Part shown: positions 1 to 64,000 of the stretch, one piece after another
How the letters are laid out: every line of letters begins with the position of its first letter
How positions within the stretch are numbered: position 1 is the stretch's first letter
Assembly: GCA_016415585.1 (NCBI GenBank)
Contig: CP066552.1
Location: forward strand, 3,968,001-4,032,000
Length of the DNA: 64,000 bases
Source of the DNA: Pectobacterium carotovorum
GTDB taxonomy: Bacteria > Pseudomonadota > Gammaproteobacteria > Enterobacterales > Enterobacteriaceae
Reading direction: 5' to 3'
Position numbers and translations under genes: made by a program
The notes under the pieces: model-generated
What the model saw: the letters and a program-made list of their open reading frames with translations, nothing else
Told to the model about the DNA's origin: nothing
The model's database searches: none

Positions 1-3000
1 TAATCTGGCGAGCCAGCGCTGTCGCATCCGCACGAGAAAGGGCAGCAGTGAAGGTCACGGTGAGCTTACCGTCCGCCTGCGCGAAGGTGGCTACCGCTTG
101 CCCGTCTTTGCTAATGACGCCATTCGCCAAGGTGAAACCGTTACCCGCAGTAAAATCGAAGCGATCGCTTGTTGAGGCCGTTTCACCGCGCTGTAGCGTG
201 ATGGAGGCACCCTGATAATTTCCCGCCCCGCCGTTCAGTGCATCCAGTTCTGCATCACTGAGAACGATAGAAGGCGCGACAATCACCGCTGGGCCATCAA
301 CGCGATAAACCGGCAGGCGTGAAGCCTCATCCAGCACCGACACGCCGTTGCCGAGCGTAATCAGACCACCGTCAACCGGCAGCAGATGAGTGAAGCCTGT
401 ACCCTCGTTTTTCAGCGTATCGAGTTTTGTCAGCGTCTCGCCGTTCAATACATAGCGAGTGAGCGCCCCGTCGCTTTGCGTGACGTACAGCACCCGCGCA
501 TCCGCAGCAAGGGCGATATGATTCACGGTGCCTTCTGCCGCCACGCGAGCAAGGTGTGTAAAGGTTCCCGTAGCGGTGTCCAGCGAGAAGGCATCGATCT
601 GCCCTGCACTGGCGACAAAGATGCTGCGGCCATCGGCGCTGACCGTGAGTTGCTCCAGCCCGGATAACGTCACCGAATTTCCTTGCGCATCCGTAAACTG
701 GCGCACATATCCCAATAGCGTCGGCTCACCGCTATCGCCACGCGTATACACAATCAGCGATGAACCATCATTAGCATTCGTAGTAACAAATACCAGATTG
801 CCACGGCTGACTATTTCGCTGGATTGCCACAGGTAAGGTTCACTCCACATACCGCCTTCGATAAGCCCAGCATAAGCAAGCTTGCCTGTCGCTGAATCGC
901 GGGTAAACCAGAGAAGGTTGTAGTTGTTGATGAGATACAGCGTCTTGCCATCATCAGACAGAGCGATCCCTTGGATGTCGTAAAGGTTGCTATTGTGTAT
1001 CTCGTAGTCATCAACGATGGTTTCTTTATGTTCCAGATTGCCTTCACTATTCCGGCTAAACCAAACAATCGCATTGCCGTCGGCACGCAGCGCATACACA
1101 CTGTTGCCATCGGCAGAAACCTGTAGCTGGCTTATTCCTGTCACGCCCTCTGCCGCCGCGAAGGTGCGCACATAGGTCAATTCGCCGCTGTCTGCATCTC
1201 GCTGGAATAACGCAATCGCGCCTTTATCATCGCTGACATACAGCGACAGCCCATCGGTCGTACGGGCGGCAGCCGTCAACGTGCCCAGCCCGCTAATCGC
1301 GGTGTAGGTATTCACCAAACGCAGTTCATCGGCAGAAAGCACTGGATCGTTCGCCACGACAGGCGTGTCGTTGATCGCGGTAATCGCTACCGACAAGGCC
1401 GTCACCTGAGACTCCAGATAGCGATCGGACAGCGTCACCGTCACTGCAACCTGCGCGGCTGGCGTACGGCTGTCGCTGGCGTAGGTAATCTGGCGCAGCG
1501 TATTCTGCACGTCTTCCGTGGTCGGAATTGTGCCTGCATTCGCGTTGAAGCGAATCGTCAGTACGCCATCCTGATTACTAACCTGAGCAATGGTGACGCC
1601 GTCTTTCTGAAGCGTATTGCCGGATAACGTCAGACCGTTTTCAGCACTGAAGCCCAGCTTATCCAGCGCCGTTTTACCGTCGCCCAGCGTAATCTTCAGC
1701 GTCGCGCCGTCGTAGTTGCCCTTGCCACCGTTGAGTTTGTCCATCTGTGCATCAGACACCGTCGCGTCCGGTGCCAGCACTATAGGGTCAGCGCGTTCGG
1801 TATACGTCGGCGTCGTCCCCGGAACCGTGATAATCGGCGCGGTATTGGTTTCTGCCGCAGGCACTAGCGTCAGCGTAATCGCCTGTTCCAGCGTGGTTTC
1901 CGGTGCAGTGCCGTTATAATCATTTTCCTTGATCATCAAGGTGACATGGCGTTCACCACTGGGAGCGCTGCCCAGATAGTTGTAGCCGATGCTGTCAATA
2001 ATCTCTGCGGTTCCACTCGCGCCTCTCCCGACATACAGGAGGACCGTCGCTTTACCGTCCTTCACATCAACAGAATATTGCAAGCCGCTGGCGGTGCGTG
2101 GAACACCGTTGGATTTTTCGAGCACAATCGTGCTGCCATCCACGCTAATCGTTTCGTTAGGCCCTGAGACATCAAACGTTAACACGACCTGCCAGAGGGT
2201 TTGTCCGCTCTCAATCGTGTCAATTTGGGTATCTTTAAACAGCTTAACGAACTCACCGTTGCCCGGAACCTGTGGGTTGAGCACCGTTGTATTCAATATC
2301 GCCGGATCGTTCACACCAACGAGATTGACGGTGATATCCATGTTAGCGGTGTTATTGTCGCCGTCATTAATACTGAAGATGAAGGTCGGCGACGATCCTG
2401 CTTGTTCAGGATCCTGACTGGTGTTCTGGTAAGTAATCTGGCGCAGCACATTTTGCGCCTCGGCTTTGGTTACCACTGCGATAAATTTAATCGTCAGCGC
2501 CCCATCCACTTGAGTAAAGGTCGCGATCGCGACGCCATCTTTCAGGATAGTGTTGCCATCAAGCGTTAAACCGTTTTCGGCCTTCAAACCAAAGGTATCT
2601 TCCGGTAGCCCACCATTTTCCCGACCAACGGTGATACTGGCACCGTTATAATCACCCACACCGTTATTTAACGCATCTAACTGCGGATCGGACAGACGAC
2701 CAGACGGCAGCAGCACTGTGGCATCGTTACCTTCGGTATAGCTTGCACCGGCGATGCCGACATTCAGAACATGGACCTTATCGCCACCAGTCAGATAGAG
2801 CTGCTTGCCATCGGCACTCAGTTCCACCTTTTGCAGATCGGAGAAAGAAATGCCAATCGGGCTATCCCAACCACCGCTAAGGGTGTCTTTCAGCGTCAGG
2901 CTGCCATCGTCCGCGCGGGAGAATACAGAAATGTTCTTCCCGATCACGAACAGGGCTGTGCCATCGGCAGAAACGACCAGATCGGTCGCTAACGCCTCGC

Positions 3001-6000
3001 CGGAATCGCCACCGTCATCGGTGATTGCCGTTGTTTCTGCAAGCGTTAGCGCCCCATCAGCTCCCACCGTGATGGTATTCAGCGTGTGATTTTCCCCATC
3101 GGAATTAATCGCATATAGGGTTTTACCGTCAGGAGAAAGAGCCAGCGAACGGATGTAGTACAGGTTGTCACCTTCTGCACGAATCTGGGAAAGCTGGCTC
3201 AGTTTGCCTTCCACATCGATGCTGAACGCGGTGACTCCGACCGCATCCCCAGCGCCGGCAACAAACAAATAACGCCCGGTTGGATCCAGCACAAGACGAC
3301 TCGCACCGATCAGATTATCGGCCTGAGAAACCACCGCTAGCGTACCGTCCGCCCCGCGCTTAAACACCAGCACGCTGCGGCCGTCAGTATCGCTGTTGGA
3401 CTGAGCAGCCGTTATATAGAGGTAATCGCCTTGCGAAACAATATGGGAGCGCACGTCCAGCGAATGATCGCCCAGCAACGTTTGATCAAGGATACCGGCT
3501 TGCGTCAGTTCACCGTCGCTGCCAACGCTGAAGATCGTGACTGCATTGCCTTCGCTACCCACCACATACAGGTACTGTCCATCAGAAGACAGAATCACAT
3601 CTGATGCACCGGCCAATCCGGCATTATCCACAACGTTATCGGTTTGCTCTGTCTCATTGTTATAGACGGAGCGGTAGTTGAAGAAGGTTTGCGACAGGGT
3701 GAATTTCCCTTCCGCATTGCGCACAAAGACGCTCAGTACCGCTGACCCACTATCAGGTGAGCTCACGACATAGAGCGTTTTGCCATCCGCGGACAGTTGG
3801 CTGTCTTTTACGCCTGTCAGCACATCAACATAATTATTGGAGTCATAGCCATCAAGGGCATAGTCATTCTGAAGAGAGCTGGACTCACCGCCGAGCGCCG
3901 GCATTTGTGCAGGATCGGAGGCAATAGTCAGCGTAATCGTCTGCTCCGCCTGTTCACCCGATGCATCGGTCGCCACGACGGTAATAGAGAAGCTTCCCGC
4001 ACCATTGAGTGCTGGCGTACCGGAAATCGTGCGTGTGTCTGAATCGAAGGTTAAACCAGCCGGAAGGCCATTGACCTGTAGCGTCAGCGCACCATTTTCA
4101 GGATCGCGGAACAGATCTTCTGGTAGCGTGACAGAATACGATTGCCCTGCGGTACCAGATGGCGGGGTGTACTCGTCATTATCCACCACTGGCGGCTTAT
4201 TCGGCACCAGCGTCAATAGCAGACTAGTCTCCTTACTGCCGTCGCTAAAGACGATATTCAGTGGAATTGATGCCCCCGCCGCATCACCATCATTACGGTA
4301 AGTCACCTGATGCAGAACCTGATTGGCTACCGTTTTAGTGACGCTGTCGGTAAAGACAATCTTCGCCTCGCCTTCGCTCACGCTAAAAGTGGCGATTGTC
4401 GCGCCCTGATACTGAATGTCGCTACCGGACAGCGTCAGGCCGTCTCCGCTCTGGAAGGCAAAATGGTCATTTGCCGATGCGTCGCCATTACGGCTAATCG
4501 CGATCGTCGCGCCATTGTAGTCATCGGCAGCATCCAGTTCTCGGTCTGACAGCGTGACGCTCGTGGCAAACGGCATGTCCGCCGTCTGGCTATAAGGTGC
4601 ATTTGCTGCCGCACTGAGCACGTTCAGTCCAGCAAAGAACGTACTGACCCCAGCATAGATATTCTTACCATCCGCACTAACGGCGAGATGGTTGACGGTG
4701 TTAACCGAGAGTTCAACGCTATTGCGGTACGTTAACGCACCGGAATCGTTATCGCGACTAAACACCAGCAGTGACTTACTGCCGAACGCCGCAACATACA
4801 GCGCCGAACCGTCTTCGGAAATCACCAGTTCACGTAACGCCAGCGCATTCGCGGCAATATGCCCTTCGCTATACAGATTCAACGTCCCGGCGTAGGTCAA
4901 CGCCCCTGTATCTGCATCACGGCTGAAAATCGACACAGTGCCCTGCGAGTTTGATGACACATACACAAAACGGTTATCCGGTGAGATAACGATATCCTGC
5001 AACCCCTCAAGGTAGCGGTCGTTTTGCGGAATCTCCGCGCTGTTCACATCAGCCGCTATGGTGCTTTTATTGATCGTGGTGACGTAATCCAGAGAACCCG
5101 ACTCCGCATCGCGCGACAGCACGGTAATACTGTGATTCCCTAGGTTAGAGAGATAGGCCGATGTGCCATCGCTGGACAGCACAATACCGCTTGGGCTTTT
5201 CAGCGGAATGGTATCGCTACCAACCAGTGAACCGACAAACGTCAGCGCACCGGAGGTGGTATCGCGCGAGAAGAAAACAACGGCGTTTTTAGTGGTCGCG
5301 CCATCGACTGGCGTCACGCCGTTAATGGCATACAACGACGTGCCATCATCGGACAGCACAATCTCAGACACTGCCGCATCCAGACCACTTACGCCATCCA
5401 CACCCTGCGTAGCGACAATCCCGACATAGCTCAGTTGGCCTGTCGTGGTATCGCGGCTAAATTGCACCAGCGAGTAGGCGCTTCCGCTTCCTCCCGCGAC
5501 ATACACGCTGGTGCCATCTTTCGACTGCGCCAGCGTAGTGATGGTGTTCAGACCGTTAACCTCAATCGCAGGGGTGGACGGATCGTCCTGTTCGCCCTGC
5601 GTGAAGCTTTGTAGCAACGTCAATTCGCCGGTTTCTGCATCGCGGGCGTAAACGCGTAGATAAGTCTTGCCGCTGTTATTGTTCCCTTCGCTACCGGTGA
5701 CCAGCAGGGTTTTACCATCCTGAGAGACACTGATCGCCGAAACGCGCTCGTTGTAACCGCTTAGCGTACCCGCGTTGTAAAACAGCGTGGCGTCAGGAGA
5801 ATAGGTCGCCTCGATCGTCGGCACGTCGTTTAAGGCCAGATTGATGCTGCTGGAGATCGTCAGCGTCGCGGTGTCACTCCCGCCATTGGCAGTGCCGCCG
5901 TTATCCTGCAATTCGGTTAACGTGATAGTACGCAAGCCGCTGGCGCTGGTACTCTCTTTGCCAGCCGAATAGCTCAGACCGTCGACCAGCGTCATCATCG

Positions 6001-8386
6001 CCATGCTGCTAATGCCCTGAATGCTGCTCAGCACCAGTGAAGACTCACCACTCAGGGCGTTATAGGTGTAGGTATACTGGTAACCGCTAGCCGTGGTGCC
6101 CGCGTTGTCCTTACTCAGATCGATGACTGTGCCATCCACCGTCAGATACTCCTGATTCGGGTTGTTTAGGCCATCAATACCAATCGACAATTTTGTCAGC
6201 GCCTGTCCAGCTTCCCCAGTGTTAATCGCGGTGTCTTTGAACAGCGTGACGGAGGAGCCGCGCGTATCCAGCGTCAGATTGCTTCCGCCCTGACTGACCA
6301 GCGTTGGCGCACTGTTGGCGGTCAGCAGCAGCGCGACCGTGGTTACCGTACTGTTCAGCTCGCCATCGTTCGCGATCACCGTCAGCGCGACGGTTTCGGT
6401 GACGCTCTGGTTGCTGATGTTGCGGTAGGTAATTTGTTTCAGGACGGCATTGGCAGTTTCTTTCGTCACCTCGGCGGTAAACGTCACGCTGAGTACGCCC
6501 TGATTCTGCGTGAATGTCCCAATCTCCGTGCCTAATTGCAGAACTTTTCCATTCTGCAGCGTCAGATTGTTGCCTGCACTTAGGCCAAATCTATCGTCTA
6601 CGGAAGGCGTTTCACGCCCAATGGTCAGCGTGGCACCGTTATAGTTGCCTGCACCGCCGTTTAACACATCCAGATTGTTATCAGAAAGCGCGATATGGTC
6701 GGCAAAGGGTAATTCGCTGCCATAGAGATAAGTGCGTAATGCGCTAAAGCGCTGAATGGCCTCACCGGCGATCAAGAGTGATTGCCCATCAGGTGACAAC
6801 ACCATGCCACGCGTATCGCCAATATTCTGAATCTGGCCGCTTTCCTTCAGCGCCCCTGTCGACGTGCTTACACTATAAATCTGCAACTCGCCTTCGCTGC
6901 TCAGCGCATAAAGCTGGCTACCGTCGGCGTTAAGATAGAGCGCGTTAACGCCTTCCAGCGTTTTCGTGTCCGTGTGAACCAGCGTTTTTCCTTCAGTACC
7001 GCCACGCAGTTGATAGACGCTGATCTCACCGCTGTCAGGATCGGCAACATAGATGAACTGCTGATCCTTCGAGATCGCTAATTGGTACTCTACCGCGCCA
7101 TATCCTTCCCCAGACGTTTCCAGCTTGGCGACAGACGTTAATGTCCCGCTCTCACTCCGCTGGAAAACCGATAGCGTATGCTTCGCCCCCATCCCAACAG
7201 TGACAACATAGTCACCGCTACTTGCCACAATACCGCTACGATCAATCCCGCTGTCACTTACGCGCTGAAGGAGCGTCAGCCCCCCTGTCGTCGTATCGCG
7301 AGTAAAGATGATCATGCCATTCCACTGTGTGGCAACATAAACTTGGGTACCGTCACTGGAGACAGCCAGCCCAGTGGTATTGCCGTTTTGCGAAGCAATC
7401 GTCTGGGTATATACCGGCTGCTCGTCGCTGCCGCTGAGCCGAACCACCTGCCCATTGCTGTCGAGGCTCAGCGCAACAATATTGCTATTACCAGTGATAG
7501 CGTACAGAGAACGGTTGTCAGCGCTCAGTACGACTTCTTTCGCATCCTTGAGTGCGCTTATGCCGCTCAGCGTCTGGCTCAACGTCAGTTTGCCATGTTC
7601 ACCGACGGTAAAGACCCCCAGCGTGCCATCGCTTCCTATGGCATAGGCATAATTACCATTACTGGAATAGCGCACGTCCTGCGGGGATTCCATACCAGGC
7701 ACGATGATTAATTCAGTCAGTTCCGGCGCATCCGATGCGGATACTACCGGTGCCACGTTGATCTTGCTGTCGATAGTGACGGTAGCGTGAATATCCAGAT
7801 CGGCAGTATCGGTATCACCCCCCCCCTCATCGCTCAGGCTTTTCAGCGTCACCACGACGTCACCGCCGGCTACGGTTTTATCCAGCGGCTGGTAGGCGAT
7901 ACTGTCAATCATCGCCCTTGTATCCGCGAGGTTATTGGTGAAACCGTCGATATTAACGGTCACCGTCGTGGTTTCGCCGCTCACTGCCACGCGGTATGAA
8001 AAGCCATCCCCTTCCGCGCGCGTCGTCCCACTCCCTGATTCCAGAGTAATACTTTTACCATCGATGACTAATGCCTGATTCGCGCCCGTGCGGTTGACGG
8101 TGATCACTAAATCTTTCAGCTCTTGTCCGCCGTTATCCGCCGATACGCGAACGTCGCGGAACAGATCGACCGGTTGGAAGCTGTCGCTGCTGTCGGTAAT
8201 GGTGACCGTCGCCTTAACCGGCGTAGCATCAACGCCGGGGGCGGTGTCCGTTGCCGCGACAGCCACCGCGACATCTGCCGCCGTCGCGACAGCAGCAGCA
8301 TCAAACATCATGCGCGGTTCCAATACCCACGCCTGACGCGGTGTGCGCGTTAAGCCTGAACCAGATTTTGAGCGGGAAAAAGTCAT
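1..8386 (-). CDS. Giant LEPR-XLL repetitive surface/exported protein, 3' part outside window
   Basis: The frame stays open from an ATG at 8386 (AGGA just upstream) to the left edge, more than 2,790 codons, so the C-terminus is missing. The N-terminus carries the motif VLEPRMMFDAAA, as in LEPR-XLL proteins, which are large repetitive and probably secreted proteins. Then come an Ig/cadherin-like stretch (DNA 7740-8200) and alternating modules. One is a calx/cadherin-like unit ending near LNGGxGNYxGATL, with copies around 230-260, 1330-1750, 2300-2700, 4190-4570 and 6330-6700. The other is a long run of YVTN/lactonase-type beta-propeller repeats (SxDGxxLYV; about 290-1310, 2760-3860, 4600-5800, 6720-7700). 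A putative-Ig domain (GLPAGLTFD) lies near 3920-4200. The protein is rich in Ser, Thr, Gly and Asp. It starts 58 bp after tadG on the same strand, so co-transcription with the Tad pilus genes is likely. An adhesin or pilus-associated role is inference; secretion by a type I system cannot be tested without the C-terminus. Confidence 0.85.
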   Translation of the reverse strand, partial: MTFSRSKSGSGLTRTPRQAWVLEPRMMFDAAAVATAADVAVAVAATDTAPGVDATPVKATVTITDSSDSFQPVDLFRDVRVSADNGGQELKDLVITVNRTGANQALVIDGKSITLESGSGTTRAEGDGFSYRVAVSGETTTVTVNIDGFTNNLADTRAMIDSIAYQPLDKTVAGGDVVVTLKSLSDEGGGDTDTADLDIHATVTIDSKINVAPVVSASDAPELTELIIVPGMESPQDVRYSSNGNYAYAIGSDGTLGVFTVGEHGKLTLSQTLSGISALKDAKEVVLSADNRSLYAITGNSNIVALSLDSNGQVVRLSGSDEQPVYTQTIASQNGNTTGLAVSSDGTQVYVATQWNGMIIFTRDTTTGGLTLLQRVSDSGIDRSGIVASSGDYVVTVGMGAKHTLSVFQRSESGTLTSVAKLETSGEGYGAVEYQLAISKDQQFIYVADPDSGEISVYQLRGGTEGKTLVHTDTKTLEGVNALYLNADGSQLYALSSEGELQIYSVSTSTGALKESGQIQNIGDTRGMVLSPDGQSLLIAGEAIQRFSALRTYLYGSELPFADHIALSDNNLDVLNGGAGNYNGATLTIGRETPSVDDRFGLSAGNNLTLQNGKVLQLGTEIGTFTQNQGVLSVTFTAEVTKETANAVLKQITYRNISNQSVTETVALTVIANDGELNSTVTTVALLLTANSAPTLVSQGGSNLTLDTRGSSVTLFKDTAINTGEAGQALTKLSIGIDGLNNPNQEYLTVDGTVIDLSKDNAGTTASGYQYTYTYNALSGESSLVLSSIQGISSMAMMTLVDGLSYSAGKESTSASGLRTITLTELQDNGGTANGGSDTATLTISSSINLALNDVPTIEATYSPDATLFYNAGTLSGYNERVSAISVSQDGKTLLVTGSEGNNNSGKTYLRVYARDAETGELTLLQSFTQGEQDDPSTPAIEVNGLNTITTLAQSKDGTSVYVAGGSGSAYSLVQFSRDTTTGQLSYVGIVATQGVDGVSGLDAAVSEIVLSDDGTSLYAINGVTPVDGATTKNAVVFFSRDTTSGALTFVGSLVGSDTIPLKSPSGIVLSSDGTSAYLSNLGNHSITVLSRDAESGSLDYVTTINKSTIAADVNSAEIPQNDRYLEGLQDIVISPDNRFVYVSSNSQGTVSIFSRDADTGALTYAGTLNLYSEGHIAANALALRELVISEDGSALYVAAFGSKSLLVFSRDNDSGALTYRNSVELSVNTVNHLAVSADGKNIYAGVSTFFAGLNVLSAAANAPYSQTADMPFATSVTLSDRELDAADDYNGATIAISRNGDASANDHFAFQSGDGLTLSGSDIQYQGATIATFSVSEGEAKIVFTDSVTKTVANQVLHQVTYRNDGDAAGASIPLNIVFSDGSKETSLLLTLVPNKPPVVDNDEYTPPSGTAGQSYSVTLPEDLFRDPENGALTLQVNGLPAGLTFDSDTRTISGTPALNGAGSFSITVVATDASGEQAEQTITLTIASDPAQMPALGGESSSLQNDYALDGYDSNNYVDVLTGVKDSQLSADGKTLYVVSSPDSGSAVLSVFVRNAEGKFTLSQTFFNYRSVYNNETEQTDNVVDNAGLAGASDVILSSDGQYLYVVGSEGNAVTIFSVGSDGELTQAGILDQTLLGDHSLDVRSHIVSQGDYLYITAAQSNSDTDGRSVLVFKRGADGTLAVVSQADNLIGASRLVLDPTGRYLFVAGAGDAVGVTAFSIDVEGKLSQLSQIRAEGDNLYYIRSLALSPDGKTLYAINSDGENHTLNTITVGADGALTLAETTAITDDGGDSGEALATDLVVSADGTALFVIGKNISVFSRADDGSLTLKDTLSGGWDSPIGISFSDLQKVELSADGKQLYLTGGDKVHVLNVGIAGASYTEGNDATVLLPSGRLSDPQLDALNNGVGDYNGASITVGRENGGLPEDTFGLKAENGLTLDGNTILKDGVAIATFTQVDGALTIKFIAVVTKAEAQNVLRQITYQNTSQDPEQAGSSPTFIFSINDGDNNTANMDITVNLVGVNDPAILNTTVLNPQVPGNGEFVKLFKDTQIDTIESGQTLWQVVLTFDVSGPNETISVDGSTIVLEKSNGVPRTASGLQYSVDVKDGKATVLLYVGRGASGTAEIIDSIGYNYLGSAPSGERHVTLMIKENDYNGTAPETTLEQAITLTLVPAAETNTAPIITVPGTTPTYTERADPIVLAPDATVSDAQMDKLNGGKGNYDGATLKITLGDGKTALDKLGFSAENGLTLSGNTLQKDGVTIAQVSNQDGVLTIRFNANAGTIPTTEDVQNTLRQITYASDSRTPAAQVAVTVTLSDRYLESQVTALSVAITAINDTPVVANDPVLSADELRLVNTYTAISGLGTLTAAARTTDGLSLYVSDDKGAIALFQRDADSGELTYVRTFAAAEGVTGISQLQVSADGNSVYALRADGNAIVWFSRNSEGNLEHKETIVDDYEIHNSNLYDIQGIALSDDGKTLYLINNYNLLWFTRDSATGKLAYAGLIEGGMWSEPYLWQSSEIVSRGNLVFVTTNANDGSSLIVYTRGDSGEPTLLGYVRQFTDAQGNSVTLSGLEQLTVSADGRSIFVASAGQIDAFSLDTATGTFTHLARVAAEGTVNHIALAADARVLYVTQSDGALTRYVLNGETLTKLDTLKNEGTGFTHLLPVDGGLITLGNGVSVLDEASRLPVYRVDGPAVIVAPSIVLSDAELDALNGGAGNYQGASITLQRGETASTSDRFDFTAGNGFTLANGVISKDGQAVATFAQADGKLTVTFTAALSRADATALARQI

Positions 8387-8444
8387 CGTGTCATGTCCTG
8401 TAATGAAAGGGGCAAATCGCGTCATTCCTGGCTACCTTCAGCGG

Positions 8445-10064
8445 TCATTCAACCAACCGAACATAGCCGCCCTCGGTTTCGATCTGGCCGGCAATACGAT
8501 TCAACCGTTGAATCAATTGATCCTCAACGCCCTCTGCGCCGAAGCCTGCACCATCGATAAAGCTCATGCGTTTTTCACCTTCGGTGCAAATCAGCAGGCC
8601 TGGCGTCGCTTCGGCGTCAAACAGGTTGCGGCCAAAATCCTCTGGGTCGCCGGGACGAATGCCGACAAAATAAAATTTGATATTGCGCGCACGGAAGCTG
8701 GAACACAGGTCACGGAAACGCTGCGCAGCAAAGGTACGGGCGGGATCCGAGCCGGTTTGACCACTAAATGCATTTCGGTTGAAGTTGTAGCTGTCGGTGT
8801 CGAACCAGTTGCCAATCGTGTTAGCCATCATCACGATCACCTTTTGCCCGTCACCGTTGCCGTCCAGATTGAAATCCAGCGGCAGCTTGGCATCGCCCCA
8901 GCCGTCTGAACCGCGCATGTTGGGTGACAGCGCCGCGCCCGCCCATGACATGCCGATGGCGTAGTTCACGTTGAAACGGGCAGAAAACTGTTCGATACGC
9001 TGATTCAGCCTGCTTTCTTCATTGGTCAGCGGCATCAGCGCGGCGTTCGGGCACCCTTTGTCTGCCACGATCCAGCGGGTATCTACCGCATTGGTATCGT
9101 CAAAATCGGGATTCGGGCCGCGCCAGGAGATAGGTGGTGCGCCGGGACTGCCGTTTTGCGGCAAATCGTGGCGGTAATAGACCTTGAATTGGCCGACGGG
9201 CGGTTCATCCCAGAAGAAGTTTTCTTCCCGACCCAGCCCACGATACATGCACAGCAGGTTAGCGCGACGATCAGGGAAACGGCGGTCGGCCATGCTACTG
9301 ACCACGCCACTGGCAAACAACGAGCGCAGTTCTGGCGGGTTCAACGCACCCGGTGCAGCCCAGCGCCGAATGCGGTTGGCGTCTTCCGCATCGTATACGC
9401 TAACCGACTGGCTGTACGGCACCAGCGATAGCCACAGGTTGTCACGTTTGCCGTCTGCGCTGCTCAGCATGCGTTCGACAAAACTGCGGCTAACGCTTTT
9501 CAGCGAACGGATATCCCCCTCACTCATATCCCCCGTCACCGGCATGACGAAGGCAATTTCGGTCGGGCGGTTGATGACTTCGGAGGTCGAGTACACTTCT
9601 TGTTTCCTCGCACCGAGGCTCAGCAAACTGGGCTTGGTTTCGAAGGCAACGGTGACGGTATAAGTTTTACGCGTCTCGCTGTTGCGCCCTTCCGTGACGG
9701 CCACGTCACCTGCTGCCAGTTTTTCACTCAGAGCACTATTCATCCCCAGATTGTTTTTGACGTAGTCATACGCCAGCTTATTGGTCTCTTCCTGACTGTA
9801 TTCTTCGCCATTAATGGTCGCCTGATGCCCGACGGCCAACGCAGCGGCATCCGTCGCGCGCTTGATTTGCGTTGCATCGCCGGTTGCCGTGGAGGTATCG
9901 ACAATAAAAGCCGCCGTCACCAATAACGCCATGGCACCCAGCGTATAGAATGCCGTGCCCGCGCCCTTTTCCTGCTGAATAAAGGCAGACAGGCGTTCAC
10001 GCCAGAACAGAGTGATTCCGGTAGCGTCTTTTTTTACTCTTCTGTTCTGTAAGGTTTTTTTCAT
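8445..10064 (-). CDS. tadG: TadG-like pilus assembly protein
   Basis: 539 aa. A cytosolic N-terminus of about 35 residues is followed by one hydrophobic segment (GTAFYTLGAMALLVTAAFIVD) and a TadG-like region (DATQIKRATDAAALA). A long periplasmic part resembles a von Willebrand A domain. The usual MIDAS sequence DxSxS is replaced by VMPVTGDMS, so metal binding by the canonical residues is doubtful. TadG proteins belong to the pseudopilin-like TadE/F/G group needed for Flp pilus assembly. It is the last recognisable tad gene. A 181-bp gap (10065-10245), in which I see no gene, separates it from tadF, so it could have its own promoter. The ATG at 10064 follows an AAGGA-rich leader. Confidence 0.88.
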   Translation of the reverse strand: MKKTLQNRRVKKDATGITLFWRERLSAFIQQEKGAGTAFYTLGAMALLVTAAFIVDTSTATGDATQIKRATDAAALAVGHQATINGEEYSQEETNKLAYDYVKNNLGMNSALSEKLAAGDVAVTEGRNSETRKTYTVTVAFETKPSLLSLGARKQEVYSTSEVINRPTEIAFVMPVTGDMSEGDIRSLKSVSRSFVERMLSSADGKRDNLWLSLVPYSQSVSVYDAEDANRIRRWAAPGALNPPELRSLFASGVVSSMADRRFPDRRANLLCMYRGLGREENFFWDEPPVGQFKVYYRHDLPQNGSPGAPPISWRGPNPDFDDTNAVDTRWIVADKGCPNAALMPLTNEESRLNQRIEQFSARFNVNYAIGMSWAGAALSPNMRGSDGWGDAKLPLDFNLDGNGDGQKVIVMMANTIGNWFDTDSYNFNRNAFSGQTGSDPARTFAAQRFRDLCSSFRARNIKFYFVGIRPGDPEDFGRNLFDAEATPGLLICTEGEKRMSFIDGAGFGAEGVEDQLIQRLNRIAGQIETEGGYVRLVE

Positions 10065-10245
10065 TCCTTCCTATCCTGTATTCCTGGATTCAGCGCGTAC
10101 TCAACCCGCCCATAAAGCGGGAAAATAAAAACGACATTGCTCGTATGCCTATAGATTTTTTAATCGTTTCGTTATTCCGGTAACGAGAAGCTCGCTGCCG
10201 TTTGCGGTCTATTTGCCGCTTCTGTGTCTTATATAAAGCCCGTCG

Positions 10246-10878
10246 TTATTGCTCTTCTTCTTCCAGACCGGCCTCTTTTCTGAGTACCTCATCCAGCTCA
10301 ACCACGTCGATAGCGACCCGATTGACTGACGATGCATGCAGCAGGCCGCCCAGCGACAGGCCGCCCAACAGACCCACATCCTTTCCCTGACGGCAGATCT
10401 CAACCACGATCATGGAGATATTCTTGCTGCCCTCTTCACGATCTCTTTCCGGCAGTTCAGGGAGATATTCTTCACCTGGCAGCGTTTCACTTTCCGTACA
10501 CAGCGCTTCTGCCGTGCCTCTGCTCAACTGCCAGTGCAGCTCACCGGTCTGACGCACGTTGCTGATTAACAGCTGGTAATTTCCTGCACCTTCCGTTGGC
10601 AACATCGTATCGAGTAGCCCTTGTAGACCTTTCTCATCCAGCTTCTGCTGCATCGCTAATATTGACGAAATAGCGCCCGCACGCTGTTCCATGCGCGTAC
10701 GTTCAAGCCCGACGGTGTAGATATCTGCGCACAGCGACCCAATCGCCAACACAATCGGGAACGCTAACGCCGTTTCTACCGCCGTGGAGGCACGGTGAGA
10801 AAAACAGAAGTGGCGTATCACGCTCAGAAAACGGCTGGTTTTCGATACACGACTGGTTTTCAGTAACCGATCAGTCAT
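10246..10878 (-). CDS. tadF: TadF-like pseudopilin
   Basis: 210 aa from the ATG at 10878. The start forms an ATGACTGA overlap of 8 bp with the tadE stop, typical of translational coupling; an earlier start at 10929 would overlap tadE by 59 bp and is less likely. The segment STAVETALAFPIVLAIG is a prepilin-like hydrophobic helix with a Glu near position +5, preceded by a basic leader. TadF is thought to be processed by TadV and to act with TadE in Flp pilus biogenesis. Assignment to TadF rather than a second TadE rests mainly on gene order. Confidence 0.82.
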   Translation of the reverse strand: MTDRLLKTSRVSKTSRFLSVIRHFCFSHRASTAVETALAFPIVLAIGSLCADIYTVGLERTRMEQRAGAISSILAMQQKLDEKGLQGLLDTMLPTEGAGNYQLLISNVRQTGELHWQLSRGTAEALCTESETLPGEEYLPELPERDREEGSKNISMIVVEICRQGKDVGLLGGLSLGGLLHASSVNRVAIDVVELDEVLRKEAGLEEEEQ

Positions 10879-11443
10879 TGCGCAGTTCCGTCCCAAACAC
10901 ATGTTTGTACTGATAGCGGAAGGTGTCACCCAGCGTTAATACTTCCGGCAACGGCGTAATAAACGCCTTTTTAATCTGCACCGTCACGGACCACACTGGC
11001 AGCGTCGTCGTTTCCTCGCCATTGGGGTTGTCCTGACTGCCATTTCCGTTCGTCAGCCCGCCAAGCTGGCTCAGATTGTCGAAGTGCAACACGCTGACGG
11101 TTAAATCATCTTCTTTGAGGTAGCCGTATCCCGCTTCAACCATGCGCGCCTTTAGACGGGTTCCCATCTGTTCCGCACTGTCCGAGGCGAGGTTATCGAG
11201 GCGGAAAGCCTGCACGGCTTTATCCAGCGCGGCGCTGCCGGCAGCGATTACCAGTCCGATACGCGCCAGTTCAAACAACATCATCACCCCGACCAGCACC
11301 ACTGGTACCAGAAACGCCACTTCCGTCGCAATCACACCGCACGTGCTGCGCCAGTGGCGTTCATGGCGCGGCACGATGCATTGCACTCGGCCTTGCACTA
11401 TGCCCTTATCACGCCACGGGCCGAGGTTACGAAGCCATGCCAT
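10871..11443 (-). CDS. tadE: TadE-like pseudopilin
   Basis: 190 aa. The hydrophobic segment GVIATEVAFLVPVVLVGVMM near residues 36-55 matches the TadE pattern, with the conserved Glu five residues into the processed helix, so it is a likely TadV substrate. The ATG overlaps the tadD stop by one base (TAATG) and its own stop overlaps the tadF start. This gives a tightly coupled tadD-tadE-tadF block. The 35-residue basic leader before the helix is longer than in major pilins. Confidence 0.85.
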   Translation of the reverse strand: MAWLRNLGPWRDKGIVQGRVQCIVPRHERHWRSTCGVIATEVAFLVPVVLVGVMMLFELARIGLVIAAGSAALDKAVQAFRLDNLASDSAEQMGTRLKARMVEAGYGYLKEDDLTVSVLHFDNLSQLGGLTNGNGSQDNPNGEETTTLPVWSVTVQIKKAFITPLPEVLTLGDTFRYQYKHVFGTELRND

Positions 11444-12309
11444 TACTCAGGCATACTCAATTGCAGGCGTTGACGGCTGGATAACAACAGCGCTTCACCG
11501 CGGGATTTATCCTGCTGCATCTGCTGTAAACGCTGATTCAGCTCGTCGATCAGGCCATCAATACGCTGTGGCTGGGCAATGGTTGCCAGCGCGGCACGTG
11601 CGTCATCGTCTCTGCCGCCAGAGAGGTAGGCCAGCGCCAGATTCAGTCTGCCGGTTGCGTTACTCTCATCCACCGAACGCAGCAGAGAAATCGCCTTGTC
11701 TGCGTTGCCACTTGCCAGCCATGAGAGCGCCAGATTGTTGAGTGCCGCGACATCTGCCGGGTTTATCTGCAACGCTTTTTCAAACAGCTGACGCGCTTCT
11801 GCATGTTTGCCTGAGGCATCCATCACCACGCCCATACCATTGAGTGCACCCGCGTCATTCGGCTGTGCTTTCAGTGCACAGGCAAAGTCGGTTTGCGCCA
11901 TCGCATTACGTCCCAATGCCAGCTGCGCACGGCCCATTCCCAAACACACTGCCAACGCTTCTTCCGGCGTCATTTTATTGGTATCACCGCCCAGCGCCTG
12001 ACGTGCTCGTCCGTACAGCTCCAGCGTTTGCTGCGGTGAACGCGCCAGAGCCGCAACGCTGGCATACTCCAGCATCTCTGCGCCTTTCAGCGCATCGCGG
12101 CTGTCGAGGCGCGCGTACACTTCCGTCGCGGCTTCAACACGCCCTTGATCGCGCAGCAAGCGTGCTAAACGCAGGCCTTCATCTTTACTGCCTTTAATCG
12201 CCATCGAGCTGCTGCATCCCGCCAGCACGGTACTGACAATCAGCAGTGCCAGCATGGGCGCGCCGCGCTTAAGTTTTGCTACCAGATCAACCATCTTCGA
12301 TAACTCCAT
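11443..12309 (-). CDS. tadD: TadD tetratricopeptide lipoprotein
   Basis: 288 aa. A lipoprotein signal ends in LAGC (Cys about residue 32). The mature part is built of TPR helices, for example AGALNGMGVVMDASGKHAEA and a following repeat with DVAALNNLALSWLASGN. TadD is an outer-membrane-associated lipoprotein in Tad systems, thought to help place or multimerise the RcpA secretin. It follows tadC after an 89-bp AT-rich gap (12310-12398) that holds no gene and overlaps tadE by one base. Confidence 0.9.
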   Translation of the reverse strand: MELSKMVDLVAKLKRGAPMLALLIVSTVLAGCSSSMAIKGSKDEGLRLARLLRDQGRVEAATEVYARLDSRDALKGAEMLEYASVAALARSPQQTLELYGRARQALGGDTNKMTPEEALAVCLGMGRAQLALGRNAMAQTDFACALKAQPNDAGALNGMGVVMDASGKHAEARQLFEKALQINPADVAALNNLALSWLASGNADKAISLLRSVDESNATGRLNLALAYLSGGRDDDARAALATIAQPQRIDGLIDELNQRLQQMQQDKSRGEALLLSSRQRLQLSMPE

Positions 12310-12398
12310 CGGTTGTAACCGTTGTGATTTCCGGCTGATACCGGGAATCGATGCTTTTAAAATAAATGCATTAAAATCAATTGGTTAAAAATAAAATG

Positions 12399-13358
12399 CT
12401 ACTGCGCCAGCAGGCGGATCACTCGCACCAGTGCAGGCGATGCCATAATGGCGATAATCGGTGGCAGAATCAGCGCCATCAATGGCACGCTCAGCTGCGC
12501 AGGCAATTTACCCGCTTTCTCTTCCAGCCCCAGAATCAGCGTCTTGCGGCTTTCATCCGCAATCGTACGCAGCGCCTGAGACAGCGGTGTACCGTAGCGC
12601 TCCGCCTGAATCAGCGTCGCCACCATACTTTCGATCTCGCTGACGCGGGTACGCTCTGCCAGATGCTTCATCGCCAGCGTACGATCTGACAGGATCTGCA
12701 ATTCGGCAGCGGTGTAATGCAGTTCATCTGCCATTTCCGGTGAAGACAGCCCCAGTTCTTTCGATACCACCTGCAACACGCGTCCGATAGGCAGACCGGC
12801 TTCGGCGCAGACCACCATCAGATCCAGCGCATCCGGCACCGCACGCGCCAGCTTTTCGCCCCGGCTTGCCGCGCGCCATTTCAGCCACCACTCGGGCACC
12901 ATCGAACCGACAAAGAAGCCAATCAGCCCCGCAGCTACGCCCGTCAGGCCCGCACGGTCAGCAGGTGGCAACCATCCCCACACCAGCGCGATAGCGAACA
13001 ACGCCCCAGCGGCAAATTTTCCCATGACCAGCCAGCCTACCGCTTCGCTGCGGCGGATCCCGGCCAGATCCAGCAGGCGGCGCAGATTGCGGCGATCGCG
13101 ATCCGATCCCGACAAACGCTCGCCCTGCGTGGCAATTGGTTGCAACAGCTTTTCCAGCAGGGGAGAGAGTGTTGCTCCCTGGCCTCTCAGGATATTTTCC
13201 TGAGAAGCCGCCTCTGTCGAGGCAACGGGCAGATGCCCACGCATACGAATTTCCAACTGCTTGTATTGCTGCGCTTTATGCTGTGTACGTGCAAGGTAAA
13301 TCCCGGCCACCATCAGCACGAGCGCCAGCAGCAGTAAGGGGTCGTCAAATACCGTCAT
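12399..13358 (-). CDS. tadC: TadC inner-membrane platform protein
   Basis: 319 aa. It has hydrophobic helices at the N-terminus, around residues 110-150 and at the C-terminus, with a type II secretion system F domain between (DALDLMVVCAEAGLPIGRVL and TRVSEIESMVATLIQAERYG). TadC pairs with TadB to form the membrane platform on which the TadA motor acts. It starts 14 bp after the tadB stop. Confidence 0.92.
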   Translation of the reverse strand: MTVFDDPLLLLALVLMVAGIYLARTQHKAQQYKQLEIRMRGHLPVASTEAASQENILRGQGATLSPLLEKLLQPIATQGERLSGSDRDRRNLRRLLDLAGIRRSEAVGWLVMGKFAAGALFAIALVWGWLPPADRAGLTGVAAGLIGFFVGSMVPEWWLKWRAASRGEKLARAVPDALDLMVVCAEAGLPIGRVLQVVSKELGLSSPEMADELHYTAAELQILSDRTLAMKHLAERTRVSEIESMVATLIQAERYGTPLSQALRTIADESRKTLILGLEEKAGKLPAQLSVPLMALILPPIIAIMASPALVRVIRLLAQ

Positions 13359-13372
13359 GAATGGCTCTCCCT

Positions 13373-14353
13373 TTACCCTATCCGCTTAACCATAACGTGC
13401 GTGATCAACATGCCGGCCGAGACGCTGCACAAGGCGTAAATCAGTACCGTCGTTCCCACCGGATCGGAGAACAAGAAACTGAAATCCTCCGGTGACTTCA
13501 TGTACAGATAAGCCAGACAGCCTGGGAACAGCGCAGCGACAATCTTGGCAGACGCACGCGCTTCCGACGTTTTGGATTGCACTTTCAGTTGCAGTTCCCG
13601 CCGTTCACGCAGCGTAGCGGACAGACGCTCCAGCGTTTCCCCCAATCGCCCACCCGCTTCCTGATTGATGATCAGAATCACCACGAAAAAGCGGTATTCG
13701 GACATCGGCACCCGTGTCGCCGAGGCCTGGATCACCTGACGCAGCGGAATCCCCAACCGCAGCCAGTGATCGATCGTCTTGAATTCATTCGCCAGCGGCC
13801 CAGTCAGGTGCTCAGCGACAATCGAGAAGGTATTTGCCACGGGCACACCGGCACGGCAGCTGCGGGTAATGGCATCAATGGCTTCCGGCAAGCTCTCGCG
13901 CAGCGCTTTCAGGTGTTTTTGCAGCGTCGAACGAAATAACAGCATGCCGATACTGATAAACAGCACCAGCGTAAATATCAGCCCCATCGTGAGCGGCAGC
14001 AGGGTTCGTTGCCCCAGGATCATGCCGAGTATCAGGCTCACCGCCGCCAGCGAAAGGGAACGCTGAAGCAGGTTCTTTTTCCAGCCGATGAACGTCATCT
14101 GCGCCCAGAGGATCGCCAGCCAGCGCCCAATCACAGGGACACCCATCAGCGGCGTGGCGATCTCATCGCGCAGAATGGAATCAGACGCCACGGCGACAGC
14201 CGATGGGCTGACCTCGTTCAAAATCTGCTGCCAGCGCTGTTCACGCTGCATGCGCTGCTGCCGTGATTTTCTCCAGGCGTTGGCCGCCAACAGCAGCATC
14301 AGCACGCTGCCAAACACCAGCAGCGTAATCAGATTCAGGCGTAAATCACTCAT
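13373..14353 (-). CDS. tadB: TadB inner-membrane platform protein
   Basis: 326 aa, GspF/PilC-like. An N-terminal helix is followed by a central pair of helices (SLILGMILGQRTLLPLTMGL region), the T2SF domain (LPEAIDAITRSCRAGVPVAN; INQEAGGRLGETLERLSATL) and a C-terminal membrane helix. It is the partner of TadC in the pilus platform. It lies 17 bp downstream of tadA and 14 bp upstream of tadC, consistent with one operon. Confidence 0.92.
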   Translation of the reverse strand: MSDLRLNLITLLVFGSVLMLLLAANAWRKSRQQRMQREQRWQQILNEVSPSAVAVASDSILRDEIATPLMGVPVIGRWLAILWAQMTFIGWKKNLLQRSLSLAAVSLILGMILGQRTLLPLTMGLIFTLVLFISIGMLLFRSTLQKHLKALRESLPEAIDAITRSCRAGVPVANTFSIVAEHLTGPLANEFKTIDHWLRLGIPLRQVIQASATRVPMSEYRFFVVILIINQEAGGRLGETLERLSATLRERRELQLKVQSKTSEARASAKIVAALFPGCLAYLYMKSPEDFSFLFSDPVGTTVLIYALCSVSAGMLITHVMVKRIG

Positions 14354-14370
14354 CGCGTCTCCTCAGCCCG

Positions 14371-15774
14371 TCACTGCGCATCGAACAGATGCGCTTTATC
14401 GCTGTAGAACTGCGGGCGCTGAATGTGCTGAACATATTCACCCGTCAACAGACCTTGTCCATCCATCCCCTGAATGTTGAAGCTGAACAGATCCTGAAGC
14501 TGGATCACTTCGTTCTCCATGCCACACACTTCGGTAATGGACACCACGCGGCGCATGCCGTCGCGCATACGTTCGATCTGCACGATCAGGTGCACCGCGC
14601 TGGCGATCTGACGGCGGATCGCCATCAGCGGCAGCTGCATGTTGGCCATCATCACCATGTTTTCCAGACGCTGTATCGCGTCACGCGAGGTATTGGCGTG
14701 CACCGTACACAGCGAACCGTCGTGGCCCGTGTTCATTGCCTGCAACATGTCGAAGCTCTCACCGCCGCGCACCTCACCCAGAATGATACGGTCTGGGCGC
14801 ATACGCAGGGCGTTACGCATCAGATCGCGCTGGTCGACGCGGCCAGTGCCTTCGGCGCTGACAGGACGGGTTTCCAGCCTCACCACGTGTTCTTGCTGCA
14901 ATTGCAGTTCGGCGGCATCTTCAATGGTGATGATGCGATCGGTGATGCCGATTTTCTGCGACAGCGCATTCAGTAAGGTGGTTTTACCCGCCCCCGTTCC
15001 GCCGGAGACGATCACGTTAACGCGCGCCTGCATCGCTTTATTCAAGACATCCGCCATCGCGTAAGACATGCAGCGGCGCTCTGCCAGCATTTCCAGCGAC
15101 AGGTTGCGGCGCATAAATTTACGGATTGATATCGTGGTGCCGTCGATCGCCAGCGGATAGGTGATGACGTTAACGCGGCTACCGTCCGGCAGACGCGCAT
15201 CCACCATCGGACTGGCTTCGTCGATACGACGCCCCACCGCGGCGGCAATACGCTGCGCGGTGTTAAACACATGCTCTTCATCAATGAAGGTAATCGGCGA
15301 CAGTTCCAGCTTGCCAAAGCGCTCAACAAACACCTGACCAGCACCGTTGACCAAAATATCGTTGACTGTGTCATCCGACAGCAGCGGCTGGATCGGCCCG
15401 ATCCCGGTCATTTCATCCAGCATTTCGGCGGCGATGGCTTCTTCTTCCTGCCGGGAAAGCTGTAAGCGTTGCTCATCACAGATGCGGCGGATCACCGTTT
15501 CGATCTGCACTAACAGCTTGTCACGCCCCATCATCGCCGCTTTACCCGCGTCGATCTGATCGTAGAGCTGTGCGCGGATAATCCGACGCTGGCTGGTCCG
15601 GTTGTCCGTCTGGCGGGCAGCCGGTGAAGCTCCAGAAGACGTGTTCGCCGCAGGCTGTGTGCGGTTCTCCGCAGCCGGACGCGTTTTCAGTTCTGCCACG
15701 TTGGCAGCAGGCGCAGGCTGAGGCGTACTTTTTCCTGCTTCACTTTTTTGCAGGTTATTCTTGCGAATCAACAT
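14371..15774 (-). CDS. tadA: TadA/CpaF pilus assembly ATPase
   Basis: 467 aa from the ATG at 15774 (an in-frame TTG at 15789 is the alternative). The N-terminus is a low-complexity Pro/Ala linker. The CpaF core follows with Walker A GGTGAGKTT near residue 260, an Asp-box region (GEVRGGESFDML) and the His-box HDGSLCTVHANTS. It is a cytoplasmic hexameric secretion ATPase that powers Flp pilus extension, and retraction in some Tad systems. It follows tadZ after 79 bp and precedes tadB by 17 bp. Length fits the family. Confidence 0.95.
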   Translation of the reverse strand: MLIRKNNLQKSEAGKSTPQPAPAANVAELKTRPAAENRTQPAANTSSGASPAARQTDNRTSQRRIIRAQLYDQIDAGKAAMMGRDKLLVQIETVIRRICDEQRLQLSRQEEEAIAAEMLDEMTGIGPIQPLLSDDTVNDILVNGAGQVFVERFGKLELSPITFIDEEHVFNTAQRIAAAVGRRIDEASPMVDARLPDGSRVNVITYPLAIDGTTISIRKFMRRNLSLEMLAERRCMSYAMADVLNKAMQARVNVIVSGGTGAGKTTLLNALSQKIGITDRIITIEDAAELQLQQEHVVRLETRPVSAEGTGRVDQRDLMRNALRMRPDRIILGEVRGGESFDMLQAMNTGHDGSLCTVHANTSRDAIQRLENMVMMANMQLPLMAIRRQIASAVHLIVQIERMRDGMRRVVSITEVCGMENEVIQLQDLFSFNIQGMDGQGLLTGEYVQHIQRPQFYSDKAHLFDAQ

Positions 15775-15853
15775 AATCCTGAACCCCAAAAAACAGTCCG
15801 TAACCCTAAAATAGTCCGTTAACCTTTAAGAAAACGGTGCACGCTAAACATCA

Positions 15854-17053
15854 TCACGCGCGTTTTAACCAACGCGAAAACCAGCGTTTTTCTGCTGGTC
15901 GAGCGCGTACGCCACAGGCCAGATCGACCAGTTGGCGTAATCCCTGCTGGAAAGCAGGTGCCACAGCCAGATTCAGTGCACCGAGCGTCAGGCTCTGCGA
16001 CAGCGCGTGGCCCGCATTCGGCAGCACGACATCAATCTTCCGGCCGGTAAATTGTTCAAACTGATCGCGGCTTAACGGCGCGGTCGTAGCAAAACGGCTC
16101 TGGTTATGCACCAGCAACAGGCGTTGTCCTTCGCTTTCATCGCCGATCTCATTCAGCACGCGCCGCACATTACGCGCATCCTGAAGCGTCAATTCCGTCA
16201 CGATGATGCGCAGATCCGCGTAAGTCAGCACGTCCAGCGCACCGGTTGGGTAGCTACTAGGCAGATCCCAAATCACCTGATTGAACATGCGGCACAGCGC
16301 ACCACCGAGATTAAGCACGTTATCCACGTCAACCGGAGCCAATTCCCCCAGTTCCGGCTTCTGTGCCAGCAGGTGCAGACGGGTATCCACGCGCAGCATG
16401 GCACGCTGTAATAGTCGGGTATCCAGTTCCTGCGTCCCCAACACCGCCGCCAGACCCGCGTCATCGGTTTGCCCCTGCAACAGCAGTTGGTCGCCGTTAC
16501 GACGGTCAAAATCCACCAGTGCCACAGGCAAGTGACGCTCGCCGGACAGCAGGCGACTCAGCCCCATCGCCACGGTACTTGCGCCGCTTCCGCCGCTGGC
16601 GCTGACGATAGCAATCGTTCTGCCCATGCGGGCATATTCTGGCCCAGCCTGTTGGCCTTCACACTTCGCCAGCGTTGCCGCCAGCAGATCCAGCGTGAGC
16701 GGCTTCACCAGATAGTCCACCACGCCCGCCTGAAGCAGTGCGCGATACAAACCGACATCCTGCTCTTTGCCTATCGCAATCACCTGACTGGTGGGGCCGC
16801 AAACGCTCAGCAGTTCTTCCAGTGCCGGAAGTGGCCAGTGCGCTCCTTCCAGGTCCACCAGTAAAATACGCGGCGGGACATTCAGCTCGCACCATTGGCG
16901 AGCCGCGGCGATACCGCCAGACATCACCGGAACATCCAGCTGTTTCAGACGGGTGAAGAGATCGCTGAGGTCAGCCACATCGCGTACGTCATTGGCGAAT
17001 GCCACCAGCGGTAGCGCCAGCTCTTCACCATCGTTAGGGGTAATTTCACTCAT
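15854..17053 (-). CDS. tadZ: TadZ/CpaE polar localisation protein, ParA/MinD-like
   Basis: 399 aa. The first ~130 residues look like an atypical receiver domain, and the rest is a ParA/MinD-type P-loop domain (TIAIVSASGGSGASTVAMG). The deviant Walker A lacks both usual lysines (S in place of the signature Lys, A in place of the P-loop Lys). Divergent P-loops are known in TadZ proteins, so the role is probably in positioning the Tad machine rather than strong ATP hydrolysis. It lies between the CpaD-type lipoprotein gene (14 bp upstream) and tadA. Confidence 0.88.
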   Translation of the reverse strand: MSEITPNDGEELALPLVAFANDVRDVADLSDLFTRLKQLDVPVMSGGIAAARQWCELNVPPRILLVDLEGAHWPLPALEELLSVCGPTSQVIAIGKEQDVGLYRALLQAGVVDYLVKPLTLDLLAATLAKCEGQQAGPEYARMGRTIAIVSASGGSGASTVAMGLSRLLSGERHLPVALVDFDRRNGDQLLLQGQTDDAGLAAVLGTQELDTRLLQRAMLRVDTRLHLLAQKPELGELAPVDVDNVLNLGGALCRMFNQVIWDLPSSYPTGALDVLTYADLRIIVTELTLQDARNVRRVLNEIGDESEGQRLLLVHNQSRFATTAPLSRDQFEQFTGRKIDVVLPNAGHALSQSLTLGALNLAVAPAFQQGLRQLVDLACGVRARPAEKRWFSRWLKRA

Positions 17054-17067
17054 GGAATGTCACGCCC

Positions 17068-17754
17068 TTAATCTTCTTCAAAGTTAATGTCGATGAGCTC
17101 TTTCACTTCATCTTTGTGATAGCGTTCGATGCTATTGACCGCCGCCACGCCATCCGCACTATCCAGCGCTTTCGCCTGAATCAGATCGCGTGGTTCGGCG
17201 ACCATCATCGCCAGATTGTTTTGCGTAGCGCAGCCGAGAGAACCCATCGCCTCATAGGGCTTCACCATCAACTGATTGGGGTCATTGATCGTGCAGCGGG
17301 TGGTTTTGACCACCAGCGCCTCGGAGATCACTTCCAAATCGCCATTCTGTCCACTCGCCGTAGAACGGCGCATCTGTTTCACATTCTGTGCATTAGCACC
17401 GGCGTTTTTCAGCACGGTAACCAGTCGCCCTGCCATCTGCTCGCCGCTCGCGCTGTGTGGGATAAGCGTCAGCGTCTGGGCGGAGAGCCGTCCCTGATCT
17501 TTCAACATGATATTGAGTTGTCTCAGGGATTCAGGAAGGAAACCCCGCCCGTTCGGTGCAACCAGTAACGGCACTGACACCGATGAAGGCTGAACGGCAA
17601 TAGGTTGAAGCCCTGGCTGATCAAAGCGCTGCATACGTACGTCGTTAATCGGCTTATTCCATCCGCATCCTGCCAGCAGAACAACGGCGGTAAGCACTGC
17701 CACACGCATGTGCAGTGGGCGGAGCAGAGGGTGACGGTTGTTGATCGTTTTCAT
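17068..17754 (-). CDS. cpaD: CpaD-type pilus lipoprotein (RcpB position)
   Basis: 228 aa. A basic N-terminus and hydrophobic helix end in a lipobox LLAGC. The C-terminal motif LGCATQNNLAMMVAEPRDL is the hallmark of the CpaD family, outer-membrane lipoproteins needed for stability of the Tad secretin. Gene order (after rcpA, before tadZ) is that of rcpB in other Tad loci. The ATG at 17754 gives a typical lipoprotein signal; Met16 is a possible alternative. Confidence 0.85.
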   Translation of the reverse strand: MKTINNRHPLLRPLHMRVAVLTAVVLLAGCGWNKPINDVRMQRFDQPGLQPIAVQPSSVSVPLLVAPNGRGFLPESLRQLNIMLKDQGRLSAQTLTLIPHSASGEQMAGRLVTVLKNAGANAQNVKQMRRSTASGQNGDLEVISEALVVKTTRCTINDPNQLMVKPYEAMGSLGCATQNNLAMMVAEPRDLIQAKALDSADGVAAVNSIERYHKDEVKELIDINFEED

Positions 17755-17775
17755 GTTTTATTGCCCCTCGCGGAC

Positions 17776-19215
17776 TCAGTAGAGATAGCCGATAGATGCA
17801 GAACGCGGCATAGACGAATCCAGCATTTTTACGCCTTGTCCCGGCGTCTGGAGATCGCCCGCGTTAACGGGCTCAACGACATAGGCGGTCGCGATAATCA
17901 CCAATTCCGTTTCTTCCTGACTGGTGGATTCGCTTTCAAACAGGCGGCCAAACATCGGGACACTACTTAATCCCGGCACGCCGTTGATCGTCTGGCTACC
18001 GGCGCTACGCAGCATGCCCGCCAGTGCAAAGCTCTGTCCGCTGGCCAGCTCTACCGTGGTATCCGCACGGCGTACCGTTAATGCCGGAATACGCGATCCA
18101 CCTTCCAACTGTACGGAACCGACGTCGGTCAGCTCACTGACTTCCGGCGCAATGTGCAGACTGATGCGATTGGCAGAGAGCAGCGTTGGCGTCATGCGCA
18201 GAATCACACCGTAGGATTTGTAATCGATGCTGACGCTGTTATTGGTGATCAGAACGATTGGCACTTCACCACCTGCCGCAAACGCCGCCGTTTCGCCTGA
18301 CATCGCCGTCAGGTTAGGTTCAGCCAATACCGTTGCCATGCCCTGCTGGTTCATCGCGGTTAACAATCCGCTCAGTCTGGAACGGCCGAAGTTCAGGAAG
18401 CCCGCATCCGTTGGGTTAGCAAATCTCCCCGTCGTGGCGTTGAACAAGTTAAGACGCGATCCGCTGCCTGCGGTCATGTTGCCGCTACCGGTGCTCAGCG
18501 ATGCTGCCCAGTTGAAGCCCAGTTCGCTTGTTAACTTGCGGGACACTTCCACCACGCGCACCTGAATATTGATTTGCGAAGGCGTTTTGATTTTGAGCTG
18601 GTTGATGACTTTGCCGGAGGATTCGCTGGAGCCTGGCAGTCTTTCGCCACCGCCTCCACCACCCTGCCCGCCGCCGCCGGAGGACGCGCTGATATAAGCC
18701 TGTATGCTGTCGATCACGCGCTTGGCGTCCTGCGGGGTATCGACGCTGCCGCGCACAATCACGCCGCTGGGAATCGAGGCTTCCAGTTGGATATCCGCAC
18801 CGGGGAATTCACGCTTCATGCGTTCACCCAGCGCTTTCAAATCATGCTCAGACACTAGACGAATGGCGTTGATCACATTGCCATTTTCATCCATCGCGTA
18901 GAGCGTAGTAGTACCGACGCTTTTAGCGTAGACAAACAGATTACCCGGTGAAGGCAGTTCAAAACTGGCAATATTCGGATCGGCCACCAGCACGCTGTCC
19001 GGCAGCGCATCAAGGTGCAGTAACCGTCCCTGATTCACGGTCAGTCGCACCTCATCGGTGACTGGTGCTACTGATACACCGGCAGCCAGCGTAGTCGCAG
19101 GCAACATCATCGTCGTCAGCGTGACAGGCAATACTGCATTAAACAGGCCAGCGGCCAGCAATCGTTTGCACGTACCCCGAAAGTCCGATTTCAAAAACAG
19201 CGAAAACATCGTCAT
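17776..19215 (-). CDS. rcpA: RcpA/CpaC outer-membrane secretin of the Tad pilus
   Basis: 479 aa. It has a signal peptide (cleavage probably after TTLAAG), a pilus-formation N-terminal domain (LLHLDALPDSVLVADPNIAS), a BON-like domain (GVIVRGSVDTPQDAKRVIDS) and the secretin domain (VLAEPNLTAMSGETAAFAAG; VPMFGRLFESEST). A short Gly-rich linker near residue 180 separates the BON and secretin parts. It forms the outer-membrane pore through which the Flp pilus leaves. It lies 79 bp after rcpC and 21 bp before the lipoprotein gene. Confidence 0.94.
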   Translation of the reverse strand: MTMFSLFLKSDFRGTCKRLLAAGLFNAVLPVTLTTMMLPATTLAAGVSVAPVTDEVRLTVNQGRLLHLDALPDSVLVADPNIASFELPSPGNLFVYAKSVGTTTLYAMDENGNVINAIRLVSEHDLKALGERMKREFPGADIQLEASIPSGVIVRGSVDTPQDAKRVIDSIQAYISASSGGGGQGGGGGGERLPGSSESSGKVINQLKIKTPSQINIQVRVVEVSRKLTSELGFNWAASLSTGSGNMTAGSGSRLNLFNATTGRFANPTDAGFLNFGRSRLSGLLTAMNQQGMATVLAEPNLTAMSGETAAFAAGGEVPIVLITNNSVSIDYKSYGVILRMTPTLLSANRISLHIAPEVSELTDVGSVQLEGGSRIPALTVRRADTTVELASGQSFALAGMLRSAGSQTINGVPGLSSVPMFGRLFESESTSQEETELVIIATAYVVEPVNAGDLQTPGQGVKMLDSSMPRSASIGYLY

Positions 19216-19294
19216 TTACTTAATTCCGTAATGGGCTTCATTTTTCCATGAGCAACTTGCGGCATCCCGCAGGCTGTCAGATTGCGTGTTCTTC

Positions 19295-20239
19295 CTATCG
19301 GGAGGGGAACGTCACCACGTCTTTTTGCTCAGCGCGATAGATTTTCACTTTGTGTCCGCCGGATCCGGCAGATAGCGCTCCGTAGATATCGGTCGCCAGC
19401 GGAACCGTGGTCACGTGTGGTCGCCCTGTGGCCGGATCGGCCGCGTCATCCAGATCGGCACTGCGCAGTGCCAAGTGCAGAATGCCCAGTTCTTTGGCAA
19501 CCGCCAGCGCTTCAGCCTGCTGAGGCGTCACTTCCAGCGTCACGGTTTGATAGGTCGCAGGACGAGAACGCACGGCAGACTCACGGCTTTTGGCGGTGGC
19601 ATCAAGCACCGTACCGTCTTCCGCGGTATCAAAGCGTGGGTATACTGGCGTACCGGTTTTATCGTTCAGCGCCAATACGCGTAAATCGCGCACGATCGTT
19701 TGTGATGCCAGCAGCGGCATCACAACAGGCTGATTACGGCTTGCAGGTAGCTCTGACTGATCGTCTCGTTTCATGCTGAGGATCACATCAACACGATCGC
19801 CAGCGGACACTAACCCAGCATTGCTCGCAATAGCGCTGGTAGGAACGGAGATAGCACGCATCCCTTTACCAAGCACCGCAGCAACAAAACCCGGTTCATT
19901 AGGCTTTACTAATACATTACTGTTTAACGGCTCACCTTCTGCCACTGTTTCACGCAACGTTGAGCCGAACAGTAGCGACTGACTGTCTTTACCGCGAACA
20001 AAGTTAAATGAACGAGAAACCGATTCATCTGTCTCCTGCCAGCGCAGGGAGGATGAATCCAGAAAATCACCGGGATGCAGATCTTTCGCGGCCACCAAAA
20101 CAGCAGTTTTTTCCGGCGCTTTAACCACAACCGGAGGCGGCGCAGGGGGTTCAGAAGAGAGATGGCTACGCACCATCAGCGCAACAATGCCTGCCAGCAC
20201 GAGCGCGCCTGACAGTACGTATGTAGAGTTCACTTTCAT
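19295..20239 (-). CDS. rcpC: RcpC/CpaB pilus assembly protein
   Basis: 314 aa. One N-terminal membrane helix (VLSGALVLAGIVALMV) is followed by a Pro-rich linker, a SAF domain (AVLVAAKDLHPGDFLDSSSL) and an RcpC/CpaB C-terminal domain (VTLEVTPQQAEALAVAKELG). CpaB proteins are periplasmic, inner-membrane-anchored partners of the secretin; the SAF domain suggests glycan or carbohydrate contact. It lies between tadV (46 bp) and rcpA. Confidence 0.92.
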   Translation of the reverse strand: MKVNSTYVLSGALVLAGIVALMVRSHLSSEPPAPPPVVVKAPEKTAVLVAAKDLHPGDFLDSSSLRWQETDESVSRSFNFVRGKDSQSLLFGSTLRETVAEGEPLNSNVLVKPNEPGFVAAVLGKGMRAISVPTSAIASNAGLVSAGDRVDVILSMKRDDQSELPASRNQPVVMPLLASQTIVRDLRVLALNDKTGTPVYPRFDTAEDGTVLDATAKSRESAVRSRPATYQTVTLEVTPQQAEALAVAKELGILHLALRSADLDDAADPATGRPHVTTVPLATDIYGALSAGSGGHKVKIYRAEQKDVVTFPSR

Positions 20240-20285
20240 TTCAACTTGCCTACCCTAGCGTGTGTGTCTTAAAGCTGCGACAGAA

Positions 20286-20837
20286 TTAAAACAAGGGAAA
20301 AATCAGGACATACATCGCGCCGAACGCAATGGCAACGCCGTAAGGTATGCCTTGAGAAAGATCGGCGGGCAACGCGGGTGGCATAGGCAGCCGACTCTTG
20401 AATATCCGGTTGGTGGTTTGAATGCCCATCGCAACCGCTGTGGGTACGGCATTCAGCAACGGCAGACTGAGCGCCAGAACACCGCCAGCCAGCGCCGTCA
20501 CCATGACGAAAACGATCTGGTGTCCTTGCCCAACCCACAGGCACAGCACACTCATCAGCTTGACATCCCCAGCGCCTAATCTGCCGGTGAGGAAAAGCAC
20601 AAATCCCACAACCAGTACTGCCACCGCGCCAGGCAGCGCCCAGAGCATTTTCCGTAGTGCCAACATATCTAACGCACCGGATTGCAGGACATGTGAAGCG
20701 CTGAAAAACAGCCAGCCCAACAATAAAATCAGTACCGCCTGATTCGTAATTTTGCGTACTAACAGGTCGGTACTGATACACCACAGCAGGCACCCCATCA
20801 GCAGTGCCGTCTGCGGCCAGTGCGCGTAATCCGCCAT
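20286..20837 (-). CDS. tadV: TadV prepilin peptidase (A24 family)
   Basis: 183 aa from the ATG at 20837, seven bases after the flp stop; a longer frame starting at 20921 overlaps flp and is unlikely. It is a polytopic membrane protein. The two catalytic aspartates of A24 aspartic peptidases are visible: Asp24 in CISTDLL and Asp91 in GAGDVKLMS. It is a short CpaA/TadV form without the N-terminal methylase domain of PilD. It processes the Flp prepilin and the TadE/TadF pseudopilins. The close spacing suggests coupled translation with flp. Confidence 0.92.
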   Translation of the reverse strand: MADYAHWPQTALLMGCLLWCISTDLLVRKITNQAVLILLLGWLFFSASHVLQSGALDMLALRKMLWALPGAVAVLVVGFVLFLTGRLGAGDVKLMSVLCLWVGQGHQIVFVMVTALAGGVLALSLPLLNAVPTAVAMGIQTTNRIFKSRLPMPPALPADLSQGIPYGVAIAFGAMYVLIFPLF

Positions 20838-20844
20838 CTCGCGC

Positions 20845-21066
20845 TTATTTCGCGGCGCCGGATGTACCGCCGCTGGTGCCGGTACCGGTAATTTGATCGG
20901 CGATTTGGGTGAATTTCTCATTCAGCGCTTTCACGAAGATACCGTCGCCGCCGAAAATAGCGCCGATGGCTGCCGCCATTGCCGCTGCAAGAATACCGTA
21001 CTCGATAGCCGTTACACCGCTCTCGTCACGCAGGAAAGAACGCAGTTTTGCTTTCATATTTTTCAT
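20845..21066 (-). CDS. flp: Flp major prepilin
   Basis: 73 aa. A basic leader ends at Gly17, the TadV cleavage site, followed by VTAIEYGILAAAMAAAIGAI with the Flp signature Glu-Tyr at positions +5/+6 of the mature pilin. A short Gly/Thr/Ser-rich tail follows. It is the structural subunit of the Flp pilus used for surface attachment. It is the first gene of the tad run, with a 313-bp AT-rich leader and promoter region upstream. Only one flp copy is seen here. Confidence 0.95.
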   Translation of the reverse strand: MKNMKAKLRSFLRDESGVTAIEYGILAAAMAAAIGAIFGGDGIFVKALNEKFTQIADQITGTGTSGGTSGAAK

Positions 21067-21379
21067 GGGAAGACTCTCTAATCCGCAGGCAAAGAAATCA
21101 TGGCCTACTCGGAAATTCGGGGGGTGCCATGATGATAATAAGATTAATAATGAGACTTATTATCAAGAGCCGCAAGCAGTAGAACATTAATATTCGTTAA
21201 TCTTTCCATACAAAAAATTATCAATATAAATCAATAATTAACACACTTTACATTGCAGATAAAATTAATAAATATTCATGTTTTTTGCAGGGATATTCAT
21301 AAATACTCAAGAGAAAACGGTCGTGGTAAGCAGGAAAAACCCACTTACCGCGCGTCGTATTCATCGCGAAAAGAGAGGA
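21067..21379 (-). promoter_or_regulatory. AT-rich flp promoter region with a 9-bp inverted repeat
   Basis: No gene is seen in these 313 bp between the histidine kinase stop and flp. The clearest structure is an inverted repeat, GATAATAAG at 21134-21142 and CTTATTATC at 21156-21164, with a 13-bp spacer. The overlapping 19-mer 21146-21164 matches the classical Fur box at 15 of 19 positions. The dyad could be a target of Fur or of the adjacent OmpR-type regulator. I could not fix a promoter with confidence. Confidence 0.5.
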
Positions 21380-22879
21380 TTAGAAGCGATTAAGGCACAG
21401 GTAAACGTTCAGACCCGGCTCTGAGGAGTCCAGATAGAGCTTGCCACCGTGCAGGTCGGTAATCGCCTGCACCAGAGATAATCCCAGCCCATAGCCGGAC
21501 TGAAACCAGGTATCCAGCCGCTGAAAGCGTTGTAGCGCTTTGGCGTGCAGCGCAGGCGGAATGCCCGGACCACGGTCAGCAACGCTCAGGGCGATCCAGC
21601 CGCGATACAGCGTCACGCTCAACGTGATGTATTTTCCCTGTGCCGCGTATTTCAGTGCGTTCTCCACCAGATTGGCTAGCGCCTGAAACAGCAGCGCCCG
21701 GTCGCCAAAGAGCTGAATGCCGGCTTTGATTTCAATCCTCAGGCGACAGCCGCGCTCTTCCGCCAGCGGCTGATAATATTCGGCAACTTCTTCCAGCAGT
21801 TGGCGCGCCTCAATATTCTCAAACTGGTGCACACAGCGTCCGCTTTCGATTTCACCGATGCGCATCACGGTACGGAATAGCCCAAGGATTTTATGCACCT
21901 CGTCCACCGCCAGATTCAACTCATCGCGAATATCGTTATCCAGCCCTGCGCGCTCCGTCAGGTTGAACAAGCGATTTTGCAGATGCGTCAGCGGCGTACG
22001 CAGTTCATGCGCGACATGGCTCGAGGTGTTGCGCACCTGCTCCATCAGCCGCTCAATCCGTTCCAGATTCTGGTTAATATCAGCGCTCAGGCTGTCAAAA
22101 TCATCGTCGTAAGGCGACAGCGGCATACGCACCTGTTGCTCACCGCTGCTGTAGCGATGCAGCGCCGCACGGATTTTCTCCACGCTACGTAAGCTACGTA
22201 AGCTGAAATGACGGCTGACAAACAGGCAGAAAAGCAGCACGACAAACAGTCCCGCACCCGCCACGAGCGGGATGGTCCTCACCCGTTCTAACATGGGCCG
22301 AATGTTGTAAGCGGTAAACAGCACGCCCCCGTCATCCAACATCACGGACAAACCGATCAGATTGGGGTCGTCAGGGCTGGAAATTTCGGCTTTAAGACAG
22401 CTGACATCCATCTGGCAATCGGTATGCTGCCGCATTTCCAGAGGGTGTGAGTTTGCAGTATGAGGGGTTAAAAGATGCGTTCTTAAAGGATGATTGTGAT
22501 ACAGAATATCACCGTGTTTATCCATTACCAGAAACAGCGGTAATTCATCCCCTTTCGCTCGATTATCCTGCCGTAATTGCGTAATCAGGCTATCAGCATT
22601 CGTTAAACGCGACTGCCTCGAGTAATCGTAAATATTACCCAGAATAACTTCGCGGACATGCGTTCTAATCAGCGTTTCACTTAATGAACTGAAGCCGACA
22701 ATACACATCAGCATCATCAATAAGAACAGAAAAACAATGGTTATTGCCTGGCGAAAATTAGAGGTGCATAAAAAGCCAGGGTATTGGCTTGCCCCCAGTA
22801 ATTGCCAGTGTTTTATTTTTACCTGCCAGCGCTGCCCGAGCTTCTTTATTTTTATTTTATTCAGCGTGGCTACCAACAT
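21380..22879 (-). CDS. Sensor histidine kinase, QseC/PmrB-like class
   Basis: 499 aa. Two membrane helices (about residues 45-66 and 203-225) flank a periplasmic sensor domain, followed by a HAMP-like linker. The HisKA box is VAHELRTPLTHL with the phospho-acceptor His near residue 290. The ATPase has an N box (NLVENALKYA), G1 (DRGPGIPP) and G2 (GYGLGLSLV). The gene overlaps the response regulator by 23 bp, so they are a cognate pair. It sits directly upstream of flp on the same strand, which suggests but does not prove control of the pilus genes. The stimulus is unknown. Confidence 0.9.
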   Translation of the reverse strand: MLVATLNKIKIKKLGQRWQVKIKHWQLLGASQYPGFLCTSNFRQAITIVFLFLLMMLMCIVGFSSLSETLIRTHVREVILGNIYDYSRQSRLTNADSLITQLRQDNRAKGDELPLFLVMDKHGDILYHNHPLRTHLLTPHTANSHPLEMRQHTDCQMDVSCLKAEISSPDDPNLIGLSVMLDDGGVLFTAYNIRPMLERVRTIPLVAGAGLFVVLLFCLFVSRHFSLRSLRSVEKIRAALHRYSSGEQQVRMPLSPYDDDFDSLSADINQNLERIERLMEQVRNTSSHVAHELRTPLTHLQNRLFNLTERAGLDNDIRDELNLAVDEVHKILGLFRTVMRIGEIESGRCVHQFENIEARQLLEEVAEYYQPLAEERGCRLRIEIKAGIQLFGDRALLFQALANLVENALKYAAQGKYITLSVTLYRGWIALSVADRGPGIPPALHAKALQRFQRLDTWFQSGYGLGLSLVQAITDLHGGKLYLDSSEPGLNVYLCLNRF

Positions 22880-23567
22880 CGGTTTTGTCCTTATCTACCG
22901 CGCCTAATGCGTAGCCCATCGCTCTCAGCGTTTTAATTAATGGACGCGGGAATCCTTTATCAATTTTTGCCCGCAGTTTTGACATATGAACGTCGATCAG
23001 ATTGGTCTGCGGATCAAAATTGTAGCCCCATACGCGCTCTAATAGCATCGTACGCGTAATCGCCTGACCCGGATTTTCCATTAATATAATCAGTAACTTG
23101 ATTTCTTTATCGGTCAAATCGATACGCTTGCCGCCGCGCCATGCAACGCGCTGCATACGGTCAAGTTGCAGATCTTCAAAGCTCAGCATGGAAGGATTAT
23201 CAACATGGCGTTTACCGCGCCGCGCCATAATATCCAGACGTAATCTAAGCTCATTAAAATTAAAAGGCTTGCCGAGATAATCTTCCGCACCAAGCTCCAG
23301 ACCCATTACCCGATCGACATCACGATCCAGCGCAGAGAGCAGCATAATAGGCGGATGACGTGAGCCTTGTAATTCACGTAATACCGTAAATCCATCCATG
23401 ATGGGTAACATTCTGTCCAGCAGAACGACATCATAAACTTCATCCTTGATCGCTTTTAATGCGTGTGCGCCATCGTGCACCATTCGGCAAGAATGGCCGT
23501 GGGAATGTAATTTAGACCCCAGCCAATGGCACAGCACAGAATCATCATCAACCACTAATACACGCAT
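22857..23567 (-). CDS. OmpR/PhoP-family response regulator
   Basis: 236 aa. The receiver domain has the acidic pocket VVDDDS, the phospho-acceptor Asp51 (VVLLDRMLP) and the switch Lys in GKPFNFNEL. A C-terminal winged helix with NLIDVHMSKLRAKI follows. It is the first gene of the kinase operon; its 3' end overlaps the kinase start. The upstream region carries a strong Fur-like box. It is the likely local transcription factor for the Flp/Tad locus, inferred from position only. Confidence 0.92.
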   Translation of the reverse strand: MRVLVVDDDSVLCHWLGSKLHSHGHSCRMVHDGAHALKAIKDEVYDVVLLDRMLPIMDGFTVLRELQGSRHPPIMLLSALDRDVDRVMGLELGAEDYLGKPFNFNELRLRLDIMARRGKRHVDNPSMLSFEDLQLDRMQRVAWRGGKRIDLTDKEIKLLIILMENPGQAITRTMLLERVWGYNFDPQTNLIDVHMSKLRAKIDKGFPRPLIKTLRAMGYALGAVDKDKTDVGSHAE

Positions 23568-23830
23568 AATTTTCCCCTATAAACGTGGCTTATTACCTAA
23601 TTAATTCAGGGTTAATGTCCGTTTATTTTTATCTGGTCCTTCAAACAGCCATTCACCCCACACGATGTTGATACCGTGCGGGCCGTTTTTTGCTTCTCGT
23701 TTTTTTACTTCTCTGGTTTTTTACTTCTCTGCTTTTCACTTATGAGAAAAATCCTACGGATAATAACAATCATTATCATTTAGTGACAAGCAGTTTACAA
23801 TCGCCTGACGTCGTTCTTAGACTGGGCGCA
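23568..23830 (-). promoter_or_regulatory. Upstream region of the response regulator, with Fur-like box
   Basis: No gene is seen. At 23759-23777 lies GATAATAACAATCATTATC, matching the 19-bp Fur consensus at 17 of 19 positions. It is about 190 bp upstream of the response regulator start, and no other start codon of a recognisable gene is nearby. Iron-dependent control of the two-component pair is therefore plausible. Short direct repeats of the type TTTTTTACTTCTCTG lie near 23700-23735. A weak plus-strand hairpin before a T-run at about 23655-23690 has no gene in front of it. Confidence 0.6.
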
Positions 23831-23866
23831 TAAAAAACATCCCCATCGCTTACGCCATGGGGATGC
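23831..23866 (-). terminator. Rho-independent terminator of yjcE
   Basis: A 9-bp perfect stem, CATCCCCAT with ATGGGGATG (23838-23846 and 23857-23865), has a 10-nt loop and is followed on the minus strand by a run of six U. It lies 60 bp after the yjcE stop. Confidence 0.88.
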
Positions 23867-23926
23867 AGAGGAAGAAAAGAGAAGAGAAAGAAATCAACGC
23901 GGTAACGGGGATCGTCTTACCGCGTC

Positions 23927-25573
23927 TTACTCATTTTCGATCAGAAGCGCTTCCATCAGATCGAGGTCGCGCAGCATTTTTTGCAACGTCTCATTGCTGA
24001 TTTGCTGCGTGGCACGCAAGTGATACAGCTCCGCACGTTCAGAATTCAGTGCGGTCAGACGAAAACGCCGCTCCAGATTCTCAATCAACAGGCCATTTTC
24101 AGGATCGTCTTTATCAATGAGCCGTCGGCGCAGATTACCGATGACGCGTGCGCTGACTTCTTTCAGCACCTGCTCATCAATGTTTTCCTCCCGATCGGCG
24201 GCCAGACGCTCCTCCATTTTGTGCATACTTTTGATCGCCACCTCTGCCACCGCCATACGTGCCATGCGAATTTCTTTGGCATGCGCGGCCTTGTCTGCGA
24301 CCACCACACCACGCAGCAGAAACGGCAACGCCAGCACGCCACACAGCAGAGAGAACAAAATAACGCCCGTAGCGATAAACACCAGTTGATAGCGTGATGG
24401 GAACGCAGTGCCGTCCGTCAGCAATAGCGGAATAGAGAGCACGCCCGCTAGCGTAATCGCCCCTCGCACGCCGGCAAAGGACGCGATCCACAGCTCGCGC
24501 GTGGAAAATTCGGCAAAGATCATCGGGCGCTTTTTCTGGATGTGCATGCTGTATCTTTTCATCACCCACAGCCAGCTGAAACGCAGCAGCAGTAGAGCAC
24601 CATAGATGATCGCGATATCGGTAAACAGCATCCAGGTTTCAACCGTTGGATCCAGTTCTGCCTGCGTCACTGAGGTTTCCAGAATATCCGGCAATTGCAG
24701 ACCCAACATGATGAACACCATGCCGTTAAACACGAATTCCAACATCGACCACACGCCGTTTGCACGCAGCCGCATCGTGAGTGGTGCACTGCGAATCACG
24801 CCCGACTGACCGATGGTCATCCCCGCCGCCACCGCCGCCAGAATGCCCGACACGCCGATGTGTTCTGCAATCAGGTACGACGCGAAAGGTAACAGCAGCA
24901 GCAGTACGATCTGCGTTGCGGCATCATCGCCGCTCCAGCGGCTGATAGCGCGCAGCGATTTACCGAATAGCCAGGTCACGCCGACGCCCGCCAGCAGCCC
25001 GCCCAGCGCAACCTGCATGAATTCCAGCGTCGCGCCAGAAACCGTAAACACCATCGTCCCCATCGCAATCGCGACAGCAAACTTCAGCGACACCAGACCG
25101 GACGCATCGTTCATCAACGCTTCGCCCTGCAAAATGCCCATCAGCTTTTTCGGAATACGATCTTCACCCACGATACCAGACAGCGCGACGGCATCCGTCG
25201 GCGACAGCACGGCCGCCAGCGCGAAAGCGGCAATCAGCGGCATACCCGGCACCATCCAGTAGATGAAATAGCCGATGCCCACGACGGTAATCAGGACCAG
25301 CACCAGCGCCAGCCCAATAATTTCCCGACCGTGTTTCAGGAACTCACGCGTCGGCGTTTTCCAGCCGTCGGCAAACAGCAGCGGCGGAATGAAGAGCACC
25401 ATAAACAGCTCGGGATTGAAATCAACATGCAAACCAAACTGAGGCCAGGCAAGGATGGCACCCAGTGCGATTTGCATTAAAGGCAGAGGGATTTGAAAAG
25501 GTAAAATGCGGGTAATCACCCCGGACAGGGATACAACCAGGGTCAAAATAAGAATCGTAAAAAATATTTCCAT
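23927..25573 (-). CDS. yjcE: CPA1 Na+/H+ antiporter, YjcE-like
   Basis: 548 aa. About 12 membrane helices make up the first 400 residues, with the CPA1 motifs FIPPLLFADGW and the ion-site motif SPTDAVALSGIVG. A charged cytoplasmic tail of ~130 residues follows, rich in Glu, Arg and Leu. It exchanges Na+ or another monovalent cation for protons at the inner membrane. Length and its position next to ghxP match E. coli yjcE. The ATG at 25573 begins directly with the first helix. A 283-bp gap with a hairpin separates it from ghxP. Confidence 0.88.
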   Translation of the reverse strand: MEIFFTILILTLVVSLSGVITRILPFQIPLPLMQIALGAILAWPQFGLHVDFNPELFMVLFIPPLLFADGWKTPTREFLKHGREIIGLALVLVLITVVGIGYFIYWMVPGMPLIAAFALAAVLSPTDAVALSGIVGEDRIPKKLMGILQGEALMNDASGLVSLKFAVAIAMGTMVFTVSGATLEFMQVALGGLLAGVGVTWLFGKSLRAISRWSGDDAATQIVLLLLLPFASYLIAEHIGVSGILAAVAAGMTIGQSGVIRSAPLTMRLRANGVWSMLEFVFNGMVFIMLGLQLPDILETSVTQAELDPTVETWMLFTDIAIIYGALLLLRFSWLWVMKRYSMHIQKKRPMIFAEFSTRELWIASFAGVRGAITLAGVLSIPLLLTDGTAFPSRYQLVFIATGVILFSLLCGVLALPFLLRGVVVADKAAHAKEIRMARMAVAEVAIKSMHKMEERLAADREENIDEQVLKEVSARVIGNLRRRLIDKDDPENGLLIENLERRFRLTALNSERAELYHLRATQQISNETLQKMLRDLDLMEALLIENE

Positions 25574-25814
25574 GCTTTCCTTAGACGTACTCCTAAATCA
25601 AAAAAACTCTACCTGTTAGCGAGCAAACGGCTCTTCCATATTTAACGCATTTAGCTCGGTATGAAAATGGATTTCTGGGTGGAGAAGAAAAGTAATTACT
25701 CCTCTGATTATCACACAAGTAACATCAACCCAAAGCCAATAAAAGGGCACATAAAATCGCGTTTGGCGTGGGAAATAATAAAGAAGGGAAAGAAGAAGGA
25801 AAGACCGAGGAATG

Positions 25815-25846
25815 ACAGACCTTCTGGACGGAGCCAGAAGGTCTGT
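25815..25846 (-). terminator. Strong hairpin after ghxP
   Basis: A 13-bp perfect inverted repeat, ACAGACCTTCTGG with CCAGAAGGTCTGT, has a 6-nt loop and lies 9 bp after the ghxP stop. The minus-strand sequence after it is not a clean U-run, so it may attenuate or stabilise the 3' end rather than fully stop transcription before yjcE. Confidence 0.6.
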
Positions 25847-25855
25847 TGGGAAGAA

Positions 25856-27211
25856 TTACAGCGCCCAGCCGCCAGCGTAGAACACGACCAGCGCGACAGC
25901 AATCACCACGGTGCCGATGTTCAGTTTACGCCATTCGCCGGAGAAGATGCGGCCTAATACCAGCGCACCAAAACCCAGCATGATACCGGTCACGATGTTA
26001 CAGGTCAGCACGATGAATACGGCGCACACCAGACCGGACATGGCATCCACGAAGTCATCAAAATTCAGTTTGGAGACGTTGCCCAACATCAGCAGGCCGA
26101 CGTACATCAGCGCAGGTGCAGTGGCATAGCCAGGCACCAGATACGCTAACGGAGACACAAACAGCAGCAGCAGGAACAGCACACCGACTACGGTTGCCGT
26201 TAAGCCCGTTTTACCACCGGCTGCCGTACCCGCTGCGGATTCGATATAAACCGCCGCCGGAGATGTCCCGACCAGACTGGAGAAAATGCTGCTCACGGAG
26301 TCTGCGGTCAGGGCTTTACCACCGTTGATGATTTGCCCGTCTTTATCCAGCAGGTTCGCCTGTCCGGCTACAGCGCGGATCGTACCAGTGGCATCAAACA
26401 CAGCGGTCATCACCAACGCCAGTACGCTCGGCAGAACCATCGGCTGCAATGCGCCCATGATATCCAGACTGAAGATCAGCGATGAACCGTCAGCCGCTGT
26501 CAGGCTCGGCAACGCAAAGAAGCCAGCGTATTTTACATTCGGGTCAAAAATCAGTCCCAGAATAGAGATCGCAATGATAACCAGCAGAATACCGCCCGGC
26601 ACGCGACGCTTCTCTAAACCGATAGTCGCCGCCAGCCCCAGCAGGGACATAATGACAGGGAAAGAAGTGAAATTACCCAGCGCAACCGGCAGGCCGTCAA
26701 TCGGGTTTTTTACCACCAGACCTACACCGTTGGCGGCAATAATCAGCAGGAACAGACCGATACCAATCCCCGTACCATGCGCTACGCCCATCGGCAAATT
26801 ACGCAAGATCCAAGAGCGGATGCCCGTGACGGAAATGATGGTGAACAGCACACCCATCAGGAAGATCGCTCCTAGCGCTACAGGAATACTGATTTGTTGC
26901 CCCAGCACCAGGCTGAACGCGGTGAACGCCGTCAGCGAAATCGCGCAACCAATCGCCATTGGCAGATTAGCCCACAATCCCATCAGCAGCGACCCCAGCC
27001 CGGCAACCAGACAGGTTGCAACGAACACAGCGGTAGGCGGGAAACCAGCCTTGCCCAACATACTCGGAACCACAATGACGGAGTAAACCATAGCCAGAAA
27101 CGTCGTCAGGCCAGCTAACACTTCCTGACGTACGTTACTGCCGCGCTGTGTGATTTTGAAAAAAGCATCAAGAGGGCCCTGCGAGCCTGCCTGACGGGTG
27201 GTGTTTGACAT
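25856..27211 (-). CDS. ghxP: Guanine/hypoxanthine permease GhxP
   Basis: 451 aa from the ATG at 27211; an upstream extension to 27373 encodes no family-like sequence and runs into the ERIC element. It is an AzgA/NCS2-type purine transporter with about 12-13 membrane segments. The motifs [40 protein letters not shown] and [14 protein letters not shown] agree closely with E. coli GhxP (YjcD). It imports guanine and hypoxanthine by proton symport. The yjcE neighbour is the same as in E. coli. A PurR-like half-conserved site lies upstream, beyond the ERIC element. Confidence 0.93.
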
Positions 27212-27315
27212 GGTGGTATCCCCTGAAATGCCATTATTATTTAAGATCGATTCTGACGATTCCCGCGGCCTTGCTCCGCGAATGCACCAACATCGCTGGC
27301 GCATCATGAACCGTA

Positions 27316-27442
27316 TATACCCGTCATTCTTCAAGCTGCACGTGCGTTGGCTGCGTTCAGTCACCCGAATCACTTACTCAAGTAAGCTCATCGGGACTCC
27401 CTCTCTTGCCGCCTTCCTGCAACTCGAATTATTTAGGGTATA
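27316..27442. repeat. ERIC (intergenic repeat) element, 127 bp
   Basis: Its ends are TATACCCGTCATT and ATTTAGGGTATA. The central palindrome contains CACTTACTCAAGTAAGCTCAT. The length is exactly 127 bp, the standard ERIC size. It is a non-coding mobile-like repeat, about 105 bp upstream of ghxP. Confidence 0.88.
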
Positions 27443-27801
27443 GCCCCGCACGCAAACGATTAACTTGCTAGATGCAAAGCTGGAAAACGTTGTCGTATCA
27501 AGATATTGACGTATAAAACACTGCTGTATTAAACAGGCGGCACTAAAACAAGCTGGACAAAACGGCGCTAGGCAATAGAAGCGCGTGATTATCCCGCTTC
27601 ACCCGCGCTTATTTCAACTGCTAATCGAGACAATTTACCTATCTCACTTCATCTGTCCGATAAAGAAGCGCCCAGTCAGTACAGGTAATGCTCAATCAGG
27701 TAACTCGCTGAAAGTGGGTCAGTATGAAGAAAAAGCAGAAAGGGTTTTTAGACGGAAATCAAAACAGCGGTTTACTCCTCACAAACTGATCGTTCATTTT
27801 T
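27443..27801. other. Gene-free stretch with a PurR-like site
   Basis: I see no convincing gene. ACGCAAACGATTAACT at 27450-27465 matches the left half of the PurR operator (ACGCAAACGTTT-type) well and the right half poorly. E. coli ghxP belongs to the purine regulon, so a role for ghxP is plausible, although the ERIC element lies between. A 73-codon plus-strand frame at 27585-27806 has no family resemblance and ends inside the CRP site. Confidence 0.4.
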
Positions 27802-27874
27802 TGTGATTCGCATCACAAAAAAGTTGACCACCCGTATCAGTGCGAGTATTCTTAAAAACGTGAACAGCATCACA
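27802..27874 (+). promoter_or_regulatory. Promoter with two CRP sites for the small-protein unit
   Basis: A perfect CRP core, TGTGA-N6-TCACA, lies at 27802-27817. It is followed by a sigma-70 promoter, TTGACC at 27824-27829 and TATTCT at 27847-27852 with a 17-bp spacer. A second CRP-like core, CGTGA-N6-TCACA, lies at 27859-27874 over or just after the expected start of transcription. The upstream site is centred near -50 and the second near +8. Such an arrangement can give repression or dual control. The GAGGA ribosome site and small gene follow within 35 bp. Confidence 0.75.
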
Positions 27875-27907
27875 GAAAACAAATCAACTAACAACGAGGA
27901 AATGACC

Positions 27908-27979
27908 ATGAAACTGCTGAACAAAATCATCGCTATGTTTGAAAACATCAACATCAACTTTGGTACTTTCAACCAATAA
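27908..27979 (+). CDS. Very small protein, 23 aa, amphipathic
   Basis: The frame starts at the ATG at 27908, seven bases after GAGGA (27896-27900), which is better spaced than the ATG at 27902. It begins MKLLNKIIAMFENI and ends FGTFNQ. The middle can form an amphipathic helix with Leu/Ile/Phe on one face. It lies directly downstream of a good promoter and 28 bp before the AzuC-like frame. I do not recognise a named family. Expression is inferred from promoter, ribosome site and spacing. Confidence 0.65.
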   Translation: MKLLNKIIAMFENININFGTFNQ

Positions 27980-28007
27980 TTATTTAAGAATCGTGGGGAT
28001 AAAAAAG

Positions 28008-28094
28008 ATGCGCGTTGTCCGCAAAATCAATCAAATATTAAAAGCGTTGGGCAAAACCTATCGCGGTGTTAACCCCCACGCTATCTTCCGTTAA
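28008..28094 (+). CDS. AzuC-like very small protein, 28 aa
   Basis: 28 aa beginning MRVVRKINQILKALG and ending KTYRGVNPHAIFR, with a GGGGAT ribosome site about 9 bases upstream. Both the length and the C-terminal pattern KT-aromatic-basic-x-V-x-P-x-x-hydrophobic-FR match E. coli AzuC as I recall it, a 28-aa membrane-associated protein. The E. coli azuC transcript also acts as a carbon-responsive regulatory RNA, so this RNA may be dual-function. It shares the CRP-associated promoter with the 23-aa frame and ends before a terminator. The homology call rests on recalled sequence. Confidence 0.72.
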   Translation: MRVVRKINQILKALGKTYRGVNPHAIFR

Positions 28095-28121
28095 TCGTAC
28101 TTAAGTACGTTAACCACCATA

Positions 28122-28150
28122 AAATGGCTGCCATCCGGTAGCCATTTTTG
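28122..28150 (+). terminator. Rho-independent terminator of the small-protein unit
   Basis: The stem AATGGCTGCC/GGTAGCCATT (28123-28132 and 28137-28146) contains one mismatch, has a 4-nt loop and runs into a T-run. It ends the CRP-associated transcript after about 290 nt. Confidence 0.87.
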
Positions 28151-28276
28151 TTTCTGCATCTTTCGTTTCTGCGCCACGCATAACGAATATCTTCCCAATA
28201 TGCTGGATGGCACAAGCACCATCCTATTTCACACCCGCTAGCGTCACTTCACACAGCGAATGTTTCTGGTCATCCA

Positions 28277-29200
28277 TCAGGCGTAGAGCGACACTTCCCC
28301 TACCGGGCGGGTTTTAAAGCGACGATGCAGCCAAAGATACTGCTCAGGCGCACGCATGATTTCTTTCTCAATCACCTTATTCATATAACACGCCGCAGCC
28401 TGCTCATCGTGGTAAGGGTAATCCTGTAATTCAGGCTGAATTACCAATTGATAGCCCGAAGCATCGGGCTTGCGAATCAACACTGTCGTCATCATCGCAG
28501 GCTTCGCCAGACGCGTGATGGTGAACGTGCCGCTGGTTGTCGCCGCCTTTTTCACCGCAAAGAATGGGGCAAAAACGCTGCCTTTAGGGCCGTAGTCCTG
28601 ATCGGGAGCAAACCATACCGCTTCGCCACGCTTCAGCGCCTGTACCATGCCACGCAGATCTTTACGGTCGATCATCGCCTTGTTCGAACGAGAACGCCCC
28701 CAGGTTTGTACCATTTCCATCGCTTTATTATTGTGTGGGCGGTACATCGCCATCATCGGCTGACACAGCCCCATCGCCCTGCCGCCTAATTCCAACGACA
28801 TAAAGTGAATGCCAATTACCATTACGCCCTGACCTTTTGCGGTAGCGTGCTGTAAATGTTCCAGCCCCGACACATCAAACCAGTGACGCACGCGGCGATC
28901 GGACCAGAACCAGGCCATACCGGTTTCGACCAACGCCATTCCGAGCGACGCAAAGTTGCTATCGATCATCGCTTCTCGTTCGTCATTGGAGATCGTGGGA
29001 AAGCACAACTCAAGATTGCGTCTGGCGATCGACACCCGGCGTTTCAGGAAGATACGAGATAGACGACCCGCGCTGCTCCCGATTTTCATCAACAGCGGGT
29101 AAGGGAGTTGAACTAATAAAAACAGCAAGCCAAGGCCAAACCAAGTCGCCCAATAGCGCGGGTGGAGTAATGCCCTGGTAAATGTTTGCTTAATTTTCAT
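28277..29200 (-). CDS. lpxP: Kdo2-lipid IVA palmitoleoyl/lauroyl acyltransferase, LpxP type
   Basis: 307 aa from the ATG at 29200, chosen because it places HPRYW at residue 13-17 as in E. coli LpxP; earlier ATGs at 29209 and 29236 exist. An N-terminal membrane anchor is followed by the acyltransferase site HFMSLE (HX4E), the substrate region MYRPHNNKAMEMVQTWGR and the C-terminal RRFKTRPVGEVSLY. The wording around these motifs is closer to LpxP than to LpxL. LpxP adds palmitoleate to lipid A in cold-grown E. coli. It acts at the cytoplasmic face of the inner membrane. Confidence 0.88.
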   Translation of the reverse strand: MKIKQTFTRALLHPRYWATWFGLGLLFLLVQLPYPLLMKIGSSAGRLSRIFLKRRVSIARRNLELCFPTISNDEREAMIDSNFASLGMALVETGMAWFWSDRRVRHWFDVSGLEHLQHATAKGQGVMVIGIHFMSLELGGRAMGLCQPMMAMYRPHNNKAMEMVQTWGRSRSNKAMIDRKDLRGMVQALKRGEAVWFAPDQDYGPKGSVFAPFFAVKKAATTSGTFTITRLAKPAMMTTVLIRKPDASGYQLVIQPELQDYPYHDEQAAACYMNKVIEKEIMRAPEQYLWLHRRFKTRPVGEVSLYA

Positions 29201-29681
29201 GATACTCATCTTTAAGTGATTAACAGCGTACCGCATAAAGAATCGTTCTCATTGCGCTACATCTATCATGACACTTATTTATAGGGATTGTTTCAGCTGT
29301 GTGGAAAACTTCTTCTGACCGTTCTCTCGCATGAAGTTAAAAAACAGAACAAACATACAGATAACGCAGAGGGGATTTTGAACAGCCGATGGACGGCTAA
29401 CAACGGTGCCATCATACCTGATTAACATTCAATAATGGAGTAGCTGGATAAGAAATATTCGCCATGTCAGGCATGCATGCCTGAAGTTAACATTCTGGCA
29501 TACGTCAAAGAAAGCGACTGGCTTCCCTACCGCTGAAGTGGGGCATCGTTAATAACCCCCTGCGTCGCAGGTCTACCCGCCTACTTATAGGTTCAGTCTG
29601 AAATGCAGGGGGACAAAAAGGGGGCAATGGCCACAATTAGTAAAAATCCACCTCTTGAAGAGGTGGTTTAAAGCTGACAAC
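29201..29681. other. Gene-free stretch between lpxP and tRNA-Ile
   Basis: I see no credible gene. It holds a perfect 16-bp palindrome CAGGCATGCATGCCTG at 29468-29483, a GGGGG-rich short repeat near 29605-29625, and a hairpin CCACCTCT/AGAGGTGG at 29648-29666 followed by short T-runs on both strands. The last hairpin may be a second terminator for the minus-strand tRNA transcript. A remnant of an integration site beside the tRNA gene is possible but unsupported by any integrase. Confidence 0.4.
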
Positions 29682-29706
29682 AAAAAAACCACCTTGCGAA
29701 AGGTGG
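29682..29706 (-). terminator. Terminator of tRNA-Ile gene
   Basis: The 7-bp stem CCACCTT/AAGGTGG with a 4-nt loop is followed on the minus strand by seven U (29682-29688). It begins 30 bp after the tRNA 3' end. Confidence 0.85.
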
Positions 29707-29735
29707 CTTAATTATATGATTTTAAAGCTAAAATT

Positions 29736-29811
29736 TGGTGGCCCCTGCTGGACTTGAACCAGCGACCAAGCGATTATGAGTCGCCTGCTCTAACCACTGA
29801 GCTAAGGGGCC
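29736..29811 (-). tRNA. ileX: tRNA-Ile (CAT anticodon, lysidine type)
   Basis: 76 nt with encoded CCA. The acceptor GGCCCCT pairs with AGGGGCC, and the anticodon loop is CTCATAA. The CAT anticodon in this body is the minor tRNA-Ile whose C34 is changed to lysidine by TilS to read AUA. It resembles E. coli ileX, which also sits beside mug. A consensus-like -10 TATAAT (complement of 29824-29829) lies just upstream, followed by a GC-rich discriminator. Confidence 0.95.
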
Positions 29812-29823
29812 GAGTGGGCGGCA

Positions 29824-29829
29824 ATTATA
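29824..29829 (-). promoter_or_regulatory. -10 element of the tRNA-Ile promoter
   Basis: A perfect TATAAT on the minus strand lies 12 bp before the tRNA 5' end and is followed by GCCGCCC, the GC-rich discriminator typical of stringently controlled stable-RNA promoters. No good -35 is visible, so the call is partial. Confidence 0.55.
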
Positions 29830-29953
29830 CGGTAATGTGCTGGGGGAGGTCTATAGTCTATCTGCCAGATGGTTATTTTATGTACTCAAGATAGCTTGTT
29901 GTTATTATTATCAGAATTTACGATGCGCGTAGTCAATGGAAGTAGGGGAAGAC

Positions 29954-30457
29954 ATGATCACCGATATTCTGGCCATGAATCTTCAGGTGGTTTTCTGCGG
30001 CATTAACCCCGGGCTGTCGACGGCCCATCACGGTTACCACTTCGCTAACCCCAGTAATCGCTTCTGGAAAGTGATTCATCAGACAGGTTTTACTGAACGC
30101 TTGCTGACACCTACGGAAGAACAGCATCTGCTGGACACTAGATGCGGTATCACCATGCTGGTGGATCGCCCAACGGTTGAAGCCACCGAGCTAGGGCGAG
30201 ACGAGTTGCTGCAAGGCGGGAATGCGATTATTGAGAAGATGGAACGCTATCAGCCGCGTGCGCTGGCGGTGTTAGGGAAGCAGGCGTTCAGCCAAGCGTT
30301 TGGTATCAAGAAGGTTTCCTGGGGGCGTCAGGTGCGGTGTATTGGTGAGACACAGGTTTGGGTGCTGCCGAACCCTAGCGGGCTGAATCGTGCAACGCTG
30401 GAGTCGCTGGTTGCGTCGTATCAGGAACTGTATCAGGCATTGCAGGATGGCGTGTAA
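29954..30457 (+). CDS. mug: G/U mismatch-specific DNA glycosylase Mug
   Basis: 167 aa from the ATG at 29954, with AGGGGA four bases upstream; an in-frame ATG at 29936 is the alternative. The Mug/TDG-family active-site motif GINPGLS contains Asn18, and the minor-groove loop is NPSGLNRA. It removes uracil and ethenocytosine opposite guanine. The gene is convergent with rpoD and shares a bidirectional terminator with it, the E. coli arrangement. Confidence 0.94.
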
Positions 30458-30486
30458 ATTCAGGGCTGGGCGTTCTGACAGGCAAA

Positions 30487-30514
30487 AAATAACCCCGTCG
30501 AACCGGGGTTATTT
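30487..30514. terminator. Bidirectional terminator between mug and rpoD
   Basis: The 10-bp stem AAATAACCCC/GGGGTTATTT (30487-30496 and 30505-30514) has A/T runs on both sides and serves the two convergent genes. Confidence 0.88.
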
Positions 30515-30555
30515 ATCATAGGGCTATTTAACGTGTGGATTAGCGGGGGAACAAA

Positions 30556-32391
30556 TTAATCATCCAGGAAGCTACGCAGCACTTCGGAACGGCTTGGGTG
30601 GCGCAGTTTACGCAGCGCTTTTGCTTCGATCTGACGAATACGTTCACGCGTAACGTCAAACTGTTTGCCCACTTCTTCCAGCGTATGGTCGGTGTTCATA
30701 TCAATACCGAAACGCATGCGCAGTACTTTCGCTTCACGTGCGGTCAGGCCAGCCAGTACGTCGTGTGTCGCAGAACGCAGGCTTTCCGATGTAGCGGAAT
30801 CCAGCGGCAGCTCCAGCGTCGTATCTTCGATGAAATCGCCCAAATGTGAATCTTCATCATCACCAATTGGGGTTTCCATTGAAATCGGCTCTTTCGCGAT
30901 TTTCAGCACTTTACGGATCTTGTCTTCCGGCATCAACATACGTTCAGCCAATTCTTCCGGCGTCGGCTCGCGACCCATTTCCTGCAACATCTGACGAGAG
31001 ATACGGTTCAGTTTATTGATCGTCTCAATCATGTGTACCGGAATACGGATGGTACGTGCCTGATCGGCGATAGAACGGGTGATCGCCTGACGGATCCACC
31101 AAGTTGCATAGGTCGAGAATTTGTAACCACGGCGATATTCGAACTTATCTACCGCTTTCATCAGACCGATGTTGCCTTCCTGAATCAGGTCGAGGAACTG
31201 CAAACCGCGGTTGGTGTATTTCTTCGCGATAGAAATAACCAGACGCAGGTTGGCTTCCACCATTTCTTTCTTGGCGCGGCGAGCTTTCGCTTCACCAATC
31301 GACATACGGCGGTTGATGTCTTTAACCTGCTCGATCGTCAGACCGGTTTCTTCTTCGATCTGCTGTAGCTTTTGCAGGCTGCGGGTGACGTCTTCTCCAA
31401 CATCATTCAGCTTTTCAGACCAAGGTTTGCCCATTGCTACCGCTGCTGCAAACCAGGTGTTGTTGGTTTCATTGCCAGTGAACATGGTGACAAAGTTTTT
31501 CTTCGGCATTTTGCACTGTTCAACACACAATTTGATGATCAAACGTTCCTGAGTACGGACGCGATCCATCATGGATCGCATGCTGTTAACCAAGAAATCG
31601 AACTGTTTCGGCACCAGACGGAACTGTTTGAAGACTTCGGACAGATTCAGGATTTCTTGTGCTGCCAGCGTATGGCTACGACCGTGGGCTTTTATAACCT
31701 GACGAGTCGTTTCATATTGCTCACGCAGCTCGGTGAACTTCTCACGCGCCAGTTCAGGGTCGATACTGTTGTCGTCTTCTTCTTCCTCGTCGTCTTCTTC
31801 CTCGTCGTCATCATCCATTTCTTCGGTCGAAAGTTCGGAGCCAACGTGAGTTGCGGTAGGGGCAATATCCTCTTCCGCATTAGGATCGACGAAGCCGGTG
31901 ATCAGATCGGACAGGCGGCTTTCGCCCGCTTCGACGCGGTCATACTGTTCCAGCAGGTAAGTAATGGCTTCAGGGTACTCCGCGACAGAGCATTGAACCT
32001 GATTGATGCCGTCTTCAATACGCTTGGCGATATCGATCTCGCCCTCACGCGTCAACAGCTCAACGGTACCCATTTCACGCATGTACATGCGAACCGGATC
32101 GGTTGTGCGACCAATTTCCGATTCAACACTGGATAGAACCTGCGCAGCAGCCTCTGCCGCATCTTCATCGGCATCATTGGTGTTTTCGGCCAGCAACAGA
32201 TCGTCTGCATCCGGTGCTTCTTCCATCACCTGGATGCCCATGTCGTTAATCATCTGGATGATATCTTCGATCTGATCCGAGTCGATGATATCTTCCGGCA
32301 GATGGTCATTGACCTCAGCATAGGTCAGGTAGCCTTGCTCCTTACCACGGGTGACAAGCAGCTTCAGCTGTGACTGCGGGTTTTGCTCCAT
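30556..32391 (-). CDS. rpoD: RNA polymerase sigma-70 factor RpoD
   Basis: 611 aa, near the E. coli length of 613. Region 1.1 ([20 protein letters not shown]) and a very acidic stretch around residue 190-210 are followed by the non-conserved region. Regions 2.1-2.4 follow ([37 protein letters not shown]), then region 3, and region 4.2 with the helix-turn-helix [18 protein letters not shown]. It is the primary sigma factor and the last gene of the rpsU-dnaG-rpoD macromolecular synthesis operon. Confidence 0.98.
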
Positions 32392-32544
32392 AAGACGGTA
32401 TCCACACTTCAGAGTATTTGGGTTGGTGTCGGTCAGCGTAGTTCGCTAACAATAGCATTAGGGGTATTTTTCTTATCGCCGCGCCCCTGTAGCGGCTCTT
32501 TGCAGGGCTCAACCCTGCTATTTATCGGCAATTAAGCCTCTGTA

Positions 32545-34299
32545 TCAGTGTTTTCTGGTCAACGCCAGTTGCAACGACCAAAGCTCTTTTTTTTCTTTGG
32601 CGTTGAGCCCATGCGTTCTGTCACGGGCAATCAATGTTTCTTGTCGCTGTTTCAACAGCTGATCGTAGAGCTCTGCCAGACTGATTCTGAACTTCTCGTC
32701 GAGCTCTTCCTCTACGATCATATGGTTCCATGAAGCCATGGTTTCAAGCTGTTTGCGGTACTTGCTGTCGCGATATTTTTCCAACAGCAGGCCCATGTTC
32801 ATTCCAGGGCTGACATTGCAGGTTTTCACCAAGTCCTGAAACAGCGATAAACCAGCCACTTTGTCTTCTTCAATGCCTTCCAGCGCGAGGTCAGGCACCT
32901 CAGCCGCCAGTCTTGGGTTTTGTACTAAAAGTCCTATAAGTATACGCATAGTTGTGACTTTTAGTTGCGGCGGTTGGTAGGACTGAGCCTGCTCTGCCAT
33001 TTTTGGGAGCAGTCTGTCCAACTGACTGTCATCCAAAATGCCTAGCTTGTTGCCGAGCTGCTGGCGCAAATACAGCCGCAGTGTTTCTCCCGGTACCTGG
33101 CCTATCAGCGGTAGCACCAGCGTGCTGAGCTTGGTACGGCCATCGGGTGAACTCATGTCCACTTGCTGTTGCAGCGTCTCAAACAGAAACTGCGATAGCG
33201 GCAGGGCCTGTTCCATGCGCTGTTCAAAGGCTACTTTGCCTTCTTTACGCACCAGCGTGTCGGGATCTTCACCGTCCGGCAGGAACATAAAGCGTAGCTG
33301 ACGACCATCATTCAAATAGGGTAGCGCAGTTTCCAGCGCGCGCCATGCCGCTTCGCGTCCGGCACGGTCCCCGTCATAACAACACACCACCAGATCTGTG
33401 GCGCGAAATAGTAACTGAATGTGATCGGCGGTTGTGGACGTACCCAGCGAGGCCACCGCATAGTCAATTCCAAACTGCGCCAGCGCCACCACATCCATAT
33501 AGCCTTCAACAACCAAGAGTCGCTTGAGCTCAGCGTGGTTTTGCTGCGCTTCATACAGGCCATACAACTGGCGACCTTTATGAAAAATTTCTGTTTCCGG
33601 CGAGTTAAGGTATTTTGGGGTACCGTCGCCTAATACGCGTCCGCCGAAGGCAATCACTCGCCCCCGTTTGTCGCGGATGGGGAACATTACACGCTCGCGA
33701 AAGCGGTCATACGTTCGCCCCTGATCGTTAGTCACCAGCATGCCGGCATCGTTCAATGTGCTGCGGTCGTCATTATTACGGCCAAAGCGCTTTAAAACGT
33801 TATCCCAGCCGGGCGGGGCGAAGCCAATTGCAAAATGATTGATCACTTCTGCGCTTAAACCGCGCTGTTGCAGGTACTGCAACGCCGGCGAACCGACTGA
33901 TTGGCTTAGTGCTTGTTGATAGAACCCGCTGAGCTGTCCCATCAATTCGTACAGATTTTGTCGCTGGTGACGCTCTAACTGGGTTGGGCCAGTGCCGGTT
34001 TCATAAGGCACCTCTAGGCCGTATTGGGTAGCCAGTTCTTCAATGGTTTCAACGAATTCGAGACGATCGTAATTCATCAAAAAATCTATGGCGTTGCCGT
34101 GTGCGCCACAGCCAAAACAGTGATAGAACTGTTTGTCACCGTTTACGGTGAATGAGGGGGTTTTTTCGTGATGGAACGGACAGCACGCATGGTAGTTTTT
34201 GCCCTGCTTTTTCAGTTTGACGCGCGCGTCAATGAGATCGACGATGTCGGTGCGAGCCAGCAAGTCATTAATAAATACGCGTGGGATTCGTCCAGCCAT
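32545..34299 (-). CDS. dnaG: DNA primase DnaG
   Basis: 584 aa. The N-terminal CHC2 zinc finger (CCPFHHEKTPSFT to FYHCFGCG) is followed by the TOPRIM core (LLVVEGYMDVVAL; CCYDGDRAGREA) and the C-terminal DnaB-interacting domain. It makes RNA primers at the replication fork. It is the middle gene of the rpsU-dnaG-rpoD operon; a terminator-like hairpin in front explains its usually lower expression than rpsU. Confidence 0.98.
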   Translation of the reverse strand: MAGRIPRVFINDLLARTDIVDLIDARVKLKKQGKNYHACCPFHHEKTPSFTVNGDKQFYHCFGCGAHGNAIDFLMNYDRLEFVETIEELATQYGLEVPYETGTGPTQLERHQRQNLYELMGQLSGFYQQALSQSVGSPALQYLQQRGLSAEVINHFAIGFAPPGWDNVLKRFGRNNDDRSTLNDAGMLVTNDQGRTYDRFRERVMFPIRDKRGRVIAFGGRVLGDGTPKYLNSPETEIFHKGRQLYGLYEAQQNHAELKRLLVVEGYMDVVALAQFGIDYAVASLGTSTTADHIQLLFRATDLVVCCYDGDRAGREAAWRALETALPYLNDGRQLRFMFLPDGEDPDTLVRKEGKVAFEQRMEQALPLSQFLFETLQQQVDMSSPDGRTKLSTLVLPLIGQVPGETLRLYLRQQLGNKLGILDDSQLDRLLPKMAEQAQSYQPPQLKVTTMRILIGLLVQNPRLAAEVPDLALEGIEEDKVAGLSLFQDLVKTCNVSPGMNMGLLLEKYRDSKYRKQLETMASWNHMIVEEELDEKFRISLAELYDQLLKQRQETLIARDRTHGLNAKEKKELWSLQLALTRKH

Positions 34300-34361
34300 A
34301 AGCCCCTAGTGCATACCCTCTGTAAGGCGGTTACATTGGATATAGCTTTAAACGACAACAA

Positions 34362-34388
34362 GCCGCGCTTCCTTTCGGAAAGCACGGC
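34362..34388 (-). terminator. Leaky terminator between rpsU and dnaG
   Basis: The hairpin GCCGTGCTTTCC-GAAA-GGAAGCGCGGC on the minus strand has one mismatch and is followed by TTGTTGTC, an imperfect U-run. Its position corresponds to the internal terminator of the E. coli macromolecular synthesis operon, which lets part of the transcription through to dnaG-rpoD. Confidence 0.75.
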
Positions 34389-34451
34389 CTTACGTATGCA
34401 ACTGCTAAGTCTGCGGATTAATCACGCGTTGGAGGGAAACCCTCCTGAAAA

Positions 34452-34679
<228 letters not shown>

Positions 34680-34894
34680 TCAATAAATTCGGTTTGCCGC
34701 TGGCCTTGTGCCAGCCTTTTCAAAATGGTGCGGAATTCTACTGCAAACGTGACGCCTTTGTAAAGCATTGCGGTGATCATAAAACACCCAACCGCTGCCA
34801 GCGCAGAAATCAGGCCGCTTATGGTAGACTATCCGCAGTTTGAAGCAAGCGGCATTTTACGAATGCTTGTATCGTCATCAAAGTAGGAACAGCA

Positions 34895-35908
34895 ATGCGC
34901 GTATTGGGTATCGAAACATCCTGTGATGAAACCGGAGTAGCTATTTATGACACGGAAGCTGGTTTGCTCGCCAATCAGCTATACAGTCAGGTCAAATTAC
35001 ATGCTGATTACGGCGGCGTAGTGCCTGAGCTAGCCTCACGCGATCACGTGCGTAAAACGGTTCCGTTGATTCAGGCGGCGCTGCGCGAAGCTGGGTTACA
35101 GGCTGACGATATCGATGGCGTGGCTTACACCGCCGGCCCTGGTTTGGTTGGCGCGCTATTAGTGGGCGCGACGATAGGTAGATCGTTGGCATTCGCCTGG
35201 GGTGTACCGGCGATTCCTGTACACCATATGGAAGGGCATTTGCTGGCACCGATGCTGGAAGATAACCCGCCAGCGTTTCCCTTCGTGGCGTTGCTGGTTT
35301 CTGGTGGTCATACGCAGCTCATCAGCGTGACAGGCATTGGAGAGTACCGTTTGCTGGGCGAGTCGATTGATGATGCGGCGGGTGAAGCGTTTGATAAAAC
35401 GGCGAAATTACTGGGATTAGATTATCCCGGTGGTCCAATGCTGTCGAAAATGGCGCAGGCGGGTGATTCGCAGCGCTTTACGTTTCCGCGCCCGATGACC
35501 GATCGCCCAGGCTTGGATTTCAGCTTCTCTGGGCTAAAAACGTTTGCTGCCAATACGATTCGTAGCAACGGCAATGACGAACAAACGCGTGCTGATATCG
35601 CTCGCGCGTTCGAAGACGCTGTTGTGGATACGCTGGCGATCAAGTGTCGCCGTGCGTTGGATGAAACGGGTTTTAAACGGCTGGTTATGGCTGGTGGCGT
35701 AAGTGCCAACAGAACATTGCGGCAGCGTTTAGGCGAAGTGATGGCGAAACGCGGTGGTGGAGTGTTTTATGCACGTCCTGAATTCTGTACGGATAACGGT
35801 GCAATGATTGCCTATGCGGGCAGTGTTCGTCTGACCCATGGCGCAAGCCAGACGCTGGGCGTATCCGTTCGACCACGTTGGCCGTTGGCTGAATTGCCCG
35901 CGGTGTGA
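34895..35908 (+). CDS. tsaD: tRNA N6-threonylcarbamoyladenosine synthase subunit TsaD
   Basis: 337 aa, the E. coli length. It is an ASKHA-fold protein with [15 protein letters not shown] at the start, the metal-binding HHMEGH motif, SGGHTQL and the C-terminal [10 protein letters not shown]. With TsaB, TsaC and TsaE it makes the t6A modification on ANN-decoding tRNAs. It is divergent from rpsU as in E. coli and ends before a strong hairpin shared with argR. Confidence 0.98.
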
Positions 35909-35922
35909 GTGTTCGGACGACA

Positions 35923-35954
35923 ATCGCTCCGTGTAGCTAGCTACGCGGAGCGAT
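35923..35954. terminator. Hairpin between tsaD and argR
   Basis: A 15-bp stem with one G-U pair (ATCGCTCCGTGTAGC with GCTACGCGGAGCGAT) has only TA between the arms and lies between two convergent genes. There is no clear T-run, so termination is likely but not certain. Confidence 0.65.
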
Positions 35955-35976
35955 GAATACGTAGCGAACGAGTGGA

Positions 35977-36916
<940 letters not shown>

Positions 36917-37852
36917 ATGAAAGTTGCAGTTCTCGGAGCAGCAGGTGGTATCGGTCAGGCACTCGCACTCCTCCTCAAAACCCAGCTTCCTTCAGGTTCA
37001 GAACTATCCCTTTACGATATCGCCCCAGTAACGCCGGGTGTTGCCGTCGATCTGAGCCATATTCCTACAGCAGTGAAGATCAAAGGCTATAGCGGTGAAG
37101 ATGCTAAACCAGCGCTTGTTGGTGCAGATATCGTGCTGATCTCCGCGGGTGTGGCACGTAAACCTGGTATGGATCGTTCCGATCTGTTCAACGTCAATGC
37201 TGGCATTGTGCGTAATCTGGTTGAGCAAATTGCGGTTACTTGCCCGAAAGCCTGTATCGGTATCATCACCAACCCAGTGAATACGACCGTTGCCATCGCA
37301 GCAGAAGTGCTGAAAAAAGCTGGCGTATATGACAAAAACAAACTGTTCGGCGTCACAACGCTGGATATCATCCGTTCCAACACGTTCGTTGCTGAGCTGA
37401 AAGGCAAACAGCCGCAGGACATTAATGTGCCGGTTATCGGTGGACACTCTGGTGTGACGATTCTGCCACTGCTGTCTCAGGTTCCTGGTATCAGCTTCAG
37501 CGAGCAGGAAGTGGCCGATCTGACCAAGCGTATCCAGAATGCGGGTACTGAGGTTGTTGAAGCCAAAGCGGGTGGCGGATCGGCAACGCTGTCTATGGGT
37601 CAGGCTGCTGCACGTTTTGGTCTGTCTCTGGTGCGTGCACTACAAGGTGAAAGCGGAGTGGTAGAATGTGCATACGTTGAAAGTGATGGTGAACACGCCC
37701 GCTTCTTCGCTCAGCCAGTTCTGTTAGGCAAAGACGGCGTCACCGAGCGTAAAGACATCGGCGCATTAAGTGCTTTCGAGAAAAATGCACTGAACAGCAT
37801 GCTGGATACACTGAAGCACGATATTGAGCTGGGCGAGACGTTCATTAAGTAA
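36917..37852 (+). CDS. mdh: Malate dehydrogenase
   Basis: 311 aa. The NAD-binding start is [18 protein letters not shown]; the substrate-binding region is [21 protein letters not shown] follows; the catalytic His is in GGHSGVT. It interconverts malate and oxaloacetate with NAD in the TCA cycle. Divergent from argR and followed by a strong terminator. Confidence 0.98.
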
Positions 37853-37878
37853 TTGCAATTGTTACAATACGCAGAGTG

Positions 37879-37915
37879 AAAAGCCGGAGATGTCGATCTC
37901 CGGCTTTTCTTTTTT
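37879..37915 (+). terminator. Rho-independent terminator of mdh
   Basis: The 13-bp stem AAAAGCCGGAGAT/ATCTCCGGCTTTT has a 4-nt loop and is followed by a T-run. Its end overlaps the stop codon of the convergent sfsB by two bases. Confidence 0.93.
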
Positions 37916-38177
37916 AATCGGGACGGATAAGTTTTTTTCTGTCTATAAGCTCATTGGTTTCTGGATTGTAATAGCGGCTGGGCCAAATCTCAGATGGGTG
38001 AATATTCAGCGCATCGGCAATAAGCCATTCCCCTTTGGGCCAAGGGCGTGAGAGCGCATTAGCTAGCGTGGATGAGCTTAACCCGGCCGCTCGCGATACC
38101 GCCGCCAGCGTCGTATTTTTCTTGCGCAGTGCAGCAATGATATCAGCGGGATGCCAGTCTTGTTTCCTTAAAATCAT
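37914..38177 (-). CDS. sfsB: SfsB/Nlp, Ner-like DNA-binding regulator
   Basis: 87 aa. The region DWHPADIIAALRKKNTTLAA and SSSTLANALSRPWPKGEWLI match the E. coli SfsB (Nlp) and phage Mu Ner winged-helix family almost throughout. Ner proteins repress phage early promoters; SfsB was described as an activator of maltose genes in E. coli. In E. coli it lies near ispB, and here it is also within 2 kb of ispB but with two Mu-type genes between. Its stop lies in the mdh terminator. A dyad 55-80 bp upstream may be its operator. Confidence 0.9.
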   Translation of the reverse strand: MILRKQDWHPADIIAALRKKNTTLAAVSRAAGLSSSTLANALSRPWPKGEWLIADALNIHPSEIWPSRYYNPETNELIDRKKLIRPD

Positions 38178-38231
38178 AATCCTTCCCTTATTTGCTATAA
38201 GACGACTGTAGATTAGTGGTATAAATAACGG

Positions 38232-38257
38232 ATGTTAGTTATATGTCGAGCTAACAT
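38232..38257. promoter_or_regulatory. Inverted repeat in the sfsB divergent promoter region
   Basis: ATGTTAG at 38232-38238 and CTAACAT at 38251-38257 are separated by 12 bp, in the 187-bp gap between sfsB (minus) and the first Mu-type gene (plus). The layout suits a repressor dimer site, possibly of SfsB itself. Confidence 0.5.
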
Positions 38258-38364
38258 GACATTATTATTTGGAAATAATATAGCATTAATTTTCCTTAAA
38301 ATTATCAATTAACTTCCAAATAAGCGCGTTTTTGTTAGGGATGGCACTATCAGGATGAAAGGCA

Positions 38365-38751
38365 ATGAAAAAAGAGTGGTTTGCTACCAGCGAATTGGTT
38401 GGAGTCGGCGGCCTTCCGAAATCAAGACAAGGATTGAATAAGCGCGCCCGTGAGGATGGATGGGAGAAGCGTCGCCGTAAAGGCGTCCAGGGAAGAGGAG
38501 TGGAGTACTCAATTCACAGCTTGCCGGATACGGTAAAAAAATCCCTGTTACTCGAAATCGAGCCTTCCGCCTACGCGGCTAAACAGCCTGCGGCATTGGC
38601 GGTCTGGATGAAAATTTACCAGCAACTATCTGAAAAAGAAAGAGATGAGCTAATCACTTATATTCTGCGGGTCGGGGTATCTACTACGTTGAGCCAACTG
38701 GGTATAACGCCATCGGATAAGGAACCTGTCTCATCGTTCGAGATTGATTGA
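38365..38751 (+). CDS. Mu-type DNA-binding domain protein, copy 1
   Basis: 128 aa. The N-terminal 65 residues (EWFATSELVGVGGLPKS, GLNKRAREDGWEKRRRKGV) are the winged-helix DNA-binding domain seen at the N-terminus of Mu transposase and Mu repressor. The rest is a ~55-residue helical tail (LITYILRVGVSTTLSQLG) with no catalytic domain. It is therefore a probable transcription regulator of phage ancestry, not a transposase. It starts at the ATG at 38365 behind AAAGG. A paralogue lies 249 bp downstream. Confidence 0.8.
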   Translation: MKKEWFATSELVGVGGLPKSRQGLNKRAREDGWEKRRRKGVQGRGVEYSIHSLPDTVKKSLLLEIEPSAYAAKQPAALAVWMKIYQQLSEKERDELITYILRVGVSTTLSQLGITPSDKEPVSSFEID

Positions 38752-39000
38752 GCCATCTCAGCAACCTCTGTGATGGCTAACCTTGGCGATGAAAAGGAAC
38801 CTGTATTTCTTTTCACCTTGTAGCATTGCACTTCCGCGATGTTTTGCAGGCACTGCGCCGGATTTAATCATTTCTTCTATTACTTAGGTGTATCAGTAAC
38901 GTGTAAAAGTTAGCGATTTAGGTAATTATAGTCTATTATATGGAAACTTTTGGGCTAATTGATGTAATGCATGTTCAAAACAAACAAGGGAGTGACGAGT

Positions 39001-39375
39001 ATGGACAAAGAATGGTTTGCAACAAGTGAGCTGGTTGGCGTAGGTGGATTGCCTAAGTCGCCACAGGGGCTGAATAAACGGGCACGAGACGACGGTTGGG
39101 AAAAGCGTAGGCGGAAAGGGGTTCAAGGGCGCGGTGTCGAATATTCTATTCGCAGTTTGCCGAACGAAGTCAGGAACTCTCTTTTAGTGAGAGAAAACCC
39201 GCCAACCGAATATTATCGTATTGATAATGAGCCGACCCTGCTGTCATCGTGGGTGCATATTTTCCATCAACTTTCCGTTGATGAACGAACCCGGCTGATT
39301 AATTTCATCTTGCGTGAAGGGACAATAGCGATGCTGTCTCGGCTGGATGATGTCGCCATCGACCAGACTGCCTAG
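39001..39375 (+). CDS. Mu-type DNA-binding domain protein, copy 2
   Basis: 124 aa from the ATG at 39001, chosen because it aligns with the start of copy 1; the frame opens at 38971. The first ~60 residues are almost identical to copy 1 (EWFATSELVGVGGLPKS; GWEKRRRKGVQGRGVEYSI), while the tail has diverged strongly (LINFILREGTIAMLSRLD). Such a pair probably binds the same DNA sites but differs in effector or oligomer contacts; this is inference. The two upstream regions are not similar. The gene is convergent with ispB. Confidence 0.78.
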   Translation: MDKEWFATSELVGVGGLPKSPQGLNKRARDDGWEKRRRKGVQGRGVEYSIRSLPNEVRNSLLVRENPPTEYYRIDNEPTLLSSWVHIFHQLSVDERTRLINFILREGTIAMLSRLDDVAIDQTA

Positions 39376-39452
39376 TCTGGCGAACGAGTAGCGCTGCAAA
39401 GCAGCGCTACTTATGAATCAATGATCTTATCTGATAAGAACCTTACACCACG

Positions 39453-40424
39453 TTAGAAATCACGCTGTACGGCTAAGTGGGCGAGGCCTTCGAGCGCCAT
39501 ACGGTGCGGCGTTTCTGGCAGCAGCTGTAGTGCGCTAATTGCCTTATCTGCCTCTTCTTCGGCACGCTGACGCGTATAATCAAGTGAACCGCATTGCTGC
39601 ATGGCTGCAAGCACCGGTTCCAGTAGATGGCGCCCGTTTCCTTCTTCAATCGCTTTGCGAATCAGCGAACTCTGTTCTGCATTTCCATTACGCATCGCGT
39701 GCAGTAACGGCAGCGTTGGCTTGCCTTCATTGAGGTCATCGCCCGTGTTTTTACCCAGCGTTTCGCCGTCTGCGCTGTAGTCGAGCAGATCATCAATTAA
39801 CTGGAATGCGGTGCCCAGGTAGCGGCCATAGTCCTGAAGCGCCTTTTCCTGCTCTGGGGTCGCGCCGGCAAGGATGGATGAAGATTGCGCTGCGGCTTCA
39901 AATAAACGCGCCGTTTTACTGTAAATGACACGCATATAGCTTTCTTCAGTGATATCCGGGTCGTTGCAGTTCATTAGCTGCAAGACTTCACCTTCAGCAA
40001 TGACGTTTACCGCTTCTGACATCAGCGCCAGCACGCGTAACGATTCGAGGCTGGTCATCATCTGGAAAGCGCGGGTATAGATGAAATCCCCAACCAACAC
40101 GCTCGCTGCGTTGCCAAAGGCGGCATTTGCTGTCGCTTTACCTCGGCGCATGTCTGACTCGTCTACCACATCATCATGCAGCAGTGTTGCGGTATGGATA
40201 AATTCGATCAGTGCTGCGACAGTGACATGCTTATCACCGTTATAGTCGAGGGCTCTGGCGGCAAGTACAGCAATCATCGGGCGTATACGTTTTCCACCAC
40301 CGCTGATGATGTAATGTCCAAGCTGGTTTATCAAAACGACGTCGGAATTCAGCTGTTCAAGAATGACGTTATTAACAGCCGCCATATCCTGCGTAGTTAA
40401 TGCTGTAATTTGTTCTAGATTCAT
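39453..40424 (-). CDS. ispB: Octaprenyl diphosphate synthase
   Basis: 323 aa from the ATG at 40424 (MNLEQITALT), the E. coli start; an in-frame TTG lies 12 bp further up. It is a trans-isoprenyl synthase with the first Asp-rich motif LLHDDVVDESDMRRGK and the second LIDDLLDYSAD. It makes the C40 side chain of ubiquinone and menaquinone. Divergent from rplU across 256 bp. Confidence 0.97.
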   Translation of the reverse strand: MNLEQITALTTQDMAAVNNVILEQLNSDVVLINQLGHYIISGGGKRIRPMIAVLAARALDYNGDKHVTVAALIEFIHTATLLHDDVVDESDMRRGKATANAAFGNAASVLVGDFIYTRAFQMMTSLESLRVLALMSEAVNVIAEGEVLQLMNCNDPDITEESYMRVIYSKTARLFEAAAQSSSILAGATPEQEKALQDYGRYLGTAFQLIDDLLDYSADGETLGKNTGDDLNEGKPTLPLLHAMRNGNAEQSSLIRKAIEEGNGRHLLEPVLAAMQQCGSLDYTRQRAEEEADKAISALQLLPETPHRMALEGLAHLAVQRDF

Positions 40425-40579
40425 GGTTTGTGCCAACGTATGTCTTCAACACTGCCGTAAGATTGCTGTTGCATATCGGCAAGACGGAACTTATTGCGCC
40501 GATTGTACTTGAAAAATGAGAGAGATAAACGGCAGTTGATACGTTGTATTCTTTTTCTTCACATCCGTTGATTATGCAC

Positions 40580-40608
40580 TTGTCATCCTCAGTATTTTTG
40601 CGTAGAAT
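40580..40608 (+). promoter_or_regulatory. Sigma-70 promoter of rplU-rpmA
   Basis: TTGTCA at 40580-40585 and TAGAAT at 40603-40608 are separated by 17 bp and followed by a GC-rich discriminator (TCGCGCCC), as expected for a growth-rate-controlled ribosomal protein operon. It lies 72 bp before rplU. Confidence 0.78.
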
Positions 40609-40644
40609 TCGCGCCCTATTATGAATATTTATAGCGCGCTCTGA

Positions 40645-40992
<348 letters not shown>

Positions 40993-41011
40993 GATTAGGA
41001 GAGCGGATTAA

Positions 41012-41269
41012 ATGGCACACAAGAAAGCTGGCGGTTCAACCCGTAACGGTCGTGACTCTAACGCACAACGTCTGGGCGTAAAACGTTTTGGCGGCGAAAG
41101 TGTACTGGCTGGTAACATCATCGTTCGTCAACGTGGTACTAAATTCCACGCAGGAACTAACGTTGGCTGCGGGAAAGACCATACTCTGTTTGCTTTGACT
41201 GATGGTAAAGTTCAGTTTGAAGTTAAAGGCCCGAAAAACCGTAAATTTATCAGCATCGTTGCTGAATAA
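41012..41269 (+). CDS. rpmA: 50S ribosomal protein L27
   Basis: 85 aa. [20 protein letters not shown] is the flexible N-terminal tail that reaches the peptidyl transferase centre, and [20 protein letters not shown] is the L27 core. AGGAGAG lies just upstream of the ATG. The gene is followed by a strong terminator. Confidence 0.99.
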
Positions 41270-41295
41270 TTTTTCGCGTTAGGTCTTACGGATTT

Positions 41296-41325
41296 AAGCC
41301 CCGCAATTCTTTGCGGGGCTTTTTA
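41296..41325 (+). terminator. Rho-independent terminator of rplU-rpmA
   Basis: The 11-bp stem AAGCCCCGCAA/TTGCGGGGCTT (41296-41306 and 41311-41321) is followed by TTTT. Confidence 0.93.
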
Positions 41326-41358
41326 CATTCTGATTCTGAGTAAACCATCTGGATAAGT

Positions 41359-42321
41359 ATGAATACTAAACAACAGACGGGCATCGGTCTTTGTCTGGCG
41401 CTGACTACGGCTGTTTGCTGGGGGGCGTTACCGATAGCCATGAAACAGGTTCTGGTGGTGATGGAACCTTATACGATTGTTTGGTATCGCTTTTTTATCG
41501 CTTCGATTGGACTCGGTATTATTCTGTCATCCCGTAAGACGTTGCCGCCAATGCGGGTTTTCCGGCATCGGCGTTGGTGGGTTCTGCTACTGATTGCGAC
41601 GGCTGGACTACTGGGTAACTTTGTTTTCTTTAGCTCATCCCTGCAATATCTGAGCCCGACGGCGTCTCAGGTTATCGGGCAGCTTTCCCCCGTAGGCATG
41701 ATGTTCGCCAGCGTACTTATCCTAAAGGAAAAGATGCGCGGTACGCAGGTTATCGGCGCGATCATGCTGATCTGTGGTCTGATCCTGTTCTTTAATACCA
41801 GCCTGATTGAGATTTTTACCCGACTGACGGACTACACGTTGGGCGTATTGCTGGGTGTTTGCGCCTCGGCGGTATGGGTATCCTATGGTGTAGCGCAGAA
41901 AGTTCTATTGCGACGTCTGACATCGCAGCAGATTCTGTTTTTGTTATATGTGCTGTGCGTCGTCTTTATCACGCCTTTTGCCAAGCTTGAGGTTATTTTC
42001 CAACTGAGCAACTGGCAGCTTATTTGCCTGCTATTCTGCGGTGCGAATACGTTGATTGGCTATGGTGCGCTGGCTGAGGCAATGGCTCGCTGGCAGGCGT
42101 CGCAGGTTAGTGCAGTCATTACGCTGACGCCGTTGTTTACGCTGCTGTTTTCCGATCTGCTGGCGTTAGGGTGGCCGACTTTCTTTGCTGCGCCCGTACT
42201 GAATTGGGTTGGCTATGTCGGTGCGTTTGTAGTTGTTGCAGGTGCCATGTTTTCCGCTATTGGACATCGTTTCCTTCCTGGAAAAAAAGAGCCTGTGCTG
42301 CCATTGGTAGCGAAAAAGTAG
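41359..42321 (+). CDS. yhbE: YhbE-like EamA/DMT-family inner-membrane transporter
   Basis: 320 aa. Ten hydrophobic segments arranged as two EamA repeats (for example LLIATAGLLGNFVFFSSSLQ; SPTASQVIGQLSPVGMMFAS). Position between rpmA and obgE is that of E. coli yhbE. Family members export small metabolites; the substrate is unknown. The 259-bp gap to obgE shows no gene. Confidence 0.88.
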   Translation: MNTKQQTGIGLCLALTTAVCWGALPIAMKQVLVVMEPYTIVWYRFFIASIGLGIILSSRKTLPPMRVFRHRRWWVLLLIATAGLLGNFVFFSSSLQYLSPTASQVIGQLSPVGMMFASVLILKEKMRGTQVIGAIMLICGLILFFNTSLIEIFTRLTDYTLGVLLGVCASAVWVSYGVAQKVLLRRLTSQQILFLLYVLCVVFITPFAKLEVIFQLSNWQLICLLFCGANTLIGYGALAEAMARWQASQVSAVITLTPLFTLLFSDLLALGWPTFFAAPVLNWVGYVGAFVVVAGAMFSAIGHRFLPGKKEPVLPLVAKK

Positions 42322-42547
42322 CTTAAGAGAAAGCGTATTGCAGCGGTCACTGACATCTTTTGACAGCCTGCATGTGTTGTTTATTTTTAATACAGATGAA
42401 ATTATTGGAGCAGGCAGGTACAATCCGCTCCTTTGCTGGAATGCGTTCTGGTGCGTCGGTTTTTTAATGGTGAGTAGAAACACGCTACATACCGTAAAAT
42501 CAAAAAGTTACGCCAAGAAGAACCAATAACAAGCCTAAAACACGTAG

Positions 42548-43753
<1,206 letters not shown>

Positions 43754-43781
43754 TTCGTTCTTCTGCTAGTCAGCTCTCACC

Positions 43782-43820
43782 AACGCGGCCTTACCCTCAA
43801 AGTAAGGCCGCGTTGTTGTT
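43782..43820. terminator. Terminator between obgE and dacB
   Basis: The 13-bp perfect stem AACGCGGCCTTAC/GTAAGGCCGCGTT (43782-43794, 43802-43814) is followed by GTTGTTTT on the plus strand. It lies between convergent genes. Confidence 0.88.
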
Positions 43821-45254
43821 TTAATTGCTCTGATAAATATCTTTGTAGAGACGGCTTTCAAATCTCACCAGAGGGACGCGACGGGCGCGCTGGTCTTCTG
43901 GCGGCACAGCATAGCCGGATAGGAACTGGACGAATGCCATACGCTGGCCGCTCGCGGTAGTAATGAAGCCTGCCAGATTGTATACGCCCTGCAATGCCCC
44001 GGTTTTAGCCGAAACCTTGCCATCAACGCCAGCTTCATGCAGGCCGCCACGATAACGCAATGTGCCGTCATAGCCGGAAAGCGGAAGCATCGTGATGTAA
44101 TTCAGTTCATTATCGTGCTGTGCAATGTACTGCAATACCTGCATCATCGTTTCCGGTGAAATCAGGTTGTGTCTTGACAGGCCTGAACCATCTACAACAA
44201 TGCTGTTTCCTAAATCTACACCCGCTTTCTGACGCAGGATTTGTCGCACGGCATCAGCGCCAGCGCGCCACGTTCCCGGCACGCTAAAACGCTCATGTCC
44301 AATGGTACGAAAAACCGTATCGGCTATCATATTGTCTGATTTTTTCAGCATGATAGTGAGCAGGTCGTGCATCGGAGGCGATTGTGTTTGAGCCAGTACG
44401 CTTCCTGCCGGACCTGGCTGCGTCTGGCGACGAAGGCTGCCTTTAATACGGATATCTGCCTGCTGTAGTTCATCTTTAACGATAGCGCCGGCATAGCTGG
44501 CTCCATCCTGAATCGCGAACGCCAGCGGAAGCGGTTCTGTGCGCTGGGTCAGACAGCCCGTAAGCGTAAAGCGATTCAATTCCCCAGGAACCACATCCAG
44601 CTCGCAGTATTGGGCATCGGAGGAGCCTTTAGCCAGCGTGCGGACCTCGCTGAACATTTGCACCGGATAATAGGATGCAACGCGGATAAACGCATTATCA
44701 CCTGCTTTAGGCGCACTGTAGAGGGAAACGGAGAAGCAGTTGCGATCGACAATCGCGGCACCCGGCGGGGCGCTGAAGCATTGTGTCATGTCGTTCCAGG
44801 GCCAGCCTGGCGCTTTATCGTGGCTGGCGAACACTGAGGTGTCGATCAGTACATCCCCGGCGATTTCCTGTATCCCGCGCTTTCTTAATTCCTGCACCAT
44901 ATTCCGTATTTGCTGGCGCTTAAGCGTAGGATCGCCGCTAAACCGTACGATGAGGTTACCGTTCATAATACCGCTGGTGACAGGCCCGTGGCTTTCTATC
45001 GTGGTGATGAATCGATAATCTGGACCCAATTGCAGTAATGCCGCTAATGCGGTTATCACCTTTTGCGTACTGGCCGGAAGCGCCATTTGCTGGCTATTGA
45101 AGGCCATACTGGGTGTTGTTGCGCCAACTTTTTGTACCAATAGCGCCAAATTGGCACCATCTGGTAAATATTGGCGATGATCCTCAACAGAAGCTGCATT
45201 GGCATGCAGAACAAAAGCACAGGCAAGTCCGGTAACAATTGATGAAAAACGCAT
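43821..45254 (-). CDS. dacB: D-alanyl-D-alanine carboxypeptidase/endopeptidase, PBP4
   Basis: 477 aa. A signal peptide ends near AHANAAS. The serine site is STQK (Ser62, Lys65), with SDN and KTG (SAKTGAL) completing the class C penicillin-binding motifs, and a large inserted domain lies between the first two. It is periplasmic and trims peptide cross-links of peptidoglycan. Convergent with obgE and divergent from greA, as in E. coli. Confidence 0.95.
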   Translation of the reverse strand: MRFSSIVTGLACAFVLHANAASVEDHRQYLPDGANLALLVQKVGATTPSMAFNSQQMALPASTQKVITALAALLQLGPDYRFITTIESHGPVTSGIMNGNLIVRFSGDPTLKRQQIRNMVQELRKRGIQEIAGDVLIDTSVFASHDKAPGWPWNDMTQCFSAPPGAAIVDRNCFSVSLYSAPKAGDNAFIRVASYYPVQMFSEVRTLAKGSSDAQYCELDVVPGELNRFTLTGCLTQRTEPLPLAFAIQDGASYAGAIVKDELQQADIRIKGSLRRQTQPGPAGSVLAQTQSPPMHDLLTIMLKKSDNMIADTVFRTIGHERFSVPGTWRAGADAVRQILRQKAGVDLGNSIVVDGSGLSRHNLISPETMMQVLQYIAQHDNELNYITMLPLSGYDGTLRYRGGLHEAGVDGKVSAKTGALQGVYNLAGFITTASGQRMAFVQFLSGYAVPPEDQRARRVPLVRFESRLYKDIYQSN

Positions 45255-45522
45255 AATCTCAGCTAATAACGGGGCAACGTGTGGTCATACTACGGCGCAA
45301 CAAGGGCTAAAGTAAACGATGACCCTCATTGAACTCTGGGGTAAAATGCGTATCAAAATGCAAAACTGCTGCTAGCCTGGAAATTTTGTTCTGGGACTGG
45401 TTGCTTTTGTTTTATGTCCAGTGAGGACTTGCACGTTGCAGAGACTCCGTCGCCTTTGATTTTTAGCGCGTCAGGATGACGATTATTTGAGTCTTACGGA
45501 CTTTTTTAGAGGTATAGACAAT

Positions 45523-46002
45523 ATGAAACAATTTCCGATGACATTGCGTGGCGCTGAAAAATTGCGCGAAGAGCTTGACCACCTGAAATCTGTGCGTCGA
45601 CCCGAAATTATTGCGGCGATTGCCGAAGCGCGTGAGCACGGCGATCTGAAAGAAAACGCAGAATATCATGCTGCACGTGAGCAGCAGGGCTTCTGTGAAG
45701 GGCGTATCCAAGATATCGAGGCAAAACTGTCTAACGCACAGGTTATCGATGTCACGAAAATGGCGGCGAACAATGGGCGCGTCATTTTTGGTGCGACCGT
45801 GACGGTGATGAATCTGGATAACGAAGAAGAGCAAACCTACCGGATTGTTGGTGATGACGAAGCGGATTTTAAACAGAATCTGATCTCTGTGAATTCCCCT
45901 ATCGCGCGTGGCCTGATCGGTAAAGAGCAAGATGACGTCGTGGTTATCCGTACGCCGGGTGGCGACGTGGAATATGAGATCCTGAAGGTCGAATATCTAT
46001 AA
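45523..46002 (+). CDS. greA: Transcription elongation factor GreA
   Basis: 159 aa from the ATG at 45523 ([10 protein letters not shown]), matching the E. coli start by alignment; a longer frame from 45487 is unlikely. The N-terminal coiled coil carries the acidic tip [12 protein letters not shown], and the C-terminal domain is FKBP-like. It stimulates transcript cleavage by backtracked RNA polymerase. The 268-bp leader from dacB shows no gene; in E. coli this region gives the small RNA GraL, but I cannot show one here. Confidence 0.97.
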
Positions 46003-46049
46003 ATTTTGCCGTATTGTTGATTAAAACAGCAAAAATTGTAAAGAAAAGA

Positions 46050-46074
46050 AAAAGGCCGCTTGCGGCCTTTTCTC
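46050..46074. terminator. Rho-independent terminator after greA
   Basis: The stem AAAAGGCCGC/GCGGCCTTTT (46050-46059 and 46062-46071) has A and T runs on both sides, so it can serve greA and the convergent yhbY. Confidence 0.9.
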
Positions 46075-46130
46075 TAACCGAGAGGCATGGCACCTTTCCG
46101 TTAAAACCGAGTATCCTGAAATAAAAAGTG

Positions 46131-46424
46131 TTATCGTGGTAACACAATTTTACGTTCTTTCGCAGGACGGTAGAGCACCAGCGTATGGCCGATGACCTGG
46201 ACGTTAGCGGCACCCGTTTCACGAACAATCGCTTCAACAATCAAGGCTTTGGTTTCGCGGTCTTCTGTCGCTACTTTTATCTTGATCAGTTCGTGATGCG
46301 CTAATGCTTGTTCGATCTCAGCCAGAACACCTTCGGTGAGACCGTTATTGCCCAGCATGACAACCGGTTTTAGCGGATGTGCCAAGCCTTTCAGGTGTTG
46401 TTTTTGTTTATTACTTAGGTTCAT
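46131..46424 (-). CDS. yhbY: YhbY, CRM-domain ribosome assembly protein
   Basis: 97 aa. It is a single CRM RNA-binding domain, with LKGLAHPLKPVVMLGNNGLT near the start and the loop GNNG typical of the family. It associates with pre-50S particles. Divergent from rlmE across 143 bp, as in E. coli. Confidence 0.95.
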   Translation of the reverse strand: MNLSNKQKQHLKGLAHPLKPVVMLGNNGLTEGVLAEIEQALAHHELIKIKVATEDRETKALIVEAIVRETGAANVQVIGHTLVLYRPAKERKIVLPR

Positions 46425-46567
46425 TGTCTTTTTTACTTAGGTTGGGATTGAAAACGGTTCATTCTACCGCCATCTCATGATTATAACCAATTTGACTGTT
46501 CTGATTGGTAATATGTGAGAAGTTTCTCCCCACCACGAGCGTGTTACTGAGAATAGTTGGAAAATCG

Positions 46568-47197
46568 ATGGCGAATAAAAAGCGTTCTGCAAGCTCCAGT
46601 CGCTGGTTGCAGGAACACTTTAGCGATAAATATGTGCAGCAAGCCCAGAAAAAAGGGCTGCGCTCACGTGCTTGGTTTAAACTTGACGAAATACAGCAAG
46701 GCGACAAACTGTTTAAACCCGGTATGACAGTTGTGGATTTAGGCGCAGCACCGGGCGGCTGGTCACAATATGTGGTCACGCAAATTGGTGGAAATGGTCG
46801 AATTATCGCGTGTGATATTTTACCGATGGATCCGATTGTCGGCGTCGATTTCCTGCAAGGGGACTTTCGTGATGAACTGGTCCTCAAAGCCTTGCTCGAA
46901 AGGGTTGGCGATAGCAAAGTTCAGGTGGTGATGTCTGACATGGCCCCTAACATGAGTGGTACACCAGCCGTTGATATTCCGAAGTCGATGTATCTGGTTG
47001 AATTAGCACTTGGTATGTGTCGGGATGTATTAGCACCAGGCGGAAGTTTCCTGGTGAAAGTGTTTCAGGGAGAAGGTTTTGATGAATACCTTCGGGAAAT
47101 TCGCTCCCTGTTTACGAAGGTGAAAATTCGTAAACCAGACGCCTCACGTGCCCGGTCTCGTGAAGTGTATATTGTAGCGACAGGGCGCAAACTGTAG
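46568..47197 (+). CDS. rlmE: 23S rRNA 2'-O-ribose U2552 methyltransferase RlmE
   Basis: 209 aa from the ATG at 46568, the E. coli length; the frame is open further up without family sequence. It has the SAM-binding motif [15 protein letters not shown] and the catalytic tetrad pattern K-D-D-K, with Lys38 in AWFKLDEI, Asp in DMAPNMSG and Lys in LVKVFQGEG. It is a heat-shock methyltransferase of 23S rRNA and is followed closely by ftsH. Confidence 0.97.
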
Positions 47198-47244
47198 TAC
47201 CCTAACGCTGTTTTTTAACACAGTTGTAATATGAGGTTAATCCC

Positions 47245-49194
47245 TTGAGTGACATGGCGAAAAACCTAATTCTCTGGTTAGTCATCGCAGTTGTGCTGAT
47301 GTCTGTTTTCCAGAGCTTTGGGCCCAGCGAGTCGAATGGCCGTAGGGTGGATTATTCAACCTTCTTGACTGAAGTGAATCAGGATCAGGTCCGTGAAGCA
47401 CGTATTAACGGGCGTGAGATCAGTGTTATCAAAAAAGACAGCAACAGATACACGACTTACATTCCTGTCAATGACCCCAAGCTACTGGATAACCTGCTAA
47501 CGAAGAACGTGAAAGTCGTTGGTGAGCCACCGGAAGAGCCGAGCCTGCTGGCTTCTATCTTTATTTCCTGGTTCCCGATGCTGTTACTGATTGGCGTCTG
47601 GATCTTCTTCATGCGTCAAATGCAAGGCGGCGGCGGTAAAGGTGCCATGTCCTTCGGCAAGAGCAAAGCGCGTATGCTGACTGAAGATCAGATCAAGACG
47701 ACGTTTGCTGATGTAGCCGGTTGTGACGAAGCGAAGGAAGAGGTTAGCGAACTGGTCGAGTACCTGCGCGAGCCTAGCCGTTTCCAGAAACTGGGCGGTA
47801 AAATTCCGAAAGGCATTCTGATGGTCGGCCCGCCGGGAACAGGTAAAACGCTGCTGGCAAAAGCGATTGCTGGTGAAGCGAAAGTGCCTTTCTTTACGAT
47901 TTCCGGTTCTGACTTCGTTGAAATGTTTGTGGGTGTTGGTGCTTCCCGTGTTCGTGACATGTTCGAACAAGCGAAGAAAGCCGCGCCTTGTATCATCTTT
48001 ATCGATGAAATCGACGCCGTTGGCCGTCAGCGTGGCGCAGGTTTGGGCGGTGGTCACGATGAACGTGAACAAACGCTGAACCAAATGCTGGTTGAGATGG
48101 ACGGCTTCGAAGGTAACGAGGGCATTATTGTCATCGCGGCAACTAACCGCCCCGATGTGCTTGACCCCGCGTTACTGCGTCCAGGCCGTTTTGACCGTCA
48201 GGTTGTGGTTGGCCTGCCGGATGTTCGCGGTCGTGAACAGATTCTGAAAGTTCACATGCGTCGTGTACCGCTGTCTCCAGATATCGATGCGTCAGTGATT
48301 GCACGTGGTACTCCAGGCTTCTCTGGTGCGGATTTGGCTAACCTGGTTAACGAAGCCGCATTGTTCTCCGCGCGTGGCAACAAACGCGTTGTGTCGATGG
48401 TCGAGTTCGAGAAAGCGAAAGACAAAATCATGATGGGTGCAGAGCGCCGTTCCATGGTAATGACGGAAAAGCAGAAAGAATCGACGGCGTATCATGAAGC
48501 AGGACACGCCATCATCGGTCGCCTGGTGCCAGAGCACGATCCAGTCCATAAAGTGACGATCATTCCGCGTGGCCGTGCACTGGGCGTGACGTTCTTCCTG
48601 CCTGAAGGTGATGCGATCAGCGCCAGCCGTCAGAAGCTGGAAAGCCAGATCTCTACGCTGTACGGTGGTCGACTGGCCGAAGAAATCATTTACGGCGTGG
48701 AACATGTTTCAACAGGCGCGTCCAATGACATCAAAGTGGCCACGTCGATTGCTCGTAACATGGTAACGCAGTGGGGCTTCTCTGAAAAACTGGGTCCTTT
48801 GCTTTATGCGGAAGAAGAAGGCGAGGTATTCCTCGGTCGCTCCGTGGCAAAAGCCAAGCACATGTCAGATGAAACCGCGCGTATTATCGATCAGGAAGTA
48901 AAATCTCTGGTTGAACGTAACTACGTGCGTGCTCGCGAACTGTTGATGGCAAACATGGACATTCTTCACTCAATGAAAGATGCGTTGATGAAGTATGAAA
49001 CCATTGATGCGCCGCAGATCGACGATCTGATGGGACGTAAGAAAGATGTTCGCCCGCCTGCGGGTTGGGAAGAGTCCCGCTCTGACAACGATTCTGGTAA
49101 CGGTGGCGGTACACCTAAAGCCCCTACGCCAGTAGATGAGCCACAGACGCCTAATCCTGGTAATACAATGTCTGAGCAAGTGGACGATAAGTAA
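47245..49194 (+). CDS. ftsH: ATP-dependent zinc metalloprotease FtsH
   Basis: 649 aa from TTG at 47245; GAGG lies eight bases before the TTG, while the ATG at 47254 (MAKNLILW) would be 17 bases away, so the TTG is favoured. Two membrane helices flank a periplasmic domain, followed by the AAA domain ([19 protein letters not shown]; second region of homology [19 protein letters not shown]) and the zinc site HEAGH. It is an inner-membrane protease for quality control and degrades LpxC and sigma-32 in E. coli. It lies 47 bp after rlmE. Confidence 0.97.
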
Positions 49195-49224
49195 TTCGCC
49201 TGCGATTGACATCTGTAACTTACG

Positions 49225-49251
49225 AAACCCCAGCTCAGGCTGGGGTTTTTT
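49225..49251 (+). terminator. Rho-independent terminator after ftsH
   Basis: The stem AACCCCAGC/GCTGGGGTT (49226-49234 and 49239-49247) has a TCAG loop and is followed by T6. It separates rlmE-ftsH from folP-glmM. Confidence 0.92.
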
Positions 49252-49315
49252 ACTGGGAATGTTCTTCGAATCACATTTCACGCTAACTACATACACCAGA
49301 ATGCGGAGGTAAATC

Positions 49316-50149
49316 ATGCAACTGGTTGCCAGAGACTCAACGCTGGATCTTTCCTGCCCACACATCATGGGCATTCTTAACGTCACACCGGACTCTTTTT
49401 CCGATGGCGGCAAACACAACAAACTCGATACTGCATTACTGCACGTTCAGGAGATGATTACCGCTGGTGCGACCCTGATCGATATTGGTGGTGAATCAAC
49501 GCGCCCCGGCGCAGCTGACGTGAGCACGGAAGAAGAGCTGAACCGTGTGGTGCCTGTGGTGGAAGCCATTGCTAAACGCTTTGACGTATGGATCTCAGTC
49601 GATACCTCAAAGCCGGAAGTGATGATGGCGTCGGCGCAGGCGGGTGCGCACCTGATTAATGATATTCGCGCTTTGCAAGAGCCGGGAGCTCTGGAGGCGG
49701 CGGCGGCAACAGGCTTGCCAGTGTGTCTGATGCATATGCAGGGTATGCCGAGAACCATGCAGCACAAGCCCCATTATGATGATCTGATGCAGGACATCGG
49801 CAATTTCTTGCAACAGCAGATTGAACGCTGTGTGAACGCCAATATTCCGAAAAGTAAGCTATTACTGGATCCGGGGTTCGGATTCGGTAAGAATCTTGCC
49901 CATAATTATGCGCTTCTGGCTCATCTGAGCGAGTTACATCGTTTTGAACTGCCCCTTCTGGTAGGGATGTCGAGGAAATCCATGATTGGTCAACTCCTCA
50001 ACGTTCCTCCTGCGCAGCGTGTTCACGGGAGCATTGCCTGCGCGGTGATCGCAGCGATGCAAGGAGCACAGATTATTCGCGTTCATGATGTTAAAGAAAC
50101 GGCTGATGCCATGCGCATTGTTGAGGCCACCCTTTCTGCGAAGGAATAA
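49316..50149 (+). CDS. folP: Dihydropteroate synthase
   Basis: 277 aa with GGAGGT just upstream. The TIM-barrel motifs are [27 protein letters not shown] and [10 protein letters not shown]. It joins p-aminobenzoate to hydroxymethyldihydropterin diphosphate in folate synthesis and is the target of sulfonamides. The glmM start lies 8 bp after its stop. Confidence 0.97.
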
Positions 50150-50156
50150 AAACGAG

Positions 50157-51494
50157 ATGAATAACCGCAAATATTTTGGTACCGATGGCGTACGCGGAAA
50201 AGTTGGCGATACGCCGATTACCCCTGATTTTGTGCTTAAACTGGGTTGGGCTGCTGGGAAAGTGCTAGCGCGACACGGTTCTCGTAAGATTATCATCGGC
50301 AAAGATACCCGTATTTCTGGCTATATGCTGGAATCTGCGCTGGAGGCTGGACTGGCTGCTGCGGGTTTGTCCGCTTCTTTTACCGGCCCAATGCCTACGC
50401 CTGCGGTTGCTTATCTTACCCGCACATTCCGTGCTGAAGCAGGTATCGTGATTTCTGCTTCTCACAACCCGTATTACGACAACGGCATTAAATTTTTCTC
50501 AATTGACGGCACCAAGCTGCCGGATGACGTAGAAGAGGCAATCGAAGCTGAACTGGAAAAACCGCTGACATGTGTTGAATCGGCTGAATTAGGTAAAGCC
50601 AGTCGTATTGTTGATGCTGCCGGACGCTACATCGAATTTTGTAAGGGGACATTCCCGAGCGAGCTGAGCCTTAATGGCTTAAAGATTGTCGTCGATTGCG
50701 CCAATGGCGCTACCTATCATATCGCTCCCAGCGTATTGCGCGAGCTTGGCGCTAAAGTCATCGCGATTGGCTGTGAGCCGGATGGGATGAACATCAATGA
50801 AGAGTGCGGGGCCACGGACGTCAGACAGCTACAGGCGCGTGTACTGGCTGAAAAAGCGGACGTTGGGCTGGCGTTTGACGGTGATGGTGATCGGCTCATC
50901 ATGGTCGACCATTTAGGCAATAAGGTCGATGGCGATCAGATTCTGTATATCATCGCCCGTGAAGGTTTACGCCAAGGGCAACTGCGCGGTGGCGCGGTTG
51001 GCACGCTGATGAGTAACATGGGGCTTGAGGTTGCGTTAAAGCAGCTGGGTATCCCGTTTGCTCGTGCCAAAGTGGGTGACCGCTATGTATTAGAAATGAT
51101 GCAGGCAAAAGGGTGGCGTATCGGGGCAGAAAACTCCGGTCATGTGATCCTGCTGGATAAAACCACGACGGGCGACGGTGTGATTGCCGGTTTGCAAGTC
51201 CTTACCGCGATAGTGAAAAACCATATGAGCCTGCATGATTTATGCAGCGGTATGAAGCTGTTTCCACAGATTCTGGTTAACGTGCGGTTTACGGGTGAAC
51301 ACGATCCGTTGGAAGATAAAAACGTGCAGCAGATTACGCAAGATGTGGAAAAAGAATTGGCCGGACGCGGGCGAGTATTACTGCGTAAATCCGGTACTGA
51401 GCCACTCATCCGTGTCATGGTTGAAGGTGAGCACGAAGAGACGGTCATCGCGTTGGCGAATCGTATTGCTGATGCAGTGAAAACCGTCGGCTGA
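50157..51494 (+). CDS. glmM: Phosphoglucosamine mutase
   Basis: 445 aa from the ATG at 50157 ([14 protein letters not shown]), the E. coli length; the upstream open frame overlaps folP. The phospho-serine is Ser102 in [10 protein letters not shown], the metal loop is DGDGDR, and the C-terminal phosphate loop is [12 protein letters not shown]. It converts glucosamine-6-phosphate to glucosamine-1-phosphate for peptidoglycan and lipopolysaccharide. Confidence 0.97.
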
Positions 51495-51526
51495 GAGCTT
51501 TTTTGATTCGCCAATCAGGTAGATAT

Positions 51527-51568
51527 GGCTTTCGATAGGTATCTTGTGTCGAAAGCCGCTGTTTTTTT
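51527..51568 (+). terminator. Terminator after glmM
   Basis: The 9-bp stem GGCTTTCGA/TCGAAAGCC (51527-51535 and 51549-51557) with a 13-nt loop is followed by GCTGTTTTTTT. The rest of the 249-bp gap to secG shows no gene. Confidence 0.8.
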
Positions 51569-51743
51569 CTGCAATCAACCTGTGGTGACTAAATTACCCT
51601 TGCGTACGCCACATCCTTTGGTTAGTATTCAGACCCGCTTGATAAGGGATGTTCTACATCCTGCTTAGCGGAATGACGCGCGGTTTACCGCCAGAATATA
51701 GCATCTCCATGGTTCATGGGGAAAACGGTTAACGGGTACGACT

Positions 51744-52076
51744 ATGTACGAAGCTCTATTAGTGATTTTCCTGTTAGTATCGATCGGGCTTGTTGCCTTG
51801 ATCATGCTTCAGCAGGGTAAAGGTGCTGATATGGGAGCGTCGTTCGGAGCAGGTGCTTCTGCCACTTTGTTCGGTTCGAGCGGCTCTGGTAATTTCATGA
51901 CCCGCATGACGGCGATACTGGCGACCCTGTTCTTCATCATCAGTCTCATTCTGGGCAACTTAAGTTCGCTGCAGAAAAAAGGTGGTGCATGGGATAATCT
52001 GAGCCAGCCAGAAAAAGCCGAGCAGACGACAACGCCTGCTGCGCCTTCCACGCCGGCGAGTGACATTCCGAAGTAA
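51744..52076 (+). CDS. secG: Protein translocase subunit SecG
   Basis: 110 aa. Two membrane helices (ALLVIFLLVSIGLVALIMLQ and ILATLFFIISLILGNL) flank the cytoplasmic loop with GKGADMGASFGAGASATLFG, and a Pro/Thr-rich tail follows. It stimulates SecYE transport. The tRNA-Leu(GAG) gene follows 24 bp after its stop, the E. coli order. Confidence 0.96.
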   Translation: MYEALLVIFLLVSIGLVALIMLQQGKGADMGASFGAGASATLFGSSGSGNFMTRMTAILATLFFIISLILGNLSSLQKKGGAWDNLSQPEKAEQTTTPAAPSTPASDIPK

Positions 52077-52100
52077 GCGTTTTAAAGCAGTAATTGTGAT

Positions 52101-52187
52101 GCCGTGGTGGTGGAATTGGTAGACACGCTACCTTGAGGTGGTAGTGCCCGATTGGGCTTACGGGTTCAAGTCCCGTCCTCGGTACCA
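52101..52187 (+). tRNA. leuU: tRNA-Leu (GAG anticodon)
   Basis: 87 nt with encoded CCA. It has a class II long variable arm and anticodon loop CTTGAGG. The 5' acceptor strand reads GCCGTGG against CCTCGGT, giving a T5-T68 mismatch where E. coli leuU has A5-U68. All other elements look normal, so I expect it to be functional. Probably co-transcribed with secG. Confidence 0.94.
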
Positions 52188-52191
52188 ACAT

Positions 52192-52226
52192 AAAAAAATA
52201 GACGTCGATTGACGTCTATTTTTTTA
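52192..52226 (+). terminator. Rho-independent terminator after leuU
   Basis: A perfect inverted repeat AAAAAATAGACGTC/GACGTCTATTTTTT with a GATT loop is followed by T-runs, five bases after the tRNA. The remaining ~200 bp to the convergent gcvP stop show no gene. Confidence 0.92.
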
Positions 52227-52428
52227 TCTAAATCCTACTGATTTACTGGCTTTCCCTTCTATTTCTTCTTTCTTCGCGTCAACCTGACCTGACTCAGCTC
52301 ATATCAACAGGTTTGTGAGTATATCTTTTGGCATTATGGATGCTCATATACTCAATCCTCGTCGTAAACATTTGGACGATTTTCATCGCCTTTTGTCTAC
52401 TATATCATCATAAAGCATGCTGTTCCCT

Positions 52429-55320
52429 CTACACCGACGCAGGTGAAAGCGTATAGTCGCTCATCGGCACACACGAGCAGAACAGGTTACGGTCGCCGTA
52501 AACGTCGTCCAGACGCTTCACGCTCGGCCAGTATTTATGTTCGCTGCCTGCCGGGAATACCGCCAGCTCGCGGCTGTATGGATGCGCCCAGTCGGCCACC
52601 AGCTCTGCCTGCGTGTGCGGTGCGTTCACTAGCGGGTTGTCATCCAGCGGCCATTCGCCCTGCGCGACGCGGTTGATTTCGGTACGGATCGCCAGCATCG
52701 CATCAATAAAGCGATCGATCTCGACCTGACTCTCCGATTCCGTTGGCTCCACCATCAGCGTACCCGCGACCGGGAACGACATGGTCGGCGCATGGAAACC
52801 GTAGTCGATCAGGCGCTTGGCGATATCCATCTCGCTAATTCCGGTACTCTCTTTAAGCGGACGAATATCCAGAATGCACTCGTGCGCCACGCGACCGTCA
52901 CGGCCGGTGTAAAGCACCGGATAGGCCTGCTGCAAGCGCGTCGCGATGTAGTTGGCGTTCAGGATCGCCATCTGGCTAGCCTGTTTCAGCCCTTCAGCCC
53001 CCATCATACGAATGTACATCCAGCTAATCGGCAGAATAGAAGCACTGCCGAACGGTGCCGCAGAGACTGCACCCTGCTCCGTCAGTACACCCTCGATTTT
53101 TACCACCTGATGACCCGGCACAAACGGTGCCAGATGCGCTTTCACGCCAATCGGCCCCATGCCCGGCCCGCCGCCACCGTGCGGAATACAGAAGGTTTTA
53201 TGCAGGTTCAGGTGTGACACGTCTGCACCGATGTAGCCCGGCGTGGTGATGCCAACCTGCGCGTTCATGTTCGCGCCATCCAGATACACCTGACCGCCGT
53301 ATTGATGCACGATCTGGCACACTTCGCGGATCGTCTCTTCATAGACGCCGTGGGTAGATGGATAGGTCACCATAATGCAGGAAAGCTGTTCGCCCGCCGC
53401 CTGCGCTTTCTCACGCAGATCGTGCAGATCGATATTGCCCTGTTTGTCACAGGCGACCACCACCACGTCCATCCCCGCCATCTGCGCTGATGCTGGGTTA
53501 GTACCGTGGGCGGAGCTAGGAATCAGACAGAGATGACGGCCAGCCTCATTGCGGCTTTCATGATAGCGACGAATCGCCAGCAGCCCCGCGTATTCACCCT
53601 GCGCACCCGAATTGGGCTGCATGCAAATCGCGTCATAGCCCGTCAGTTGCACCAGCCAGCCTGAGAGCTGTTCGATCATCTGGCGATAGCCCAGCGCCTG
53701 TTCCGGCGGGCAGAATGGATGCAGTTCGGCAAATTCCGGCCAGGTAATCGGCAGCATTTCCGCCGCCGCGTTGAGCTTCATGGTGCAGGAACCGAGCGGG
53801 ATCATCGCCTGATTCAGCGCCAGATCCTTACGTGCCAGACGGTGCAGGTAGCGCATCATCTCGGTTTCGCTGTGATAGCGGTTGAAAACCGGATGCGACA
53901 GGATCGCGTCGTGGCGCACCAGTCCGGCCGGGATCGTTGCAGATTTCTGACTAATGGCCGCATCAAGCGCGCCGATATCTAACCCATGATCGTCACCTAG
54001 CAGAACCGAGAACAGCGCCAGCACGTCTTCACGCGTGGTTGCTTCATCCAGCGTAATGCCTACCGCACTCGCCAAATCGCTGCGCAGGTTGATGCCAAAA
54101 CTTAATGCCCGGCTCAGTACCGCGTCTTTGTCGGCGACTTCAATGGTCAACGTGTCGAACCAGCAGCGATGACGCAGCAACAACCCGCCCTGCGTTAATC
54201 CTGCCGCCAGAATATCAGTCAGACGATGGATGCGCCCTGCGATACGTTTGAGCCCCTCCGGCCCGTGGAACACCGCATACATCCCCGCAATATTGGCCAG
54301 CAACACCTGCGAGGTACAAATATTGGAGTTCGCCTTCTCGCGGCGAATGTGCTGCTCGCGCGTCTGCATCGCCATACGCAGCGCGGTATTGCCCGCTGCA
54401 TCGCGCGACACGCCGATAATACGGCCCGGCATGGCACGTTTATGTTCATCACGACAGGCGAAGAATGCCGCGTGTGGCCCACCGTAGCCCATCGGCACGC
54501 CAAAGCGCTGTGCAGATCCGAAGACGATATCCGCGCCCTGCTTGCCCGGCGCGGTCAGCAGTACCAGCGCCATGATATCCGACGCGACGCAGGTGACGAC
54601 CTTACGTGCTTTCAGTGCCGCCATCAGGTCACTGTAATCGTGCAGTTCACCCGTCGTCCCTGCCTGTTGCAGCAACACGCCAAACACCGCATCGTCTTTC
54701 AGCGCTTCTTCCGCCTTACCGACAACAATTTCAAAACCGAAAGTTTCCGCACGGGTACGCACCACGTCCAGCGTTTGTGGGTGCACATCGTCAGCGACGA
54801 AGAAGCGTTCGGCCTGTTTGAGTTTGCTAATGCGTTTCGCCATCGCCATTGCTTCCGCCGCGGCGGTTGCTTCATCCAGCAACGATGCAGAGGCCAAATC
54901 CAGACCGGTTAAATCCTGTGTGACCTGCTGGAAATTCAGCAGCGCCTCAAGACGCCCCTGAGAAACTTCCGGCTGATACGGCGTATAGGCGGTGTACCAG
55001 CCAGGGTTTTCCAGCACGTTACGTAAAATTACTGGCGGCATCAGCACCGCGCTGTAGCCCATGCCGATGTAGCTTTTGTAACGTTGATTGCGTCCTGCAA
55101 TGGCCTTCAGCTCAGCTAACGCTTCATGTTCCGTCACCGCCTCTCCCACCGCTGGCGGGCTGGGCAATTGAATGTCCACTGGGACAATCTGGCGGATCAG
55201 CGCATCCAGCGACGTAGCCCCCACCACCGACAGCATGTGCTGCTGTTGGCTGACGGAAGGACCGATATGGCGCTCAATAAATGCGCCGTCATGTTCGAGT
55301 TGACTGAGTGTCTGAGCCAT
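52429..55320 (-). CDS. gcvP: Glycine dehydrogenase (decarboxylating), P protein
   Basis: 963 aa from the ATG at 55320 ([12 protein letters not shown]), matching the E. coli start; the ATG at 55353 is unlikely. N-terminal motifs FIERHIGPS and [14 protein letters not shown]; the PLP lysine is in [19 protein letters not shown]. It decarboxylates glycine and passes the aminomethyl group to lipoyl-GcvH. The C-terminus is a few residues longer than in E. coli. Last gene of gcvT-gcvH-gcvP, 118 bp after gcvH. Confidence 0.97.
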
Positions 55321-55438
55321 TACAGTACTTTCCTTGATCAATCGTGCCTGCATTAATCGTGCTGGCTGCCGCGCCGAAATATGACGCGGGCGAACAAAAT
55401 AAAACGCCCCTGATTTGACAAAATCGGGGGCGCGATAA

Positions 55439-55831
55439 CTACTCGTCTTCTTCTAACAATCCCTGATAGCCTTCAGCATCAAGCAATTCGTCCAAATCAG
55501 ACTCATCAGAAATTCTGATGCGGAACAGCCAGCCGTCGGTATAAGGTGCGCTGTTGACCAGCTCAGGGGAACCTTCCAGATCGTCGTTAACTTCTACGAT
55601 CTCACCGCTGATGGGCGCATAAATATCCGACGCCGCTTTTACCGACTCCGCCACCGCGCAGTCATCACCTGCGTCGACAACCGTGCCCACTTCCGGTAAA
55701 TCGATAAAGACCATGTCACCCAGAAGTTCCTGCGCGTGTTCGGTAATGCCCACGCTGTAGATACCGTCGCCCTCATGCAGCACCCATTCGTGCGACGTAG
55801 TGTATTTTAATTCTGTTGGTACGTTGCTCAT
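55439..55831 (-). CDS. gcvH: Glycine cleavage system H protein
   Basis: 130 aa. The lipoyl-attachment Lys65 lies in [16 protein letters not shown]. It shuttles the aminomethyl group between GcvP, GcvT and lipoamide dehydrogenase. It lies in gcvT-gcvH-gcvP, but the gap to gcvT is filled by a long ERIC element. Confidence 0.97.
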
Positions 55832-55868
55832 TGCATCCCCTTTCCTAAAGTCGTTAATCCTGCGCGCG

Positions 55869-56064
55869 ACCCGTCATAATTCAAGCTGCATGTGCGTTGG
55901 CAATACTCGGCTCATCGCTGAGCCTCGCCCTGACGGGCCGCCGCAAGCGGCGTTCAAATTGGCTAAGCCAATTTGTCCTCGCTCACCCCAGTCACTTACT
56001 CGTGTAAGCTCCTGGGGATTCACTGCGTCGCCGCCTTCCTGCAACCCGAATTATTTAGGGTATT
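55869..56064. repeat. ERIC element with internal insertion, between gcvT and gcvH
   Basis: About 196 bp. Its outer ends (ACCCGTCATAATTCAAGCTG and ATTATTTAGGGTATT) and the core CGCTCACCCCAGTCACTTAC match ERIC. It is ~70 bp longer than the standard 127 bp owing to an insert that carries its own palindrome AAATTGGCT-A-AGCCAATTT (55956-55974). Inside the gcv transcript it will fold into strong RNA structure. Confidence 0.9.
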
Positions 56065-56078
56065 ACATAAGAAGTTAT

Positions 56079-57194
56079 TCAATACTGAGCGATGGCTTTT
56101 CCAGCGCGGACAAAGCCGGGTTTGGTCACGTGGACAGGCAGTTCGCGGTTACGAATCTGTACTATCGCTTGTTCACCAATCCCCACCGGAACACGCGCCA
56201 GCGCGATGCTCACGCCAAGCGTCGGCGAGAACGATCCACTCGTGATCATCCCTTCGCGCACCACGCCATCACTATCAGTAAAGCGCACAGGTAAATCATT
56301 GCGCAATACGCCTTTTTCCGTCAGCACTAAACCAACCAGTTGATCGGTCCCTTTTTCACGCTGATGTGTTAATGCTTCACGCCCGATAAACTCGCGATCC
56401 TCCGGCTGCCAGGCGATTGTCCAGCCCATATTGGCCGCCAGTGGCGAAATGCCTTCATCCATATCCTGACCGTACAGGTTCATCCCCGCTTCCAGCCGCA
56501 GCGTATCGCGTGCGCCCAGCCCGCATGGCTTCACACCAACCGCCAGCAGTTGTTGCCAGAAATCGACCACCTGCTCATTCGGCAGCGCGATTTCATAACC
56601 CGCTTCACCCGTATAACCCGTCGTGGCGACGAAGAAGTCGCCCGCCTGCTTGCCAAAAAACGGCTTCATGCTGGCAATCGCTGCCACGTCGGCATCACTC
56701 AGGCCTTTTGCCTTCAAGATTTCTTGAACTTTTTCCTGCGCCTGCGGACCTTGCACCGCAACCAGCGCCAGATCGTCGCGCTCGCGGATTTCAACCCCAA
56801 ACGGTGCAGCGTGCTGCCCGATCCAGGCGAGATCTTTTTCACGGGTCGCGGAGTTCACGACCAGTCGGAAATTGTCTTCCGTGAGAAAATAAACGATCAG
56901 ATCGTCGATGACGCCGCCGGAGGCATTCAGCATGCCGGTATACAGGGCTTTGCCCGGCTGTGTGAGTTTGGCGACATCATTCGCCAGCAGATAACGCAGG
57001 AATTCACGCGTTCTCGCGCCGTGTAAATCGACGATAGTCATGTGGGAGACATCAAAAATGCCAGCCTCCCGACGCACAATATGGTGTTCGTCCAGTTGGG
57101 AGCCGTAGTGCAGTGGCATCATCCAACCATGAAAATCCACCATTTTGGCACCATCGGCCAGATGTTGTTGGTACAACGGGGTCTGCTTTGCCAT
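56079..57194 (-). CDS. gcvT: Aminomethyltransferase, glycine cleavage T protein
   Basis: 371 aa, a little longer than the E. coli protein. [20 protein letters not shown] and [12 protein letters not shown] are at the N-terminus; the catalytic-region and folate-binding motifs include [18 protein letters not shown]. It releases ammonia and makes 5,10-methylene-tetrahydrofolate. First gene of the operon. The upstream region presumably binds GcvA and Lrp, but I cannot place the sites. Confidence 0.96.
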
Positions 57195-57950
57195 TCCTCA
57201 TCCCTCTTCAGCGCATGGCGTTCAGGCGATAAAACACACTACGCAAACGATATCTTATGACTGAACTTACCACCGAAGCGCAGGCTAAACCACTCTCTCA
57301 GACATAAGATAAATTATATAGAAGACAAAGAAAGTCGAGCCGCCCACAAAAAACAAAGCAGCGTAATATGCTTATTAATTGACGAAATTAAGCACGTAAA
57401 TTATTTAAATCAGCGTAAACCACAAATTAATGACATTAAAACTGGATAACATAGACAATGACACCCAACTAAAAATACCATTCGGATTAGATAATATAAT
57501 GATAAAAACAAGCTTAAATTAGATTTTTTCAATCAAAAACCAACAGCGACTTCCAGCCTTACTCCCTCTCTTATGCTGCCGCCATCACGATTTTGTGAAC
57601 CGCTTCTCGGGCGTCTTTACCTCAGTGCCAGACCGCGCCAAAAGATCAAATTCGTCCGAAACGAAGTTGATCCACCAACGCACATGCAACTTGAAGTATG
57701 ACGAGGATTAAGGTGTAAAGAAGGATCGTCACGCAGCATTACATTAATAATTACATGACAAATTAATATTAATTAAAATGACGATCATGATAATAGATTT
57801 GATTATAAAATTAAAACTGCTATTTATTATTAAACTAATAAAAAGAGAAAATGCAGTTAATAGTATCTGACTGCTAATTGCATAAATCCAGATGCTCATC
57901 TAGATTTTAAATGTGATTCACCCTGTTAAAAATCATATAGGATAAAAGCT
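57195..57950. other. AT-rich gap with gcvT promoter region and a half ERIC
   Basis: No gene is seen in these 756 bp. The part next to gcvT must hold the gcv promoter; I see no glycine riboswitch pattern, consistent with GcvA/Lrp control in enterobacteria. CCAACGCACATGCAACTTGAAGTATGACG at about 57675-57703 is one end of an ERIC element without its partner, a likely deletion remnant (sequence given only in part here: it begins CCAACGCACATG). From 57720 the sequence is very AT-rich, up to the orphan gene at 57951. Confidence 0.55.
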
Positions 57951-58331
57951 ATGCAAAAAAACATTAATACATTATTGCAACGTTCTATCGCTGCATCGGC
58001 ATTTCTATTTTTGACGTTTACTGCCGACAATGCGTTCGCGGCGGATGTCAAAGGAAAATTCAACAAAGGTGGCGTGGAGTTTACTTACGCAGAGCAAAAA
58101 TATGGTACTAACCGTGGAATTCGTATCATGGCGGTTACACGTGATCAAACCTACAAATTCACCCCCAACCCGCATGATGACCCCTGGTATAATAAAAACC
58201 AAGAAAAGTTTTACCGAACTGCGGCTGAAGCGTTAGCTGATAGTTATTTAGCATCGCAACAGAAAATTTTTCCACGATATGGATTCAAATCAATAATTAA
58301 CAAGATTGAGTACACTTACGGAGAAAGATAG
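57951..58331 (+). CDS. Orphan small secreted protein, function unknown
   Basis: 126 aa. A Sec signal peptide (basic start, hydrophobic IAASAFLFLTFTADN) ends at about NAFAAD, leaving a ~95-residue mature protein with no cysteine. The mature part is Lys/Tyr-rich (KGKFNKGGVEFTYAEQKYG; HDDPWYNKNQEKFYRTA). I do not recognise the family. TATAGGATAAAAGCT before the ATG gives a moderate ribosome site. The AT-rich surroundings and lack of operon partners suggest an acquired accessory gene, periplasmic or secreted. Confidence 0.7.
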   Translation: MQKNINTLLQRSIAASAFLFLTFTADNAFAADVKGKFNKGGVEFTYAEQKYGTNRGIRIMAVTRDQTYKFTPNPHDDPWYNKNQEKFYRTAAEALADSYLASQQKIFPRYGFKSIINKIEYTYGER

Positions 58332-58664
58332 TACGCTATTTAATAACGATTGAATGAGCTCGTTTTCATAAAATACAGAAAAATATTAGTCCTAACATGA
58401 ATACTTTCCTGGACGTTACACTTGTACTGTCTGTCCAGATTCTTCTGGGCAGACAGTGTAAGTCTGCATTAATAAAAAACCAAATTCATTCCCTACCGTT
58501 CGAAAAATTTATCGTCTTTTCCTTTTTAAGGATGTTGGTAAGCTCGCACCATGTTGTACCCTCTATTTTTGGAAAAAAGATAAAATAATGGTTTCAAACC
58601 GCCAGCTTACCTTGTCTTATTACAATATTAATAGATACCAAAGTACAGGCGCGATCCTGACATA
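58332..58664. other. Gene-free AT-rich stretch with a stable hairpin
   Basis: Between the orphan gene and budB I see no convincing gene. A 14-bp stem with one G-U pair (58426-58439 with 58444-58457; ACTGTCTGTCCAGA with TCTGGGCAGACAGT) has a TTCT loop. No T-run follows, so it is at best a weak terminator for either convergent gene. A 63-codon frame at 58397-58588 covers it and has no coding character. Confidence 0.5.
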
Positions 58665-60344
58665 TTAGATCAGCACGCTAATATTCAGATTCTCCATCAA
58701 CCAATGGTTATCGGAATAATCAACTGGAATCGCAATGACTGCCGGGCCGTCGACGTCCATCGCCTGACGGAGTTTGCTGACCAGTTCATCCGCAGATTCA
58801 ACGGCAAATCCTTTCGCGCCGAATGCTTCCGCATACGCTTTGAAGTCAATCGGCCCAAACGACACGCCCGCCGGACGATGGTATTTGTGCCGCTGCTGAA
58901 TTTCTACCATGTTGTAGCCGTTATCCACCCAGATGATATGCAGAAGATTGCTTTTCAGGCGCACCGCCGTTTCCAGCTCCATACTGGACTGCATAAACCC
59001 GCCGTCGCCGGAAACAGACACCACTTTTTTTCCGGGCTGCACCAGCGATGCGGCAATTGCCCACGGTAGCGCCACGCCCATCGTCTGCTGGCCATTGGTC
59101 ATCAGGATCTGTCGCGCCCGGAAGCTATACAGGTAACGCGCCAGCCAGATATGGAAACTCCCCATATCCACACACAGCGTGACATCCTCATTCACGATAT
59201 CCTGCATCGCCCGCACCAGACGCAAAGGGTGGATCGCAAATCCTGCCATGTTGATGGCGCGCGTACTGAGATCGTGGCGCTGGCGCTGACGATCCCGCAA
59301 CACGGACTGTGTATCAGTAGACAAGATAAACGGTTCGCTGATGCACGCATTCAGCGTGTCCACCGTCATTGCGATATTCCCAAGTAGCTCGATATCAGGA
59401 CGATAAGCGCTGTCGATCTCCGCTCGCAGCACATCAATGTGGATCAGCGTCGCCTTGCCGCTGTTCCATAACACCGGATCGTACTCAATCGGGCTGTAGC
59501 CCACGGTAACGATCACATCCGCCTGTTGCAGCAGCTTATCGCCAGCCTGATTGTTGAATAATCCGACACGTCCGGCAAAGTGATCGAACTGCTGCTGATC
59601 GATCACGCCAGCAGCCTGATACGTGCTGGTCACGGGCAGTTTGCTATGGTGAAGGAAACGACGCAGTGCCTGCGCATTCTCCTGCTGGCTGGCCATTAAT
59701 CCAAGCAGCAGCACCGGATTTTTAGCCTGCCGCAGCCGTTTGGCCGCTTCGGCAATGTCGCTATGCGGCGCGCCGTTTAGCAACGGCAAGTTCGGACACG
59801 CCAGCACCGGGCTAATGACTGGTTCATTGACGATATCCTGCGGCAGGCTGACAAACGCCGCACCCGGACGCCCACTCTCTGCCGCCCGGAAAGCATTCGC
59901 CAACACTTCCGATATGGCGGAAGAAGCCGTAATTTCCGCACTGAATTTACTGACCGGCTGAAACAGGCTGACGGTGTCCAGACTCTGGTGCGTCAGCTTA
60001 AGCTTATCTGCCCGCTTAACCGCCCCGCCTAGCGCCACTATCGCATCTCCCTCTGCGGTTGCCGTTGCCAATCCGGTGACGAGGTTGGAACAACCGGGGC
60101 CGGATGTCACCAGCGCCACTCCTGCTTTCCCCGTGAGGCGCCCTATCGCCGCCGCCATAAACGCGCCGTTCGCCTCATGCCGTACTGGGATCGTTTGGAT
60201 CGTCGAGTCTTCCAGCTCATCAAACACACGATCAATTTTTGCGCCGGGAATACCAAAAATATGCTTCACGCCCTGCGCTTCCAGGTGTTTTACAATCAGC
60301 TCGGCTCCGCTGCTCCAGCTTTGCTGTTCGGTGGACTTTTCCAT
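58665..60344 (-). CDS. budB: Catabolic acetolactate synthase
   Basis: 559 aa. It is a ThDP enzyme with the Glu of [12 protein letters not shown], the ThDP/Mg motif [15 protein letters not shown]...DNGYN, and no room for the FAD-dependent regulatory subunit of anabolic enzymes. It joins two pyruvates to 2-acetolactate for acetoin/2,3-butanediol fermentation, limiting acid production. It lies 21 bp after budA; no butanediol dehydrogenase gene follows, so the final step must be encoded elsewhere. Also known as alsS. Confidence 0.95.
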
Positions 60345-60365
60345 GACATGACTCCGATGAAATGA

Positions 60366-61148
60366 CTAGCTCTCTACTGACTGGATTACGCTGTTGAGGT
60401 TTTCTGAGGACAGGTCGGCATTGAGAAACTCCCGATCCTGAGGCAGATCGATGATCAGTTTGGCAATCACACCAAACGTCAGCGTGCCCTGCTCGACGTC
60501 ATAATTCAGAATATGACCGCCGCCCTGGCGATCGTCAGTAATGAAATGTTCGTGGTAACCCGCGACATTAATTCCCTGAGTGTAAGCTGGACTACGAAAA
60601 CCAATAACGCTGCCGCTACGGTGTTCAAAATGAAATGTTGGTTGCCCTTCAACCGCTTCCTGCATCGGTTTATAAGGTCGGCACTGTCGGGGGACGGTAC
60701 GTGTTTCAATGCAGCGAAAACGCCCATCAATCCGCAAAGCACAGAACAGATTGTCCGTTCCCACGATCTCATCGATCTGGCGATGTACGTCTTCACGCGA
60801 AGTCCAGCGATCAAAACGGATCGTTTCCGTCGGGCGAAAGAACGTCATGACCGCAAACGGCGTTTTCTGCTCCGGCTTCGCCGCCCGTGCGCTGCCGTCG
60901 GATAACAGCTGGAAAATCTGGCTATTCAAGGCAACCAGTTCCCCGTCCAAACTATTAAATGTTCCTAATCCAAAGTCACCATGCTCCAGTAATTCAGCCA
61001 TCGTTCGGCTGCCTTCATATACGCCATTTATTAGCCCACTCATTAATGAGGTTTGATAAATAACACTGCCTGCATGCTGTCGCCGAAAATCATAGGCGTA
61101 GCTAGCAAAGGATTCTTCACAGGATTGTTCACTGACATTCGTTTTCAT
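60366..61148 (-). CDS. budA: Alpha-acetolactate decarboxylase
   Basis: 260 aa. The zinc-binding motif HEHFITDDRQGGGH is typical of the family. It converts acetolactate to acetoin. First gene of budA-budB, divergent from budR across 129 bp, where the LysR regulator should bind. Also known as alsD. Confidence 0.96.
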   Translation of the reverse strand: MKTNVSEQSCEESFASYAYDFRRQHAGSVIYQTSLMSGLINGVYEGSRTMAELLEHGDFGLGTFNSLDGELVALNSQIFQLLSDGSARAAKPEQKTPFAVMTFFRPTETIRFDRWTSREDVHRQIDEIVGTDNLFCALRIDGRFRCIETRTVPRQCRPYKPMQEAVEGQPTFHFEHRSGSVIGFRSPAYTQGINVAGYHEHFITDDRQGGGHILNYDVEQGTLTFGVIAKLIIDLPQDREFLNADLSSENLNSVIQSVES

Positions 61149-61277
61149 ACTGTCCTTCTCACCGCACCAATTACTTAAATAACGCTAATATTTAGATAAA
61201 GATTGACGCGTGAGAGAACAAAATTCCAATATGCAATTAAGGTCATTTCAAGATCGGAAACATATGGAGTCACGTAA

Positions 61278-62180
61278 ATGGAGCTACGTTATCTGCGCTA
61301 TTTTGTCGCCGTTGCACAAGCTAAGCATTTCACGCGCGCGGCGGAAAATCTGGGGATGTCACAACCGCCTCTCAGCCAGCAGATCAAGAAATTCGAGCAG
61401 GAGATCGGTACGCCGCTGTTCAAGCGACTGACGCGCGGTGTAGAAATGACGGAGGCGGGACAAGCGCTGTATGAAGATGCACGTCAGATTTTGCAGCTTA
61501 CCGATTCGGCCATCGCGCGGACAAGGAGCATTGCGCGAGGTGAGAAAGGTAGCTTGAACGTAGGGTTTTCGCCGTCGGCCATGTTCCACCCGACCGTGCT
61601 TGCGCTACTGCATCGTTATTGTCAGCGGCATCCACACGTTCAGCCGCTGCCAAAGGAGGAAAATCCGGCGGCGCTCATAACTGCACTGCAAGAACGCAAT
61701 ATCGACATCGCCTTTCTGCGCTTACCCTGCGATCTCAGCGATGAGGTTAACGGGGAGATTTTGGCTGAAGAGCCGATGAAATTAGTGTTACCCGCTGGGC
61801 ATGCGCTGAGCCATAAAACGCAGGTTTCGCTTAGCGAGCTGCGTCAGGAACCGCTGATTATTTTCCCACGCGAGGTGTGTCCAGGGCTGCATGACATGAT
61901 AATCCGCACTTGCTATCTGTCAGGCTATGGCCCCAGACCTAGCCCATTTGCTCCGCAGTTAACGGCCACCATCGGGATGGTCGCCGCAGGCTTCGGCATC
62001 ACGCTTGTGCCGGAATCTCTCGCCTGTATTAAGGCGGATAATGTGACCTATCATGATATCGGCATGCCCGAAATCCATACACAAATTGCGGCTATCTGGC
62101 GCAAACATGAACGATCGCCGGTTATCGTGAATATGATTCACCTGATACGCCAACATTTGAGCAGTCAGCATCCCGATTAA
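61278..62180 (+). CDS. budR: LysR-type activator of the acetoin genes
   Basis: 300 aa. The N-terminal helix-turn-helix is FTRAAENLGMSQPPLSQQIK and a periplasmic-binding-protein-like effector domain follows. In Klebsiella and Raoultella the corresponding BudR/AlsR responds to acetate and low pH and activates budAB. Divergent arrangement with budA supports that role. The ATG at 61278 fits the family start MELRYLRYFVAVAQ. Confidence 0.9.
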   Translation: MELRYLRYFVAVAQAKHFTRAAENLGMSQPPLSQQIKKFEQEIGTPLFKRLTRGVEMTEAGQALYEDARQILQLTDSAIARTRSIARGEKGSLNVGFSPSAMFHPTVLALLHRYCQRHPHVQPLPKEENPAALITALQERNIDIAFLRLPCDLSDEVNGEILAEEPMKLVLPAGHALSHKTQVSLSELRQEPLIIFPREVCPGLHDMIIRTCYLSGYGPRPSPFAPQLTATIGMVAAGFGITLVPESLACIKADNVTYHDIGMPEIHTQIAAIWRKHERSPVIVNMIHLIRQHLSSQHPD

Positions 62181-62247
62181 CAAAATTAGGCAGAAAATTC
62201 CAACAATCCGCTCGTCAAAAACTAGTAATTGATATAAATTCTTATAT

Positions 62248-62266
62248 GATATTAGTTATCATTATC
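62248..62266 (+). promoter_or_regulatory. Fur-like box upstream of the yjjZ-like gene
   Basis: GATATTAGTTATCATTATC matches the 19-bp Fur consensus at 15 of 19 positions, with the right half perfect. It ends 19 bp before the ATG at 62286. E. coli yjjZ, in the same genomic place, lies beside fhuF, and I recall it as iron-regulated. Confidence 0.62.
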
Positions 62267-62285
62267 ATTTTTGACGGGTGGAAAA

Positions 62286-62576
62286 ATGCTAACAGCAATG
62301 ATCACAGCCTGCGGGCTATGGGGTGTGAGCTGGTGTATGGGGAAGCATCTGTCCAGCGCCTGGGGCGTGTTGCTGCCTTGTGTCATCATGCCGCTACTGG
62401 CGCTGCTCAACCTGAACCTGACGCACCTAAAAGTGATTATCGCCATCGCCCTGCTGGCGACGCTTGTCATGCTGTTTCATCAACGTTTGCGCCACTATTT
62501 ACTGTTGCCATCCTGCATTGCGCTAGCTGGCGGCTTGGCGGCGCTGTCCGTCACGTTTAATCTAACGACCCTGTAA
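62286..62576 (+). CDS. yjjZ: YjjZ-like small membrane protein (DUF1435)
   Basis: 96 aa from the ATG at 62286, four bases after GGTGGA; the frame opens at a TTG at 62271. Three to four hydrophobic segments with SSAWGVLLPCVIMPLLALL and LFHQRLRHYLLLPSCIALAG, which I recall as the DUF1435/YjjZ pattern. Function unknown; inner membrane. Its position before three convergent tRNA-Leu(CAG) genes is the E. coli arrangement, and the Fur-like box suggests iron control. Confidence 0.78.
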   Translation: MLTAMITACGLWGVSWCMGKHLSSAWGVLLPCVIMPLLALLNLNLTHLKVIIAIALLATLVMLFHQRLRHYLLLPSCIALAGGLAALSVTFNLTTL

Positions 62577-62716
62577 AGGTACGTGGATGTAGATGAGTAA
62601 ACGAGAAAGAGTACACAACTCAGAATGGTAAATAATCGCGAAAAAGCGGCATAGCCAGAAACGGGATAAAAGAGAATAAACAGGGAAGAAAATCAGGAAG
62701 ATACAGAGGGAATCTA

Positions 62717-62803
62717 TGGTGCGAAGAGAGGGACTTGAACCCTCACGTCCGTAAGGACACTAACACCTGAAGCTAGCGCGTCTACCAATTCCGCCACCTT
62801 CGC
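62717..62803 (-). tRNA. leuQ: tRNA-Leu (CAG), third of the cluster
   Basis: 87 nt with CCA, long variable arm and anticodon CAG in GCTTCAGGTG. It differs from the other two copies by one base in the variable arm (GTCCTTACGG against GTTCTTACGG). Last gene in the direction of transcription. Confidence 0.96.
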
Positions 62804-62846
62804 ACTGAGAATGTTGTTTGTCTTATACAATAAATCTATCACGACA

Positions 62847-62933
62847 TGGTGCGAAGAGAGGGACTTGAACCCTCACGTCCGTAAGAACACTAACACCTGA
62901 AGCTAGCGCGTCTACCAATTCCGCCACCTTCGC
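62847..62933 (-). tRNA. leuP: tRNA-Leu (CAG), second of the cluster
   Basis: 87 nt with CCA and anticodon CAG. Identical to the upstream copy. Spacers to its neighbours are 43 and 80 bp, so one precursor is likely. Confidence 0.96.
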
Positions 62934-63013
62934 AACTCTGTCATGCAATAACTATGTCATGTAACACTGATTTACTGCTTCGGTTCGACAAACCAGAACC
63001 GTTGTAGCGATGT

Positions 63014-63100
63014 TGGTGCGAAGAGAGGGACTTGAACCCTCACGTCCGTAAGAACACTAACACCTGAAGCTAGCGCGTCTACCAATTCCGCCACCTTCGC
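63014..63100 (-). tRNA. leuV: tRNA-Leu (CAG), first of the cluster
   Basis: 87 nt with CCA and anticodon CAG, the major Leu tRNA reading CUG. It lies next to the promoter and is the first gene of the three-gene transcript, like E. coli leuV. Confidence 0.96.
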
Positions 63101-63134
63101 AACACTGCTTTACGCAATATCACTACGGGGCCGA

Positions 63135-63162
63135 ATTCTAGAGGTTTTCACGTTCACGTCAA
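63135..63162 (-). promoter_or_regulatory. Stringent-type promoter of the tRNA-Leu cluster
   Basis: On the minus strand, TTGACG (complement of 63157-63162) and TAGAAT (complement of 63135-63140) have a 16-bp spacer followed by the GC-rich discriminator TCGGCCCCG. This is the classic form of a growth-rate and ppGpp-controlled stable-RNA promoter. Confidence 0.85.
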
Positions 63163-63203
63163 TGATTATTTCCTCTGGAATGCGGGGTTTGCTGCAAAAA
63201 TCA

Positions 63204-64000
63204 TCATCTCGCTGCGGCGTTGCGTGTAAATAGCTCATCGAGCCATTCAATGAACACACGAATCCGTGGCGCGAGAAAACGACCGGGCGCATACATCACA
63301 TAAAGCGGCATCGCGGGCGGCGGCATTTCCGGCAGGATCTCAACCAGTTCCCCACTTTCCAGAAACGGGCGCAGGCCACGACGCGGAGCCTGAATAATCC
63401 CCAACCCGGCACGCGCGCTGGCGATGTAGGCATCGGTGCCGTTAACCTGCAACGCACCGGGCAGCATACGCGTAATGCACTCATCGCCCGACATGAATTC
63501 CAGCGGATAACGGTATTCGGTACGCAGAGAGAAATAGCCGACCATCTGATGCCCCGACAGCTCATCAAGCGAACGCGGCACGCCATAGCGCGCCAGATAG
63601 TCGGCCGATGCACAGGTTACCTGCGGCATTGACGGCAAATGGCGGGTCGCCAGCGTTTCATCGTCGGTCTGCCAAGCGCGCAGCACACAGTCGACACCTT
63701 CACGCAGCACATTAATCGCCGCATCGTTGGCACTCAGCATCAGCGTCACCTGCGGATAGCGCGCGTAGAACTCGCCCAGCGCCGGAACAACGATTTCCCT
63801 CGCCAGCGAGTGCGGCATATCCACCCGCACTTTGCCAATAGGCTGCTGCTTTTGCTGCGTGAACAGCGTGTCGATCTCTTCTATTTCCGCGAGCAATTGC
63901 AGACAGCGTTCATAGTAAACGCGCCCTTCGTCGGTGATCTGCACCTGACGAGTCGTACGTTGCAGCAAACGAACTCCCAGCCGTGCTTCAAGCTGTTTGA
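63204..64000 (-). CDS. LysR-family regulator, 5' end outside window
   Basis: The frame runs to the right edge, so the start and most of the helix-turn-helix are missing. What remains begins with the end of the HTH linker (KQLEARLGVRLLQRTTRQV, TDEGRVYYERCL) and continues with the full effector domain and C-terminus (PGRFLAPRIRVFIEWLDELF). The pattern is that of the CrgA/YhjC/DmlR-like LysR subgroup. The target is unknown; its partner gene would lie beyond the edge. Confidence 0.88.
   Translation of the reverse strand, partial: KQLEARLGVRLLQRTTRQVQITDEGRVYYERCLQLLAEIEEIDTLFTQQKQQPIGKVRVDMPHSLAREIVVPALGEFYARYPQVTLMLSANDAAINVLREGVDCVLRAWQTDDETLATRHLPSMPQVTCASADYLARYGVPRSLDELSGHQMVGYFSLRTEYRYPLEFMSGDECITRMLPGALQVNGTDAYIASARAGLGIIQAPRRGLRPFLESGELVEILPEMPPPAMPLYVMYAPGRFLAPRIRVFIEWLDELFTRNAAAR

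Follow-up and report, generated by a model that had tools for sequence, protein, structure and literature searches.

Among the small RNAs that also encode a peptide, AzuCR of E. coli K-12 is the closest described relative of the locus analysed here; it is a short RNA ending in a terminator, it base-pairs with the cadA and galE mRNAs, and it encodes one peptide only, the basic, 28-residue AzuC. According to the main text of PMC8672173, AzuCR is repressed by CRP; the action of AzuC on GlpD is cited there and in PMC10746267. The same main text describes VcdRP of Vibrio cholerae, a small RNA with a CRP site upstream of the -35 box, which is repressed by CRP and encodes a 29-aa peptide, VcdP, acting on citrate synthase, as well as Spot 42 of E. 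coli, a CRP-repressed small RNA which also encodes the 15-aa peptide SpfP (PMC8672173).

The window, that is the whole stretch of 64,000 nucleotides of Pectobacterium carotovorum that was analysed, contains a short unit which is probably a CRP-repressed bicistronic small-protein mRNA, the second frame of which is gated by RNA structure (Table 1). What anchors this reading in the sequence are both frames and their conservation, the geometry of the CRP sites, a covarying helix and a constraint on silent sites. With AzuCR the unit shares the short RNA with its terminator, a 28-aa basic peptide (ORF2) similar by profile, and a CRP palindrome placed 6 nt before a TTG; it differs in having two peptides rather than one and in its position, since AzuCR lies between yecJ and yecR (near ftnA) whereas the window unit lies between the Xan_ur_permease and lipid A acyltransferase genes. 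By description the unit is also comparable to VcdRP, in which a CRP-linked RNA carries a peptide, and to Spot 42 / SpfP, each with a single peptide. Because ORF1 belongs to a peptide family of many enterobacteria, the gene would seem to be a new form of AzuCR as it is known from E. coli.

Table 1. Features of the two-peptide unit and its flanking genes (positions in the window)
Feature	Position	Strand	Remark
Xan_ur_permease gene	25856-27211	minus	flanks the unit
CRP palindrome 1, TGTGATTCGCATCACA	27802-27817	+	putative; centre 27809.5, 6 nt ahead of the -35 box
Promoter, sigma-70 type, TTGACC / 17 nt / TATTCT	27824-27829 / 27847-27852	+	largely conserved in the genus
Predicted transcript, ~292 nt	about 27858-28149	+	start estimated from the distance in azuR (CRP centre -48.5)
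CRP palindrome 2, CGTGAACAGCATCACA	27859-27874	+	putative; over the inferred transcription start
ORF1 ribosome site, GAGGA	27896-27900	+	
ORF1	27908-27979	+	23-aa peptide MKLLNKIIAMFENININFGTFNQ
CGTGGGG, 5' helix arm	27992-27998	+	holds the ORF2 ribosome site (GTGGGG)
ORF2	28008-28094	+	28-aa AzuC-like peptide MRVVRKINQILKALGKTYRGVNPHAIFR
CCCCACG, 3' helix arm	28074-28080	+	near the end of ORF2
Intrinsic terminator	28121-28149	+	12-bp stem and T run
Lipid A acyltransferase gene	28277-29200	minus	flanks the unit on the other side

A first-pass annotation, made from the letters of the window, had described two frames, of 23 and of 28 aa, both preceded by a ribosome site and set between a promoter and a terminator; this layout is borne out by conservation, and the transcript of about 290 nt which it proposed agrees with the predicted length, the 5' end of which is placed by analogy with E. 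coli azuR. Taken alone, the promoter and terminator scans do not rise above shuffled sequence (one found in each case; 1.3 and 0.6 expected, respectively); the unit goes beyond chance because it is conserved in the genus, as are its CRP sites among relatives, and because ORF1 and ORF2 have amino-acid relatives elsewhere. The start that had been given for the unit, an upstream in-frame ATG at 27902, was replaced: this ATG is gone in two genomes of the same genus (L021 and L024) and, in the alignment of 14 two-peptide units, missing from the other genera except g130, so that 27908 is the better start of ORF1 and 27902 is ruled out. The annotation did not include the two CRP sites, the occurrence of ORF1 in other genera or the helix that covers the ribosome site of ORF2. 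The next gene lies on the opposite strand and the terminator precedes it; there is thus no co-directional downstream gene, unlike the arrangement of a leader peptide or attenuator. No family for the unit was found in Rfam (window and 16 loci) or in Pfam and NCBIfam, where the single Pfam line fell far under the cut-off. Elsewhere in the window, a repeat of ~127 bp at 27305-27450, presumably resembling an ERIC element, occurs at about 40 places in the genome (41 matches), with a second partial match at 56041-56064, and three tRNA-Leu (CAG) genes lie in tandem on the minus strand at 62717-63100.

The centres of the two putative CRP palindromes are 57 bp apart. In E. coli azuC, the distance from the CRP centre to the annotated 5' end of azuR is 48.5 bp, and 6 nt separate the site from the TTG; since this gap of 6 nt recurs in the window unit, the start of the latter is placed near 27858. 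A second CRP-like site of azuC is, by our own reading, imperfect and located inside the promoter. With CRP-cAMP at about -49 and about +8, the most likely outcome would be a blocked promoter, as suggested both by this geometry and by the CRP repression of AzuCR and VcdRP reported in the main text of PMC8672173; the RNA would therefore be made at low cAMP, when glucose or some other preferred sugar is available, just as is reported of AzuCR.

Within the genus the unit is nearly invariant. A DNA search of 59 genomes found it in its own genome and in 24 of 24 genomes of the same genus, and in the same-genus alignment 86 of 87 columns of ORF2 and 67 of 72 columns of ORF1 do not vary, compared to none of the 45 columns past the terminator. 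Relative to the window, the 24 relatives carry no synonymous and one nonsynonymous change in ORF2 (pS 0.000), and five synonymous and three nonsynonymous changes in ORF1 (pS 0.017); the permease control gives a pS of 0.295 (24/24 rows; lowest of 319 28-codon windows, 0.173) and the acyltransferase control 0.424 (the 13 of 24 rows with at least 200 codons; lowest of 280 windows, 0.151). Values so far below those of the permease and the acyltransferase argue that not only the peptides but also the nucleotides themselves are under selection; any one of codon choice, RNA structure and base-pairing could have frozen the silent sites. In other genera the gap is narrower, the pS of ORF2 ranging from 0.155 to 0.521 versus 0.360 to 0.710 for the permease.

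Beyond the genus, the two-peptide unit is present in 8 of the 154 genera searched, adjoining the same permease gene in each; of 16 two-peptide loci tested, 15, from all 8 genera, have this gene (the stretch of the remaining one, L163, begins just before the unit), compared to 0 of 26 other loci tested. Among 246 genomes of the family, ORF1 (queried in its L026 version) is matched in 42 at E <= 0.5 and in 34 at E <= 0.0013, and ORF2 in 16 at E <= 0.5, of which 14, from 8 genera, reach E <= 7.8e-4. Every one of these 14 strong ORF2 matches has an ORF1 match adjoining; in two cases the ORF1 match is weak (E 0.05 and 0.14), but reading of the loci confirmed it. The two other ORF2 matches (E 0.27 and 0.40) were taken as chance. 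A pattern of the first 24 bases of ORF1 retrieved 42 stretches from named genomes: a 23-aa member of the family is encoded by 37, a 16-aa short form by four (Ewingella, Hafnia, one unnamed Enterobacterales and one Citrobacter), and one, from Chloroflexi, was set aside as a chance match with no CRP palindrome upstream; two palindromes precede 36 of the stretches and one precedes five. ORF2 follows ORF1 in 15 of the 42 (11 Pectobacterium, 2 Brenneria, Prodigiosinella and Edaphovirga). The solo form of ORF1 is found in Enterobacter, Kosakonia, Kluyvera, Leclercia, Citrobacter and Pseudocitrobacter; atp genes are nearby in all five solo loci for which the flanks were read (L060, L153, L156, L164, L189), and g65 and the short 16-aa forms at L155 and L176 have other flanks. 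At the locus L077, the Rfam sRNA STnc410 (1679-1836, minus strand) is convergent to a solo ORF1 unit. A blastn search of the E. coli genomes detected no counterpart of the unit or of the L026 locus with its solo ORF1, a result at the DNA level, which a diverged peptide could escape. Among distinct copies, pN/pS is 0.20 for 28 solo ORF1 and, in two-peptide units, 0.35 for ORF1 and 0.33 for ORF2, the latter values covering 14 of 16 copies of each frame after copies of other length had been dropped, with three variants missed by the pattern outside the set. Start codons and ribosome sites recur across genera; conservation of the frames in relatives at the amino-acid level, on which the earlier two-peptide proposal had hung, is thus what was found.

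The relationship of the second peptide to AzuC is more complicated. That it is AzuC-like, as first proposed, holds as to profile similarity but not as to orthology, since the genome has a separate AzuC-like gene. By hhalign, the profile of ORF2 matches that of AzuC across 27 columns (probability 83%, E 8e-6) and that of a third CRP-linked family, of 32 aa, across 19 columns (92%, E 5e-7), and the 32-aa and AzuC profiles match only weakly (21%), all values resting on shallow, analyst-chosen alignments; ORF2 is about equally close to the 32-aa peptide as to AzuC. Column-shuffle z scores are 9.4 for ORF2 and AzuC, 8.6 for ORF2 and the 32-aa family and 4.5 for AzuC and the 32-aa family; with ORF1 they are 1.7 for ORF2, 2.8 for AzuC and 4.5 for the 32-aa family (0/300 shuffles). 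E. coli AzuC as a query matches 84 of the 246 genomes at E <= 0.5, and in the genome of the window the single match listed is C1:3653910-3653987 (E 0.001, 50% identity) rather than ORF2, which rules out ORF2 as the AzuC ortholog; the matched gene (L138), with a GTG start, the ending KDVPPGALF and its own CRP palindrome upstream, is the probable true ortholog. In an 8-sequence AzuC alignment Y, K and PPG are invariant, and ORF2 has NPHA in place of PPG. Taken together, the profile and shuffle scores suggest that ORF2 is probably a paralog of AzuC; ORF1 is best kept as a separate family, although its score with the 32-aa type would allow a remote link. In the genome G214 a second AzuC-like gene, MKIRAFFKDILDSYIKLFENAPKGGFF (L146), with CRP-like sites, is present besides an AzuC-like gene and the two-peptide unit.

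The gene of the 32-aa peptide MKMMRRISKFFKRMGDVYVSYCERIGSIISPF (G000:C1:3127857-3128054, L142; frame C1:3127959-3128054) has the same double-CRP promoter as the unit, followed by a terminator-like hairpin; its product resembles ORF2 in the N-terminal half, and it differs from the unit in encoding a single peptide, which ends in SPF, and in its locus. The type is matched in 12 of 246 genomes at E <= 0.1, ten of these, from 6 genera, at E <= 8.4e-6, and the exact double-CRP pattern stands ahead of it in 6 of the 10 strong-match genomes; the peptide string had no match in the literature searched. The pattern itself, defined as a pair of palindromes separated by 40-43 nt, is present in 43 of the 246 genomes of the family, compared to 0 for a reversed-pattern control. 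The 50 distinct sites include 42 ahead of an ORF of 16-33 aa, one (G260) ahead of a doubtful 47-aa frame and seven, counted here but set apart, ahead of a frame which we take to be an MFS-like transporter. These seven (L201, L209, L210, L211, L218, L226, L229) are without TTGA and have a conserved-looking hairpin between the CRP sites and the transporter frame; they represent a different regulated unit. The ORF types behind the promoter are ORF1 alone, ORF1 with ORF2, the 32-aa type and two 27-aa types (G160 and G283), the peptides of the latter, at L195 and L193, being MKLMKKINKLMKELGDIYLEAAKVTKY and MKIINFIKSLLEKQAEIHTLAAKLTLS. Of 295 genomes drawn from the order, eight match the double-CRP pattern, six of the 23 in the family and two of the 272 in other families, these two having, by script reading, neither TTGA nor a short ORF. 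Separately, a search for peptides in 8 loci found one in 6 of them. The genome of the window has two double-CRP loci, the window unit and the 32-aa gene; a third TGTGA-TCACA-TTGA match, at C1:4343028, was rejected, as a longer frame and no peptide follows it.

The predicted RNA, terminator included, has a more stable fold than any of 200 shuffles (z -3.15). Across 14 two-peptide transcripts, RNAalifold pairs the CGTGGGG holding the ORF2 ribosome site with the CCCCACG near the end of the frame, in a helix which begins 12 nt past the ORF1 stop codon. Of its 98 cells 92.9% are paired, versus 84.4 in shuffles and 33-65% in slid controls, and eight cells show a two-sided change versus 2.7 in shuffles, a number reached by 0 of 500; counted by pairs, two-sided changes affect 3 of 7, which 43 of 500 shuffles reach, and the count of pair types is ordinary (reached by 272 of 500). 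Pairs are broken in one Brenneria and in Edaphovirga; moreover, the two-sided changes stem from few events, and some of them fall where ORF2 has a His/Tyr replacement. The modelled structure suggests that ORF2 waits on ORF1 ribosomes or on another factor: ORF1 would be translated from its own leader ribosome site, and ORF2, whose ribosome site pairs with the last part of the frame itself, would be translated mainly once the helix has been opened, by a ribosome finishing ORF1 or by another factor. As to the fate of the products, the N-terminal amphipathic signal compared to shuffles is strong for ORF2 (0.004), weak for ORF1 (0.087; 0.029 for ORF1 of L026) and not significant for E. coli AzuC (0.132). 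The peptides, or at least that of ORF2, are probably associated with the inner membrane, either directly or through an enzyme located at it, and ORF2 may act, like AzuC, on a metabolic enzyme; we infer both place and target from AzuC.

It is quite possible, though we lean the other way, that the transcript has a dual or triple function and, as AzuR does, also base-pairs with target mRNAs through the near-invariant core of ORF2 or the 3' part. The AzuCR precedent, the terminator with its T run and the silent sites, frozen in the genus and under the permease value in the other genera compared, speak for such a role, while helices internal to ORF2 or codon choice may explain part of the constraint, and in some genera the difference is small (ORF2 pS 0.51 in L088 and 0.52 in L100, near permease values of 0.59 and 0.61; ORF1 pS 0.51 in L105 versus 0.60). 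That the unit is a non-coding sRNA, both frames arising by chance, would agree with the very high nucleotide conservation in the genus; it is nevertheless extremely improbable, since between genera amino acids are kept while nucleotides change (pN/pS 0.20-0.35), with the same start codons and ribosome sites recurring. Very unlikely, too, is that ORF1 is a mere leader which regulates the translation of ORF2 and whose peptide has no function: the stop codon just ahead of the helix over the ORF2 ribosome site would suit this role, but ORF1 also stands alone, with no relative of ORF2, in genera such as Enterobacter, Kosakonia, Kluyvera and Citrobacter, and has a pN/pS of 0.20 there.

The direction of CRP control is a matter of its own. 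CRP is able to activate from upstream sites, its usual activator positions being -41.5 and -61.5. A centre near -49 is therefore unusual, and activation is possible as well, site 1, a perfect TGTGA-N6-TCACA palindrome, serving as the activator site and site 2 modulating it. We regard this as unlikely, because the centre is off the usual positions, site 2 overlies the inferred start, and AzuCR and VcdRP, the latter via a site upstream of the -35 box, are both described as repressed in the main text of PMC8672173. Repression by CRP of a two-peptide mRNA thus remains the preferred reading.

The main-text passages searched on AzuCR, CRP-linked dual-function RNAs, Pectobacterium small proteins and sRNAs, and STnc410, among them PMC4710047, PMC11188072, PMC6049941, PMC10339803, PMC10746267 and PMC8672173, hold no description of the peptides of the unit, and five peptide strings had no match in the literature searched. 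AzuCR, Spot 42 and VcdRP show that CRP-repressed small RNAs can also encode peptides which tune metabolism; a promoter signature able to find such genes by sequence alone, together with a 23-aa peptide present in many genera yet not found in E. coli by DNA search, would make a gene class of these single examples, and the two-peptide form with its covarying helix over the second ribosome site makes it possible to test directly how a single short RNA accommodates both translation and RNA structure. More tentatively, and with some doubt on our part, the Enterobacteriaceae sensu lato may harbour a hidden group of small-protein genes switched by CRP, recognisable by a pair of CRP sites which flank the promoter at a distance of 57-58 bp from each other, and encoding peptides of 23, 28 and 32 aa and of two 27-aa types, which would report the sugar status of the cell to membrane enzymes; in Pectobacterium and its relatives two such peptides would be placed on one RNA, the second frame gated by structure, and, as this RNA may also base-pair, three functions would be combined on ~290 nt.
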